Positions 1-64,000 of a stretch of 64,000 nucleotides of DNA are shown here, piece after piece (the first letter of the stretch is position 1; each line of letters begins with the position of its first letter). Location: NCBI GenBank assembly GCA_009869945.1, contig WIXG01000314.1:1-64000 (forward strand), written 5' to 3'. The position numbers were made by a program, and so were the translations under genes. The notes beneath the pieces are model-generated. The model did not search any database, was not told the DNA's origin, and saw only the letters and a program-made list of their open reading frames with translations. The DNA is from Mesaphorura yosii. Lineage: Eukaryota > Arthropoda > Collembola > Poduromorpha > Tullbergiidae.

Positions 1-234
1 TTGTAGTTCCATTCGTTGGCCAAGGATCGTGAGTCGTTGGTGGATGTACCGTGGTCCCGTTTGTCGTGCCATTTTCATTAGTCGTTGTGGGATAGATTGT
101 AGTTCCATTCGTTGGCCAAGAATCGTGGGTCGTTGGTGGATAGATTGTAGTTCCATTCGTTGGCCAAGGATCGTGAGTTGTAGATGGATGCACCGTGGTC
201 CCGTTTGTAGGCTCCGGAAAATGAGTACTTGTTC
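1..234 (-). repeat. Imperfect tandem repeat coding for PTTHDPWPTNGTT units
   Basis: Units of about 45-48 bp recur four times with small substitutions, including a shorter unit reading NENGTTNGTTVHP. The period matches whole codons, so length change would keep the protein frame. The array continues beyond the window. Confidence 0.85.
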
Positions 235-392
235 CTGGGAAATCAGTTCAAACTATTGGAATCTGAAATAAGTATTCGATTGTAGCCAATCTTACCATTG
301 AAGACTCCTTCGCCTTGCTCTCGGCGTGGTATGCCTTGCACGGACCCTGAGTAGACGACTACGGCGAAAAAGAACACCGCGACCCTTGCCAT
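1..392 (-). CDS. Secreted mucin-like Thr/Pro-rich repeat protein, 5' part only
   Basis: Read on the minus strand. Exon 1 (392-296) encodes 32 residues starting MARVAVFFFAVVVYSGSVQG, a clear signal peptide, and stops at a GTAAG donor in phase 1. Exon 2 starts at 234 after a TTCCCAG acceptor and runs off the window edge. It encodes a tandem repeat of roughly 15 residues with core PTTHDPWPTNGTT, alternating with short NGTTIYP or NGTTVHP linkers. An earlier acceptor at 263-264 gives an immediate stop. The many Thr and Pro residues and the NGT sequons suggest a heavily O- and N-glycosylated extracellular protein, such as a mucin or a peritrophic or cuticular matrix component. No recognised domain is visible in the part present. 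The repeat is also open on the plus strand, but that frame has no signal peptide and no logic. Function is unknown; the gene model is well supported. Confidence 0.75.
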
Positions 393-1070
393 GGTACTCG
401 ATTGGTTTGACCCTGCCATATTCTGGGATACCTGAATTAGAAGCCTGTAAACTTTTTCTGACTTACGAGGATCTAGTCTGGACTCTGGCGTGACTGATCT
501 GACACCCTACGAATAAGGACAGTTGAGAGTTGAGAAGTGCAGACAAAGGAACATTATACTCCATTTTATACCCAACCGCGGAGCCTTGCTCCAGCCATGA
601 TCAACACTCATTCTGGTATCTTGAACCTGGAGTGCGTGCTCCAAGAGCAATTGTGATTACTTCATTTCTGAGGTCAATTCCATGCATTAGCTTGGCCTCA
701 AGAAATCGAATGTCATTTGGCAATCGTTTGACGCACATTCGGCCTGAACGTCAATCAATCACGCTCCTCTTGTCTTCTGAATTCTGATCTGACAAAACTA
801 AACGATCGCTCTTTCAGACTTCTATGTCATTAATGAGCAGTGTGATCAGCTCTCGTTTACATGATGTATCCACCTATCGCAATTAAAGTAGCATGGCCAA
901 CTTCTAAGTGCATGTACGCAAATTGAAAATCAGAATAACAAGCCGCCTGAGATCATTCAGATAAGAATTGGTCTATTTTTATTGCGCCAGTGTTGCTGAT
1001 GAAAAATGACTCAGCACTCCATGATATTACTACTTTTCGAATTACGTAACCTTACATGCATCAATGTGAT
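393..1070. other. Intergenic, between two minus-strand genes
   Basis: It holds the 5' region of the mucin-like gene, including the TATA-like site at 563-570, and the 3' flank of the agmatine deiminase gene. No other coding signal is seen. Confidence 0.5.
563..570 (-). promoter_or_regulatory. Possible TATA box for the mucin-like gene
   Basis: The minus strand reads TATAAAAT here, about 170 bp upstream of the mucin-like start codon. No strong TCAGT initiator lies at the spacing seen elsewhere in the window, so this is a weaker call. Confidence 0.4.
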
Positions 1071-2150
1071 TTAGGAAAGCATTTCATGAGTGGCGCAATG
1101 AATCCCACCGCCGCCTCCTGCCAAGGTGTCGATGGCCACCGCGACAATATCCCTGCCTGGATATAACTGACGGAGAGTGTCCTGCGCTGTGCGGTCAGCC
1201 GTAGCATCGCCGAACCGGGGAACAATCACAGCACCGTTGATGACATAATAATTCAGGTATGAAGACAGAAAGTCGTCATCGCTGGCGAGTGGGCTGCTAA
1301 TCTTGCTCGGGTCGGGTTCATAAATCTCCACGACTCGGATTCGATTGCCACGGGCGTCCGTCGCACTCTTGAGTACTTCCATTGCCTGCTCCGAGGAAAC
1401 GGCCCAAACGTCCTTTTCTTCCTCGCTGTCGTCGTCACTATCGCTTTTGCCTTTGATGTCTGTCGTTCCTTTGAATGGACGGCTGAGGACCACGACGCCA
1501 GGACTCGCAAACCTCGCAAGGGCATCAATGTGTGCGTCTGTTATGTCTCCTCCCTTAACGCCTTTTACCCAGATGACTTTGCTAATGCCTAACACGCGCT
1601 TGAGGTCTTGCTCTAATTCATCGCGACTCCGGTTTGGGTTTCGATTATCGTTCACAATCGAACTTTCTGTGATTAGCAGCGTGCCTTGGCCATCCGTTTC
1701 GAGAGCCCCGCCTTCTCCAATGAAAGGAGCATTAACACCGGTCAAATTCCAGGCCGCGATTACAGCCGCCGTAACCTTCGCATCTTTACTGTGCCGTTGC
1801 TTCCTGCCCCAGCCATTAAAGTGAAGATCCACACCGAGTACTCCGTCCCGACTCTTGACAAACACCGGTAACGTGTCTCTGGCCCACAAGTCATCACTTT
1901 CAACCGATAGCACGTCAATTCCTGGTCCGAGAATCTTTGTCGCGGCAGGTACGAGGTTTGGGTTCACCAGCATAGTCACTGGCTCGTACTTTGCGATGGC
2001 GCGTGCGATACTCGCGATGTCAGCTTGAACGGGCTCCAGCAGTTTATCCCAAACTGCTCGCGAGGAAGGCCAGACCATAACAGTGCGAGTGTGGTTTTCC
2101 CATTCGGCAGGAAAGTGAATATCTTGTGGAGTGGCCGATACCGAGTGCAT
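1071..2150 (-). CDS. Agmatine deiminase-like protein (PPAD family)
   Basis: A single uninterrupted 359-residue frame. Family members hydrolyse agmatine to N-carbamoylputrescine and ammonia, feeding putrescine synthesis. Visible landmarks are FPAEWENH (13-20), the active-site stretch DLWARD (87-92), EGGALETDG (146-154), NDNRNP (167-172), DAHID (205-209) and the catalytic-cysteine motif GGGGIHC with Cys352 seven residues from the end. Length is close to the usual 340-380. There is no signal peptide, so it is probably cytosolic. Between the DAHID and Cys blocks lies an odd acidic insert rich in Ser, Asp and Glu (234-246). The family is common in bacteria, plants and some fungi but patchy in animals; together with the lack of introns in an intron-rich region this suggests horizontal acquisition, which is inference. 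The substrate is assigned by family and could be another guanidino compound. Confidence 0.88.
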   Translation of the reverse strand: MHSVSATPQDIHFPAEWENHTRTVMVWPSSRAVWDKLLEPVQADIASIARAIAKYEPVTMLVNPNLVPAATKILGPGIDVLSVESDDLWARDTLPVFVKSRDGVLGVDLHFNGWGRKQRHSKDAKVTAAVIAAWNLTGVNAPFIGEGGALETDGQGTLLITESSIVNDNRNPNRSRDELEQDLKRVLGISKVIWVKGVKGGDITDAHIDALARFASPGVVVLSRPFKGTTDIKGKSDSDDDSEEEKDVWAVSSEQAMEVLKSATDARGNRIRVVEIYEPDPSKISSPLASDDDFLSSYLNYYVINGAVIVPRFGDATADRTAQDTLRQLYPGRDIVAVAIDTLAGGGGGIHCATHEMLS

Positions 2151-2989
2151 CTTGCTTAGGCCGATTGCTGGATAGAAAAAAAAGAGATAAGTTGTGTATT
2201 AGTAAACATTCAAGATTCGAATTTCATATCGGATTCGAACAGTACAATGGCCATGTCTTACCTACTCCAACAGTTAAGGTAAGTAAAAGGGGCCATAGAC
2301 GGGCTGCCATTGTATCCATACTTAACTTGCAATACTCAATTCGAAAGATTACTTACTAGCAAGGTTTGGAAATTGACTGATATTGCGTTGCAGGACTACA
2401 CCTATAGAATGGCCACGAAGTTCTATTCCAGGGACAGTAGGAACTCGATGGCGTGACAGAGGAAAATTTCGTACTGCGACTCGGCACGACACAATGAAAT
2501 AATGCACAATCATTAGACCGATCTAATTGTTATTACACAAGGTTCGTGACGGTGACGGGTTTCGGTTGTGTCGGTTGATGCTGTACTTTTACTGCAGCAG
2601 CTGTCATTGCTGAATGCGCCTCGCAGTTCGAGTACACAACAGGTGGATAAAAGTCAAGGTTAAATGTTGTATAATTTATGACATGAGACTCTATTCCCAC
2701 ATCCGGATTTCCATATTCCATAATATCCACTTGCGAGGAACACAACAATTTGCTTTGCATATGAGCATCATGGCTCAATCTGGTCAACACGCGTGAATGT
2801 AGCTTTTCTATGCATGCGTCATTAGAGAATTGTAGGCTCGAATGCGGTTTGAGGAATCACTTCATGCCATTGAAATTGTAGGAATTGTTGGTAGCTCATT
2901 AATTAAGTTCAATTACTTTCAGGAAATGATGGATTATTAATTGTGTGAGACGGGCACAAGACTCGTGAGTATCTTGAGGCAATAGCTGC
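2151..2989. other. Divergent intergenic region, agmatine deiminase / crystallin
   Basis: It must hold the promoters of the minus-strand deiminase and the plus-strand crystallin gene. No clear TATA box was seen on either side. A minus-strand frame at 2533-2790 shows no domain or splice context. Confidence 0.4.
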
Positions 2990-3031
2990 ATGGTTTCAAT
3001 TCAAGCACGGGACGGTTTCGAAGTCCTTATT

Positions 3032-3475
3032 ATGTATCCTGGCACATATTTCCTGTTCATCTTCGCGTCTCTGCCATTGCTTCCGCTGAGTTTCAGTTCC
3101 GACGACCCGGCTAGCAGCGGATCCAACAGGCTGTATCAGTCGACCAGCGAGTCCAAAGTGGTGCTGTTTGAAAATGAATTCGGAAAAGGTTCTCATTGGT
3201 TGATTGCCATGGTCGGTGGGTTTGATTCGTTTTCGGTTTTCTTGTTCATGTATGTAGGTGCGAGGCTTTTAGTCACGACGCTGGTTCCGGGCCACTGTGA
3301 AAATATCCCGAGACCATGGCGGCACCAAATCTCATCCATTGACCCAGACAGCCAGTGTGTGGTCATTTACGAGGATGCCAATTGCGTAGGAAGAAGTGTG
3401 CGGATCAGCAGAATCATCAATCAACTCGTCAAACTTCGATTCAATGACGCAATTACATCGTTGCGTCTCTGTTAG
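3032..3475 (+). CDS. Secreted beta-gamma-crystallin domain protein
   Basis: Exons 3032-3188 and 3258-3475 flank a 69-bp intron (donor GGTTCTC, acceptor TATGTAG). Splicing gives 124 residues: a signal peptide (MYPGTYFLFIFASLPLLPLS), a short Ser-rich linker, then one beta-gamma-crystallin domain made of two Greek keys. The first key reads VVLFENEFGKGARLLV and the second CVVIYEDANCVGRSVRI, ending FNDAITSLRLC. Four cysteines in the domain could form disulphides, as expected outside the cell. The intron length is divisible by three and its frame is open, so an unspliced reading exists but breaks the first Greek key. Translation could also begin at 2990, adding 14 residues, or an upstream exon may join at the CAATTCAAG at about 3000. 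Non-lens members are often Ca2+-binding structural or defence proteins; the role here is unknown. Confidence 0.75.
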   Translation: MYPGTYFLFIFASLPLLPLSFSSDDPASSGSNRLYQSTSESKVVLFENEFGKGSHWLIAMVGGFDSFSVFLFMYVGARLLVTTLVPGHCENIPRPWRHQISSIDPDSQCVVIYEDANCVGRSVRISRIINQLVKLRFNDAITSLRLC

Positions 3476-4405
3476 TGAAAGATTTGATATGAGAATGATT
3501 TATCAAAGCTCTTTTCATGCTCCCAGAATGGCATTTCTGATATCTTTTTCTTATATTCCTTCGTTCTTGCTGCATTACATTCATTTCATCATTCCGTAAA
3601 CTGTTTTGAAAACTTTCAATCATAGCAAAATATTACACAGGTGAATATTCTGGAATATCAGAATGCGCATTAATAGCACTTAACTAGCCGCAATGCAATT
3701 GATTAGACTAATTTAACTATCGCCTTTCTTAATGTTCGCCCAATTAAATACATGAGAATTCATTGTGGAACGACGAAACCTCCTCCGTGAATGTGTCACT
3801 CTGGGAAAATTATGGATGCAGTGAGAGTAGGCCGTACAGTTTTGGAAATGACAATCTGGATCTGCTCGGATTTAACGACAACACATCGGCAGTCAAGCGA
3901 TGCTAAATAAATTGCCATATCTTTCGCAATACACAATGGTAAACTTGTTAAGATGAGATGGGTTTGCTGTTTTACTGTATCAACTCCTGCGTACGTGCTT
4001 CGAAACCAGTTTAAGTTCATTCTGAGCGTTCATGCGTGAAGCATTTGTTTTAGCCAAGAGACTAATTATCGCTTGCATTTCTTGGGACAGCATTCACTGC
4101 TGTTTCTTGAGCCGTCCAAGCCCAAAGTCACCAATGTGGATAGCTTCCATAAATGCAACATATAGCAACCGGTTTAAACCGAAATAGTGCAATATTTACA
4201 AATCGTAAATTAGAATTTAATATAATTTAATGAGACTTATCATTCCGCATAAAACAAAATCGTAACCTAATCACGAATCCCGATTAATCCAAGTCTCAAC
4301 TGCGAATGTCGATGGAGTTGATCCCGGTGCTGGTGTTTGTTGGTTCATTGGGTCCTAATTCGGCATTCGGCGTTACAAAATTAATATTTTATTCAAAAAC
4401 AAGGC
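3476..4405. other. Intergenic, AT-rich
   Basis: 3' flank of the crystallin gene and 5' flank of the small unknown gene. Short frames here lack any protein signature. I see nothing else. Confidence 0.4.
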
Positions 4406-4407
4406 CC

Positions 4408-4415
4408 TATAAAAA
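4408..4415 (+). promoter_or_regulatory. TATA box for the small unknown gene
   Basis: TATAAAAA lies about 108 bp upstream of the preferred start codon (4516). A TTCAGAT initiator-like site sits near 4446. If real, it excludes the upstream in-frame ATG at 4420 as a start for this transcript. Confidence 0.45.
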
Positions 4416-4515
4416 GGACATGTGCGTCTACTGCTGGCTGCTACTTCAGATATCGGTTCTGGCGCTCGATTCGTCAAGTACCAGCTCTTCACACGGTTGT
4501 TTTCGCCATTTCACC

Positions 4516-4845
4516 ATGTTCCGAGCTCCGCCAACGCGCCAACTGAACGACGGGCACTCTTTCTACACGAAGAGCCTGGGCAGCATCTACGAACCCTGCT
4601 ACGGCTATGGCGGATCTTTCGCACCGAGCACCAGCTCCAACAGCTGGAAGCACCCCAGTCACAAGTCATACAGCCAGCATGGTCAAGCTTGGAAAAGCGT
4701 CTCGCACACCGCCTTCACCCGGGAGCCGCTGCCTCATGGACCCAACTCCTACAGCAAAGTTGTAAAATTAAATCTGATTCGCCCCTTCGGGCCAGGAGGG
4801 TTCACGAAGCTAAAACGCATGCCTTTCTATTCAATTCAGTTGTAG
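4516..4845 (+). CDS. Small Gly/Ser/Tyr/His-rich protein of unknown function
   Basis: The frame from ATG 4516 gives 109 residues starting MFRAPPTRQLNDGHSF and rich in Ser, Gly, His, Tyr and Pro. A donor (GTT then GTAAAATT, intron from 4762) and a strong acceptor (CTATTCAATTCAG, intron end 4839) define a likely 78-bp intron that preserves frame; splicing shortens the product to 83 residues ending NSYSKVL. The lysine- and hydrophobic-rich C-terminus of the unspliced version is then intron-encoded. An in-frame ATG at 4420 would add a plausible signal peptide (MCVYCWLLLQISVLALDSSS), but it sits only 12 bp past the TATA box. An AATAAA at 4876-4881 supports a transcript here. I recognise no family. 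Composition would suit a cuticular or secreted low-complexity protein only if the longer start is used. Confidence 0.5.
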   Translation: MFRAPPTRQLNDGHSFYTKSLGSIYEPCYGYGGSFAPSTSSNSWKHPSHKSYSQHGQAWKSVSHTAFTREPLPHGPNSYSKVVKLNLIRPFGPGGFTKLKRMPFYSIQL

Positions 4846-4875
4846 ATTAATGTAGTCTGACAATTATTGGAGTCA

Positions 4876-4881
4876 CTAATA
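4876..4881 (+). terminator. Polyadenylation signal AATAAA
   Basis: Lies 31 bp after the stop codon of the small unknown gene. Confidence 0.5.
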
Positions 4882-5387
4882 AATCTAGTGCAACTTTTAG
4901 ACGACGCATTTACAGGATCCACAAAGACAAATCAACTTTGAAACTAGCCAATAGTAAATGCGAGACTTCTTGAAAAAAGACAAAGACGTGAAACACAACA
5001 AACTCTTCTTGCGCTTGCACCAATTTTGAACCATTACAAATCCCATCGCGGGACAAATACGTCTTTTTGTCAAATAAAGGAACATCGCTATATGCAGTAC
5101 AAACAAAAATTTGTGTTATTTCCACGCACCACCGTGTTTGAGTGAAAAAGTAATAAATTCTTGTTTACGAAACTTAGTTAATCAGTTAGTGCAGCCACTG
5201 ATTGCAAAATTAAGGCGCTCCAACTTAGCAGGTAATAAGTGAAAGTGTGTTCGGTCGATTCTTGTGTGCCTAACGAATAATAATACTTGTCTACTGTAGA
5301 AAGTGGTCTTCCGGCTTCTTGGCTTTTCTGGAACCGCGACTACTGATTAATGTACCTTCTGCAACTGTAACCGTCTCCAGCCAAAAC
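4882..5387. other. Upstream region of FEN1
   Basis: It must contain the FEN1 promoter and 5' UTR. No TATA box stands out, as is usual for a housekeeping gene. Minus-strand frames at 4897-5125 look like chance. Confidence 0.4.
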
Positions 5388-6817
5388 ATGGGAATTAAAG
5401 GACTCTCAAAGCTGATAGCCGACGTTGCGCCAGATGCAATCAAAGAAAATGAGTTTAAGAATTATTTTGGTAAGTGAGACAAGTCGCAGCATACCATGAG
5501 AGTAGGGTGTACTGGGAATTTATTCGTTTCTCCTAAGGTCGAAAGGTCGCTGTCGACGCGAGCATGTCTCTGTACCAGTTTCTAATTGCTGTCCGACAAG
5601 AAGGCGCCCAGCTCACGTCGTCCGATGGCGAAACAACTTCACATATAATGGGATTCTTCTATCGTACCATTCGAATGATTGAACACGGAATTAAACCAGT
5701 GTACGTCTTCGATGGCAAGCCACCTGTAATGAAATCAGGAGAGCTCGAGAAACGTCAGGAGAAACGAGCTGAAGCACAGAAGCAATTAGATGTTGCTACT
5801 GAAGTTGGAACTACGGAGGAGGTCGATAAGCAAGCGAGAAGGCTTGTTAAGGTTACTAAATTCCACGTTGAAGAGGCGAAGAAGCTGTTGAGCCTGATGG
5901 GAGTGCCTTATGTTGACGTGAGTTCAACAACTTCCCATTTTCCACTGACTTAAGGGCAGGTTTAACGAACTTCTCAATGAGCAGGCTCCATGTGAAGCTG
6001 AAGCACAATGCAGTGTTCTTCAGAAGAGTGGTAAAGTGTACGGAGTGGCCACTGAAGATATGGACGCACTTACTTTTGGGACAAAAGTCCTGCTGAGACA
6101 TTTAACATTCTCGGAAGCAAGAAAGATGCCCATTAAGGAGTTCTATCTGGATAGAGTGTTGGATTCTCTTGGCATGAACGAAGACGAGGTACGCCTTAAA
6201 ACAAAGCACGTTTAGAATCGTTCGCAGCGTGAAATTAAAGTTTGGTGTTTATGTTCCAGTTTATCGATTTGTGCATTCTTTTGGGTTGTGATTACTGCGA
6301 CAGTATCAAAGGAATTGGTCCCAAGAAAGCAATCGAACTTGTAAAGCAGCACCGTAACATCGAAACTATTATTGAGAAGTTGGACCCCAAGAAATATCCA
6401 ACCCCGGAGAATTGGCCATACAAACAAGCCAGACTGCTATTCAAAGAGCCGGAAGTTACTGATCCAGAACAGATTGAAATGGTGTGGAAGAATCCTGACG
6501 AGCAAGGGCTCGTGGATTTCATGTGCGGAGAAAAGGGTCAGTTTCGCCGTAACATTTTGCACGTTTTTAGAATTTACCAATTTTGCAGTTCCTGAATTTG
6601 TGATTTTATAGGGTTTGCTGAAGACCGAGTTCGAAACGGTTGCAAGAAATTGCAGAAGGCACGGCAGACATCCACTCAGGCAAGATTAGACGGCTTTTTC
6701 AAAGTTTTGTCGACATCTCCTGCGAAGAAGTCCAAGGTCGATGATGAAAAGGATAAGAAAGAAGCAAAGAAGCCGAAAGCCAAGGGCACGGGTGGTGGCT
6801 ATCGTCGTGGAAAGTAA
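5388..6817 (+). CDS. FEN1: Flap endonuclease 1
   Basis: Five exons (5388-5469, 5538-5917, 5985-6188, 6260-6536, 6612-6817) give 382 residues, close to human FEN1 at 380. It cleaves 5' flaps during Okazaki-fragment maturation and long-patch base excision repair in the nucleus. The N-domain begins [15 protein letters not shown]. The I-domain has APCEAEAQC and [11 protein letters not shown], carrying metal-binding acidic residues, and [19 protein letters not shown] is the helix-hairpin-helix DNA-binding segment. Near residue 337 QARLDGFF is a PCNA-interacting (PIP) box, followed by a Lys-rich tail ending YRRGK. All introns are short (66-75 bp) with good GT-AG sites. The third splice junction is fixed by the conserved context MNEDE-FIDLC. 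It converges on RPL26 with about 300 bp between stop codons. Function follows from strong family conservation. Confidence 0.96.
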
Positions 6818-7117
6818 ATCACAAGCTATGTGGGTGTCAATTGGCTAGCATAATTCTTTAAGCCCGTTTTAGCAGGCTCGTGACAGTCTCCGAGTACCAA
6901 TTTTAATTTCACTCATTCCACTTCTAGACCTTTGATCTATTAAGATAAGCACTTAGCGTTGCTACTACGTACCTTATAAATCTTCGATAAGCGTAATTTT
7001 TCTCAATAATAGACTCATGATGGAAATTTGGAATAAATGAAATGGCAAATTGATGCGTTGAGTACAACTTTTTGAAAGCTTTATTCAGGACAAATGCAAA
7101 GATAACAAGGAAATTCC
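6818..7117. other. Convergent 3' flanks of FEN1 and RPL26
   Basis: Both 3' UTRs must end here. The minus-strand AATAAA at 7080-7085 serves RPL26. No obvious plus-strand signal for FEN1 was found. Confidence 0.5.
7080..7085 (-). terminator. Polyadenylation signal for RPL26
   Basis: The minus strand reads AATAAA 33 bp after the RPL26 stop codon. Confidence 0.65.
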
Positions 7118-7947
7118 TCAAACGTCAAGCTCCATTGCAGTTCCTTTAGAGTATTTTCCCTTTTTCTGCTCCAACTTTGCAAGACGTCCTTTGGTACGAC
7201 GGTCCAGAATTTTCTTGCGATCGCTGTCCATCTTGAGCCTGACAATCATTACCTGGAAACCAAAACCAACAGGGACAGGATAAGCACCAGACTTACTTGC
7301 GATTACTTTCGTCTTTCGTATATTACTTACATTCGATGGATGAATGGCGACGGGTACATTTGTGCCATTGCCCTTTTCTCTTTGAAGCTTCTCCACGTAA
7401 ATGCAGAATCTCTTCCGATAAACTGCGGTCACTTTTCCAGCTGGTTGTCCTTTGAAATGGCCACGCATTACCTTAATGAAGTGACAAGACGCATACGCAT
7501 TGGCATTATTAAGTTACATGAAAGGAATGGTGAGAGGTCACTCTTTTAGTTGACACCGTGAAGTGTGCCAAGACAAAGGGAACAGTCAGGCCCAATATTC
7601 ATCAGTAGTTCTGCCCGATGGCCGGCATCAGCCAGAAGCCAAGTACGGCTTGTCAGCAGAAAACCTGAATCGCTTGCTTGCTCAAGCACATTACGGCAGC
7701 CACTTTCAGTGTATGGGTTAATTCATCATGTTCTTAGCTTTAATGCTAACGCTTAGCCACTCGGCTAGGATTCATTTACCTGAACTTCGTCATCCTTCTT
7801 GACAGGCATGCTGCGAACGTTGTATTTCATTCTTAGCTCCTTAGAGAGAGTGCACGACATCAATCGTCGTCGAATATGAGATGGTGCGTTAAAATGGCGC
7901 TTGCGATTCTTCCTGGCCGAACGAGTGACAACTAGATTTCGCTTCAT
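7118..7947 (-). CDS. RpL26: 60S ribosomal protein L26 (uL24)
   Basis: Three exons (7947-7780, 7471-7331, 7252-7118) encode 147 residues, close to human RPL26 at 145. It is a structural protein of the large ribosomal subunit near the peptide exit tunnel. Landmarks are [37 protein letters not shown], then the KOW motif region [13 protein letters not shown] and [15 protein letters not shown]. Junctions Q-VMRGH and HPSN-VMIV match the family exactly. The N-terminal octapeptide MKRNLVVT differs from the usual MKFNPFVT. A further donor near 8082 (GATTG then GTAAGTTG, minus strand) suggests a 5' UTR intron with the promoter just upstream, as is common in ribosomal protein genes. Intron 1 is the largest, at 308 bp. 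Confidence 0.96.
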
Positions 7948-8442
7948 CTTGATCTTGAATCGATGTAAACTCAAATCCAAGAAGTTACACAAAGATATTT
8001 AGCTTAATAAAATCCCCTCAGTCTCAGTCTAGGACGATCAGTTGGATTTGGGCTACTACAACAAAGAAGACAACACAACTTACCAATCTTCAAACCGACG
8101 TGAGTTGTTTAAGTAGAGGATGACCCGTTTCAACAAATTGATTGATAATTTCTGATTGGATGATACGGAGAGCGATCACGCAAGCCAAGCAATAAACATA
8201 CAAACCGAAGGCACTCGCAGTACACACATAAAAACAAGAAATAAGGCTCGGGAGCCAGAAATGCAACATGGACGTTCATAAAAAGAAACAATGCACAAGA
8301 GAGCACGGCGGTAGCGTGGCGGTTGAAAGTGAGCCATTTGTTGCGCTCTAACACCACAAGCAACTTCGCGAAATTAAGTTCGGATACCTGCAGCTAAATT
8401 AGTTGGAAATAAAGAACACTTGAGAAAGGCCAGGTCAAGAGT
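7948..8442. other. RPL26 upstream region and 3' flank of the first RR gene
   Basis: It holds a probable 5' UTR donor for RPL26 at about 8082 and the polyadenylation region of the RR gene ending at 8485. The minus-strand frame at 8130-8363 has no recognisable content. Confidence 0.4.
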
Positions 8443-8448
8443 TTTATT
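8443..8448 (-). terminator. Polyadenylation signal for the 8.5-9.0 kb RR gene
   Basis: The minus strand reads AATAAA 37 bp after the stop codon. Confidence 0.6.
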
Positions 8449-8484
8449 GAGTTGGACAATAACATTATACAATAGTTAATCATC

Positions 8485-9006
8485 TTATTGCCTTCCCTTC
8501 GCCACTTGGTCGTTCGCGTTCTTATAAATAATTTCCAGTGCCCTTTGAATAGCTTCTGGAATTGGTGGCGCAGTCGGAAGGTGAGCGCCTTCAGGCACGA
8601 ATCCATTCTCATCTGCCACGTATCGGAGAAGAATGTTTCCTCCCTCAGGCTCAATGTATGAGTATTGACCTTGAATAGAGATGCCCTCATCTTCAGTACC
8701 CACGTTTTTCAGATATCCGCTCTGCTCCACCTTCGTCCCGTCACTCGTCTCAAAGTCCCAGGAAAAAGATCCGTCTTCGTTGTGCTCGCTGTTGGAGCGC
8801 AGAATGGTGGCTACTTCATTATCACGCTGGCGTGACTCCCGTGGCTGCTGCTGCTGCTGCGGACGAGCCAATGCCAGTCCGATCATTACGACGATGAAGA
8901 TGGCCTAGAAGACGAATAAATTAATTCAACCTACCGTCTATTGACGGAATTCACGTCAAAAGACGACAGGCGACACGGACAAGTTATCACTTACAATTTT
9001 CAACAT
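8485..9006 (-). CDS. RR cuticular protein, long-tail type
   Basis: Exons 9006-8995 (four codons) and 8904-8485 encode 143 residues. MLKIAIFIVVMIGLALA is the signal peptide, interrupted by the first intron. A Gln run (QQQQQ) follows, then the chitin-binding RR domain: NEDGSFSWDFETSDGTKVEQSGYLKN ... GQYSYIEPEGGNILLRYVADENGF. The tail VPEGAHLPTAPPIPEAIQRALEIIYKN is the RR-1-type extension typical of soft, flexible cuticle. The mature protein would be secreted and bind chitin. There is no second intron at the RR/tail junction, unlike the related genes at 27.0, 29.2 and 32.8 kb. A TATA-like box and initiator lie just upstream, so it probably has its own developmentally timed promoter. Confidence in family is very high; the specific tissue is unknown. 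Confidence 0.93.
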
Positions 9007-9093
9007 TGTTTCTCGTGTGGTCTGGATTCCTTCCTGTTTTTGCACACTAGTTACACACTGGTTGCACCTTCACAAGACTTAATGTCAGCCAGC

Positions 9094-9130
9094 ACTGATG
9101 TGTGCGGAGTCTCTCGAAGGCCCTTTTATG
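9094..9130 (-). promoter_or_regulatory. TATA-like box and TCAGT initiator of the 8.5-9.0 kb RR gene
   Basis: The minus strand reads CATAAAAG (9130-9123) and TCAGT (9098-9094). The initiator A is 34 bp from the first base of the box, the same spacing as at four other RR genes. Confidence 0.65.
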
Positions 9131-12109
9131 ATTGTCAAGACGTCTTCATCTTCTTGATGCTGCACATCATCCTGCCGTCATTACGCTGGCCCATGATTAT
9201 GGTTAGGATTATTTTTCATTATACACCAAAATACCAAATACGCGAGTAATTTATGAGTTTTATTGAGCTGAAGGTGAGGGAGTCCATCAACATCAATTGC
9301 GAATTGAATTTGGAAACACGAGTAAAGTAGCGGTAGCAAAAGAAACGGCATCAAGCGGACTCAATTGTGTTGTACTTCAAGCTGGGTTGACTTGATTTAT
9401 CTCTGTTAAAAGGCCCAAGCGCAGATTTAGAAGGTAAATTCATGCACAGAGCCACACAAAGAGTAAAATGGGTCTCTACGCACTTGAAATTATGAATTCA
9501 TGAAAATTACACGAAAATTGAATACACACAGATCGTGAATTAATTTGAGTTGTGTAATTCGCCTGCCCCGTGCGACATAAATCTTGGGCTTACTTATTAT
9601 CTTCTCTCTGCCGATTATGCAGCAGAAATTCAATTTGTATTCAATTGGAATTGAATTAACTTGTAGAACTGATGAACACGCAATATGTAAAAGAAAAAGA
9701 AATGGAAAGGAGTCTTCGTCGTCTTTGGTCTTTGAGAGCCACGCCACAAGTCACGGAGCAGAGCGGCGAATCTTAACCGTAGTTCCTGAATACAATTTAC
9801 AAATCGACGACGCAAATTTGAGATTTGCTTTGACGATAAGGCAATTAAAGAAGAGGCAGACGACACGAAGAGACGATGGCAAGATCGGCGAGACGATGAT
9901 GACAGAAGCTTAGAACGTTCATTGTCCTCCCTGCTGCTGCTGTCCCTTGCTGGTACTCAAATTTGCATTAATAGCACAATAATGACAATAATAATGCAAT
10001 GACATTTGCGATTTGCGTTTTCCTTTTTCTGTGATTCATTCATGGTAAGTAGGACAGACTACTTGCAATTTCAATTTCAATTGTAGTGTGTCGGGTACTT
10101 TGTATTGGGCTGCAATGAGATAATTCAAGATCTCGAAGATTATACAACATGAGGAACGCTCGCATGCTCTCTGGCTCCTCTTCTTCTCGGTTCGGCATCT
10201 CAAGCTTTAAGTTCGTTGGGTTGGGTTTTCTGTGTCAAATTCATCACGACGAGCGACTGAGACCAAGGCAGTAAATCGCAAGTCTAATGATTGATGACCA
10301 CTGACAAATCATGTACACTTGACATACAATCCACCACCACAAAATGAACGCCCGAGCAGACCAACGGGAAGGTCCCAAAGTTCAAAATACAAATCTGTAT
10401 TTCGTGGGTTCGTAAATTCGTCCCGAGCGTGCCTCGCATTGATAAGGATCTCCATTTTGGGCTAATTGCGTACCTTCGCTTTTAATTAAGTTGCTGCTGA
10501 AACGCAACGCACAGAGCCGACAACAACAGAGATCGTCGCTTGGGTCATTGCATGAAAATTCAATGATGTAGACAAATTGCTCGTCGGTCGTGCTTCTGCT
10601 TCAAATAATGAATCATTAACATTCAAGTCTTCGCCACTTTGGTCCTTATATAGTGTTATGGTAGCTAATTAAGTCGATTTAACAAGACACGAACGGAGGA
10701 CAGGACAAATTGCGATTGTTAAACAAACCGGCAACAAAACCATCCATCGCCATCGTTAATGCCATCGACTTGGCGCTGTTGATTCCTTTGCAGATTGCAC
10801 AATTTAGGCTAAAATCATTTTTAAGGTGCGTGCAGTCCACAAAGGTTAAACGAATAGTCAGGATATATTTCGGTCCAGGAAATCTCGCACTTGATTAACT
10901 TGCTTGCCGTTATGCTGGCAAATTAAAATCGAATCAACTAATTAATACTTCAATACCCGCAGATCAAGCTCACCTCATAAATTTACCCTTACGGTGCGTG
11001 CTACATGAGGAAATCATCTTTAAGCTTGTTAACGATGGTGATGCACCTCAAACAAGATTACATGCGCACAGAAACGCAAGCACAACCGATAACAGGTAAC
11101 AACATTATTCTTTGTTTCGTAAGTGTAATTGCAATTAAATTTTCAGCCAGAAAAACGAGATAACGATGAAGATCACATAAAAACTAGCCCTGCCTGCTGT
11201 ATCAAAATGATCAAAAGTATGCGTATGTGAAATCTGTAATTAGAGTGACTTTGATATTGGATTCTTCACGGCCATGAAACCAGCATCGAATTGAAGAAGG
11301 AATTTGCGGCTGCGAACAGGATTGATTAAATAATATGAAATGAAAGTAGTTCCAGCCCTCATCACCAGTACATTCATTGTTGACCCTGAAGTTACTTTGC
11401 TTCGGTGATGCAACAATTCCAGTACACACTAATCTTCAGCAAAAATATTTCTGTTCACACGAAGAAAGATCACTATCTCTACTTTATTGCTATAAGAAAT
11501 GCGAGCCATGAGGAAAAGATACTGAGAACTGAAAAGGTTCAGTTTTTAGGACAAAGCGGAGCATTAAGTGAACCAATGTCGGCAATCTGAAGATAAAAGT
11601 TCCATTTATGGCAGGAGAATTGTCCAGCAGGACCTTCTATCTGAAATTCATTGTCCGTTTTAATGACTGCAATCTGGTGCTTGTAAAAGTAAGACTTTTT
11701 CATTATTTTGCCTGGAGTCGTACAACTTGCGTAAAGATTTAATTAAGTGTCACCGTTTATATGAAAGATCTGGGCATTGAACGAGATTTAATTTGATTTT
11801 CGCAAATTACTTTCGCTTCAAGGTCACCTGCAATAGAAACAGAGAAGATTCTCTTGTCTCTTCTGCAACGCAAGTAATTAGCATGCAGAGCAAGCATCAC
11901 CGAATCAAGATCAACTTCCTTGTCTTCGCGTCGCGAACGTGATGAGATGGTTTCATGATGCATTAAGGATTATCTAATCGGCACGCCATAACTCATTCGC
12001 CAATCATGTAGGCTGAGTAGAATGACAGTCCGTCGATTATAGTAATTATGGAGTTATTAATGAAAACCAATAAATTAAAGACATAGTTTCCAAGATCAGT
12101 TTTCCTCAA
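9131..12109. other. Gene-poor intergenic stretch
   Basis: About 3 kb of AT-rich DNA between two minus-strand RR genes. Frames of up to 109 codons on both strands lack domains, signal peptides or codon-level logic. A TATATA string occurs near 10648 with no gene behind it. It may hold cuticle-gene enhancers, but nothing specific is visible. Confidence 0.4.
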
Positions 12110-12115
12110 TTTATT
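12110..12115 (-). terminator. Polyadenylation signal for the 12.2-12.6 kb RR gene
   Basis: The minus strand reads AATAAA 58 bp after the stop codon. Confidence 0.55.
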
Positions 12116-12172
12116 GCAGTGCGATTACAAAGCTAAGTGCGGAATGCGACATGGGCTTAAAATTTTAATGTT

Positions 12173-12600
12173 TCACGCGTATGTAACTTTTGGCCGAAAT
12201 CCGTTTTGGCCCGCCGTGTATGTAACGGTCACCATTTTCCCATCCGGGCCGATGTACGAGTACGAGCCCTGGACTTCCATGCCTGCACCATCGCCATCCT
12301 GAAGTTTATTACCGGATGCACTCCTCTGGCTTTTCTCCAGTCGCCCGGACTCTTCCCTCTTGATCCCATTTGAGGTTTCGAATGCAAAATTGTAGCTTCC
12401 ATTTTCATCTGCGGGCTGACCTTCACTTCTCAGGATTTTCGCATCCCCATCTGGCGATCTCTGCGATTGTGGACGAGCGTCAATCACGACGATTGCGACG
12501 AGCGCGAGCAAAAGAATCTGGAACAACGAGACGGGTTATTTAAAAACGTGCTAGTTGCTGAAATTGGCTTAGCAAACAATAGACTTGAACTTACTTTCAT
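12173..12600 (-). CDS. RR cuticular protein, short type, with degenerate RR core
   Basis: Exons 12600-12595 (ATG AAA only) and 12517-12173 encode 116 residues. MKILLLALVAIVVIDARP is the signal peptide and cleavage region. The RR domain begins GSYNFAFETSNGIKREESGRLEK, then carries a basic/polar insert (SQRSASGNKLQDGDGAG), then VQGSYSYIGPDGKMVTVTYTA. The normally invariant ADENGF is replaced by AGQNGFRP. The protein ends PKVTYA with no HLPTPPP tail, like its neighbours at 13.7 and 16.5 kb. Secreted chitin binding is expected from the family, but the altered core and insert could change affinity. No convincing TATA box was found close to the start. Confidence 0.88.
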
Positions 12601-13741
12601 CTTGACCAAGAATTGAAGAAATGATGTCTTAGCACAGAGGTAAAAACAAGACTAAATGGCCACATTTCATATCAACACTTGCTCCAGTAATTTCGCAGTA
12701 AATCAAAATAATTAGTTTGTATTTCACACGATCGCAACTAATTTCACACGACGGGCGGTTTTTATGTAATCTAGCACGTTAAACATAGCGATGGCGTGAC
12801 CCATCGTTGCTTAATTATACATTTCGTGGGAAAAATGACAATCTTAGTCACAAACGGCCCAGCACACGACGCGACGCAGGACCCCAGCCAAACAAAGGCT
12901 GAGACAGCCTGTCCTGTTATAACCAAGCTGACCTTTAATACTTAACACCAGCCTGCTTGTACGCATGCGGTCAGATAATAATAATCTTGGGTCGTGCATC
13001 TTGTAAGATCACTCGATTGCTAATTGCTCATGTTATCTGTGTCACAGCGAAGATTCAACTTTCAAAACATTTATTCTCTCGATTTAAGTGTTATTTTGTA
13101 TAATTTGTGATCTGTCCAAGGCAAACTTGCCTGGAAGACGAGGTCAGGTCGCGGAGACGAACAAGACACACTCGCAGTTTCCCTTCCTCTTTGTCTTCTT
13201 TGACTAGTGATGCTAGAATTTCTAGCCTCACATTTTGAACGGAGGAGACAGAATTCGGATCATCCACTACAACTGGACAACGACTGAACTGAATTGAAAA
13301 ACGCTATTTTATTCAGTTTCTTGAAAGAATTTTGTCATTCTTCTGATCGAAGGAGATTTTCATCTTTGCACCCGTCTTCTATGCGAAATTCGACTCCCGC
13401 CTGTCCATATCTCGTCAATCTCCTTACATATCCATGGTCGCGATGATACGATTTATTCGATTTATTACAAAACGTGCTCATGTTCCAATATTTGGATTCT
13501 TACAAAAATATAAAATTTCGTTCAAACGTGCAAAATGTTCATCCTACTTATTTTATAGGATTTCATATTTGCAAAGTAAAATACGATAACTTTTCTAAAT
13601 CACAGGTTAACTTCATGTCCGGTGTGGTCAGAGTTGTTCATAAAAGTTGAAAAGGGAAGGCCGGTCGTCAGCATTGGTTTAGGTTCCAAGAAAGGAGAGG
13701 AAAAGGAGGAATTGGAGCTATCGATAAGCCAAGTCAGTAGT
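12601..13741. other. Intergenic between two RR genes
   Basis: It contains the upstream region of the 12.2-12.6 kb gene and the 3' flank of the 13.7-14.2 kb gene. Minus-strand TATTAAAG and TTATAAC strings near 12910-12935 are possible but unsupported promoter elements. Confidence 0.35.
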
Positions 13742-14240
13742 TTACGTGTACGTAACGATTGGCTTGTATCCGTTCTCATCTGCTGTGTACGTCACGGTTA
13801 TAGTCCTTCCGTCCGCGAGCGGGTAGGAATATGAACCCATCACGATCGTCATTTCATTGTCTGTACCCGCGTTCTTCACGTAGCCAGTTTGCTCGTTCTT
13901 CGTGCCGTCGTCGAATTCGTAACCCCACTTGATCTGGTCATCTGTGTTCTCGTTGTAGTTTCGCAGCACCATCAGCTCAGGCTGTTCTTGTTGTGGCCGA
14001 GCAGCCACGGCGACAAAAAGGAGGGCGAAGATAACCTGTTATGTAATCCGAAACAAGAACAAGACAGGTGACATTAATTAACAGCAGCAGAACAAGATCA
14101 ATGTCAGAGCCACGCGCTCTTGTCACTCACAAATCACAAAAACAAAAATGGAAAGTTGCTCAATGAAACGATTGACTCAATGAACTCAACAAGACGGAAC
14201 GAAAGTCGATGATAAATGGTTGACTTACGTATTTAATCAT
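13742..14240 (-). CDS. RR cuticular protein, short type
   Basis: Exons 14240-14229 (ATG ATT AAA TAC) and 14035-13742 encode 101 residues. The spliced signal peptide reads MIKYVIFALLFVAVAARP. The RR domain reads IKWGYEFDDGTKNEQTGYVKNAGTD, then GSYSYPLADGRTITVTYTADENGYKP, and the protein stops at IVTYT immediately after it. It has no Pro-rich tail. The role is chitin binding in cuticle, by family. A TATATAAAG box lies 160 bp upstream of the start codon. It is closest in architecture to the 12.2 and 16.5 kb genes, which suggests a local tandem array on the minus strand. Confidence 0.92.
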
Positions 14241-14400
14241 TGTTGGCGAGTTATAATTAAGACTCAAGACACTGACTAGTTTGTAATCGACGATAGGCAG
14301 CCACGCGTTTCCAGCGAAGAGGCACAAAACACTGGGCACGAACAATAAGGCACCACGAGTGACAAATCAGTAATACAATCAGTCATGAATGACCCGACTC

Positions 14401-14409
14401 CTTTATATA
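14401..14409 (-). promoter_or_regulatory. TATA box of the 13.7-14.2 kb RR gene
   Basis: The minus strand reads TATATAAAG. No TCAGT occurs at 34 bp, so the start site is not fixed. Confidence 0.55.
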
Positions 14410-16471
14410 CGTTCGCCTTGCCATTTTTGTAAACCGCGTTGACGACGCTGAAGATACGTTAAGCAGGTAATAAGTGATAGGAGAAGATTACGCATGCATG
14501 GAGCTTAGACAGACCAGCACAAGATCTTTTGTTTACAAATATTAATCTTAAATGTACATCTAATCACAATCGCATGCGTAGGCCAGCCTGCCTTATGCCT
14601 TTTCTTCGTCTTCAACTTCACGCAATACCTGCACTATTATGAAACAGTCAGGCGACAAAGACTTTGAAGATGTTCGCAAACGCAAACGCACGCGGTGCAG
14701 AAACAATACCAATAACAATGGAATTCGCATATTTGATGAGATTCTCGCGCAAGATAACAAGAGACACCCATAAACTTAAAAAGCGAACCAAACCAAGTCA
14801 AGTGCATGTTTGTAGCGTGCTGCCATACATGTCATTCGAGTGTTGATGCACATGCAATGGAGCAATTCCCAATTGGCAATTTTATTGCGAATGCCGCATA
14901 CAATAATCATATTTTATCCTCGTGGTGTTGCTCACAGACCAATTAATCATCATTGATTCAGTGATTTGTCCTCAATTCGAAGTGCAACGACAGCGATGGA
15001 CTGGAATTGAGAAATTGATAATGAAATCGGCAAATCGTCGTGGTCGTTTTTCCTATGGACCAGTTTTTTGGATGCATAAGACGCGAAGATGTGCGATGGA
15101 GGAACGGGAAGTCAAAGGCCACGACGCGACACTGCAGCAAAATAGTGAAGATCATCACTCGCAACAAGTTTGATGAATTCTATCACATTTTCGTAATGGG
15201 TCATCATAAACAAATATAAAGTATTTTTGCATTTATGAGTCAAGATTCCTTATAAAGCGGTAAATTGTCGAATTTTATTCCAATTCACATATTTTTTACT
15301 CAAGCGTATAAAAATTTACATTCATTACTATAGATTTCTTGTTTCATGCGCCTGGTGCCAAAAGTCTGTGGCGCACGTTCATCAATCTCACATCGTGTCG
15401 TGCTCATCATGTTCATTATCATTGTCAACCTCTGACGAAATTCGTCAAGTCAAGCTGGCTCTGGTAACGGAAGAGGAGAACTCACAAGTAAATAATCTGA
15501 TTGCCTTCAAAAAAGTATAATTTTTGGAAAAGAATGTAAAAAATGGCCCAACTCGTTCTTGAAATGATCCAAAGACAAAAGTACAAAAATCATCTTTATT
15601 CTCGCGTCCATCGTCTTGTTTTAATTGGGGAAATGAAATTTTACAACTCGCAAGTCACAAAATCACACAAACGCAAAGAGCTCTTGCGCCGGCTCACCTT
15701 CGATGTGATGTGAATTTGTGCTTTATACGCTTTAAATCATGACAATATTAATTACAGTCACACATTTATGCAAATTCGCTTGGGTACTTGCTTGCGGCCA
15801 TGTGCGTAGTGAATACACTTGACTTGCGCTTGACATGCAGGCATAATGCACCAGTCATAATTTATAATTAATGCCATGCTTCAAGTGTAAAGAGAATCAT
15901 TGTAATTATGAGACAGATAATTGAAATATGGGTGAGAGGAACTTGTAAACGAATTAATTAGTTAACACTCGCCCTGGGCCTGATGACTAAAAATAAAACA
16001 TGGACAACATGGACACGTACAATTATGATTAATAAATTACGATGAGAGTATACTTACAATTAAATACTCATCATCATTGCCGCGCACATTCAATCACAGT
16101 GACTCAAAATCTATGAAACTATGTTGTCGGACTTCCACAGCAATTGTCACGACGAGCTCTAATTTCAACCTGCAATTGTCCATGACCTAGTTTCTACTCC
16201 AAAATCATTGGACTAGCACCCAGCTAATAGATTTAGACAATTTTAGAACTATGGAACAAGTGTGTCAAGTCCTCTGATCGTTGATCTCCTGCATTTGGAA
16301 CTGTTGAGTAAGGCGTCATTTATAAAATTGTGGAATCACCAAATAATTCACATACATGAATTAGGTGTACGAGGAACAGTGTCCATTGGTGAACTGTCAA
16401 AGTCGAATTCGCTCTGGAATCGCAATTTTTATTCAGGTTACAGTTTACAGTGAACATTCGCAGGTAATTAA
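14410..16471. other. Intergenic, about 2 kb
   Basis: AT-rich, with several short frames (for example 14922-15173 +) that show no protein signature. I see no gene or repeat. Confidence 0.4.
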
Positions 16472-16867
16472 TTAATTATACGTGGTTTTTACTCGGTAAC
16501 CTTTCTCATCTGCCGTGTACGTTACCAGCACATTTTTGCCGTCGCTCGTGACGTACGAGAATGAGCCCTGAGCAGCTTGATAGTCTGGCTCTTTTGGGTC
16601 GGGGTTCTTTCTCAGCTCGCCAGTCTGGTCTTGCTTAGAGCCATCGGATGACTCGTACTCCCAGTGGTAGTTGCCAGTGCCCTCGTTGTCGTTTGCACTC
16701 CTCAGAATGGTCGCGTCTGCGGATGGGTGTCGTTGTTCCCTCGCCTGCTGAGGAAGCGCGCTGACTGCGGCAAGGAGCAGGGCGACGACTGCCAACTGGA
16801 AAGAGAATATGATTGTCAGCCATAGATCAGTTAAAAATTACGAGGCTTTTCTTACGTGTTTCGGCAT
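16472..16867 (-). CDS. RR cuticular protein, short type
   Basis: Exons 16867-16856 (ATG CCG AAA CAC) and 16795-16472 encode 111 residues. The signal peptide is MPKHLAVVALLLAAVSALP. The RR domain runs GNYHWEYESSDGSKQDQTGELRKN, a short Asp/Pro/Lys spacer, then GSFSYVTSDGKNVLVTYTADEKGYR. It ends VKTTYN, the same truncated style as its two left neighbours. ADEKGY replaces ADENGF, a mild deviation. It would be secreted and bind chitin, by family. Two TATA boxes lie upstream; the distal one has the standard 34-bp initiator spacing. Confidence 0.92.
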
Positions 16868-16921
16868 TTTGAATTGATACCCGAGATTGACACGGAGATC
16901 GTGAAGTTAATTTTTATACTG

Positions 16922-16956
16922 TGAGCCGAGGACGATCTGCGAGCAGGGCTTTTATA
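16922..16956 (-). promoter_or_regulatory. TATA box and TCA initiator of the 16.5-16.9 kb RR gene
   Basis: The minus strand reads TATAAAAG (16956-16949) and TCACAGT with its first A at 16922, 34 bp from the first T. A second TATAAAAA (16918-16911) lies downstream and could drive a shorter transcript. Confidence 0.6.
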
Positions 16957-17673
16957 CAATCTTCAGATTCTTTTGTTTACATTTGGAAAGCACATCTTCT
17001 TTGGGGTCTTTGAGGCAGTTGTGTCTGCAGTTGTTGTATCAGATTACATGACAGGCAGAAAGATACGACATTGATTAACTCTTGCCTTTCGTAAGACTTG
17101 TCTTTGACGATCAAAGTATTAAGTCATAAGCAGGCGTGTATTTTAATTTTAAGTGCTCTTGCATATGCAATATGCAATGTAGGTTTGTTCTGCATAAGCC
17201 AGCGCGGCGCGTGCGCGCACGATACAGGACTTGATCACCTTCTCGATAGGAATCATCCTCCTTAATGTATGGCTTGACGTATTTGACAGTTTTTAATAAT
17301 AATGTACTCTCGAGTTGGCATTTGGCAAGAAAAGGTTCCGTGGTACGGCTGGAGACCCTGCAATTAAGTCCTCGAAATGAAGAATGCAGTTTTGACAAGT
17401 TGAAACTCCCCATCGCGTTGAGAGTTGCCCAACAATGTCCAAGTGGCAATTTGAATTATGAAATAATTCTCTTGTTTTCGTTTTCAGGCTATCTCTTCAG
17501 ATTTCGTACTATTTTTATTATTACAGTTTGTCCAATTACAAAAGACGAATATGTCATACCATTCTCTATTCTAGCAATTCTATTCATACAAGTTTAATCT
17601 TCCAGCTGTGATGTAATTCAATAATTGTAATGGTATAAAACTACTTCAATACGAATCAGACATGGAATTCATT
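16957..17673. other. Intergenic, RR gene upstream / RUVBL2 3' flank
   Basis: Short frames on both strands (17111-17449 -, 17265-17597 +) have no signature. Nothing else is seen. Confidence 0.4.
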
Positions 17674-19656
<1,983 letters not shown>

Positions 19657-20543
19657 TATGACCGAACTGATCACAGCGTCGCTTCACTCGGCGGCAAATC
19701 AAGAAGTTCCTGGTATCTGCAACTGGAGATTGATGGTAGTTGAAGCAGTTAAGCTGTGATTTAGCTTCAATAATTATTAATCAGTTTTGATTTGATCAGA
19801 GTTTTGGAAATGAACCGAAAGATAGATGCTCAGAACAAAAGCCGAATACTGTACGCGCTATGCTGCCTGCTGTATTTGAAAACGAAGCGAGCGAGGGAGG
19901 CTTGAAGCCAGGCATGCTATTCATTTGAAAGGCAGGAATACAGTCATGTGCTTTACAGGTAGTTTCACTCGGGGCATTGCATTGCAGTGAAGCAGCAGTC
20001 TCCCATCGCCCCAGAGCGCGAGCGAGCGGCTCGAATACTGGCAGTTGAGACGAGCCGACCTCAAATTGGTCAAGAATTCCAACATCGAAATCGAAATGCG
20101 AAAGGGAATATCTCAACTTAACTCCAACATTGAAGCCAGAAATACGCCGCCAAATTGGCCAAATTATTCACCCCATTGATTATGCAGTCTGTTACTAATT
20201 AAAAATTAGTAACAGGTCGCCAATTCCTATAATAATTCCTCCTGTGTGAGCAATGGCGATAACAAACTTAACCTTCGACTTAATTTCGCCCTGCTTTCAT
20301 TCATTGCGTTGCTGCCAATTTGAATTTCAGATTTTGTTTGTCTTGGTTTGGTAATTTGTGGACACAGGACGAAGTTGCATAATTCGAGCAGTGAGCAGTG
20401 AAAGGGTCCGGCGAGGATCGACGGAAGACGCGACTGATGGGCGACGCGGAGCTTACATAGAACCACGCTCAATGGAGCATGTGCTAATTGCAGTTGCGAA
20501 TTCTGGGCTGGTGTCCTAGAATGGAAGTGAGTGGTCAAGAGAG
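19657..20543. other. Divergent region between RUVBL2 and the large RR gene
   Basis: It carries both promoters. The notable element is the 27-bp palindrome at 20189-20215. Minus-strand frames at 19796-20116 and 20227-20604 lack domains and look like chance. Confidence 0.45.
20189..20215. repeat. Perfect 12-bp inverted repeat with 3-bp centre
   Basis: The left arm CTGTTACTAATT (20189-20200) and right arm AATTAGTAACAG (20204-20215) are exact reverse complements around AAA. It lies about 330 bp upstream of the TATA-like site of the large RR gene. It could bind a dimeric factor or extrude a hairpin; no flanking duplication is evident. Confidence 0.8.
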
Positions 20544-20551
20544 CATAAATA
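20544..20551 (+). promoter_or_regulatory. TATA-like box of the large RR gene
   Basis: CATAAATA lies 82 bp upstream of the start codon. No canonical initiator is at the standard spacing. Confidence 0.45.
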
Positions 20552-20625
20552 CAAGGCGAAAGTAAACCAGACGCAAGTATTGCTCTAATTTCCTTGTCGG
20601 ACACGGCTGGGCCCAGATCAGAATC

Positions 20626-22358
20626 ATGTGGAAAACTGTAAGTCGAAATCAGATTTAGGAATTTACTCGGGTTTGTGAATTGCTCCTGTAATGTTTCAGA
20701 TTCTCATCACGATCTTGATCAGTGGCAGCTGCGTCGTCCAAGCGTTTCCTCACCCTCAAAATCCATACGGTGGAGGAACTGCGCCAGCAGTACAGACGAA
20801 TTCGCAACCAATTACCTTCACAACACAAGTTCAGCCTCTAGGAGGAAATGCGAACGGAGCCACCGCGTCCGGAGCTAGTGTATCTGCCATAGCTGGAACG
20901 CCAGACAATGCAGCAGGCGTCCCCGCCTCATTGACCGTGTCTTCCACTGCTGGCGGTGATGGTCGCTCGTTACTCAGTGCAAATGTCTCAACCTCCTCTT
21001 CTAACTCGGGAATGGGCTCGGGCTCGGGCTCACCGCCACCTGCAGCGACAGGTTCCTCTTCGAGCGCAGTGGCTCCTGCAGCATCAGCCCCGATAACAGC
21101 CAATTCAGGCGCAGCAGGAGCTCAACAACAGCAAACAGGCAATTCTTCTTTTTCAATGACGAACAGCACCACGCCGGCATCCGAACCCCCTGTAGCCGGT
21201 GGACCCGAGGCGTTAAAAACAAACGCTGGAGCCACACCAGAACAAGGATCTACCCCCAATAACTCGTCTTCAACAGCGCCTGGATCGCCCGCTTCTGTAA
21301 CAGCGACATTCGGTTCTGTTCCCTCGCCACCTCCACCATTAAATTTAACGAGTTCAAATGTCGGGCCACCGCCAGCCCCTGCAGCACTGCCCCCCTCTTC
21401 TAGCAATAACACTGCAACCATCGTCAAGAAAGAATTCACCGAGGATGGTAGCGGTAATTTCCGATGGGACTTTGAGACTTCCGACGGAACAAAAGTCGAG
21501 CAAACCGGGCACCCGGGAGCGGGCGGCAGCGCGAGGTCAGGACTTAACGGCACTTCAGAAGACGACAGCGATAGTGGTCCAGGAGAAGTGATTTCGGGTT
21601 CATACTCTTACATTGCGCCTGACGGTCAGAAAATCTCGGTTTCTTACGTCGCTGATGAGAATGGATTCCAGCCAAAAGGTGATCACCTGCCTACTAGTCC
21701 TCCGGATCCAAACGCGGCTGCACAGGCTGCTGCAGCTGCGGCGGCGACGAACTCATCTTCGAGTACGACCGGTAGCGGTACGACGACTAATTCAGAATCT
21801 GGCCAGCCCCAGTCAGCACCGCGGCCTGAATCGTTGACATTATCAGCAAGCAACGGCACTGGGACGAACCAATCGGTATCGTTGCCCGTGACTTCTGCAA
21901 ACGCCACCGGCGGCACTCCAGCTCAAGTCGCTCCCACGCCCGTCATCAATCAAACAAGCAGTGCCTCGACCAATTCATCTGGTCAACCTATCGCCGCGGT
22001 CACAGCTCCAAATGTATCGGATTCTTCCAATACAACGACAAATTCTGGAACAGCGACTGCGGGGGCTCCAGCAACCACAACCACGAATTCAGCAGCCACA
22101 GATTCCACGAGTGCGACGAGTTCTATGGGACTCACACCCTCAACAAGCAGGTCATTGCCACCAACGTCTGCTGCTGCAGGCCCAGCTCCAGTTACGAGTG
22201 GCACGGGGAGATCAGACGTTCCCGCGGGAGTTGTGGCACCGGTGGCACCAGTGGCTTTGACGGCAAGCACCAATCAAGCCAGTAGTAATTCCAATCCTGG
22301 CGCAGGAGCAGGCGGACCAGTAGCGGCACCATCAGGAGCGGCGGCATATGGTGGCTAA
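20626..22358 (+). CDS. Large low-complexity cuticle protein with one interrupted RR domain
   Basis: Exons 20626-20637 (ATG TGG AAA ACT) and 20700-22358 encode 556 residues. The signal peptide is MWKTILITILISGSCVVQA. About 225 residues of Ala/Ser/Thr/Pro/Gly/Asn-rich sequence with many NSS/NST sequons precede one RR domain (roughly 246-330). The domain starts GNFRWDFETSDGTKVEQTG, is split by a Gly/Ser/Asp-rich insert of about 25 residues, and resumes ISGSYSYIAPDGQKISVSYVADENGFQPKGDHLPTSPPDP. Another 220 residues of Ala/Ser/Thr-rich sequence follow. This is four to five times the size of its relatives. The flanks resemble a mucin, so the protein may be glycosylated, chitin-anchored extracellular matrix, for example in epicuticle; that is inference. 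It lacks the second intron found in the genes at 27.0, 29.2 and 32.8 kb. Confidence 0.9.
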
Positions 22359-22453
22359 ATGCAACACGTCTCGTACCATGGACTATAGTCTTGTAAATCA
22401 TTGTCTTGTAAATTGTTGTGTTAATTGCAAGTTTAATTTTGCCTAAAACAGTT

Positions 22454-22459
22454 AATAAA
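22454..22459 (+). terminator. Polyadenylation signal of the large RR gene
   Basis: AATAAA lies 96 bp after the stop codon. Confidence 0.6.
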
Positions 22460-22959
22460 AACAGAAAATACTTTCTACAATGCAATACTCGCGAAGAGTT
22501 GGAATTGTATCATCAACTAATCTCTAATCAATTAACAGATATGCTACGCAGGCTGTACTCGCTGCACGTACGACAATCAATGAACGCTTTGCTTTGAGCC
22601 GTGTATGAGTCCGTGGAATGAGTCATCCTCAATTCCGCTCTTAGCTTACGTTTTGACTGGCTGCAGTGTTTAATGGTAAATCTGATGTATGACTGCATTA
22701 AGACGGACTGATGCAAGTGTAAGTTCACATTACAGACTCACTGTTGTTTACATTTTAATTTGTAAATCTACGTCAGGTTTAACGTGTACTGTGTACATCA
22801 CCGCTCAACACATGCCGGCGGGTTGTAGAGACATTTACCATAAAACCTTCGTTGCTCAACACGATTACATTCAGTTTCATTTCGGTCCTGTCTCCTCGGT
22901 TTTGCTTATATCTCCTCATCACATTTCGCTATTTCAGAGTATCTAACTGACATTCCATC
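22460..22959. other. Upstream region of the BTB-PHR gene
   Basis: It should contain the BTB-PHR promoter and 5' UTR. CTATTTCAG at 22929-22937 may be an acceptor for an upstream non-coding exon. No TATA box is clear. Confidence 0.4.
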
Positions 22960-24875
22960 ATGAACTCAGATCGCAGGTCACGCAGCAATAGTAAAGACGA
23001 GTCCGACGATTCTTGGCAAACTCAGCGCAGGGGAATCAAAGCCAAATTACGCCACTTGCACGAGACAAAGTTCTTTGCAGATTTGACAGTCAAATTGGGT
23101 CCAGGCGGTGAAGACTCGGTTTCGTGCCACAAACTGATCCTCGCAATGAGTTCTCCCGTGTTCGAAACGATGCTGAGCGAAAGATGGAAAAAGTACAACT
23201 CGACCACGGCGACCGACGATACAGTGAACTTGATGGAGGATGCGCATATCTTCCAGTTGGCACTTCAGGTATGTCAATGACATTAAATCTAAGCATTAAT
23301 AGTCTGTCCTATTATTTGAATTAATCGTTTATCATATTACAGTTTATGTACACGGAAGAGCTTCCCTCAGACCTGGAGTCGACTGTTGTGCTGGATCTTT
23401 TGAGATTCGCCAGCGTTTACCACATTCAGGACCTCGTTGACCACTGCAATGACCTGCTCACATCCATGCTAGTGAAATCTCCTACAATTAAGGGAATACC
23501 TGCGACGGTTGCATCCATCTCACTGGAAGCCGTGGAGGCGGAGGAGAATGGAACCTCGAATGCTCGCCAAACCCAAGACTTGGCCATGGCAGTTCCAGGG
23601 AAGGAGCACGCCTTAGAGTATGTTCTCCCTATCTACGAACAAGCAGTTCAGCTATGCGAGGCTAAACTGAAGCGAATTGCGCAGAATTTCGTCAAAAAGT
23701 AAAATGCACATAACCCGAGCCCAAACCAGACACAGACGAGAAACTTTTACATTTACATACTGTTTTAGGCACGCGAATGAGATTCTGAAAACGGAATCAT
23801 TCCTATGCATTTCTCATGCAACACTTTGTCAGCTGCTGGAACTGGATGATCTGCAAGTTGACTCGGAGCTTGACGTCTTCAATGCTATTTACAAGTACGA
23901 TATTTTAAGCAAATTCGACATATACTTTCAAGTTTGAAGATGTCGGCGACCGTTGATTTGATGTAGATGGGCGGATCACGAATGCGGCCGACAAAATCTT
24001 AAAGTCAACATCGAAAATCGTCGACGCGTGCTCGGCCCAGCGCTGTATTTGGTTCGATTTCCTGCCCTTTCACCCGATGAGTTTGCGGCAGAGGTTGCGA
24101 CCAAGGCACTTCTCACGTTGGAAGAACGAGTTGAAGTCCTCACGTACATGAGCATGTCGAAGGAGTTCCGGTAAGTGACCATACAATTAATGAAACTTGA
24201 AGTGATTTCCAAAATACAGCCATTGTCTCCAACTCAGGCAAAAATTAGACAAGTTGCTTTATTTCCACACACAACCCCGACGACCGAGACTGTCATCTTC
24301 GCGTTTTACGCTCAGGCGATTTGAAAATGTTGGGCCCACTGACTTTGATTTCAGCAGAAATTGGCGATTTTTATGGTAAAGCATTTATAACCATGACACA
24401 TTTTAATCATGGACTCCCAATGATGTTTTGCACGCATTCTTTTAGTTTTCAAGTGGATAAACCCATAAAAATTGAATCCCTTGGATTTTACGGCGCTTAC
24501 TCCGGGCAGGACTCCGAGTTTGAGGTCCGTGTCTCTCTCTCGTACATGGAAGGTGTAGATCCTGGAACCCCGTCAGTTCGAAGGCTTATTTACGACTCGA
24601 CGAAGAAAATCGCCGTGGCTGGGGCGCAGAAAGTGTTTCAATTCGAGCTTGGCGAGTCAGTCCCCATTGAAAATGACAAGGAATACAGCATAGGCTACAT
24701 TATTATGGGACCCAGCACGTTTATGGGAGACACGCTCCAGGACTCGATGACGGTAGACTGTTCCTGTGATCAAGGTGGAAATGTGGGGGCGAACGAAGCG
24801 GTCACATTTACATTCGGATTAGCAAAAATCAAGAACAATCGATTTCAAATTCCTGAAATTAATTTTACGGTGTGA
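22960..24875 (+). CDS. BTB-BACK-PHR domain protein, BTBD3/BTBD6-like
   Basis: Six exons (22960-23268, 23343-23698, 23769-23894, 23967-24170, 24238-24375, 24446-24875) encode about 520 residues. The BTB domain (about 33-140) has FFADLTVKLG, CHKLILAMSSPVFETML and the exon-2 start FMYTEELP. The BACK domain holds ESFLCISHATLCQLLELDDL and, across a splice, FNAIYK-WADHEC. The C-terminal PHR domain includes VDKPIKIESLGFYGAYSG and YSIGYIIMGPSTFMGD. Such proteins are usually CUL3 ubiquitin-ligase adaptors. An unusual insert of about 50 residues (VKSPTIKG to AVPGKEH) separates BTB from BACK. Exon 5 has two in-frame acceptors, 24220 and 24238, differing by six codons. The junction into exon 6 gives RFLCFQVDK. 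Subfamily assignment is by domain order; the target is unknown. Confidence 0.88.
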
Positions 24876-26881
24876 TTAAAATAGCTATCGAGTGGGTATT
24901 GGATTTGCCAAATTTTGCATGAGAAGCCGTTTACTACTTCACCAAAGAACAGAAATAGGTTAACTAGAAGTTATCAGTTTCTGTCGTGTAAGCAAACAGC
25001 GTAACACAGGCGGAGGACGCATCTTCGAAGTCCAGCATAAGAAGAAAGCACTTTGTAGTTGTGGACAAGAGTCTTCCTTGTTTGAGCGACAGCCTTGACA
25101 TTCACTCGACATCTTAATCATGAAATCCCTAATGAGTCTGAGCAATAAATACTCCACAATCAGAGGAGTACATTGTAGTGCAACGTTGTATGCCAACAGG
25201 GGGCAAGTTCAAGTGATTAAGCGACAGGCGATGAATCGATCAATGAACAAAGAACTAAGCGAATCTTTCAGGAAGAAGCGCAACAGGCATCACGCATGCA
25301 CTTCGATTCTCTCTCAGACATAATTGTGTCATTATTGATATCATCTTTATTGCACCAACATCTTAATACGAAGCAAAAACAACAATTCATTTATCATTTT
25401 TCAATTCTGCATTGATTCCCATGCGTCAATGCGCCAACAATGTTGCCATTCATCATCCATCTGCTTGAATACCAATTACGAGTGCTGCGAGCAATGATTT
25501 ATGTGTCCATCTCCCAAAATAGTGCTCCAAGAGTAACAAGCACTCGAGCGTCAGGTTTGGCAATGGATTCCGGCTCTGGCAAGGAAAACGCTGTTCTAAT
25601 TTACTTGTTCGCCCAGTGCCATTAATAAGGTAAAATTAGATGGACGCGTCTTGTAATTCAATTTCAAGGTGTCGCACGGTCGTCGGAATTACAGACTGAT
25701 AAAGATACGAGAACGAGTTGCCAGAGTTCATCTTCCTATTTTACTGCATCTTGGCTTGGCCAGTGGCATCGCCGTCACTGTGTCATTAAATTATTTTAGG
25801 AAGTCAAGGCAGATTTGTTTCTGTGTGCACATGCAAACGCACCCACTCGTCTTCATACTTCATCTCTTATCTCGCCTCTTCGCAGTGGTGACGGTGATCT
25901 TGTTCTTCTTTTCCAATTACAACTTACATTCACAACTCGCGAGATTGCATTTTATCTTTTATCGTTTATGTAAATAAGGCGACGCGATTTTATGCAAAAA
26001 AAATCACAATTCTGTACAATTCTCATGCTCATAGTTAGGATTCTTGAATATTTAATAAGTTATCGCTGTGGTTGTAAATGAGAAGAGGATCGAGGTCAAT
26101 AAAAGTCTTCATGCCTGCTGCTATTTGCCATGTTACATCCCTAAGAGACAAGATGACAAGAATTGCATGACTCAAATGCGTGATCAGCGTCAGCGATAAC
26201 GATCAGCATCAACCCAATCATCTGATCTGGTGACAAAATCATCCTCTCGCGTGCGTGCATTCTCTTTTCCAAATTTCTTTGCATTTGCTTTTATTTTAGT
26301 GGTGGAAATTCTAAATGTAAGTGTAAAATTAACGACTTTGGCTTGCTGACTGGCTAGCTGCCGGCTGCATGGGCCATAAATAAAATGGTCGGATTTTATG
26401 GTCACGAACACAATGCACAAAATAAAGTTCGAAAGGTGGTGCAATGTCAAAATGCATCGTGCATCGTGCACTTTCTACTTTATAACTTAATTTTGTACTA
26501 GATTCAAATTGGTATCCTTCTTGTCGCTCGCAATCGAATACTTGACAATCGACTCATACGCGGTCAGAAGGACGATCGAATGTAATTGGGAATAAAATTC
26601 ATGTTTAAGGTGTTGATGAACGTGTGTAGCCAACACGCGCAGTGGTACTTGAAATATATATCAAGTCATGCTCTAAATCTATAGGCTGTAACTGTCAAAC
26701 AGATTATAACATCGAACATGTAATTTGTAATAATGGTATTAGTGAAGAGAATGAGAGGGTGCGTGGCCACTCGCATTGTTGACGGTTATTGTTGTTGTGT
26801 GAAGATAATGCCCACTGTCATGTCAGATGTACATAAGCGAATTGATCTATTTTCATAGTTTTGCACGCCGCATCAAATCGG
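24876..26881. other. Intergenic, about 2 kb
   Basis: AT-rich, between the BTB-PHR gene and the second RR block. A small imperfect palindrome, ACTTGA/TCAAGT with an AT core, lies at about 26647-26666. No coding evidence was found in frames of up to 102 codons. Confidence 0.4.
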
Positions 26882-26889
26882 TATAAAAG
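26882..26889 (+). promoter_or_regulatory. TATA box of the 27.0 kb RR gene
   Basis: TATAAAAG lies 87 bp upstream of the start codon. A CCAGTT lies about 39 bp downstream; no TCAGT is found at 34 bp. Confidence 0.65.
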
Positions 26890-26968
26890 ATGTCGCATTT
26901 CCTTTCGAATCCACCACACCAGTTCTCCCAGTCCGTTCGGTCTACACGTCCACCAGTCAGCCGCCGCC

Positions 26969-27579
26969 ATGATGAAATTGGTAAGATTGGATCTCGAGCG
27001 CTCACGCAGTGTTAACAATTTGCGCTATTTCTGGACAGATCGTCCTCGTTGCGCTCATTGGGACCGCCACCGCCCAATTTGCCCGTCCACGCCCACAAGC
27101 CAACCTCCGCTCGGCGGACATCACCATTCTCCGCCAGGAATCGGAGAATAACGGTGACGGCACCTATTCTTACAGCTACGAGACCTCTGATGGAACTTCG
27201 GCTTCCCAGAAAGGGTACGTGCGACCACCACCAGCGGGCTCCGACGAGCCAATCCAGGTCGCCGAAGGATTCTTCCAATATTACAGCCCAGAGGGTGACC
27301 AATATCGTTTGAATTATCTGGCAGATGAGAACGGATTTCAGCCTGAAGGTTAATTCCCTCATTTAAGTTTACGTATCTTAGTTGCGCTCATGAAACAGGA
27401 TCCAAGTGTGAATAATTCGGCTTGTACTTGTGCTTGCAGCTGCCCACCTGCCTACCTCACCTCCAATTCCAGAAGAAATCGCACGAGCCCTCCAAATCAT
27501 CTACAAGAACGCCGGTGACCAGCGTGCCGCTTCTTCCTTCCAACCACCCCGTCCACGACCAGCCAACAGACGCTTTTAA
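26969..27579 (+). CDS. RR-1 cuticular protein, PPPAGS long type
   Basis: Exons 26969-26980, 27039-27348 and 27440-27579 encode 153 residues. The signal peptide MMKLIVLVALIGTATA is split by intron 1 after four codons. The RR domain reads GDGTYSYSYETSDGTSASQKGYVRPPPAGSDEPIQVAEGFFQYYSPEGDQYRLNYLADENGFQPE. Intron 2, in phase 1, falls exactly after that core and joins it to AAHLPTSPPIPEEIARALQIIYKNAGDQR. The protein ends in an Arg/Pro-rich tail (PPRPRPANRRF). The PPPAGS insert marks it as a paralogue of the genes at 29.2, 30.8 and 32.8 kb. Secreted chitin binding is expected. The 3' UTR is strikingly C/T-rich. Confidence 0.95.
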
Positions 27580-27837
27580 GTAGCTGAGTTTAATATCTCT
27601 TTAAGTAGTCTCTGTATTCTGTCTTGCTGGCCTTTGCCCTTTCTCTAATTTTCAATCTTTCCTTCTTTTATCTTGCTCGTTTCTCTCTTTCCTTCTAATT
27701 TTCTTTCACTTTTCCTTCTCCAGTAAAGTCTTTCTGGTTGTCCCACTTTCCTGTGCCTTCTTCCTCTGTTTTAACGCTTCATTTATTCGTAGTGCTTCGC
27801 TATTCGAGAATTTTGTGATTTCTTTTGTAGTTTTGTA

Positions 27838-27843
27838 AATAAA
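27838..27843 (+). terminator. Polyadenylation signal of the 27.0 kb RR gene
   Basis: AATAAA lies 259 bp after the stop, following a long pyrimidine-rich 3' UTR. Confidence 0.6.
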
Positions 27844-29109
27844 CCTTTTATTTTCCAAAAAATCTTTGAATAAACTCGTCAAAATTTTTTAACTGAATTT
27901 CTGTATTGACTGCATAGCTCACATTATTCGCGAATTGCGCTCAGTAATTTTGGTCCAACGCGCGCTTCGAGGGAACTGGATTAATTCACAGATCTTTATG
28001 CTAAAGAATCTTGTCAACTAGATCAGGACGCGAAATGCGAAAGCGCAAGTCCTCCACTGCCCTCACACCATCGCCCTTCCCATCAGACATCAGCTCACCT
28101 TCGCCATTGTGTATGAATGTGTCTGATTTCTTTAATCTTAATTATTTGATCGAATTCAATTAACATGCAAATTACTTCATGAAACGACGAGCAGAGCAGA
28201 AGCAGCGGCAGAGCCAATGATGACGGACACGTCACTTTGTGAAGTTGGCATCGCTCATCACTGACCTTGACATCCAAAGCCAAGCAGCAACAGCGAAATC
28301 AACACGATTTGGCTGAGCAAACTGAATCAACTTCAACAAGAAGAGAACAAGAGTCAAACTCATAATTTAAATGAGTGCATTGTTTGTCGCTTTGCTTTGC
28401 CACATTGCTTTTGGAGATTACGATGGCCAACGCATTCCTTCCAACTACACAAGGTATCATTGTTCTTGCCTGTTGTGCCCTGTACGTGAATCGCATCTCG
28501 TATCATCGTCATTACAATCAACAACTTCATCCTCTTGTTCTGCTCGTCTTGCTTCGTCCTTGTCCTCATAATCATTATTGTACCATTTAACAAGAAAATT
28601 GGGGAATGCATCTTCAAGAAGGCTGCTGCGTTGTGCGCCGTCCCTTTGTACGCAGAGCCGCTATTCTTGTCAGCATCCAAATTAATTGTAGTTACATGAC
28701 TAATTTGCTCACATTGGCGTTCATGTACATTTCGGAATATTTTTAGAAAGATGGGCATGAGTTTGATGGATTTTAGGTTAAATTTCACATAATTTGGGCA
28801 CAGTCCACTAATTCGAGGCATAAGCGCACGAAACAAGAAGAAACGAAGAGTAAGCATAGAAAACCTATAATTAGAGTTAATGGATCAATTTACCTCCCAA
28901 TCGAACTGCCCAAGTGCACTGAACATTTCGTTGTACCTAAATTAAACATACTAAATGCAAATTGGCAAATCGACCAGCATTGTGCTATTGACAAAAGGGG
29001 AATTTACCGTGTGCAATAAAAGTGAAGATTGAGGTAAAGATGCGATAAAATGACAAGACGACGCTGGCTGATACCCTATCGCGTCTTCAATGATCTCAGC
29101 CTCGTGGCC
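27844..29109. other. Intergenic between two RR genes
   Basis: Minus-strand frames at 28095-28857 show no signature. Nothing else is supported. Confidence 0.4.
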
Positions 29110-29117
29110 TATAAAAG
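29110..29117 (+). promoter_or_regulatory. TATA box of the 29.2 kb RR gene
   Basis: TATAAAAG. A TCAGT follows with its A 40 bp away (29150), and a weaker TCACA has its A 35 bp away. Confidence 0.65.
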
Positions 29118-29202
29118 GAACATGCTGATTGCCTTCACTTTATCACATCAGTTTGCAAAGTCTTCGTTTTAACAAGTTTGCACAAATTTCATCATCTTCA
29201 AC

Positions 29203-29803
29203 ATGAAGATCGTAAGTGGATTCTTCCTGTACCGTGTCCGTTACGTTCTAACCTGCACTGTGCTATTTTTCAGATCATTCTTCTCGCCATCGTCGGGCTG
29301 GTCGCTGGTCAAGGCCGCCCACGAACTGCCCAAGGTGCTGACTATCGTGATATCCAAATTCTCCGCCAGGAGTCCGAGAACAATGGCGACGGAACCTACA
29401 GTTTCAGCTACGAGACCAGCGACGGAACACAAGCTTCCCAGAAAGGGTACTTGAAACCACCACCAGCAGGCTCCGAGGACCCCATTCAGGTCCAGGAAGG
29501 TTACTTCCAGTACGTGAGCCCCGAAGGCGAGCAATTTAAGTTGGATTATCTGGCCGATGAGAACGGATTTCAGCCTCAGGGTTAGTTTTTCGCAAAGCAT
29601 TTCAAGAAATTAATCAGAGACGTACGGGAGAATGATTCCTGCCCGTGTTTGCATTTACAGCTGCTCACCTCCCAACCTCACCTCCAATTCCAGAGGAAAT
29701 CGCAAGAATGCTCCAGATCGTGTACAAGAATGCTGGAGACCAACGCGCTGCAGCAGCTGCCCCACAGCCACAACGTCAGCGACCACGCCCACGATTCCAA
29801 TAA
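29203..29803 (+). CDS. RR-1 cuticular protein, PPPAGS long type
   Basis: Exons 29203-29211 (ATG AAG ATC), 29274-29580 and 29661-29803 encode 152 residues. The signal peptide is MKIIILLAIVGLVAGQG. The RR core reads GDGTYSFSYETSDGTQASQKGYLKPPPAGSEDPIQVQEGYFQYVSPEGEQFKLDYLADENGFQPQ. Intron 2 again follows the core in phase 1, leading to AAHLPTSPPIPEEIARMLQIVYKNAGDQR, then an Ala run and a Gln/Arg/Pro tail. It is very close to the 27.0 kb gene and lies in the same orientation, so the pair looks like a tandem duplication. It would be secreted and bind chitin. Confidence 0.95.
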
Positions 29804-30768
29804 GCTCCTCCACTCTTCTTTGTCCAATTCCCACTCGTCATCGTGATTCCTGATATCCTTTTCTAAGCCCTCATTCCTCAGCACATATCACTGTCATCTA
29901 ACTTCATTTCATTTTCTTGTCCTATTCTATCTTTTCTACTCTCCTGCCTCCTTCTTGTTCTGTTTCCTGTTGCTGTCCTTTCCTTCTTAGAACTATTTAA
30001 CAACTTTGTATTTTTAATTTTGTACGCTAGCTAAAGTCAGTGAATGCGATCGTTTGTAGTAAACAAAAAGACTTCTTTTCTATACTTCCTTATTGCAAAA
30101 AATGCCGGCAGCTGACTAACTAACGGGGTTATTTCCGTTCGATTTATGAATAGGAATCTCGGACCATATATTTACACATATTCAGCTACAACAATGAAGT
30201 CATTAAAATGATTTTGGAGTAATCAATTAGATTTTTAAGTGCCTCAATAGCGTAATAGAGAGACCACAACGCCGACATCGTTATTAGACCAATTGAGTTG
30301 TGGGTCACGTCACACGCCATTTGTATAGTATGTTTCGTACACAAATAAGTCATTACGAAAGCAAGTTTAAACATAAGATCGTTTGCAAGTCGGGGTCTTC
30401 GTGCCGACCTCAGACTTCGTCCTGAGGTCCGCACTTTTCGTACTATCGGACGTTGGACAGTGGAGACCTAAACCGAATAGAGCCTCGTCTTACCAGGTGA
30501 CAACGCGAGGTGGTCGCAGTTTTTAGTTTCGATTTTGATGCCTTTTGATGATGTACTTCATCGAACGTCACTTGCTCATTTCGAAAAATATGACAGCCCT
30601 TTCCTATAAGTTTTGCTAGTTTGAGGTCACATGATTCTGATTAGAAGGGAGAAGTTGATAGAAATATCTTGAGTTTATTAATTCGAGCAATTCTATAATA
30701 ATTTTAGGATGTCCTATATTCTTCACATTCGTCTTTAGGGCTCATAAATTCTATCACTTCGAAGACTT
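29804..30768. other. Convergent 3' flanks of two RR genes, with a hairpin
   Basis: The first 200 bp are the pyrimidine-rich 3' UTR of the 29.2 kb gene. At 30406-30429 an exact inverted repeat occurs: GACCTCAG, an 8-base loop, then CTGAGGTC. It lies in a locally GC-richer patch (30390-30520). No gene is seen. Confidence 0.5.
30406..30429. repeat. 8-bp perfect stem-loop in a GC-richer patch
   Basis: Arms GACCTCAG (30406-30413) and CTGAGGTC (30422-30429) enclose an 8-base loop. It may be a remnant of a structured element or chance. Confidence 0.6.
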
Positions 30769-31334
30769 TTAGAACCTTTCGAATCTTGGTTGCTGGCGCT
30801 GGAAGGAAGACTGTGACTGGAATGATTGGCGCTGATTTGAAGTAGAAGCGGCTCTCTGAATTTGTTCTCCAGCATTCTTGTAGATGAGTTCCAGCATTTT
30901 GGCGATGGCCTCTGGGATTGGTGGCGAGGTTGGCAGATGCTCACCCTTAGGCTGAAATCCGTTCTCATCTGAGACGTACTCTAATTTGTACTGCTCGCCT
31001 TCGGGGCTCACGTACTGGAAGAATCCTTCGGCAACCTGGACTGGATCCTCAGAGCCTGCCGGTGGCGGCTTCAAGTATCCTTTCTGAGCTGCAGATGTGC
31101 CGTCGCTCGTCTCGTAGGCGTAGCTGTAAGTTCCGTCACCATTGTTCTCGGTCTCGTAACGCAGGATTTGGATGTCGTCAGAGCGAAGTTTAGCCCGTTG
31201 TTGCTGGCCAGCGGCGCAGGCGATAAGGGCGGCCAAAACGATGATGACCTGCAGGAACAAATGAAAAATGGTCAAATCCCTCCTAAGACGAAATTCGATC
31301 TGTCCACCCAACTAAGCTCACTTACGAGTTTCAT
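30769..31334 (-). CDS. RR-1 cuticular protein, PPPAGS long type, intron 2 absent
   Basis: Exons 31334-31326 (ATG AAA CTC) and 31248-30769 encode 162 residues. The signal peptide is MKLVIIVLAALIACAAG. The RR core reads GDGTYSYAYETSDGTSAAQKGYLKPPPAGSEDPVQVAEGFFQYVSPEGEQYKLEYVSDENGFQPK, and continues without a break into GEHLPTSPPIPEAIAKMLELIYKNAGEQ. The tail is rich in Gln, Ser, Phe and Arg. It is inverted relative to its three close paralogues and is the only one of the four without the intron after the core. SDENGF replaces ADENGF. It would be secreted and bind chitin. Confidence 0.95.
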
Positions 31335-31397
31335 GCTGACTTCTGTGAGACGAATCTGATTTGGGGCTAGGCAATATCCAGAAATGTCACTATCACG

Positions 31398-31434
31398 ACT
31401 GATAATGGCCAAGACGTTCGGCGACGCTTTTATA
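31398..31434 (-). promoter_or_regulatory. TATA box and TCAGT initiator of the 30.8-31.3 kb RR gene
   Basis: The minus strand reads TATAAAAG (31434-31427) and TCAGT (31402-31398). First T to initiator A is 34 bp. Confidence 0.7.
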
Positions 31435-32749
31435 CCACTTTGATCCGTGCCAATGCCCTGTTACTCTGTCCGACAAATGCATTACGCATTTGGGTTATTT
31501 TCGTCCTGAAAGTCTTCACCACACGACTTGACCAGCGTAAGCTTTCATTACAAGTACAATTAAAAATTAAGTATGTTGTGATTGTGATTACATTAATCAG
31601 CAAGCCGTCAAAGCAAAGACGATTACTGCATTTACAGTCAGTAACTGCAAGGAATGCAGTTTATGAATTTGTCACTGCTTGGCTCGAATGACTATTGATA
31701 AGGTGCCAATTTGAATCAGATGAGGCACGTCAAGTTCATCAGGTGCCAATTACAATCACGCTGCGTTCTTGACAGCTGGATCTACCTGACGGCATGTCAA
31801 TGCGAATCAATCAGAAGGTATGTTCGTTTCGATTATTTTGCATCCTAATTTTTGATCAGCTCAAATCAATTCGATGGTTCCAACCCATTCCACCAAGAAA
31901 TCGCGCGGATACCGGATCTAAACACCTGTAAATCCAGCTGCGCATGACTTTGAAAATTCAAATTCTGGAACGACTTTGTGTGCTCCCAGTTTTGGGCTCT
32001 CCAATTTCCAATTTGAGCTGGAGTCCGAGTCAGACAGCCGTTGAAGCCGATACGACCTTGAAATCAATTCAAATGGGCGAATGGACGAAGTACAAAATGG
32101 TGCACAGCAGAAAACAAGCCTACAATTAATTAATCATGCACATGTACAGCAAATAGAAAGTCAAAACTTGTATTTTGATGTTAACGTAGTAAACGAACTG
32201 CACTTGACTATGTAAAATAGTGTAAAAAGGTTAGAATCAGAGAACACAAGAATTGGGAATATGTGACCGACATGGCCAAAGTGCACAGGTTCACAATGGC
32301 TCATAAAATTCAAGTTGGCAGTTGCATGCGTGTGGCATGTGGCACGGGATTGAAAAGGTGTTTATTAACTTTCGCAAACCTCGACAGACGAATTTACGTA
32401 ACCACGAACCGCTTCATCTTCTTCATTGGCGTTGGATTGGCAATCGCGTCGCATCTTCTATTATCATGCCCAAGATGAAGATGAGCATCATGAATTAATT
32501 GTGCGTTCGGACAGTGCAACTTTTTAAAATCTGTTCAAAGTGGACAAGACGGTGGATTGAATGGTAGGTTGATTTGGCGTTGGTGGTGGTTGGCCCCTCA
32601 CTGTCTCAATTGTATTCATACGTTTACGTGCATCATCTGCTCGTCGCCAAGCTGATGATGCTGACATAATCTTGATAAGATGGGCATAATCTATAAACTT
32701 ACTTTCGTGAGTCCATCCACCGTTACAGAGGCGTAATTGGAGCGATGTG
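31435..32749. other. Divergent intergenic region between two RR genes
   Basis: It separates the inverted 30.8-31.3 kb gene from the 32.8 kb gene and may hold shared cuticle enhancers. No coding sequence is recognised. Confidence 0.4.
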
Positions 32750-32786
32750 TATAAAAAGGTCCTTGGCAAGCAGGGATTTCATCAGT
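32750..32786 (+). promoter_or_regulatory. TATA box and TCAGT initiator of the 32.8 kb RR gene
   Basis: TATAAAAA (32750-32757) and TCAGT (32782-32786). First T to initiator A (32784) is 34 bp. Confidence 0.7.
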
Positions 32787-32833
32787 ACTCGGTTCGGACA
32801 AGAACAGTCATCACCAGTCGTCAGCAATTCGTC

Positions 32834-33455
32834 ATGAAGATTGTAAGTTCCATTCTGCTCTTATTATTGCACACGTTCTGAGACTTAACTGAGATAGCTC
32901 CATGTTCCTTGCAGATTATCCTCCTTTCAATCATCGGCCTTGCTGCTGCTCAGCAGAGACTGCAAGGAGGCGCTCGCTCTTCCGGCAATCCTGCTGAAGC
33001 CCAAATCCTCCGATTCGAGTCCGAAAATCCTGGTGATGGCACCTACAGCTACTTGTACGAGACGAGCGACGGAACGTCAGCGGCAGAGAAGGGATACTTG
33101 AAGCCACCACCGGCAGGTTCTGAGGATCCAATCCAGGTGGCTGAGGGATACTTTCAATTCTACAGCCCCGAAGGTGAACAATTTAAGGTTGACTATCTGG
33201 CCGATGAGAACGGATTTCAGCCTCAGGGTTAGTTCTTCCAAGAAATGATTCCAAAATAGAGCAAGAGAATAGTTCTAAGTCCTCTTTACATTTACAGCCG
33301 CTCATCTTCCGACTGCCCCACCAATCCCACCAGAGATCCTGAAATCGTTGGAGATTAATTACAAAAATGCTGCCGACCAAGTCAACAGAGCCTCAGCGTC
33401 CAACCAATTTGCGCAGAGACAGCCATTCCGCCAACAACCCAACCGAAGATTCTAA
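32834..33455 (+). CDS. RR-1 cuticular protein, PPPAGS long type
   Basis: Exons 32834-32842 (ATG AAG ATT), 32915-33227 and 33298-33455 encode 159 residues. The signal peptide is MKIIILLSIIGLAAAQQ. The RR core reads GDGTYSYLYETSDGTSAAEKGYLKPPPAGSEDPIQVAEGYFQFYSPEGEQFKVDYLADENGFQPQ. Intron 2 sits after the core in phase 1, as in the 27.0 and 29.2 kb genes. The tail reads AAHLPTAPPIPPEILKSLEINYKNAADQV, then Gln/Asn/Arg-rich sequence. It would be secreted and bind chitin. The 3' UTR contains another C/T-rich block. Confidence 0.95.
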
Positions 33456-33739
33456 ATGAGCGGCGAATTTAATGCTTATTTATTTTTCTCCACTTCTCTC
33501 TCCTGTTGCTGAATTCGCCGCCTGTGTCTGTGCCTATCTTCTTTCTGATGTGTTCTAGTCTTATCTAATCTCGCGTCCTTTCGACTTCGCGTCTTCTCTT
33601 CTTCGTTGTTTATGATCGCTCCATTTCCCATTTCTGAGATTTCTGTGATATTTTTCATTTTCCCTTTTTCTATATAGCTTTGTCTTGCATTTAAAATTTC
33701 ATTCTTGCTTTTATATAATTAGAAATTGCTCAACTTGCA

Positions 33740-33745
33740 AATAAA
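33740..33745 (+). terminator. Polyadenylation signal of the 32.8 kb RR gene
   Basis: AATAAA lies 285 bp after the stop codon. Confidence 0.6.
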
Positions 33746-34611
33746 ACCGTGATTTTAAACGAATAAGTCTATAATTAATAATTCTCATTTTCGTTAAATG
33801 GAAGTCACCTAATTTCACGATGTTCATGGGCGCATTCAGTCCAAAAAGTGAATGGGAGCTCATCCCTTCACATAATTACAGTAATTGAGGAGCCTCCTCG
33901 TCTCGATCCATTCGATAAGTTGCGTGACGGTCGTCTTCATATTCATCATGATTTGTTTGTTATTGTTTCCATTATACCTGTTCATTATACGAATCTTGCA
34001 ATTATTTGGATGAATGGTTTCGATTTCAGCATGACATGGCGAGATGGCCACCACTGCACCACGAGACAAGGCAAGGCAAGGCAATACGAATCATGAATCA
34101 TGACGGCTGTTGCATCATCTCAATCTGGTTCATCTTCATCTGTCTGCCTTTACTCAGTTTTATGCCCCAAGAATGCTGCGCGGACGACAAGAACATGGAA
34201 GTGAATTGTTTTAATTTAATCGACAAGAAATTCATTACGAGTTGGCAATAAAAGCCAGCAGACCCAGAAAAGAACAATGAATAGTTAATGCGCACGGACG
34301 CACTGCACGCGCGTACGAGTTCGCAAAATTTGTCAATCGCAATTCGTAACATAAAAGTCGTGAGTCTACGCTTGAAACTGATTTAACTAATTTTATTTAC
34401 AGGAAAGAAAAACGGTGAACGACGAAACGAAATGTGCATATTTCCTTATTACGCCCTCCCTCAATTAATTCAATTGACTAACTGCTTCTCGATACTTGGT
34501 GCACTATATCATAAAATGTTATTGAACATTTGTGACTCGATATCAATAACTTCATCGAATAAGGCGAATCGAACAGTAATGGTAAATGAATCTAAATGAA
34601 TCTCCTCGTCA
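33746..34611. other. Convergent intergenic region, RR gene / calpain
   Basis: The calpain 3' UTR probably ends near the minus-strand AATAAA at 34392-34397. Overlapping short frames at 33848-34251 have no signature. Confidence 0.4.
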
Positions 34612-37600
34612 TTAAAACGAGGTGGCATAGTGCATCCACCGTTCGTATCCCATTGTGACCGAATTGTCACCGTCCAATTGATGTTGCTTGAACAATCCTG
34701 CATCATGGACAACGATATATAAGTTCCGAAAAGAATAGTTCTAATTTATTGCACTTGCTATTTAAATGCGTGAACTTACGTTTGGCCACGTCCAATTTCG
34801 CTACGGCCAACAAAAACGAATCGACGTTGATGCCTCGCCAGTGCGCGTATCTTCCGTACAGTGACTGTAGAGACTGTACAGGCATGTACTGACCGAGCCC
34901 GTACAGCACCAGACGAGTAAACTCAAAGTAGTTCAAGTAGCCATTGTGGTCGGTGTCGTTGTCCACGTACAATTTCTGTTACGACGTTACAAGAAACGAA
35001 AATCATGCGTAATTTCCATCCTGCTGAACGCTGAAGAATCAGAATTGTTTTGTGACTTACTGTCCAGAGCGTGACTTTCGGATACAAGTCACAGCATTCT
35101 TTGTAATCCAGTTTGCCATCAGAGTCGTAGTCACTGACGGCAAGAACTGCTCGAATAGTCTCGTCACTGAATCCATGAAAGTTCGGCACTGAGAATAAGA
35201 AATGCATTTCAAGAACTATCTACCATACTACTTATCACGTCTTTACATTTCTTAAAAGCTTCATTAAGAAGCTGCTTCAATTCAACCAGATCAACAAGCT
35301 TATCCTCTCCAGCCACTCGTTTGAATATTTTCTCTCCTTCCGTTTCCGGTTCTGGTTTCGGCGGCTGTGGAGTTGGCGCTGGCGTAGGCGTTGGCTCAGG
35401 TGCGGGCTTTGGCTCAGGTGCGGGCTTTGGCTCAGGCGCCGGCTTTGGCTCAGGCGCGGGAACCGGAGTGGGCTCTGGTGGTGTAGGCGGAGCCGGAGGA
35501 GCTGGTGGTGTGGGCTTGTCAATCTCGACGCTTGGTAGTCCCTTGTCCGATGTGACTCCTTCCGGGCCGAGTTGGAATTTGTAATCATATGGAGCCAACG
35601 TATCCTTAGTGCTAGGAGAATGAGTTGAGGGGAAAGTTAGCATGGTTCTTGGCCCAGCTAGGCGAGGGCGAAGTGAATCGGGGGCAACTTACAAGTTTCC
35701 TTCACTCAGCATTCGGAGGAGGAAATTTCCTTCTCGGTTTGCATGTTGTGTGCATGGAATAATCAAGTATGCACCAGTAGGTAAGTTAAACACGAAGTTG
35801 ACATCTCGAAAGAATTGTGCACCAGTATCCACTTGTTCGAAGCTGGAAAATAGGATGCATCTCCGAACTTTCAGTTTCTCTTGGCCTCCATGCGAATGCT
35901 TACCTGAACGTTGTGTGTCCAATGTCGATGAGATTGCCATTTTTAAAGTCCTCCAACGCGTATGGCGGCGTGAGCGGTACACCCGGTTGAATCTGTTCGA
36001 GTCGCCAAAATAGAGTTAACTCAAAAGACTCCAGACTCCTATTTACTTACCTGGTAGATCTTGTATCCGAACCCAGGCAGCTTGAGTTTCTTCTCGACGT
36101 AGTCTTTGTGGAGCAGCGACACAATCAGCAAGCAATCGTCCGGTCCTGCCTCTTCTCTGTCGAGCGCCTTCTTGAGACGCACCACGTACTGTGGGTTCTT
36201 CGGAATAGCTTCCAGTGTGTCGCATCCTGCAGACGTCTCACCAACCCACTTCCCATCATACTTGTGGTATTCGACCGGCAGCGCACCATAATCAATCTTA
36301 TCCTTCACCAAATCATTGTACCAGTGGCACAGGTCGATCAAGAAAAAGAACTTTGTTGATGTGGCGTCGACAAAGTTCATCCAGAATTGACCATCGGGTT
36401 TCTGGACAAGCAGGCGGTCGCGGTCAGCCTGCGAGACTTTGTTCCAGATGGGCGAGCTGTGAGGAATTGAAAAACAAGGGATTGGAAGCATTCAGCTAAT
36501 TCCACAAGGTTAAATAATCGTTTACTCGTCACTCCATTCGCCATTCCATTCTTGCGCATTTCCCCACGGATTCCGAAGTCTGATCAATTGAACCGTTTTG
36601 CCATCCAGTTTAACAGTGTCCACTCCAACCAGGGCGTATGCATGGCCTTTGACCAATCCATTCCTTTGCTCGATCGACGCCTTTGAGATTCACGTAGAAA
36701 AATATTAACAGGTGCGATTTGCAACTGATACGATGTAGTTTACGTCAAATATAGTGCTGAAGCCCATGAAGTTGCCTTGTTTCTGATTCTCATGCAGGGT
36801 TTGAAATAAGTTTCCAGGCGGTCGCTGCAGGTCAATCATTTCAGAGACTCCGCCAGTGAAGTCCTCCAGACCATAAGAAACCCAGCCACCTTCGATACCA
36901 AAGTAAGATTGGTGCAACCTGCAAAGATTTTTCGAAATTATTACCAAGACCTTTGATTGCTTAATTCGTAGTTGGCGTGCAATTCCATTTCCTACTTTGC
37001 ATACGCCTTCTCCAGCAGGTTGGGCCAGATTTCATAATCAGTTATTGTGCAAAAGGCTGGCTCCAAGAATCCGAAGCCAAACTAAAAAATTACATTACAT
37101 GACGTGGCTTTAACTGAGCCCTGAAGAATATATCTTATACCCGATCCCAGTAAGGAAGTCGATCATCGACAACAATGTCCACGAAGATTCCTTTGTGCCA
37201 AAATCTGTAAGATACAAAAATTCATTCCATTCGTTCTGTCAATCAATGTTGTAATTTGAATTTCTCAAACACCAGAGAAGTTTTACCTGAAATGGTAGAT
37301 TCCAAGCTCAATATCGGTAAGATTATCTTCTGGAATCAAAAACGTAACCAAATCTTTCTGTGTTATGATCAGCGACAGCGACGAGAGATACCAGCAATCG
37401 CCTGAGTAGAAAAGTAAGTGAGTCAGTGATGACGAAACGATGAAACACATTAGCGAGCTCAACTAACCAAGCCCGCCTTGATTAATGTCGGACTTCGAGT
37501 ATGAAGCTCCATCCTCCGTGTTAACGTGCGTGAATTGTATTTTAGTTCCCGCTGGGGCCATCTCCTGGAATGGAAATATGAAGGCGGTGCACTGGCAGCC

Positions 37601-38042
37601 ATGATTGTTAGAAGCTTCAGAATTGTCTAAACCTTACACTTGGTCTCTTCCAGTGAAACGTCCCATCCCACTTCGGGAACTGCGATCTCGTGGTTAAGAG
37701 CTCCACATTCCCAATCAAGTTACGCCTCTTGTCGTCAGGATCGAATTCTGGATCATTGAATGGAGTCCCTGCCTTTTTACACGCGGCCTTCAGTGCAGCA
37801 TAGTCCTGGTATTCGTTCTCCTTCAGCGTCCAGACCCTGACGTAATCTCGACATTCTCCAATCTGCTCAAACGAATTCAATATTTCAGTCTCAAAAAGAA
37901 TGAATACCTTCCTCCTCAACAAATGGAGCATACACGATAGACTTCCCGCTGACGATACTTGTATGGCATGTTGAAAAGTGCTGCGGGCGTTGACAAACTG
38001 TCCTGAGCCTCCAGCAGTATTCTGGCATTCTTTATAAGGCAT
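34612..38042 (-). CDS. Classical calpain, Ca2+-dependent cysteine protease
   Basis: Fifteen exons: 38042-37908, 37862-37638, 37564-37468, 37401-37287, 37204-37141, 37081-36996, 36918-36744, 36680-36526, 36456-36051, 35992-35904, 35842-35693, 35611-35247, 35188-35061, 34975-34780, 34697-34612. They give about 823 residues. The protease core holds [12 protein letters not shown] with catalytic Cys155, [10 protein letters not shown] with His312, and RLRNPWG with Asn336, so the triad is intact. A C2-like domain follows ([20 protein letters not shown] ... [23 protein letters not shown]). Then comes an unusual Pro/Glu/Lys/Thr-rich linker with PAPEPK repeats, and a C-terminal penta-EF-hand domain with loops [12 protein letters not shown] and [12 protein letters not shown]. 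Domain order matches invertebrate calpains A/B. The first exon is uncertain: its 45 residues show no homology, and another start or acceptor is possible. It is likely a cytosolic regulatory protease. Confidence 0.92.
35393..35460 (-). repeat. 18-bp tandem repeat in the calpain linker
   Basis: Nearly four copies of an 18-bp unit (plus strand GGCTCAGGTGCGGGCTTT) encode the PAPEPK repeats. It is in frame and flanked by further Pro/Thr-rich sequence. Confidence 0.85.
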
Positions 38043-41000
38043 TGTCTTTTTGTTGCCACGCAAAACTAAATACTTTCAAAGGGGAACCAGTTGAGGCCAA
38101 TTATCTTCATTTATGAGAAACCACATAAAACTCATTTAATCGAATTCCTGGTAAGATGGACTCATCAGCGTGCTTTGACACATTTTAAAAATAGGTTTGG
38201 TTGCAGATAACCGACCAATTGAAGCTGAAGCGTAGATTTAATTGTGGGTGATTAATTACTTTCCTGGAGCTAGATTTAAATGAGCGGGGAACTCGCAATC
38301 GGAAAACCACACTCGAAATCAGTTCTCCTCGACATTGAGTTTGGATCGAACTCCGCCTCTGAAGAATTGACCTTCAACTCTTTATTTTCCTGCGGGTCAT
38401 CATTTTATCGAAAGAGCAAAGTCTAAGGCACGCCGTTGAAACGACGTCTCCAATGCTGCGAGCAATTCGTTTCAACAGCAGACTCAAATTGATTAATCTG
38501 TTTCGCGCATTTACAAAACTGACAGGCAGGCGAGAAAGTTGAAACGCGAGAGAATAAAAAATTGTAATGGCATGCTTTCAGCTTTCAGCATCATGATTAG
38601 GAATTTGGCGTCTTTCCAGAATTTGGGATCCGGAGTACAAATTTCAGCCCGACTTTTATTGTAACGCTTAATTCCCGTAGAATTCTCAGCTTTCCTGTAA
38701 TGCTGTCTGACGTCACGCGCCACAATTTCCAAGCTCCGAGTTGTAGCGTAGAAATTGCCTTTGCCCTTTCCATGCACTGCACGAAATGATATTGGTTTTC
38801 TGCTGCAGCATCTTCATCATGTGCAGTGCGTTTAATGGTATTAAGTACGCGTGCACTTCGTCTGGACTTTTACTACTACAAACGACTGGCGTCTGGTTCC
38901 AAGTTTCCACGAGTTCCAGTCTGGTCGGAGTTCCAACTCAGTTCTGAATCTGTTTCCATGTAATTGCGTGCAAGAGAAAGCCGACACAGATTGGATACAA
39001 ACAAGAGCCAAGACGAAAGACCTCGAGACGATGGTTGAGACTCGAGACAGCAGCTGCAAGACGTAGGAACAAGTAACGTTGTGGCTGGGTACGGTAAACG
39101 AGTCAGCCGTCTCAACCAGCCTCGGATTCGGTTCCTGGCTGCTGCAGACCGAGTTCGAAGTACAAAGTACACGTTGTTGGAGAGGTTGAGGCAAGTTCCC
39201 GTTCCCAGTGCATTTGAATCCTTCAAACTGCACTGACTGGTTTTTCTTTCCGCTTTTCATCTTCTTAACTGAACTTCTCTAGTCTAATTGCTGAAGGCTA
39301 CGCTGACCGCGACCGGCTGAGATCTTGCCAGACTTCCTTGTACACGAGTGGTGGCCACTGGGCTAACAACATTTCGAATTCAGGTAAGCCATACTTTCTA
39401 TCAGTAACAGATACAGAACTTAATTATGCTGATCATGATTAACGGCACTTGCATTGATTGGCAGGCGCCACAGTCAAGAAACCTCAACCTGACCGGCCTT
39501 TCCTCATTCGCTTTCGCCTGTTACGATTAACAACTTGATTTCTCCTCGCCGCTCGGTCTCAGCTTTAACTTAATCGGTGCTGTGCTAAACGTTTAAACGG
39601 CTCTAGTCATTTGTCTTTAATCGGCGAGAACGTGCAGCTCAAGCTTTAACAGTATACTCAACAAAAGCGTGTGATATAAGTGGAATACCGAATTCACTCA
39701 AAATACTCCCAGTCAAGTGAGTCAAGTCATCATCGTCACGTTCGGTCACTAATTAACCACTGGTAAGTGTCCTTTTCTTAATCTCCAAGCATTAAGCATC
39801 TGGAAGTTCCATATGATCTGGGATTCGTTAAGACTAAGTTAAGTTTATAAAAGTAAGATTTCGAGCAGTGTTGAAAAGGTCAAGACTCGATCGAGTGCGT
39901 TTGAAGTCAAGTGCCGTTGATATTATTACATAATCCGAGTACAGCATTTAACCATAACCGAAGCTGGGCTCTTTACTGGTATAGCTTTGGTGTTCACACT
40001 AGTTAAATGTTCTCACGAATGACAGGTCGAGACTCTAACCTTGATTGTGCGCAAGGAGCCAACTTAGACTAGACGTAAATGTACATACTTTGTCTAGTCG
40101 ACCGCGGCCCACGGCCAGTTTATTGACAAGTTAGCACTAGCGTAATGAAGTATGAAATAATTTGCACATTCGTTGATGGCTTCATTAATGCAATATGCCA
40201 GTGAGGGCTCTCATTTGTTACCATTCCAGTTCCATTGCTGTCCTTATGTAATTGAGATCGTACGAGCTATTGCGTTCACTAGACTCGCCGCAAAGGTGCT
40301 AGTGATTATGAAAAATATCGTACGATGTTGACGCAAAGGTAAACCGGCAAATCAAAAATCAAAGTCGGGTCAATTGCAACTCAACTCGATGTTACACTGG
40401 CACTGCTAACATTCTTCTTCAGAGTCGCAACTCTCTTTGGCCTGTATTTAACGCAACAGCTCCATGCGTCGTGTCTGTTATGATAAATGATCATGGACCA
40501 GTTTAACATTTTGTATCCCAACAAATGGCAATACGAACGTCAGGTATCTCTCGCCTCATTCACCATGCGCACTACACGTGAACATGTGAATTATTTTAGT
40601 ATTCATGTTCGTGTCATTCGTCTGTGGAGCAGGGTAGTATTAAAGCCGGAGACAGAGACAAGAGTTGACAGTGGTTTTCTAATTATAAACTCGGGTATGG
40701 GCACGAACTAAGCTCATGCTTCAGACTCTGTGGCATAAAACCTCACACTAATTCATTTCTATTATGACCGAGGCTTTTGTTTCCAACCGCAAATTGAGTT
40801 CCAAATGGGTCGATTAGGTGTTGCTAATGAAGTAATGATCATTAACAAGAATGGCATTTGGCATTTGACATTATTAGAGGTCCCAGTTGGGCAATCATTA
40901 TATGCGGCTTGGTTGCACCTGCTAAAATTCGGCTCCTTCCAACCGCTCTCCGTGCACGTACAGCTTAGAGCCAGGCCCGGGCCGAGTAAGGCGATACCTG

Positions 41001-44000
41001 TAATAATATTATTGTAACCACCTCAGGACCGTAGACAAACACGGCAGGGCTCGAGCGCACGAGAAATTATTGATCTCACCAGCCACAGCCGCCAGGCCAT
41101 GAAGCAGCGGACCGCCAAGCACAAGCACACGCATTCAATGTCTCCCGTTTCCGATTCGTCTTGACAAATGGCTATAAATAACTATGACCTTTGCCTACTC
41201 CACTTTACTTCCAGTGCCACAACCACGGCACTCAACTGCCTGCTCCTGCCTGTCAGACTTAAATCTCAATTTGCTCCATTTCATTGGAAGTAAGAGGAAT
41301 TCATAGAAAGACAATCCGATTGTTATGTAAATACAAATGCTTCCAGTATCGGCAAATGGCGAAGGCAAATAGCTTGGCAAAAAGTTTTCTGTAACTTAAT
41401 GCGTAATGCCAGTGTCCATCAAATGGACGGCTCAAGTCACTCAAGTGTGTCTGGGAATTCTGGCAACTGGCACCGGCACGACAGAATCATAAAACATCGA
41501 TTTCTAGAATCTGAAAATGAAGTTTTGTCGATCCTGGCACTACTCGAGCGTTCATTCAGCCTTGGCTTAAATCGGCAATTGCTGGCACGTCGCAAGAATG
41601 TGATTAGTATTGAGCATGGCTCGAATTGCTCCATTTATCCGTTCCATTTTCCGTTTGCTGATACTGCAGCAACTTGCATTGCATCTTTATGTCATCACGT
41701 GCATTCATCATGCAATGCATACTGCACATTGTCGGCAGAATGCTGCGATACCAGAACAGGGCATAAACGAATGCACCGCCACCGCAATATGCAACACATT
41801 AACATAATTCATGGCTCATGAGTTTAATCATCGACATCCTTTCCATCTGCATAGCATTTACATTGCACAACATGCGAGATGTAAATATTTAAGCTCTTTG
41901 CCGTCATATCATGTGTATGCGGGGACGAGTGAAATGAGCTTTAGACTCTTCGCTTTTATTGCATGGTCATGATCACACCATTTCTACCAGGCCCATGAAG
42001 ACTGAACACCTGAGCGCCTGACTACAGCAGTTAATTAACTCTGTGCCGTATGAAACCAGTTCTCGCATTGGGCCTGTAAGTTGAAGGTTACACGAATGCA
42101 CAAACAGCGACAGGACAGTGAAAATGTGCCAATTGTTTGCAAAACTTGAGGCGAGCCTGCCTTGAGACGCGCGGCTCGGATCAGACTCAGCTTTATGGCT
42201 TGCCTCATCAAATATTTGCCAAATGCCTGAGCTGAATACATAAGAAGCGACTGGTGATGAAATTAGATTAACTCAATTGCGAAATTGCCAATTCGATTAC
42301 GACTTCCGAGCCTTACAATAATGTGTAAGAATAGAAATGGAAGTTGTGCAAAAGTCAGAATCAGTATTTTTAGCTTTGGCTCCTCTTCCACTTCCACTGC
42401 GACTGTGCGTCATTACCCGACGACGCGAGTACGCTCGTTAGCCGTGATTTCATATTTCACATGTATGAGCTTATGATCCGGGACGCGATTAGAGCCGCAA
42501 GCGGAGATGTACAAATGGAAGTACAAATACTAAAAGTGTTCTGAAACTGAAGCATCATGCGCGCGGCGTGGCGCGTAAGGCCCTCGAGCACGAGTTCGAG
42601 CCACACGCGCTCGCTAAAGCCAAGACTCTGAGTTACACGTGGACTTACATTTATACATTGTTAAGATGTTGCATTACACAGACAAAGCGTGCAGACTGAG
42701 ACGGGCGACGGGATTCAGACTTGACTTCAGACGCATTTTATGGCTTTGTGACGTGTCCCGACTGCTGAAAGGGGAATGAGATTGCGAACTGAGAATTCGA
42801 GTCCTTTGTCCTCTCTATGCAAAATGCAAAGTTCAGCAAATATTGAATGGGATTCCTTCCTGCGGATGTTGAACTGCGAATTTCAGTGCAAATTCCACTT
42901 TTACAAGGCCACAAGCATCTCACGCCGTGGCTGTGTGGCCGTGGACATGGACTCCACTCGATTCAACCATTCAACGCGGCTTCGACTTATTTGTGGACAA
43001 AAATTACTCAAGTGCTGAGTCGTACATATTTGGCCCGTGAAAAATGTCTTATGCTTTATGGCTCTGGGAGATACTTTCATGCTCAGGGACATTCTAGCCT
43101 AGCAATTTTAGCATGCCTCGGATGGGATTCCGTCTTTTCATCGTCTTGTGGGTCATAATTTCAATATTTTAAAGCGGACGTCACATCACCGCCAAGGCGG
43201 CTCTATGGAAACCTGTCAAAACAAAGTCAGCCATTGTCAGCAAATACATTCCCCAATTAAAATTGCAAAGGGAATTTGCCAATACTCTCATGCTTGAAAA
43301 AATGTGCTTGGGTTCTGGAATTCAGGCATACTTTCTTATGGGTTTGGTGCCGGGCCCGGGATATCAAATCTTCGTTTCTTCTCTGTCTCTGCTATCTCTC
43401 ATTAATCTTCCGTTGCTGCTGCTGCTGAACTAATCTTACTAACTCAAACTAGCCAGTAACAAGAAAGTCGTCTAACTTCTAACAATAACGTTTCAATTAC
43501 GTGCTGTGGCTGCTGCTGCTGCGATTCCTGTACTAGTGCTAACCTAAGTTGTGACAACTGTGACTGTGGCACAATCGAATGGTAACCATCACGGACGAAA
43601 ACGACTACTACTACGACAAACAAGTTCAGGTAAATCCAAATTTCAATACTACTTGTCCATTCCCTCTTGTTTCACGTTCGTTTCGTTTCCGTTTTGTCAT
43701 TGCGATATTGCGACGTTTTGCAGCATGATTTGTTCAGTTTTGTTGCATGAACACGAATTTTTGCATGAAGTTTGGGACTTTTCGTAACATCGTAACGAGC
43801 TACTAAAATTACTGAATAACGGACTAATAACTAATTAAGGGCACTTGATTCAGCCGCTGGGATTTACGAGTGTACAATTAACTAATGGAATGCCGTGTTG
43901 TAAGAGTCAAGTGCTCAATTTCTATTTCCAAATGGTTGCCATTTGCGAATTGCCAATGCCACATTAGATTGGAGGCTTTTGTACACGTGATGAGCAGCCT

Positions 44001-44508
44001 AGCCGGCGTGGCATGACATTCCAAACCTGTCTCAATTCATTTGGCTGGTCGGTCGGTCGATTGACACTCATAAAAACTGAAATTCCAACACAGATGTAGA
44101 CATAAAAAGTTGTTTAATAAAGCTGCCGGCTCAGCCAAGCACTAGCGTTAGTATATGTAAATGTGAGCCAGGCTGTGCTATACGTATCATTCAGCACTTC
44201 AACATCGGTCTCAAACCGCACGCACTTAATCAGTGCTAGCTGGAGCAACGCTTCCCTTCCACAATTTGTCTCCATTTGACAGTTGGATTTCAGTTAGCCA
44301 CGTCGTCGTCGCACTTGCTTGCAGGCAGGCAGACACTTTGTCTCACATTTGCGTTTTGCGTTCCCGACAATAGCGTTCAGGCTGTAGGTTCCAAATTCCG
44401 CAAATTTTTCATACTTCTTGATTTTGCTGTACATTCTGTTCAGTTCTTAATATTCAATTTGTTTTATTTTCATTTGCTTGTGTTAAATCAGTGTGTTTCC
44501 TTTTCCAG
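38043..44508. other. Large gene-poor region, probable 5' UTR introns of the first desaturase
   Basis: About 6.4 kb without a convincing coding exon. Donor-like sites on the plus strand at 39384 (TTCAG then GTAAGCC), 39763 (CACTG then GTAAGTG) and 43630 (TTCAG then GTAAAT) may end alternative non-coding first exons that splice to the acceptor at 44507-44508. A TATAAATA near 41173 is another possible start. CTG-rich microsatellite-like runs lie near 43420 and 43510. The 139-codon minus-strand frame at 38841-39260 has no domain or signal peptide. Confidence 0.4.
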
Positions 44509-44514
44509 AACAAA

Positions 44515-45940
44515 ATGCCACCGATTCCAACTGAAAGCGCCGAAATCGTGCTTCGCAAGTCGGCCACCGTCACTCGGCGTGTTGAGCGTCAGGAAACTGA
44601 TGCTCCTGCAAACAACAACAATCACAGCATTACGAGCGTCAAAAGCAAGCGAATTCCAAAGGTGATTCCACACAATGATCTCAGCGCTGTCGACACCGAG
44701 GAGTTTAAGCAAGACTACGAAGCTAGTTTTAAGCCACCAACTTTTACCATTAAGGAGTTGAGGGATTGTATCCCACCGCATCTCTTTGAGAAGAATGTGC
44801 TCAAGTCATCAGCGTATGTTTTAATCAACTTGGCAATCGTCGCGGCGCTATTCTACGCTGCTACTTTTATCCAATACTTTCCGAAATCTGTGGCCTTCTT
44901 ACTCTGGGCTGGATGGTGGTGGCTGCAAGGAGTGGCGATGACCGGTAAGCTGAAATACTTAAAATAAGCCAATCGCCAATGATGAGTTTGCTGATGATCT
45001 TATCTGGCTTCAGGAGTTTGGGTTCTGGCTCACGAATGTGGACATCAAGCATTCTCCGACTCCAAGACTATCAACAACACCGTTGGCTTCATTCTCCACA
45101 CTGCGCTTCTGGTGCCGTACCATCCGTGGCGCATTACCCACGCCCAACATCATGCCTCTACTGCTCACATCGGGCAAGACCAAGTCTTTGTCCCGAAACG
45201 ACGCGCAGAAGTGCGTCCGTCTGAAAAGAAGCACTCGGCATGGGAAGAAGCGTGGGAGACAAGTCCCATTTATGCCTTCATCACCGTCATGACGTATCTG
45301 CTCTTTGGATGGCCTGCTTATCTCTTTGCTCACAAATCAGGACAGCGATACGCACAACAAGCAAATCATTTCAATCCGTCCGCGCCGATTTTCGAGAAAC
45401 GGCACTACTTTCAAGTCCTGGCGTCAGACGCTGGTCTTCTGGTCATGCTTGGATTACTGGGCTACTTTTCGTACGCCACCTCATTCTGGACTGTGATGAA
45501 ATACTATGGAATTCCATACTTGTGGGTCAATGCTTGGTTGGTGACCATCACTCTGCTTCAGCACACTGACGTCTACTTGCCCCATTACTCTGCAAACTCA
45601 TGGAATTTCGTGCGTGGTGCTCTTACGACTGTTGACCGTGATTACGGGTGGTTTCTGAATCATGGTAAAATCAATACTTTGCCAGTAAATTGTACAGCCT
45701 TAAATATTTTGTTTTCACCATTTAGCTCTCCATCACATTCAAGACAGTCACGTGGCGCATCACCTCTTCTCTCAGATGCCACACTACAATGCAATCAAAG
45801 CAACTCCGTATCTGAAGGAGAAACTTGGAGACTGTTACCTGTATGACAGAACGCCGGTTTGGAAGTCGCTGCTTCGGGTGGCGAAGAACTGTGTATTTGT
45901 GGAGGACAATGGTGATGTGCTCTTCTACAGGAACAAATAG
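44515..45940 (+). CDS. Methyl-end (delta-12/omega-3-like) fatty acid desaturase, copy 1
   Basis: Exons 44515-44944, 45014-45664 and 45726-45940 encode 431 residues. The family inserts a double bond toward the methyl end of oleate or linoleate chains, using O2 and an electron donor, in the ER membrane. Three diiron-binding His boxes are intact: HECGH (150-154), HAQHH (186-190) and HVAHH (369-373). Hydrophobic stretches around 105-140 and 230-310 are membrane spans. The N-terminus is polar and has no cytochrome b5 domain. The context after box 1, [23 protein letters not shown], resembles fungal and protist delta-12 desaturases far more than insect front-end or delta-9 enzymes. A TTTTCCAG acceptor 7 bp before the ATG shows that the 5' UTR is spliced. 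Intron 2 splits the codon before the last His box. Regioselectivity cannot be read from sequence. Confidence 0.92.
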
Positions 45941-48134
45941 TGAACTCACAACTTAGCTTAGCCGCAGTAACAGCGTAGCCTACAGCAGCCATAGTCATAG
46001 TGTAAAAACTAAGTTTACTTTTGTATAATCATAAGTGTTTCATCACGCATTTAAGATAAGTCAGCAACAGCAGTATACACACAAATTGCGACTCAGACGC
46101 CAGACCAATCCTAGCAATCTAGTTCAGAAAACACGAATACGTACACACGCGTGAAGTCTGATTGAATCTAAATTGAGTGTAAAAAGTTACCAGAGAATGA
46201 ACGTGCGATTGTTCATTGAAACCTCTGAGAGCTGAAAGACCACCACCCAAGGCCTTCCTAAACACATGTGATGTGATGCATGCACGTGGAAAATGCATTA
46301 ATTGTTACTCATTAAATCATACAATGCATATGAAGAATTCGTGAAACCTGAAACTACAAAACAAATAAAAATTCAAGAATTTCTTATGAAATTGTCCGTC
46401 CTGCGCGATTGTTACGTGAATTTCAGATGACAAGTTAGAGATTAAGGAAACTTCGAAGGAAATTGAAGGTTTTTCTTGCCACTGGCACTGCTAATTGACA
46501 GTTGCCAAATGCATCCCGTAATTATAAGCGGGTTGAGCCTGAATGTAGTTTAAGGACAACCACCGCATACATGTAAACGTGTTCATTTATTCATTTCATG
46601 ACGCACGCAACGTGCAAATGCGAATCAAACAAGTGCGAGAGCCTGTCAAGTGTGATGTGAAATATGGAGCTTTGTTATTTGGTCTAATCTTCAACTCGGC
46701 CAGACGCTAGCAGCCAGCATTCTTATCATGCACATGCCGCTATTTAACTTATTCATGCGAACCGAAAAGCAATCATCTTAATTATCTTAATTGTGATCTT
46801 GAAGCGGGTCGTCTTCAATAAGCAACCAGCAACCGTGAACATGCAAAGTTACAGTTGCGTACAGTATTTTGTATTTTGCTGTGTTAAGGAGTCAGTCGTG
46901 TCTTCCGTCTCACTTTGACCACATACATTTTATCTGGGTATTTAGGGCACAAAGCTAAAATTGTAGATCGTGCAAGGTCTTGAGATAATTAAGCATTCAG
47001 GTTTTTTATTGCGTTCGGTTCCCGTTCCCTTCTCTTTCCAGCCCGCATCAAATATTTACGCGACTTGCACGCATGGAGACGAACAAGACATTTCCCGTAC
47101 TGTGTCGGTTTTATTCCTGGAGTATTAAAAGCAATTTATTGAAATTCCAAAACAAATATCACGACTGGGTAAGTATCAAGTTGCTCATGCACTAATTTAG
47201 TCCACCCATTTATGGATTTTAGCCAGCAATACTCCGCCAGCCAGGAACTTAATGACAGACTCGCGGTCGCGGTCTGGAATTATTTATCTTAAGAAAAGTA
47301 CCGGCAAGCGTGACGCGACTGTCACCGGTTTGTGGCTGTGGCCCGGCATTTATTGATCTAGAATTGAAACCTCCCGTTATACCTTTTTATTGTTTTATTT
47401 CTGTCTGGCCTGCACACATACACGGCAAAGGGAAGGACAACTTTAATTTGTCTTATAGTCTTTGGGGACGTGGACATTTGTGAGTGGCTACCCGCTACAG
47501 ACTCTTTGATTAGTTTTCTTTCTTTCTTTCTACCTTACCGGCTCCGACTCCTTGCCATTTTCCTGCCTGCCTCCCTGTCTTGTCCCCGATAACTATTTTA
47601 CAGCCAGGCAAAGTTTCCAATTTTATTGCACGCTCGTTGCAAATCGAGAATTCGCGAATTGGCGAGGGCAAGTATTGATCTTTAGTCCAGACTGGACGGA
47701 AGGTTTCCGTTTCAGTTGAGCGAAGGTGCTTTGAAAAAGGTGTCTCAAATTCCCACACGCTTGTGCTTTTGCGGCATTTCCGTCCTGCCGTGTCTGTGAT
47801 AAGCCGGTGCTACGCGTACCTAATCATAAGATGACAACTTGTCTAGTCTCAGACATAATTTCGAGTCCAGTCTGCCCGGATTTGCAAGCAGGAATTGCCG
47901 AAAAGGTATTTACAGTCGTAATTATTTCAATAATCAATTTAGAATCCTGTTATTTCAAAGTAGCATACATAGCATTTGGGTGGAATGGTCGAATTACTTA
48001 ATTTATTTCTACTTCAAGTGTACTAATAACATATGGTTCTGTTCGTAAAGTACACGCAGTGAGGTGAAAGTGAAAGATTAGGAAGTTGATATTTTAGAAA
48101 GAGGAGAAAATGGTATATCACATTTCCACTCGTA
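45941..48134. other. Intergenic, desaturase 1 / eIF5B 3' flanks
   Basis: The desaturase 3' UTR probably ends near AATAAA at 46364-46369; eIF5B probably ends near the minus-strand AATAAA at 48002-48007. About 1.6 kb in between shows no gene. Confidence 0.45.
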
Positions 48135-50906
48135 TCACAAAATATGAAGCGTCTTTTTAAGTTCTACAATCAAATGCCAGTCGGCCTTCTCCAAATCGTC
48201 TCGGAAGTACTCCTTACATACGTCAATTGACTCGCGTGAAATCTGTGAGATCAGCATGTCAGTATCCTGAAAATGGCGACCCAACGCTTTCGGAGACTCC
48301 CCAGGCGCCGGTTCGATTTTGATGCAAATTTCTTGGCCCTTGCGGGCGCAGTCGACGGCTTTGTGCTTGGATTCGATGCTCCCAACGCGGCCGATGTCCA
48401 GAACTTGGCTGCCGTCCCCAGAGTTGCAGTTGACCACGCAAAGCGGGGTTCCAACGTGAAGCGAGCCGGCCTCCACGTTGACACCGATGATGATCGGGTC
48501 ACGAGTCTTGAAGATGTACTCAGGCAGTATCTTGAGTTTGCACGGATAGACGACCAAGTGCTTGTATTCATTCCGTTGCTTCAGCTTCAGTTCCTCGCAG
48601 TAGGCAGTGAATTGGTCGAAAAGATGGTAGATAATGTCGGCGTGAAAGATCCGGACTCCGAAGTTGTCGGCCATCTCTTGCGCGTCCTTTTCGATCTTTA
48701 CGTCGAAGGCCAAGATAGCGGCGTATTTGCTTTCGTGTTCCAGCATGATTGAGGCTTTCATTACATCTTTGCGCACGACGGGGCCGATCTTGACTCCGGC
48801 GAACGGGATTTTTGATGTGCTGAGGAACTCAAGGAGAGCCTCCAGGGAGCCCAGTGTGGAGGCTTGGACGTAAACTCCTCGTTCTTGCAGCCGAATCGAA
48901 TGCAGAGCGGACTTCAATTCCTTTGCGACTTCCTCCTTGCATATTTCTACCTCGTCAGCATAATGAGCAACCAGGATGTTAAACCCCGCGATTGCCTTTT
49001 CCAAATCCTTAGCCGCCAGCTTGACCCCAATCGCACCGTTGATTTGTTTGTACTCAATGTATGGGTTCTTGACTCGCATTTCTTTCATCGGATGCGGTGT
49101 GAGAAGAGAGCGAATCTGGGTCACGATTGGTCCGTCAGTGCCAGCCAACACCAAAGTTTGTCCTTCCGCCAACATCCCGTTCAGCAGGACCACATCGATT
49201 GTTGTACCAAGCCCGGGGATCTGCTTCACCTCCAAAACGGTCGCCAGAAGCTCCTTGGAGTACATGAGCCGTTTCGCAAGCATCGTTTGCGAAAGTTCCA
49301 CGATCAAAGCGATCAGGTTCCACATGCCTTCGCCCGCAACGGCGCTTGTTGGCACCATCGTCACGAACGTCTTCGGATCTGGATTCTTGCCATGCAGTGC
49401 AACGTTCAGTCCTTGCAGTGCAAATTGAGCAATAATTTCATTCGTCTTCTTCTCGAACTGTGCCAGGGTTGATTCTCTTTGACTCTTCACAACTTCACAA
49501 ATATCTCTTGTTGCACCACCAGTCGAATTCCATTCGTAAATGCGATCGATCTTGTTCAAGGCCACGATGAATGGAGTTTTCCTGTTTTTTAGCAAATTGA
49601 TTGACTCGATTGTTTGTTGCTCCAATCCATGCATTATGTCGACTACAAGAATTGCAATATCACAGAGTGAGGATCCACGAGATCGCAAATTGCCGAATGA
49701 CTCATGGCCAGGAGTGTCGATCAGGAGCAAACCAGGCAGTTTCACATCGAGAGTCGCAAATCCTTTTACAAAGCTCGCTTGTTCCTTAATGACTTCAATT
49801 GGCACGTTAGTGGCACCGATTTGTTGCGTGATACCTCCAGCTTCACCATCCTGAACGTGAGTTCTTCGAAGTTTGTCCAAAATCTTCGTCTTCCCGGTGT
49901 CCACATGGCCAAGGACACAAACAACGGGCGCTCGAAGCTGATCCGCTGACCTCTCTTTTTCGTTTTCTTCTCGACGAAGTTGGATTCGGCTCAGAGCTCG
50001 CTCTCTCTTTGATTCTCCTTGCTCAAACTCATCGGTGCTGCACGTGCTGCTCACTGAGATTGAATTTCTTGCCCTGATGCCACCAAGTGTTCCATTGACA
50101 GATCGGCCGGAGGTACCACTTGAGTTTCGACGCTTCTTCGTCTGGAAGGCAACTCCGTTCCACTGCCCCATAATTGGCTCTTTTTTTATTTGGTCCCAAG
50201 TAGTAACGACTTCGTCCTTGATTTCTTCGTTCTTCCCACTGACTTCACAATCCCCAGCTCCGGTCTTCAACTGGGACGTTGAGTCGGCTTCCGCTGCCTG
50301 GTTTCCCTCCATCGAGTTGCTACTGGATTCGCTGGAATCAGGCGGGTTATTAGCTTCACTCGCACTATTCTTCTTTGTGCGAACTCGGGTCCCCAATCTC
50401 GGTGGCTTCCTTTCGCCAACATTGACAGTTTCGGTTGGCAATGTCGCACCTTGAATCTTCATTGCCTGCAGCATTTCTTCCGTTCGCTGTTTAGCAAGTG
50501 TCAACTTTTCCTTTTGCTTCTGCGTCAAGAATTTACCCTCGGCTTTCAGTCTTTCCTTCTTCTCTTTCTCCTTCAGCTTCTTTCGCTCCTTTTTCTCTTG
50601 CTCTAATCGTAGCTTCTCCAATTTCGCCGTCTCAGCCTCCTCCAGACGCTTCAGCTTCTCATCCTCCTCTTTTAACTGCCTCTCCTCTTCTGCTTTAACT
50701 TTCTGAATTGCTTCTTGAAGGGCAGCAATTCTCTTCTTGCTTGGTCCTTTGCGAGGGTCTTTCTTCTTGTCGGCTGCACCTTTGTGTCCATCTTTATTGC
50801 CAGAAGCCTTATCGGGTTTTTTCTTGTTCTTTGTCTTTGGAACCGTTGTTATCGTCCCAGAATTTGTTTCCAGTTGGACAGTTCCGTTCTCCTCGGCTAC
50901 TTCCAT
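48135..50906 (-). CDS. eIF5B: Eukaryotic translation initiation factor 5B
   Basis: One uninterrupted 923-residue frame. eIF5B is the GTPase that promotes 60S subunit joining after start-codon selection. The N-terminal third is Lys/Glu-rich and highly charged, with coiled-coil character (about 40-160). The G domain has G1 GHVDTGKT (about 333-340), switch I GGITQQIGA, G3 DTPGHESF (about 397) and G4 NKID (about 450). Beta-barrel domains II and IV and the conserved C-terminus DWHLIVELKKTLHIL are present. It is shorter than human eIF5B (1220) because the poorly conserved N-terminal extension is reduced. A coding region of nearly 2.8 kb with no intron is unusual beside intron-rich neighbours. A minus-strand donor near 51021 (CTATCT then GTAAGTTC) suggests an intron in the 5' UTR. 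It lies head-to-head with desaturase 2. Confidence 0.96.
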   Translation of the reverse strand: MEVAEENGTVQLETNSGTITTVPKTKNKKKPDKASGNKDGHKGAADKKKDPRKGPSKKRIAALQEAIQKVKAEEERQLKEEDEKLKRLEEAETAKLEKLRLEQEKKERKKLKEKEKKERLKAEGKFLTQKQKEKLTLAKQRTEEMLQAMKIQGATLPTETVNVGERKPPRLGTRVRTKKNSASEANNPPDSSESSSNSMEGNQAAEADSTSQLKTGAGDCEVSGKNEEIKDEVVTTWDQIKKEPIMGQWNGVAFQTKKRRNSSGTSGRSVNGTLGGIRARNSISVSSTCSTDEFEQGESKRERALSRIQLRREENEKERSADQLRAPVVCVLGHVDTGKTKILDKLRRTHVQDGEAGGITQQIGATNVPIEVIKEQASFVKGFATLDVKLPGLLLIDTPGHESFGNLRSRGSSLCDIAILVVDIMHGLEQQTIESINLLKNRKTPFIVALNKIDRIYEWNSTGGATRDICEVVKSQRESTLAQFEKKTNEIIAQFALQGLNVALHGKNPDPKTFVTMVPTSAVAGEGMWNLIALIVELSQTMLAKRLMYSKELLATVLEVKQIPGLGTTIDVVLLNGMLAEGQTLVLAGTDGPIVTQIRSLLTPHPMKEMRVKNPYIEYKQINGAIGVKLAAKDLEKAIAGFNILVAHYADEVEICKEEVAKELKSALHSIRLQERGVYVQASTLGSLEALLEFLSTSKIPFAGVKIGPVVRKDVMKASIMLEHESKYAAILAFDVKIEKDAQEMADNFGVRIFHADIIYHLFDQFTAYCEELKLKQRNEYKHLVVYPCKLKILPEYIFKTRDPIIIGVNVEAGSLHVGTPLCVVNCNSGDGSQVLDIGRVGSIESKHKAVDCARKGQEICIKIEPAPGESPKALGRHFQDTDMLISQISRESIDVCKEYFRDDLEKADWHLIVELKKTLHIL

Positions 50907-51703
50907 TGATCAGTTGTTAGCTTAGTTGTTTCTTTCCTTCACGATCAAAGCACGCCGAGTTAGTGGATGAAATAAGGTTTTTGGCTTTGGCTTGTCTATG
51001 GATTATGAATATGAACTTACAGATAGAGTTCACGCCACGAAACCCCACAAACCAAACCACTCGCTGCCTGCACTTCCACTCCAGCACTCCAGGGTATGTG
51101 TTATACAACGAACTGGCGTAATTTCATATCAGGCAAGCTGGTCGCAGACCTACCCAGAATAATTCGTGATTTAATTCGATTGGATAGGCAATGCTCGTAT
51201 ATTTTTGCTTCCGTTTCCACTTCACTTCCGCTCACCTTTGACGCTCCAGGCTCCAGGTTGCGCCTTCTTAGGCTGATGCTGATTACAATTTGCTGAAAGT
51301 TTCAGCAGATCATTCTTGTCGGGAAATAACGTGCTGTACTTAAGCTTTATGATTTATGAACTGTGCTTTCACTCGCAAACGTAGGAAAAGTTAACAACAC
51401 ACAGTTAGTCACAATACGTTAATACCATTGATTCGTCAACGTTCACAGGTACTGCTTGATTGATTCAGCCATACGATCCGAATACGACGGATTATAAAGG
51501 TACGATTTGGTTACGAATTACGAATGGCTGTTACGTAAATAAATACATGCCGACAAAAAATGAAAACAACATTACGACCACAAGACCACATGCACAGCTC
51601 TTTCACACATGCGCTCGAACTCTGCTGCGTAAATGTCGAATGCGTCCGTCCTTGAAAGCCTCTTTGTTCCATTGGCTAATTTCCGGATCCCTTTTGTTAT
51701 TGC
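50907..51703. other. Bidirectional region between eIF5B and desaturase 2
   Basis: It holds the eIF5B 5' UTR, with a probable intron from about 51021, and the 5' UTR of desaturase 2, whose acceptor is TTATTGCAG ending at 51705. A possible upstream donor is CACAG then GTACTG at 51449. No TATA box is evident. Confidence 0.45.
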
Positions 51704-51711
51704 AGAGCGAT

Positions 51712-53160
51712 ATGGCCCCAACCCCGACGGAAATCACGGAGGAAGTCAAGGTCACACTCCGTCCAAGTGCCGCTGCGGCCCTTAATGGCAGTCCCAATGG
51801 CCTGAAAACCAGAGCCAGCACCACAACGGTCAATGGAACGAAACCTGTTGCAGGGAGAAAGAGCCGGCCCCCCCTGAACGACGTGCAAAAAGTGATCCAG
51901 AAGGTTGAATACCTCGAGGAGTACGAAAAGATCTACGAACCACCAGAATTCTCGATTAAAGAGCTCCGGAATGCTGTGCCGGCGCACTTGTTCGAGAAAA
52001 GTCTCTTCAAATCCAGCATGTACACGATTGTCAATCTTGTTGCGATTGCGGCGATGTTCTATGCGGCGACCTTCATCGACTACTTGCCATTCAGCCTGAG
52101 AATCATTGCCTGGCCGGTGTATTGGTGGTTCCAAGGTAATTTGTACTCTTCACATTATATTTTACGAATCATAGCATATAATGCTTAAAGTCTTTTCCGT
52201 CCAGGCGTGGGTGGAGTGGGAATTTGGATCCTGGCTCATGAATGCGGGCATCAATCCTTCTCGGACTCGAAGACAATCAACAACACGGCTGGATTCTTTC
52301 TTCACACGCTCGTGCTGGTACCGTACCACTCCTGGCGGATCTCACATTCCCAGCATCACGCATCCACCGCTAACATGAATGGGGATCAAGCTTACGTGCC
52401 ACGAACTAGATCTGAATATAAGACATGGGGAGATCCGCCCAGTGCATGGGCAGAGGCGATTGAGTCCACTCCGATCTTCGCGTTTGTGACAATAGTTGGC
52501 ATGCTCTTGTTTGGATGGCCGGCGTACTTCTTCGTAAGCATTGCTAAATTAAAGTGCATTGACGCACAGCCGTTTAATCATTTAATGCCTTGACCTTGTT
52601 TACAGACCAACATGTCTGGCCAAAGCTATCCTGGTCGATGGACGACCCATTTCCACCCATCTTCTCCCATCTTTCAGGAACGGCACAGATACCAGGTGCT
52701 TGCCTCGGACCTCGGCATACTCTGCTGGCTGGGACTGCTCTTCTGGTGGGGACAAGAGACCTCTTTCTGGACAGTGACCAAGTACTACGGGATCCCGTAC
52801 TTGATTGTGAACGCCTGGCTCGTCATCATAACGTTTCTGCAGCACACTGACGTGTACTTGCCCCACTACTCGGATAAGTCCTGGAACTTCGTGCGTGGAG
52901 CCTTGGCCACCGTGGACCGGGATTACGGGTGGTTTCTGAATCATGCCTTTCATCACATTCATGACAGCCACGTAGCTCACCATCTCTTCTCCCAAATGCC
53001 ATTCTACAACGCGATCAAGGCGACGCCGTATCTGAAGGCATACCTGGGCGAGTACTACTTCTATGACCAGACTCCGGTCTGGAAGGCCATGTGGAGAGCA
53101 GTGCGGAGGTGTCGGTACGTCGAGAATGAGGGCGACGTACTTTTCTACCACCAGAAGTAA
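51712..53160 (+). CDS. Methyl-end (delta-12/omega-3-like) fatty acid desaturase, copy 2
   Basis: Exons 51712-52135, 52205-52533 and 52606-53160 encode 435 residues. His boxes are HECGH (153-157), HSQHH (189-193) and HVAHH (373-377). It shares with copy 1 the pre-membrane motif FSIKELRNAVPAHLFEKS, the LVPYHSW stretch, [12 protein letters not shown] and the C-terminus ending NEGDVLFYHQK. The N-terminal 60 residues diverge. Intron 1 is at the same place as in copy 1 (after WWFQG); intron 2 is different, lying after WPAYFF, and the copy 1 site before the third box is uninterrupted here. A spliced 5' UTR is indicated by the acceptor 6 bp before the ATG. Two copies might differ in specificity (delta-12 versus omega-3) or in expression, but this is inference. 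Confidence 0.93.
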
Positions 53161-55733
53161 CGAACGACTCCATGGTGACCGAGTTTGTAACTTGTGACGA
53201 ACATTTCTCCGTAACCTTTATTCACTATTTGATATGGTCTCAATTTAACGTCTTACTAAATGGCATTTGATGTGACTAATGCATGTACACAGAACGCTGA
53301 CTCCAAAATCCGAAAACAAATTCGCAAACCTTAAGGCAATAATTAACGAACACATCAATTTCGAGAAAGCAATACAGTCACAATTACAAGGTGGTGAAAA
53401 GTCATAATTAGCTAAGTAAAGTAAGTAATGTAATCTAGCAATTAGTTAACAAGATTCGTAATCTTATCCTTCTAAAACTAAATGCTAATGAGTTATGCAC
53501 ATGGAAAACAAATACTCAACGGATCCAAGATCTGTAGACTGTGAAGGAGCTTGTGAGTCGCGACGAGCGAGCAAGGCGACGGGTGACGATAGTTTGCTAG
53601 TTATTCCAATCAAACGAAGGTAATTTAGTTAAATAAAATGGACCGCGCTTGGGAACATTTGGTGACTGTACTGACATTTGTTCATGCAACAGCAATCGGC
53701 GATGGCAACTTGTAACATTTGGGCTCATTCTTAAGAAAGACGTTTTATGAATTTAATTCTTGTTAGTGTAAATTAAGGCTCTCTAACACAACAATTATTC
53801 AAAGTGCTAAGAAATATTACGTAGTTCTACGTACGTCATAGGTGAAAGAGACGTAATTCTGAAACATATCTTCTTCACTCTCTTTTTAGCAGCCTTGGTC
53901 TAGCCATTAGAATTTAAATCTCACATGCGTCTCTCTCGTGTATTCTGCACCGCACACTGCACTGTGACATTGCGAAATCAGTGCACAAAAACCACGGTAG
54001 TACTAAAAGTGAAGTAACAAGTAGTTTTATCTTTTGCTACTTATAATCAGCTAATTGGTAAATTGGTTACGAAAGCACATCTTTGTATGTCTAATCTCGA
54101 TCTTAAAAGACTGCTGTATTAATTGAGTTTGGACATGACGACAGTGAGTACAAGTACGCGATAACGATAATTCCGTTGTTGTTACTGCTAAGAAACTGAT
54201 GACCACTCAGCAACGTCGATGCGCGCAAGAACAAGAAAGAATCTTTCATCTCCACGCATTCACAAATGAAAACAAGAATATGTCTCTAACTTAGTTAAGG
54301 TCTTAATTTACTTGTTAGAATTGCAATTTGCGCTCCGATTCCTTAATCTCAACCAGGAACAAGTAGCTGACAACTGAACATCGCCGATCAAGAAGTATTA
54401 CTTTAATTGCTTCCTGAACTTTAAGTATTTTGTCCTAGTATAATTTGTTTATGTTGCGGGCAACATAGAACTTGGCATAAAATTAACAAGCATAATTTTA
54501 TTTAGCTTTAATGAGTCAAACTTTAGTTGTTCTATTTTCGTTTATGGGCTATTCTCGTGTCCTTGTCATGTTTTGTGATGATGGTTTTTATTCCTTAATT
54601 ATGCACATACGAAAGGCAAGATGGGATTAGCATTCCCGATCTGTGCAACTGTGCATCGGTAACTGTGATCGTGATTATCATAAGTCGTTATCACGTCTAA
54701 TTTAATTCCGCTTCGGGCAGGCATGTAGACAGGATTGCAGTTTTGCTAAGAAGGCATTATCGTATTAACTTTATTCTTGATCGAATAAAAACAGTACAGT
54801 ATTTTTGTTGCTCCCTGACAAGCGAGCGAACTCTGTTCTCATTAATGCTCACCTTTCTCACACGTATGAGTACTTCTTTTCATGTGCATACAACTATCAA
54901 AATCCAAGCTGTAATATGTTTGCAGATTACAAATATATCCTAACTTTCTGACGTATTTCGTTTTTACGCAAAAATTTGGAATTATAAAGTGGCTTTGCAA
55001 GTCGCCTGGACTTTGACAACTTTGTCAACTGTTTATGGGCTCACTACTTTATTAGCGTTGGCGCGCTTGAGTCATAACTTCTCGGATTTAGCCATTCCAT
55101 TTTTGCAATTCTGTTATGCAATCTAACTACATACTTGGAGGAAGTCCCCCAATTAAATGAATGGATGTCCTCTATTCATGAACTCAATTACGGGGCTGCA
55201 TTTCACGTGCCACTAATGTACGTATTTTATGGCATCCGTTCGAATCGGAATCGCAAAGTCAAATCGCACGCGCAGGGCAGTAATTGTATTATTGTATTGT
55301 CGCAGATGCATCAGCCTGCAGGCTTCCTCCCGACGGCTTCCGCCGCAGCTTGATTTTTCGCATAATGCATATCTGTAAATGGCCGAGCCACTCTGTTTCT
55401 GAAACACTGTTTTAAGTTCTGAGCTTGCGTTTAGACAGTCAAAAGTGGGGCAAAAGGAAAGACGCTGTAAAAAATCACATGAAAAATTGCTTCACATCGT
55501 CTCGACTTGCGTCGAGCTACAATGCAATGCACTATGATAATTGCATCGAAATTTTAACGTTGTGTAAGTTTTTTGATGATTACTGAATGCAAGCATTCAT
55601 TGATCATCCGATGCTCACATAAAATGTACTGCTCAGTGCTCAGTTCTTATCAGAGTTTCAACTGGTTCAGTGCTCCACTTTGTTCCCGTGCATACAAACT
55701 AAGGCTCGGGACTCGAGATAGAGTCTGACAATA
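53161..55733. other. Intergenic, about 2.6 kb
   Basis: The desaturase 2 transcript may end near AATAAA at 53632-53637. The remainder is AT-rich with no recognised gene. The promoter of the first SDR gene is expected near 55650. Confidence 0.4.
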
Positions 55734-56893
55734 ATGGCCACCAGGGCGGAAGCCGCCGCCCTCCTGGAGTTCCTCCAGACCATGTTCTTGTACTACATGG
55801 AGATCTCAGCCATTTTCATCTACGTTTGGACTGAAAAACTGTACCGCTTCTTCGTCCCAAGACCACTCAAATCACTAGCGAACGAAGTGATTCTGGTGAG
55901 TTGTTGCTACTAATGGCATGAAAGTTGATTGGACGTGTCTGCAACTTGATTCTGAATCAGATTACTGGCACCGGAAACGGAATCGGGAAGCAGATCGCGC
56001 TGCAACTCGCCGACACTGCGCCAACTGCCAAATTCGTTTGTTGGGACGTGGAGACCAATGCCAACGAACAGACTATTGCTGAACTGAAGCAGAAGAACGT
56101 TGCTGCATACGGGTACACAGTGGACGTGTCCGACCGGGAACAAATAGCACGCACGGCAGAGCAGATTAGAACCGAGGTTGGCGACGTCACGGTGCTCGTG
56201 AACAACGCTGGAATCGCACCGGCCGGTACGTTCCTTTACCAGAAGCCGGAAGTCATCGAGAAAATCATAAAAATCAACGCCTTAGCAAGTTTCTGGACGA
56301 TCAAGGAATTTCTGCCGACAATGATCAAGAGGAATCACGGCCACGTCGTCACCATCGCTTCCATTTCGTCGTACCTGCCCATGCGGGAGCTGGTCGCGTA
56401 CTCCAGCTCAAAGTGTTGCCTGAACGGATTCATTGAAGCACTCAAGGCTGAAATCCGGTTCCTGCCCTCGCGGCCGTACAACGTCCACTTCACGACCGTG
56501 TACCCGATCATTGTCACAACTCGGCTATTTAATCAGGTCGTTCTGAAGCCTCGCTGGGAGGGAATGGTGCCTGTCATATCGCCTGAGTACGTGGCCGAGA
56601 AAACGATTGAAGGATTCCGGCAGAATTATGAGCACCTCTTCTTGCCGCCAAGCGCTCAGATTCTCGCCATTTGCAGGTACAATCATTATGAGTCCTCAAT
56701 TAATTACTGAATTCACTCCTAAACTGACCTTTTGATTCATAGAACTTTATTTCCGACGGAGATTTTGAGGAAGTTTGAGGAAGACATCCTGACGTGCGGA
56801 ATCACATATTTGCAAGGCCATGGGACTGGAATGGATATGAACGCAAACGGCAGTACTGTTCTCAGCAATGGTAATGGAGTTGGCCCGAAATAG
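55734..56893 (+). CDS. Membrane-anchored short-chain dehydrogenase (SDR16C-like), copy 1
   Basis: Exons 55734-55895, 55961-56676 and 56743-56893 encode 342 residues. Exon 1 supplies an N-terminal hydrophobic anchor (FLYYMEISAIFIYVWTEKLY). The Rossmann motif TGTGNGIG (56-63) binds NAD(P), NNAG lies at 135-138, and the catalytic Ser188, Tyr201 and Lys205 are in place (YSSSK). These features place it with the 17-beta-HSD11/13, RDHE2 and related SDR16C enzymes of ER and lipid droplets, which oxidise retinols, steroids or other lipids. The C-terminal 35 residues, ending NGNGVGPK, are low in complexity and unlike copy 2. The substrate cannot be deduced. It is the first of a tandem pair 1.2 kb apart. 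Confidence 0.9.
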
Positions 56894-58074
56894 TATCAAG
56901 AATCGATCATTAACCAAATTTTGATTCATTTTACTAATTTTACAAGAATTAAAAACGAATTGAGCTTTTCATAGCATGGCTTTTTATGATAAGAGGGAAA
57001 TTTTAATTTATTCATTCTGCGGAATATTATTTATGTTATTTATGTCTTGCTCAATAAAAATTCCAGTTAAAAATCCAAGCAGCAGTTCGAGTTCTCCATT
57101 GTTGATATGCTTGTCTGAAGGCTGACTTAATAACCTCAGTTTGCATAATCCAAGCAGAGCATTACTGAAAAGAGAACCGGCATCCGTTTCAGATGCAGCA
57201 ACAGACGGGACAATTTTCCACTTTCTCTCCAGGTCGTGCTGTTAAACTGATTTCAATCGCGAAAGAATATAGTAATTAATTCAACACAAATACTAAAGAT
57301 TACAACTGGGATGAACTACGCTATACAAGCCCTCACTCCAAACTCGACGATAAGCGCTTAATCTGTATTTTCACAACTGTATTTTTAGCTGCTACAAAAA
57401 TTGAAATTGACGTTCGAATTCTTTGACTGCTATTGCTGTTCCATGCTTACTCTCAAATTGCAAATTTATTCCATTGCATTATTATCTATGCTTGCTGAAC
57501 TTTAACTCTTCAATTAAGTCATCGAGCTCAATCTCGCTCTCCCAATTCAAATGCAAGAGAAGCATCTGCAAGAGTCTCCATAAAGGATTCTGAGAGCGTT
57601 CTCAGTGTCCCAAGGTTTGATCATAAATGCACACACGGTTACCAGCTCGGTGAACCATGGAAACCACCATTATCAAGAGCAAGACTTCGAAACGCGTACA
57701 GCGGGGCAGCAATAAAACTGGTTTTTGTTCTTGTACATTGCGTGAACTTCTTGTACATGGCTGCTGTGTGAAGTCGAGTTCACGATCCGTAACCTGTGCT
57801 TGTGCTCTCGAGCAGCCACATGATACTCATGTAGCATCGTAATCAAATCATCGCATCCGTATTAAACCCATTGCCCATCATTATTCGCATTCAAATTCAA
57901 AGCGTCAAGGCCATGTTTGACATTTCCCATCGTCAACGTCGTCGATTCAAATTCGAACGCTCATTGCAGAGTCGATGAAGAAGCTGCGGGCGTGATAGTT
58001 GTTAGCATGCTCCGGTGCCTGTGAATACTCTGCCAGTGATATTAAGTTAAGTCACAGCTGCGGCTGCAGGCAAC
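56894..58074. other. Spacer between the two SDR genes
   Basis: AATAAA at 57053-57058 probably ends copy 1. The short frame at 57657-57842 has no signature. The copy 2 promoter should lie near 58000; no TATA box was seen. Confidence 0.4.
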
Positions 58075-59304
58075 ATGAATTTGCTCTCGGTTCCGAAGCA
58101 ACTGGTGGAGATCGTCTTCGAATTGATTTCCCTGCTGGTTTACATTGTGTACCTGTATAGTGCCAAATTATTCCGGGTCTTTGTGTCCCGGCCTCTCAAA
58201 TCATTGGATGGAGAGATCATTCTGGTAAGCAACCAATCATCTCTCCCGTGTAAAATTGCTGAGCACTGCCTGTAATTATGTTTCTTGTGTAGATTACGGG
58301 CACCGGGAATGGAATTGGGCGGCAGCTGGCCCTACAGCTTGCTGACGCAGCTCCGAAGGCCAAATTCGTATGCTGGGACGTGGAGGTCAAATCGAACGAA
58401 GAAACAGTGGCAGATATGAAACGGAAAAATGTAGAGGCTCACGCTTATCAAGTGGATATCTCGGACAGAGAGGCAGTGTCACAGATGGCACGAAAGGTTA
58501 AGATTAACAGAAAATGACCTGTGATCTGTGATCTCATGAGCAATGGTTAATTATGGCTTGCGTCATTTCTTGTCAGGTCCGGAATGACGTGGGCGATGTT
58601 ACTGTCGTCATCAACAACGCCGGCATTTGTCCTACCGGACCCTTTCTGCTCCAAAAACCTGAGTCGATTGAGAAAACCTTCGAAGTCAATCTGTTCGCTC
58701 ATTTCTGGATTCTGTCCGAGGTCCTACCGCAGATGATCCGAAATAATCACGGGCACATTGTGACCACTGCCTCGCTTTCGTCCGCCCTCCCTTGCCGTGA
58801 CATTGCATGTTACTCTGCCTCCAAGCACGCTGTCCATGGATTCGTAGATGCACTCAAGCGTGAACTGCGCGTTCACCCTGCCAAGCCCAGGAACATTCAT
58901 TTCACGACTGTGTATCCCGTCGTGGTCCAGACTCGGATTTCTGACCCAGTCGTAATGCGGCCTCGATTCCCAATCATATTTCCGCCCCACATGACAGCCG
59001 AGTACGTGGCGAAGAAGGCGATTCAAGGGTTAAGGCAGAATTACGAGTACATATACGTGCCACCGTCTTCGCAGCTTTTGGCACTTGCCAGGTAAACAAT
59101 TCACAGCCTGTAATTATTGTTTTGAACCGAGTCTCACAGATTATTTTGTGTTCCAGTTGCCTGCTTCCCTTCGAAATTCAGCAAAAGGTTGAGGACGGCC
59201 TGTTTGGCTGTGAGCTCGAGCACTTGCTCCTGGACCAGAACGAAGTGAAAGAGTATCGCAGCATCAGCAGCAGAAATGACGCTCAAAACGGGAAGTCTCA
59301 CTAA
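58075..59304 (+). CDS. Membrane-anchored short-chain dehydrogenase (SDR16C-like), copy 2
   Basis: Exons 58075-58224, 58293-58496, 58577-59091 and 59157-59304 encode 338 residues. The anchor is VEIVFELISLLVYIVYLYSAKLF. TGTGNGIG (52-59), NNAG (131-134), Ser184, Tyr197 and Lys201 (YSASK) form an intact active site. The start of exon 2 is identical in placement to copy 1 (EIIL-ITGTGNG), as is the last junction after ILA/LLA; the extra intron (ARK-VRNDVGD) is unique to this copy. The C-terminus (SCLLPFEIQQKVEDGLFG) retains the typical family tail better than copy 1. An NAD(P)-dependent lipid, retinoid or steroid oxidoreductase on ER or lipid droplets is expected; the substrate is unknown. Confidence 0.92.
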
Positions 59305-60964
59305 AACAAATTGCTCAAATTCAAAATCAATTCAGAGCTTTATCCGACCTTCCATGGAATCAGCCCTCCTGGCACATGTTATACCAAAATACCAACATAG
59401 TCAACTGACAATGCAATCATATCAAGTACTTTCAATAAACTCGTGTTGACCATACACCAGTAATATCTGAAACTTTTAACAAACTTTTGTGGAAATCTTC
59501 TATTTGCAAAATTATTAATTGACTTTAGCTTCAGAAACCGTGATCAACGTGCAGGGGCTTATTCACCGTTGAAGCTTTCAAGGTAGCGAGTTGGTAATCA
59601 GTAAGATATCAGTTTACAAGGAATGTATTCTTGAATATATTCCTCACGAATTGTCGATCCTCAACCGGTTTTGCTGCCCTGTATTGTTGAGGAAGTTTTC
59701 CGTTTTATTCCAGTGCATTATTCACTGGAGCATAGTTTGCATCGCATTCGCGTGGATAAAACCCAAAACAACATTGGCCCCTGATTCATTGATTACTGAT
59801 TAGGTATAGTTTGTGGTACACAAAACAACATCAATCAGTACGGGATGGAAGATGATACATGGGTTACGCGTTTCTGACACTCGTCGACTGGTTCAGTGCG
59901 TTGTTTGCATAATAAATTAGACATGTATGACATCGCCGCGCCGCGAACACAGCGTATCATCGAATGACGAATACGAGTGAACAACTACTCATAAACACAT
60001 CCTCCCAGGTTAGCATCTGTAAGAAAGGTGATTATTTAATTGAAGAAGTGAGTGCCAATGTCATGCGTCAGGATTTATGGCATTTTTTGTCCCAAATTCA
60101 ATTTTATATCATTTTTCATATCAGGCATTCGCCATAATCGCAATGATAAAGGATAATTGGGGAAAATGTTGGCTCTTTTGATAATTATAATTGGCGTGCC
60201 CTTGTCTGCCGGCCGCGACGCGTCGAGCCGCCCCAAACCCGTTTACTGATTGGTGATTATTCTTGCCTACTCACTGGCAATGTTGACAAATCCTGCCCAA
60301 CTGTCGGGCAGAAAACTGTAGTAATTATGGTGCTATCATTAGACGTCTAATATTAACATGTTAATTTTGAGTAGTCGAGCTGTCGTTTTGGGCCGTGAAC
60401 ATGAAGCCATGATCATCTCACATATTACATAAAGTAAAGTACCATGCTGCCTTCAAGAAGATGTAATGCAATCATGTCAAATGTAAAACAATGCGACCAA
60501 TTGCGAATTTGCATTGTCAGGGCTAATCGCTTTTTTATCTGACTTCTTCCATCGTCACTGTCGTCTTCAGTCTCGTCGTCAGCCAAAAATCGCGAATGTA
60601 AATGCAAATTGCAGTAATTAAGCGAGGCAGGCGAAGCTGAGTTTATTTCGCCGTCGTTTATTTACACACGCTTAATAGGGTCAACTAGTGGGAGCAGACA
60701 GTAGACTAGCATCAGAAGATGATCGACAATTATAAGAACGACAATGAGCAGTGAAGCTTCTTTACATAACTCACACATACCTGTAATTGGAGACCCGTAT
60801 TGGCAATAGGATTATTCTTGAGCATGATATAATGTAATTACGCGATGCGAGTAATTGTTGCGCGGCCGATTATATAACCACTTTGCCGCAACGCAGCAAT
60901 ATTCCTTTCACTGATGACGATAGCGAAGACGAGCCCTGCCAGCAACAGTTGATACTGGCGATCC
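59305..60964. other. Intergenic, SDR copy 2 / last RR gene
   Basis: AATAAA at 59434-59439 probably ends SDR copy 2. The remaining 1.5 kb shows no coding sequence. Confidence 0.45.
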
Positions 60965-61001
60965 TATAAAAGATTATGTCAGCCATTGGACCACCATCAG
61001 T
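60965..61001 (+). promoter_or_regulatory. TATA box and TCAGT initiator of the 61 kb RR gene
   Basis: TATAAAAG (60965-60972) and TCAGT (60997-61001). First T to initiator A (60999) is 34 bp. Confidence 0.7.
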
Positions 61002-61058
61002 AGCCAATCTTACTTGTCGCGAACGAGTCTTTCGCACACTTTGCAAATCTTCGACAAC

Positions 61059-61525
61059 ATGAAAGTTGTAAGTGTCTCGTGCCCATGTGACTCACGTTTT
61101 CTGAAGCTCAAACTCGGTCTGACATGTCTTGTTCTTGCAGGCAATTGTCCTCGCCCTCTTGGTGGCCGCTGCCGTCGCAGCCCCACAACAACGCGCCTCA
61201 AGGGACAACGATGTCCAGATCGTTGAGCTGAGAAGTGATAACCCAGGAGATGGAAATTACGACTTCAAGTACGGAATCTTGGCATCTTAGGCTTTACTTT
61301 TGTGCTCTTTGGCTCATCTGTATTTAATTGTACAGCTACAAGTTGAGCGACGGAACATCCCGTGACGAGCATGGAGAACTCCGCAAGATTGGTGACGAAT
61401 TTGGACAGGCCGTCCGTGGAACCATCACTTGGACCTCCCCCGAAGGCGAAACATTCAAATTGGAGTATATCGCAGATGAGAACGGATTTCAGCCTATTGG
61501 TGCTCATCTCCCAAAGCGCGCATAA
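61059..61525 (+). CDS. RR cuticular protein, compact, with an extra mid-domain intron
   Basis: Exons 61059-61067 (ATG AAA GTT), 61141-61268 and 61336-61525 encode 108 residues. The signal peptide is MKVAIVLALLVAAAVAAP. The RR domain reads GDGNYDFNYKLSDGTSRDEHGELRKIGDEF, then VRGTITWTSPEGETFKLEYIADENGFQPIGAHLPKRA. The second intron (phase 2) cuts inside the N-terminal part of the RR domain, unlike any other RR gene here, and the protein ends right after AHLP. It lacks the PPPAGS insert. It is 27.6 kb from the nearest RR gene, so it is probably an older, dispersed member. It would be secreted and bind chitin, by family. Confidence 0.93.
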
Positions 61526-61585
61526 CCCATCATGACCTATATCTCTGTCCCAATTCCAAAATTATAAAAATCGAAACCAATTTGT

Positions 61586-61591
61586 AATAAA
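61586..61591 (+). terminator. Polyadenylation signal of the 61 kb RR gene
   Basis: AATAAA lies 61 bp after the stop codon. Confidence 0.6.
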
Positions 61592-64000
61592 AGATTTCCG
61601 ACTGTTATATTTCCAAACGCTTGTCAATTGCATCATCATGCTGTCGAATGCCGTTTTCTATTTTCATTTACTAGCACTTCAAGCGCTTTTCTTCTCAAGT
61701 TACCTGAGTGAGTGTCGATGACATATGATGGGTTTAAAGTCTGGTCGTATCGTTGTGGCCAGTACCTTTAACATGCTTGACGTCAATTCCTAAGTGCCGA
61801 GGTTGCGGAGGTTCAGGTCGAGATAAAATGTTTACGAGAAATGACAAGGCTATCCGTAAATCTATTTCATACTTTTGTATGACAAGCGAGACGATGACGG
61901 GCGTAGGCCAACGTGAGTGCACGCCAGCCAATCGTGAACGTCTGGGCCTTGAATTCGACGATTGATTCCAAGAAAACATATACCATCATTTCATTTCCAT
62001 CATCGCACCACATTATGCAATCTCAAGCTTCTCGAAAGCTCAAGTGTAATGCGATTACTGACCCATAAACGAATGTCACGGTGTCATTCCGATAGATGTT
62101 GCACTTTTGGACCCAAGACCATACAAATTGCGTCAGCCAACAGTCAAGTCAATTCAGAATCCAGACATCTTGGCCTCGAAAACGAAAACAGTGTTTCGTT
62201 GCGGCATGGAGGAGGGGTTTTGCGTACTTGCGCGGGTGGCTCCGTTTCGGTCCTCTGATTAATCCGTAACCCGCAGAGATTTACTCGAAGATAAGCAGGT
62301 GCAGGTGTTCGAATTTAGTGTGGACTTCGGAATCAGCGCAAATCCCGAAATGCGACAACGCGTCACGCTCACGCTGCATCGTGTAAACATGTAAAATGTG
62401 AAAAGATGTTCGCGATCTTGTTGACAAACAAATGTAAACCAGTTTCATCTTGGCGGCTCGTGTATGATGAATGCTTTGCCATCAGCGCCATCAAGGACAG
62501 CCGCGCTGTCAACTTTATTTACGATTCCAAATTATCAGTTATTTATGGACACAGCATGATGAAATCGCCTTTAAATATTTCTCAGCCGTGCAAATGACGA
62601 ACGAAAAAACAAAGAATTGCTTTATTTGACCTGGAGTTTGAGTCCTGAACTTGTTGGCCTGCCTGGTCGAACTTTGTTTTCACCTCCACCGGTTACTGCC
62701 ATTACCAAGATAAATTATGAACTCTATGCATTGTACGACAGTTTCAGTTTTAAAAATCTAGTTTTGAATCCTGGTACTATATCAGATCACAAGTTCATCC
62801 ACCTCCTACTGTAGTTTTTAAATAAATCTTGTGACCTAACTATATAGCAGCCTCGGCTTCGTCACTCCGTCTTCTGCGTGTCATTTGACAAAAGGATTCG
62901 AAAGACATGCCGGCAGCTCGTGCCTCCAACATGTACCGAATAGAAATTATTGACAACCCATCCTGAAACACTTTGTATATACTTAGTGTCAGTTTACGCT
63001 GGAATCAATTAGAGTCTTGTGACTGTGACCTGAGTGACGTGGTGCCGTCTTTTTAATGGTGTGATTTATGCTTCCTGTTGTGATTTGACTCATTTTCTCG
63101 TTGACAGTGTCTCTGAACAAAGCATGAGCGACTAAGTTTGATTAGCATTTTTCGATTGGTTCAAGGCGAGAGCACTCAAACTCATTTAACTTGTTTTGTC
63201 GCATGAGTCGCATCTTTCATACATCTCTCATTAACACTCCACAACCCCGTTGGATGCTTGTGAGCTGATAATGAATCAGAGCAAAACAATTACATTACGA
63301 CTACGCTGAGCTCGTACTAAGACTTGAGTGAGAATCATAATTGTGGGTTGCTCTTTCAGCTCTCTAAACTGCACATATTGCGAACGAATGAAAGAATGTG
63401 AGAACAGAATGACAACAGGCGTTCCATTTTTGCTTACGACGCGGTTCTTTCGTGTACCGTCGTTCTCCAGAATAACTTTTTCCTCAATACACTTTGCCAC
63501 AATTTTTTTCTCAAAAATACTTCTTGCCACAATCTCTCATTACGAAGTAAGTAATTCGATCATAATAATAAATAATTACCAAGTTCATATAATTTTTTAA
63601 ACAGTCTTTGCCAATTTTAATTGTGGTAACTAGTACATTATGGAATTTGGTCATTCTGTAAATATGATTGCAACAAAAGACGTTCTGGAGAAAAGTTTTG
63701 TGGCAAAAGGCGTAAGACCGGTTCTTTTCCATACAATCACAAGAACAAGTCAAAGTCAACACGTAATTCGCCAGTCGTCAGTTTTAAACAAAAGAATATA
63801 CAAATTGGCGATTTTATATTTTCGTAGAATATCTTCTCACGTCTCACAATGTCATCATTTTCACAATCTCTTGCACTTGCCTTTGTACTTGTTTTGGATT
63901 TGCAACCTTCACGCTTGGTCTTCACTTTATTTTGACATTTTTGCCATGAAATCCAGTCACTGACATGGCGTGGCATGAAATCGGACTTTGAGACCTCATC
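61592..64000. other. No gene recognised to the window end
   Basis: Several frames of 60-107 codons occur on both strands (for example 61962-62258 +, 63640-63963 +) without signal peptides, domains or splice logic. AT content is high. Confidence 0.4.

Follow-up and report, generated by a model that had tools for sequence, protein, structure and literature searches.

The deiminase locus and its neighbours

Close to its left end, the window (the whole stretch of 64,000 nucleotides analysed here) carries a minus-strand open frame at 1071-2150 whose 359 codons specify a protein of 359 amino acids, with a mucin-like gene, recognised by eye and by its 48-bp repeat, on the left and an XPG_N gene on the right. 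The tandem repeat of the mucin-like gene occupies 1-189 in 3.9 copies, a portion of which is found again, at 91 %, on contig C194. The neighbour that the preliminary description had called a crystallin gene, a frame at 2990-3475, has no Pfam match at E 0.001. Elsewhere in the window lie a gene for an insect-cuticle protein (PF00379), which fits an arthropod, an eIF5B-like gene (48135-50906, minus strand) that consists of one uninterrupted frame of 923 codons, and two similar short-chain-dehydrogenase-like frames in tandem on the plus strand (55925-56710 and 58553-59095), the first of which matches PF00106. A search for COX1 gave no match. Two neighbouring plus-strand genes (44491-45846 and 51460-53160) match the fatty-acid desaturase family PF00487 and may interest students of gene transfer as well; both contain a motif that we take to be known from plant- or fungal-type delta-12 or methyl-end desaturases.

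The deiminase gene had been described as intronless, a point that the upstream sequence speaks against. Directly 5' of the first ATG of the 359-codon frame stands a candidate acceptor, TTTTTTTTCTATCCAG, with TACTAAT before it; the polypyrimidine tract ends in CAG at 2168, and beyond it a short exon would run from an ATG at 2319, with A at -3 and G at +4, to a GTAAGA donor at 2261. Joined in frame, these predicted exons (MDTMAARLWPLLLTLTVGVAIGLSK-MHSVSATPQ...) would encode 384 amino acids, and the predicted leader reaches a hydrophobicity of 2.31 over 12 residues. Judged by eye, the new N-terminus is likely a signal peptide, with small residues ahead of a probable cleavage after SVSA. When the 400 bp upstream were dinucleotide-shuffled, any in-frame two-exon model arose in 14 of 2000 cases and one with a comparably hydrophobic leader in 3 of 2000, figures that serve as a guide rather than as a clean p-value because the criteria were set after the model had been seen. 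Splicing at 2261/2168, and with it an upstream signal-peptide exon, is thus predicted (Table 1). Farther 5', a TCAGTC hexamer may be an initiator motif of the arthropod type. The contrast drawn earlier with intron-bearing neighbours is weak in any case, and a lack of introns would say little, because the eIF5B-like gene of the same window is itself a single frame.

Table 1. Coordinates of observed and predicted features at the deiminase locus (positions in the window).
Feature	Position	Strand	Remarks
Possible initiator, TCAGTC	2375..2380	-	
Predicted exon 1	2262..2319	-	58 coding nt with the start codon and the larger part of the signal peptide (MDTMAARLWPLLLTLTVGV-)
Predicted phase-1 intron	2168..2261	-	94 bp; GTAAGA donor, branch-like TACTAAT, polypyrimidine tract, CAG acceptor
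Predicted exon 2	1071..2167	-	end of the signal peptide, whole deiminase domain, stop codon
PAD_porph frame	1071..2150	-	359 aa; by homology catalytic Asp92, His207, Asp209, Asn300, Cys352
Acidic insert, residues 231-245	1416..1460	-	
Possible polyadenylation signal, AATAAA	978..983	-	about 90 bp past the stop codon

Family membership and phylogenetic position

The encoded protein matches PAD_porph (PF04371) at E 4.3e-102 with 342.1 bits (cut-off 25) over positions 1-319 of the 321 in the profile, and the gene is the only PF04371 match found in the 93-Mb assembly of 1127 contigs. The PPAD landmarks noticed earlier are borne out, with Cys352 present and DAHID at residues 205-209, and the predicted structure has the pentein fold.

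A scan of bacterial and archaeal genomes yielded 58 loci, a sample that leans towards close kin because the search patterns were built from the query itself. The closest relatives found are actinomycetes; the 20 of these that belong to the close clade share 50-58 % identity with the window protein. When 396 genomes were drawn evenly from the phylum to which the Nocardia genome belongs, 49 gave matches, again at no more than 58 % identity. Among viruses, nine stretches fitted a search pattern and none was confirmed. The tree comprises 84 rows, namely the window protein, 50 of the 58 scan loci, 31 further loci, and two plant sequences, with no fungal and no other animal homologues among them. 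In this tree, the window protein falls into a clade of 23 together with 22 actinomycete rows (support 100/99), within which it groups with 14 of the 22 (98/93), while joining it to the plant agmatine deiminases is rejected at p-AU 3e-36. A position as sister to all 22 actinomycete rows, outside them, is not rejected (p-AU 0.199); given this value and a residue, His355, that the window protein has in common with the 14 rows, a nested place among the actinomycete rows is likely, not proven. The phylogeny against bacterial and plant proteins thus agrees with the horizontal transfer suggested in the preliminary description, as does the host-like base composition (see below), and a transfer from bacteria to an animal is well supported by the tree, the rejected plant grouping, and the GC content at third codon positions (GC3).

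The branch leading to the window protein is long (0.65) and the composition of its gene is fully host-like, so the transfer need not be recent. This leaves room for a route via an intermediate, for example a fungus supplied by actinomycetes, or for one older capture shared by many living arthropods. Four fungal branches and one ant sequence stand among bacterial PADs in the tree of Undheim and Jenner (PMC7864903), which would suit either course; the animal's own genome, however, holds one copy only, and we consider such a detour or older capture rather doubtful.

Active-site residues

Asp92, His207, Asp209, Asn300, and Cys352 are each kept in all 22 close rows and in all 28 distant actinomycete homologues. 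The two groups differ nearby. At position 206, all 28 distant rows and Arabidopsis have Gly, the 22 close rows have Ala, Cys, or Tyr, and the window protein has Ala. Glu151 and Gln118 are present in every one of the 22 close rows but do not rank among the four most frequent residues at these positions in the distant rows. Three residues past Cys352, the His355 shared with the nearest 14 rows is replaced by Gln in the other 8 close rows and in 28 of 28 distant homologues. The window protein stops 7 residues after Cys352. Its acidic insert has no counterpart in the rows compared, five bacterial and one from Arabidopsis, and is modelled with low confidence at residues 232-238 (pLDDT below 50).

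Export leaders of the bacterial relatives and the predicted signal exon of the animal gene

Tat-like leaders lie upstream of 18 of the 22 close rows and of 0 of the 28 distant actinomycete homologues, according to a rule (RR plus a hydrophobicity of at least 1.6) whose thresholds we set ourselves and for which start codons were left unresolved; hydrophobicity alone separates 18 of 22 from 1 of 28. The leaders of the close clade are twin-arginine, hydrophobic, and often carry a lipobox. One Agromyces genome harbours both types (L010/L082 and L083), and the exported type also includes an Aeromonas row (L028). Because both the leaders and the active-site differences split close from distant rows, the animal gene is best read as a descendant of the exported branch, in which the predicted signal exon would keep the product exported. 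Three N-glycosylation sequons in the window protein, compared with none in 17 of the 22 close bacterial rows, would fit a secretory protein, whereas its single Cys is a poor mark of secretion because the same is true of 3 of the 22 close bacterial rows.

The gene context of the bacterial copies is mixed and offers only a hint. A family-5 (peptide-type) solute-binding protein is encoded within two genes downstream at three of four Microbacteriaceae loci (L010, L015, and L016; not L026), thiolase-type genes adjoin four Nocardia copies (L002, L005, L007, and L009), and TetR genes adjoin several copies; some 20 distinct neighbour frames were scanned, several of which had no match. A DUF4436 (PF14494) gene lies directly 3' of the exported deiminase at L013, L016, and L026.

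These observations also bear on the idea that the product is a secreted peptidylarginine deiminase of the PPAD or centiPAD type, modifying proteins in saliva, venom, or another gland secretion. Predicted secretion and the shared Pfam family speak for it, as does the peptide-type binding protein that follows the gene at three of the four Microbacteriaceae loci, and Aeromonas, represented in the exported type, is named among the kin of one centiPAD in PMC7864903. On balance we hold this specific function to be unlikely, though by a smaller measure than the cytosolic role discussed next.

The agmatine-putrescine route proposed earlier

The preliminary description had envisaged an agmatine deiminase opening an arginine-agmatine-putrescine route. 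For a cytosolic, intronless enzyme of this kind one may cite that the nearest solved structures are agmatine deiminases (by sequence plant ones, E 5e-56), that TIGR03380 (AguA) is matched with 251.5 bits, and that the internal ATG at 2150 could serve as start. The score falls short of the 381.8-bit cut-off, a shortfall that counts little because no match in six genomes reached it (best 346.6 bits, distant-type copies included). More weight against a cytosolic enzyme comes from Ala206 in place of the Gly of the agmatine-deiminase type, from the predicted signal exon, and from the remainder of the pathway: the animal's own genome, with genes scored exon by exon, holds no AguB-grade amidase (best 85.9 against 410.25 bits), and four of nine decarboxylase stretches include no strong SpeA match. 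The closest relatives found belong to the exported actinomycete clade, not to the cytosolic agmatine deiminases; most of them have an export leader, and active-site positions differ. The polyamine route therefore finds no support in the sequence, the earlier reading is corrected in this respect, and an ordinary cytosolic agmatine deiminase appears quite improbable. In the same animal assembly, a stretch on contig C255 (L072, 100028-100246) has diaminopimelate decarboxylase (TIGR01048) as its best NCBIfam match, at 70.7 bits and E 8e-20, below the cut-off.

Probable residence of the gene in the host genome

With a GC3 of 0.54, the deiminase gene is close to the eIF5B-like frame (0.56) and far from the 20 close bacterial genes (0.82-0.99). 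On its left, 129 bp of the flank recur at 91 % on contig C194, and the XPG_N gene follows on its right; the predicted intron and signal exon complete what looks like a eukaryotic gene structure within a host contig. The gene does lie only 1 kb into its contig of 93 kb, which is a caveat and the one feature that might point to a bacterial contaminant or a chimeric contig. Set against this are the predicted intron and signal exon, the GC3, the flanks, and an identity of at most 58 % to any bacterial protein found; contamination is unlikely on the grounds of composition, predicted structure, and flanks, and a contaminant or chimera has next to no probability in our view.

A proposed origin and function

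Taken together, we think it probable that an arthropod-like lineage horizontally acquired a bacterial guanidine-deiminase gene of the exported actinomycete type, which then became an animal gene and now encodes a secreted product. The frame, its family, its residues, the predicted fold, the tree position, the leaders of the relatives, and the composition are observed here, and splicing, secretion, chemistry, and substrate are inferred. In the course of this, the bacterial leader would have been replaced by a host-type signal-peptide exon, spliced on via the phase-1 intron, and the base composition would have shifted to that of the host. The product would most likely enter the secretory pathway and work outside the cell, in the gut lumen, in a gland secretion, or at a surface. 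As for the chemistry, residue roles can be assigned by homology from PMC4487231 together with family knowledge: Asp92 and Asp209 would hold the guanidinium group, Cys352 would attack its carbon so that ammonia leaves, and His207 with Asn300 would help water to free the ureido product. As the most likely substrates we propose, at about even odds, small guanidino compounds or arginine-exposing peptides that stem from food or microbes. A bolder version, to which we give somewhat less than even credence, holds that arthropods have captured the exported type repeatedly, here independently and from actinomycetes, with the Tat or lipoprotein leader swapped for a host signal exon via a new phase-1 intron, and that the enzyme deiminates arginine-ending peptides or agmatine extracellularly.

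If correct, the proposed origin extends the published series of bacterial PAD transfers into arthropods by one of the actinomycete type and illustrates a route of domestication in which the catalytic body remains one exon and a host-type exon provides the export signal. An animal of arthropod-like kind would then possess an extracellular guanidine deiminase, although, according to PMC8826395, worms and flies are devoid of citrullinating PADIs.

Comparison with known systems

Literature searches returned no agmatine deiminase transfer in a tardigrade context, none in mites, springtails, or rotifers among the matches listed, only bacterial work for agmatine deiminase combined with arthropod, and, by title, no animal case for horizontally acquired insect agmatine deiminase; the word 'deiminase' is absent from the main text of a transfer compendium and of a gene-fusion paper. 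Among the matches listed there was likewise no characterised exported actinomycete deiminase and no further arthropod PAD acquisition. The window gene appears to be one more acquisition, this time of the actinomycete type, in a family whose transfer into arthropods has already been published: Undheim and Jenner infer two transfers of bacterial PADs into centipedes, from Gammaproteobacteria and Bacteroidetes, whose products (centiPADs) occur in venom (PMC7864903). Like the window gene, the centiPADs are bacterial PAD-family genes in an arthropod with inferred horizontal origin, the window product being secreted by prediction only. Unlike them, the window gene is of the actinomycete type and known from genomic sequence instead of venom, and its signal exon and intron are predicted in a genome, against which, as PMC7864903 states, the centiPADs could not be checked. 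As judged from sequence, what marks the window gene is that its relatives are of the actinomycete type and that a signal exon with an intron is predicted for it.

The exported actinomycete PAD_porph proteins (Nocardia, Agromyces, Microbacterium, Amycolatopsis, and Streptomyces; rows L002-L022, L025, L085, and L086) resemble the window protein in identity and catalytic residues and, in the nearest 14, in the HC(A/S)TH motif, and differ in their Tat or lipoprotein leader, their high GC3, and, in the five rows compared, the missing acidic insert. From AguA (Arabidopsis 3h7c, E. faecalis 2jer), the window protein is set apart by lacking the TxGHxD glycine. PPAD of Porphyromonas gingivalis shares the pentein fold and is exported, as the window protein is predicted to be, and the Asp-His-Asp-Asn-Cys residues of the two are presumably alike, going by knowledge of the family. 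Lys117 and Gln118 are only suspected to stand in for the carboxylate-binding Arg152 and Arg154 of PPAD, and its C-terminal Ig-like domain, described in PMC4487231, has no counterpart here. Vertebrate-type PADIs, which PMC8826395 separates from the pPAD type, possess extra N-terminal domains before the catalytic domain that the window protein lacks.
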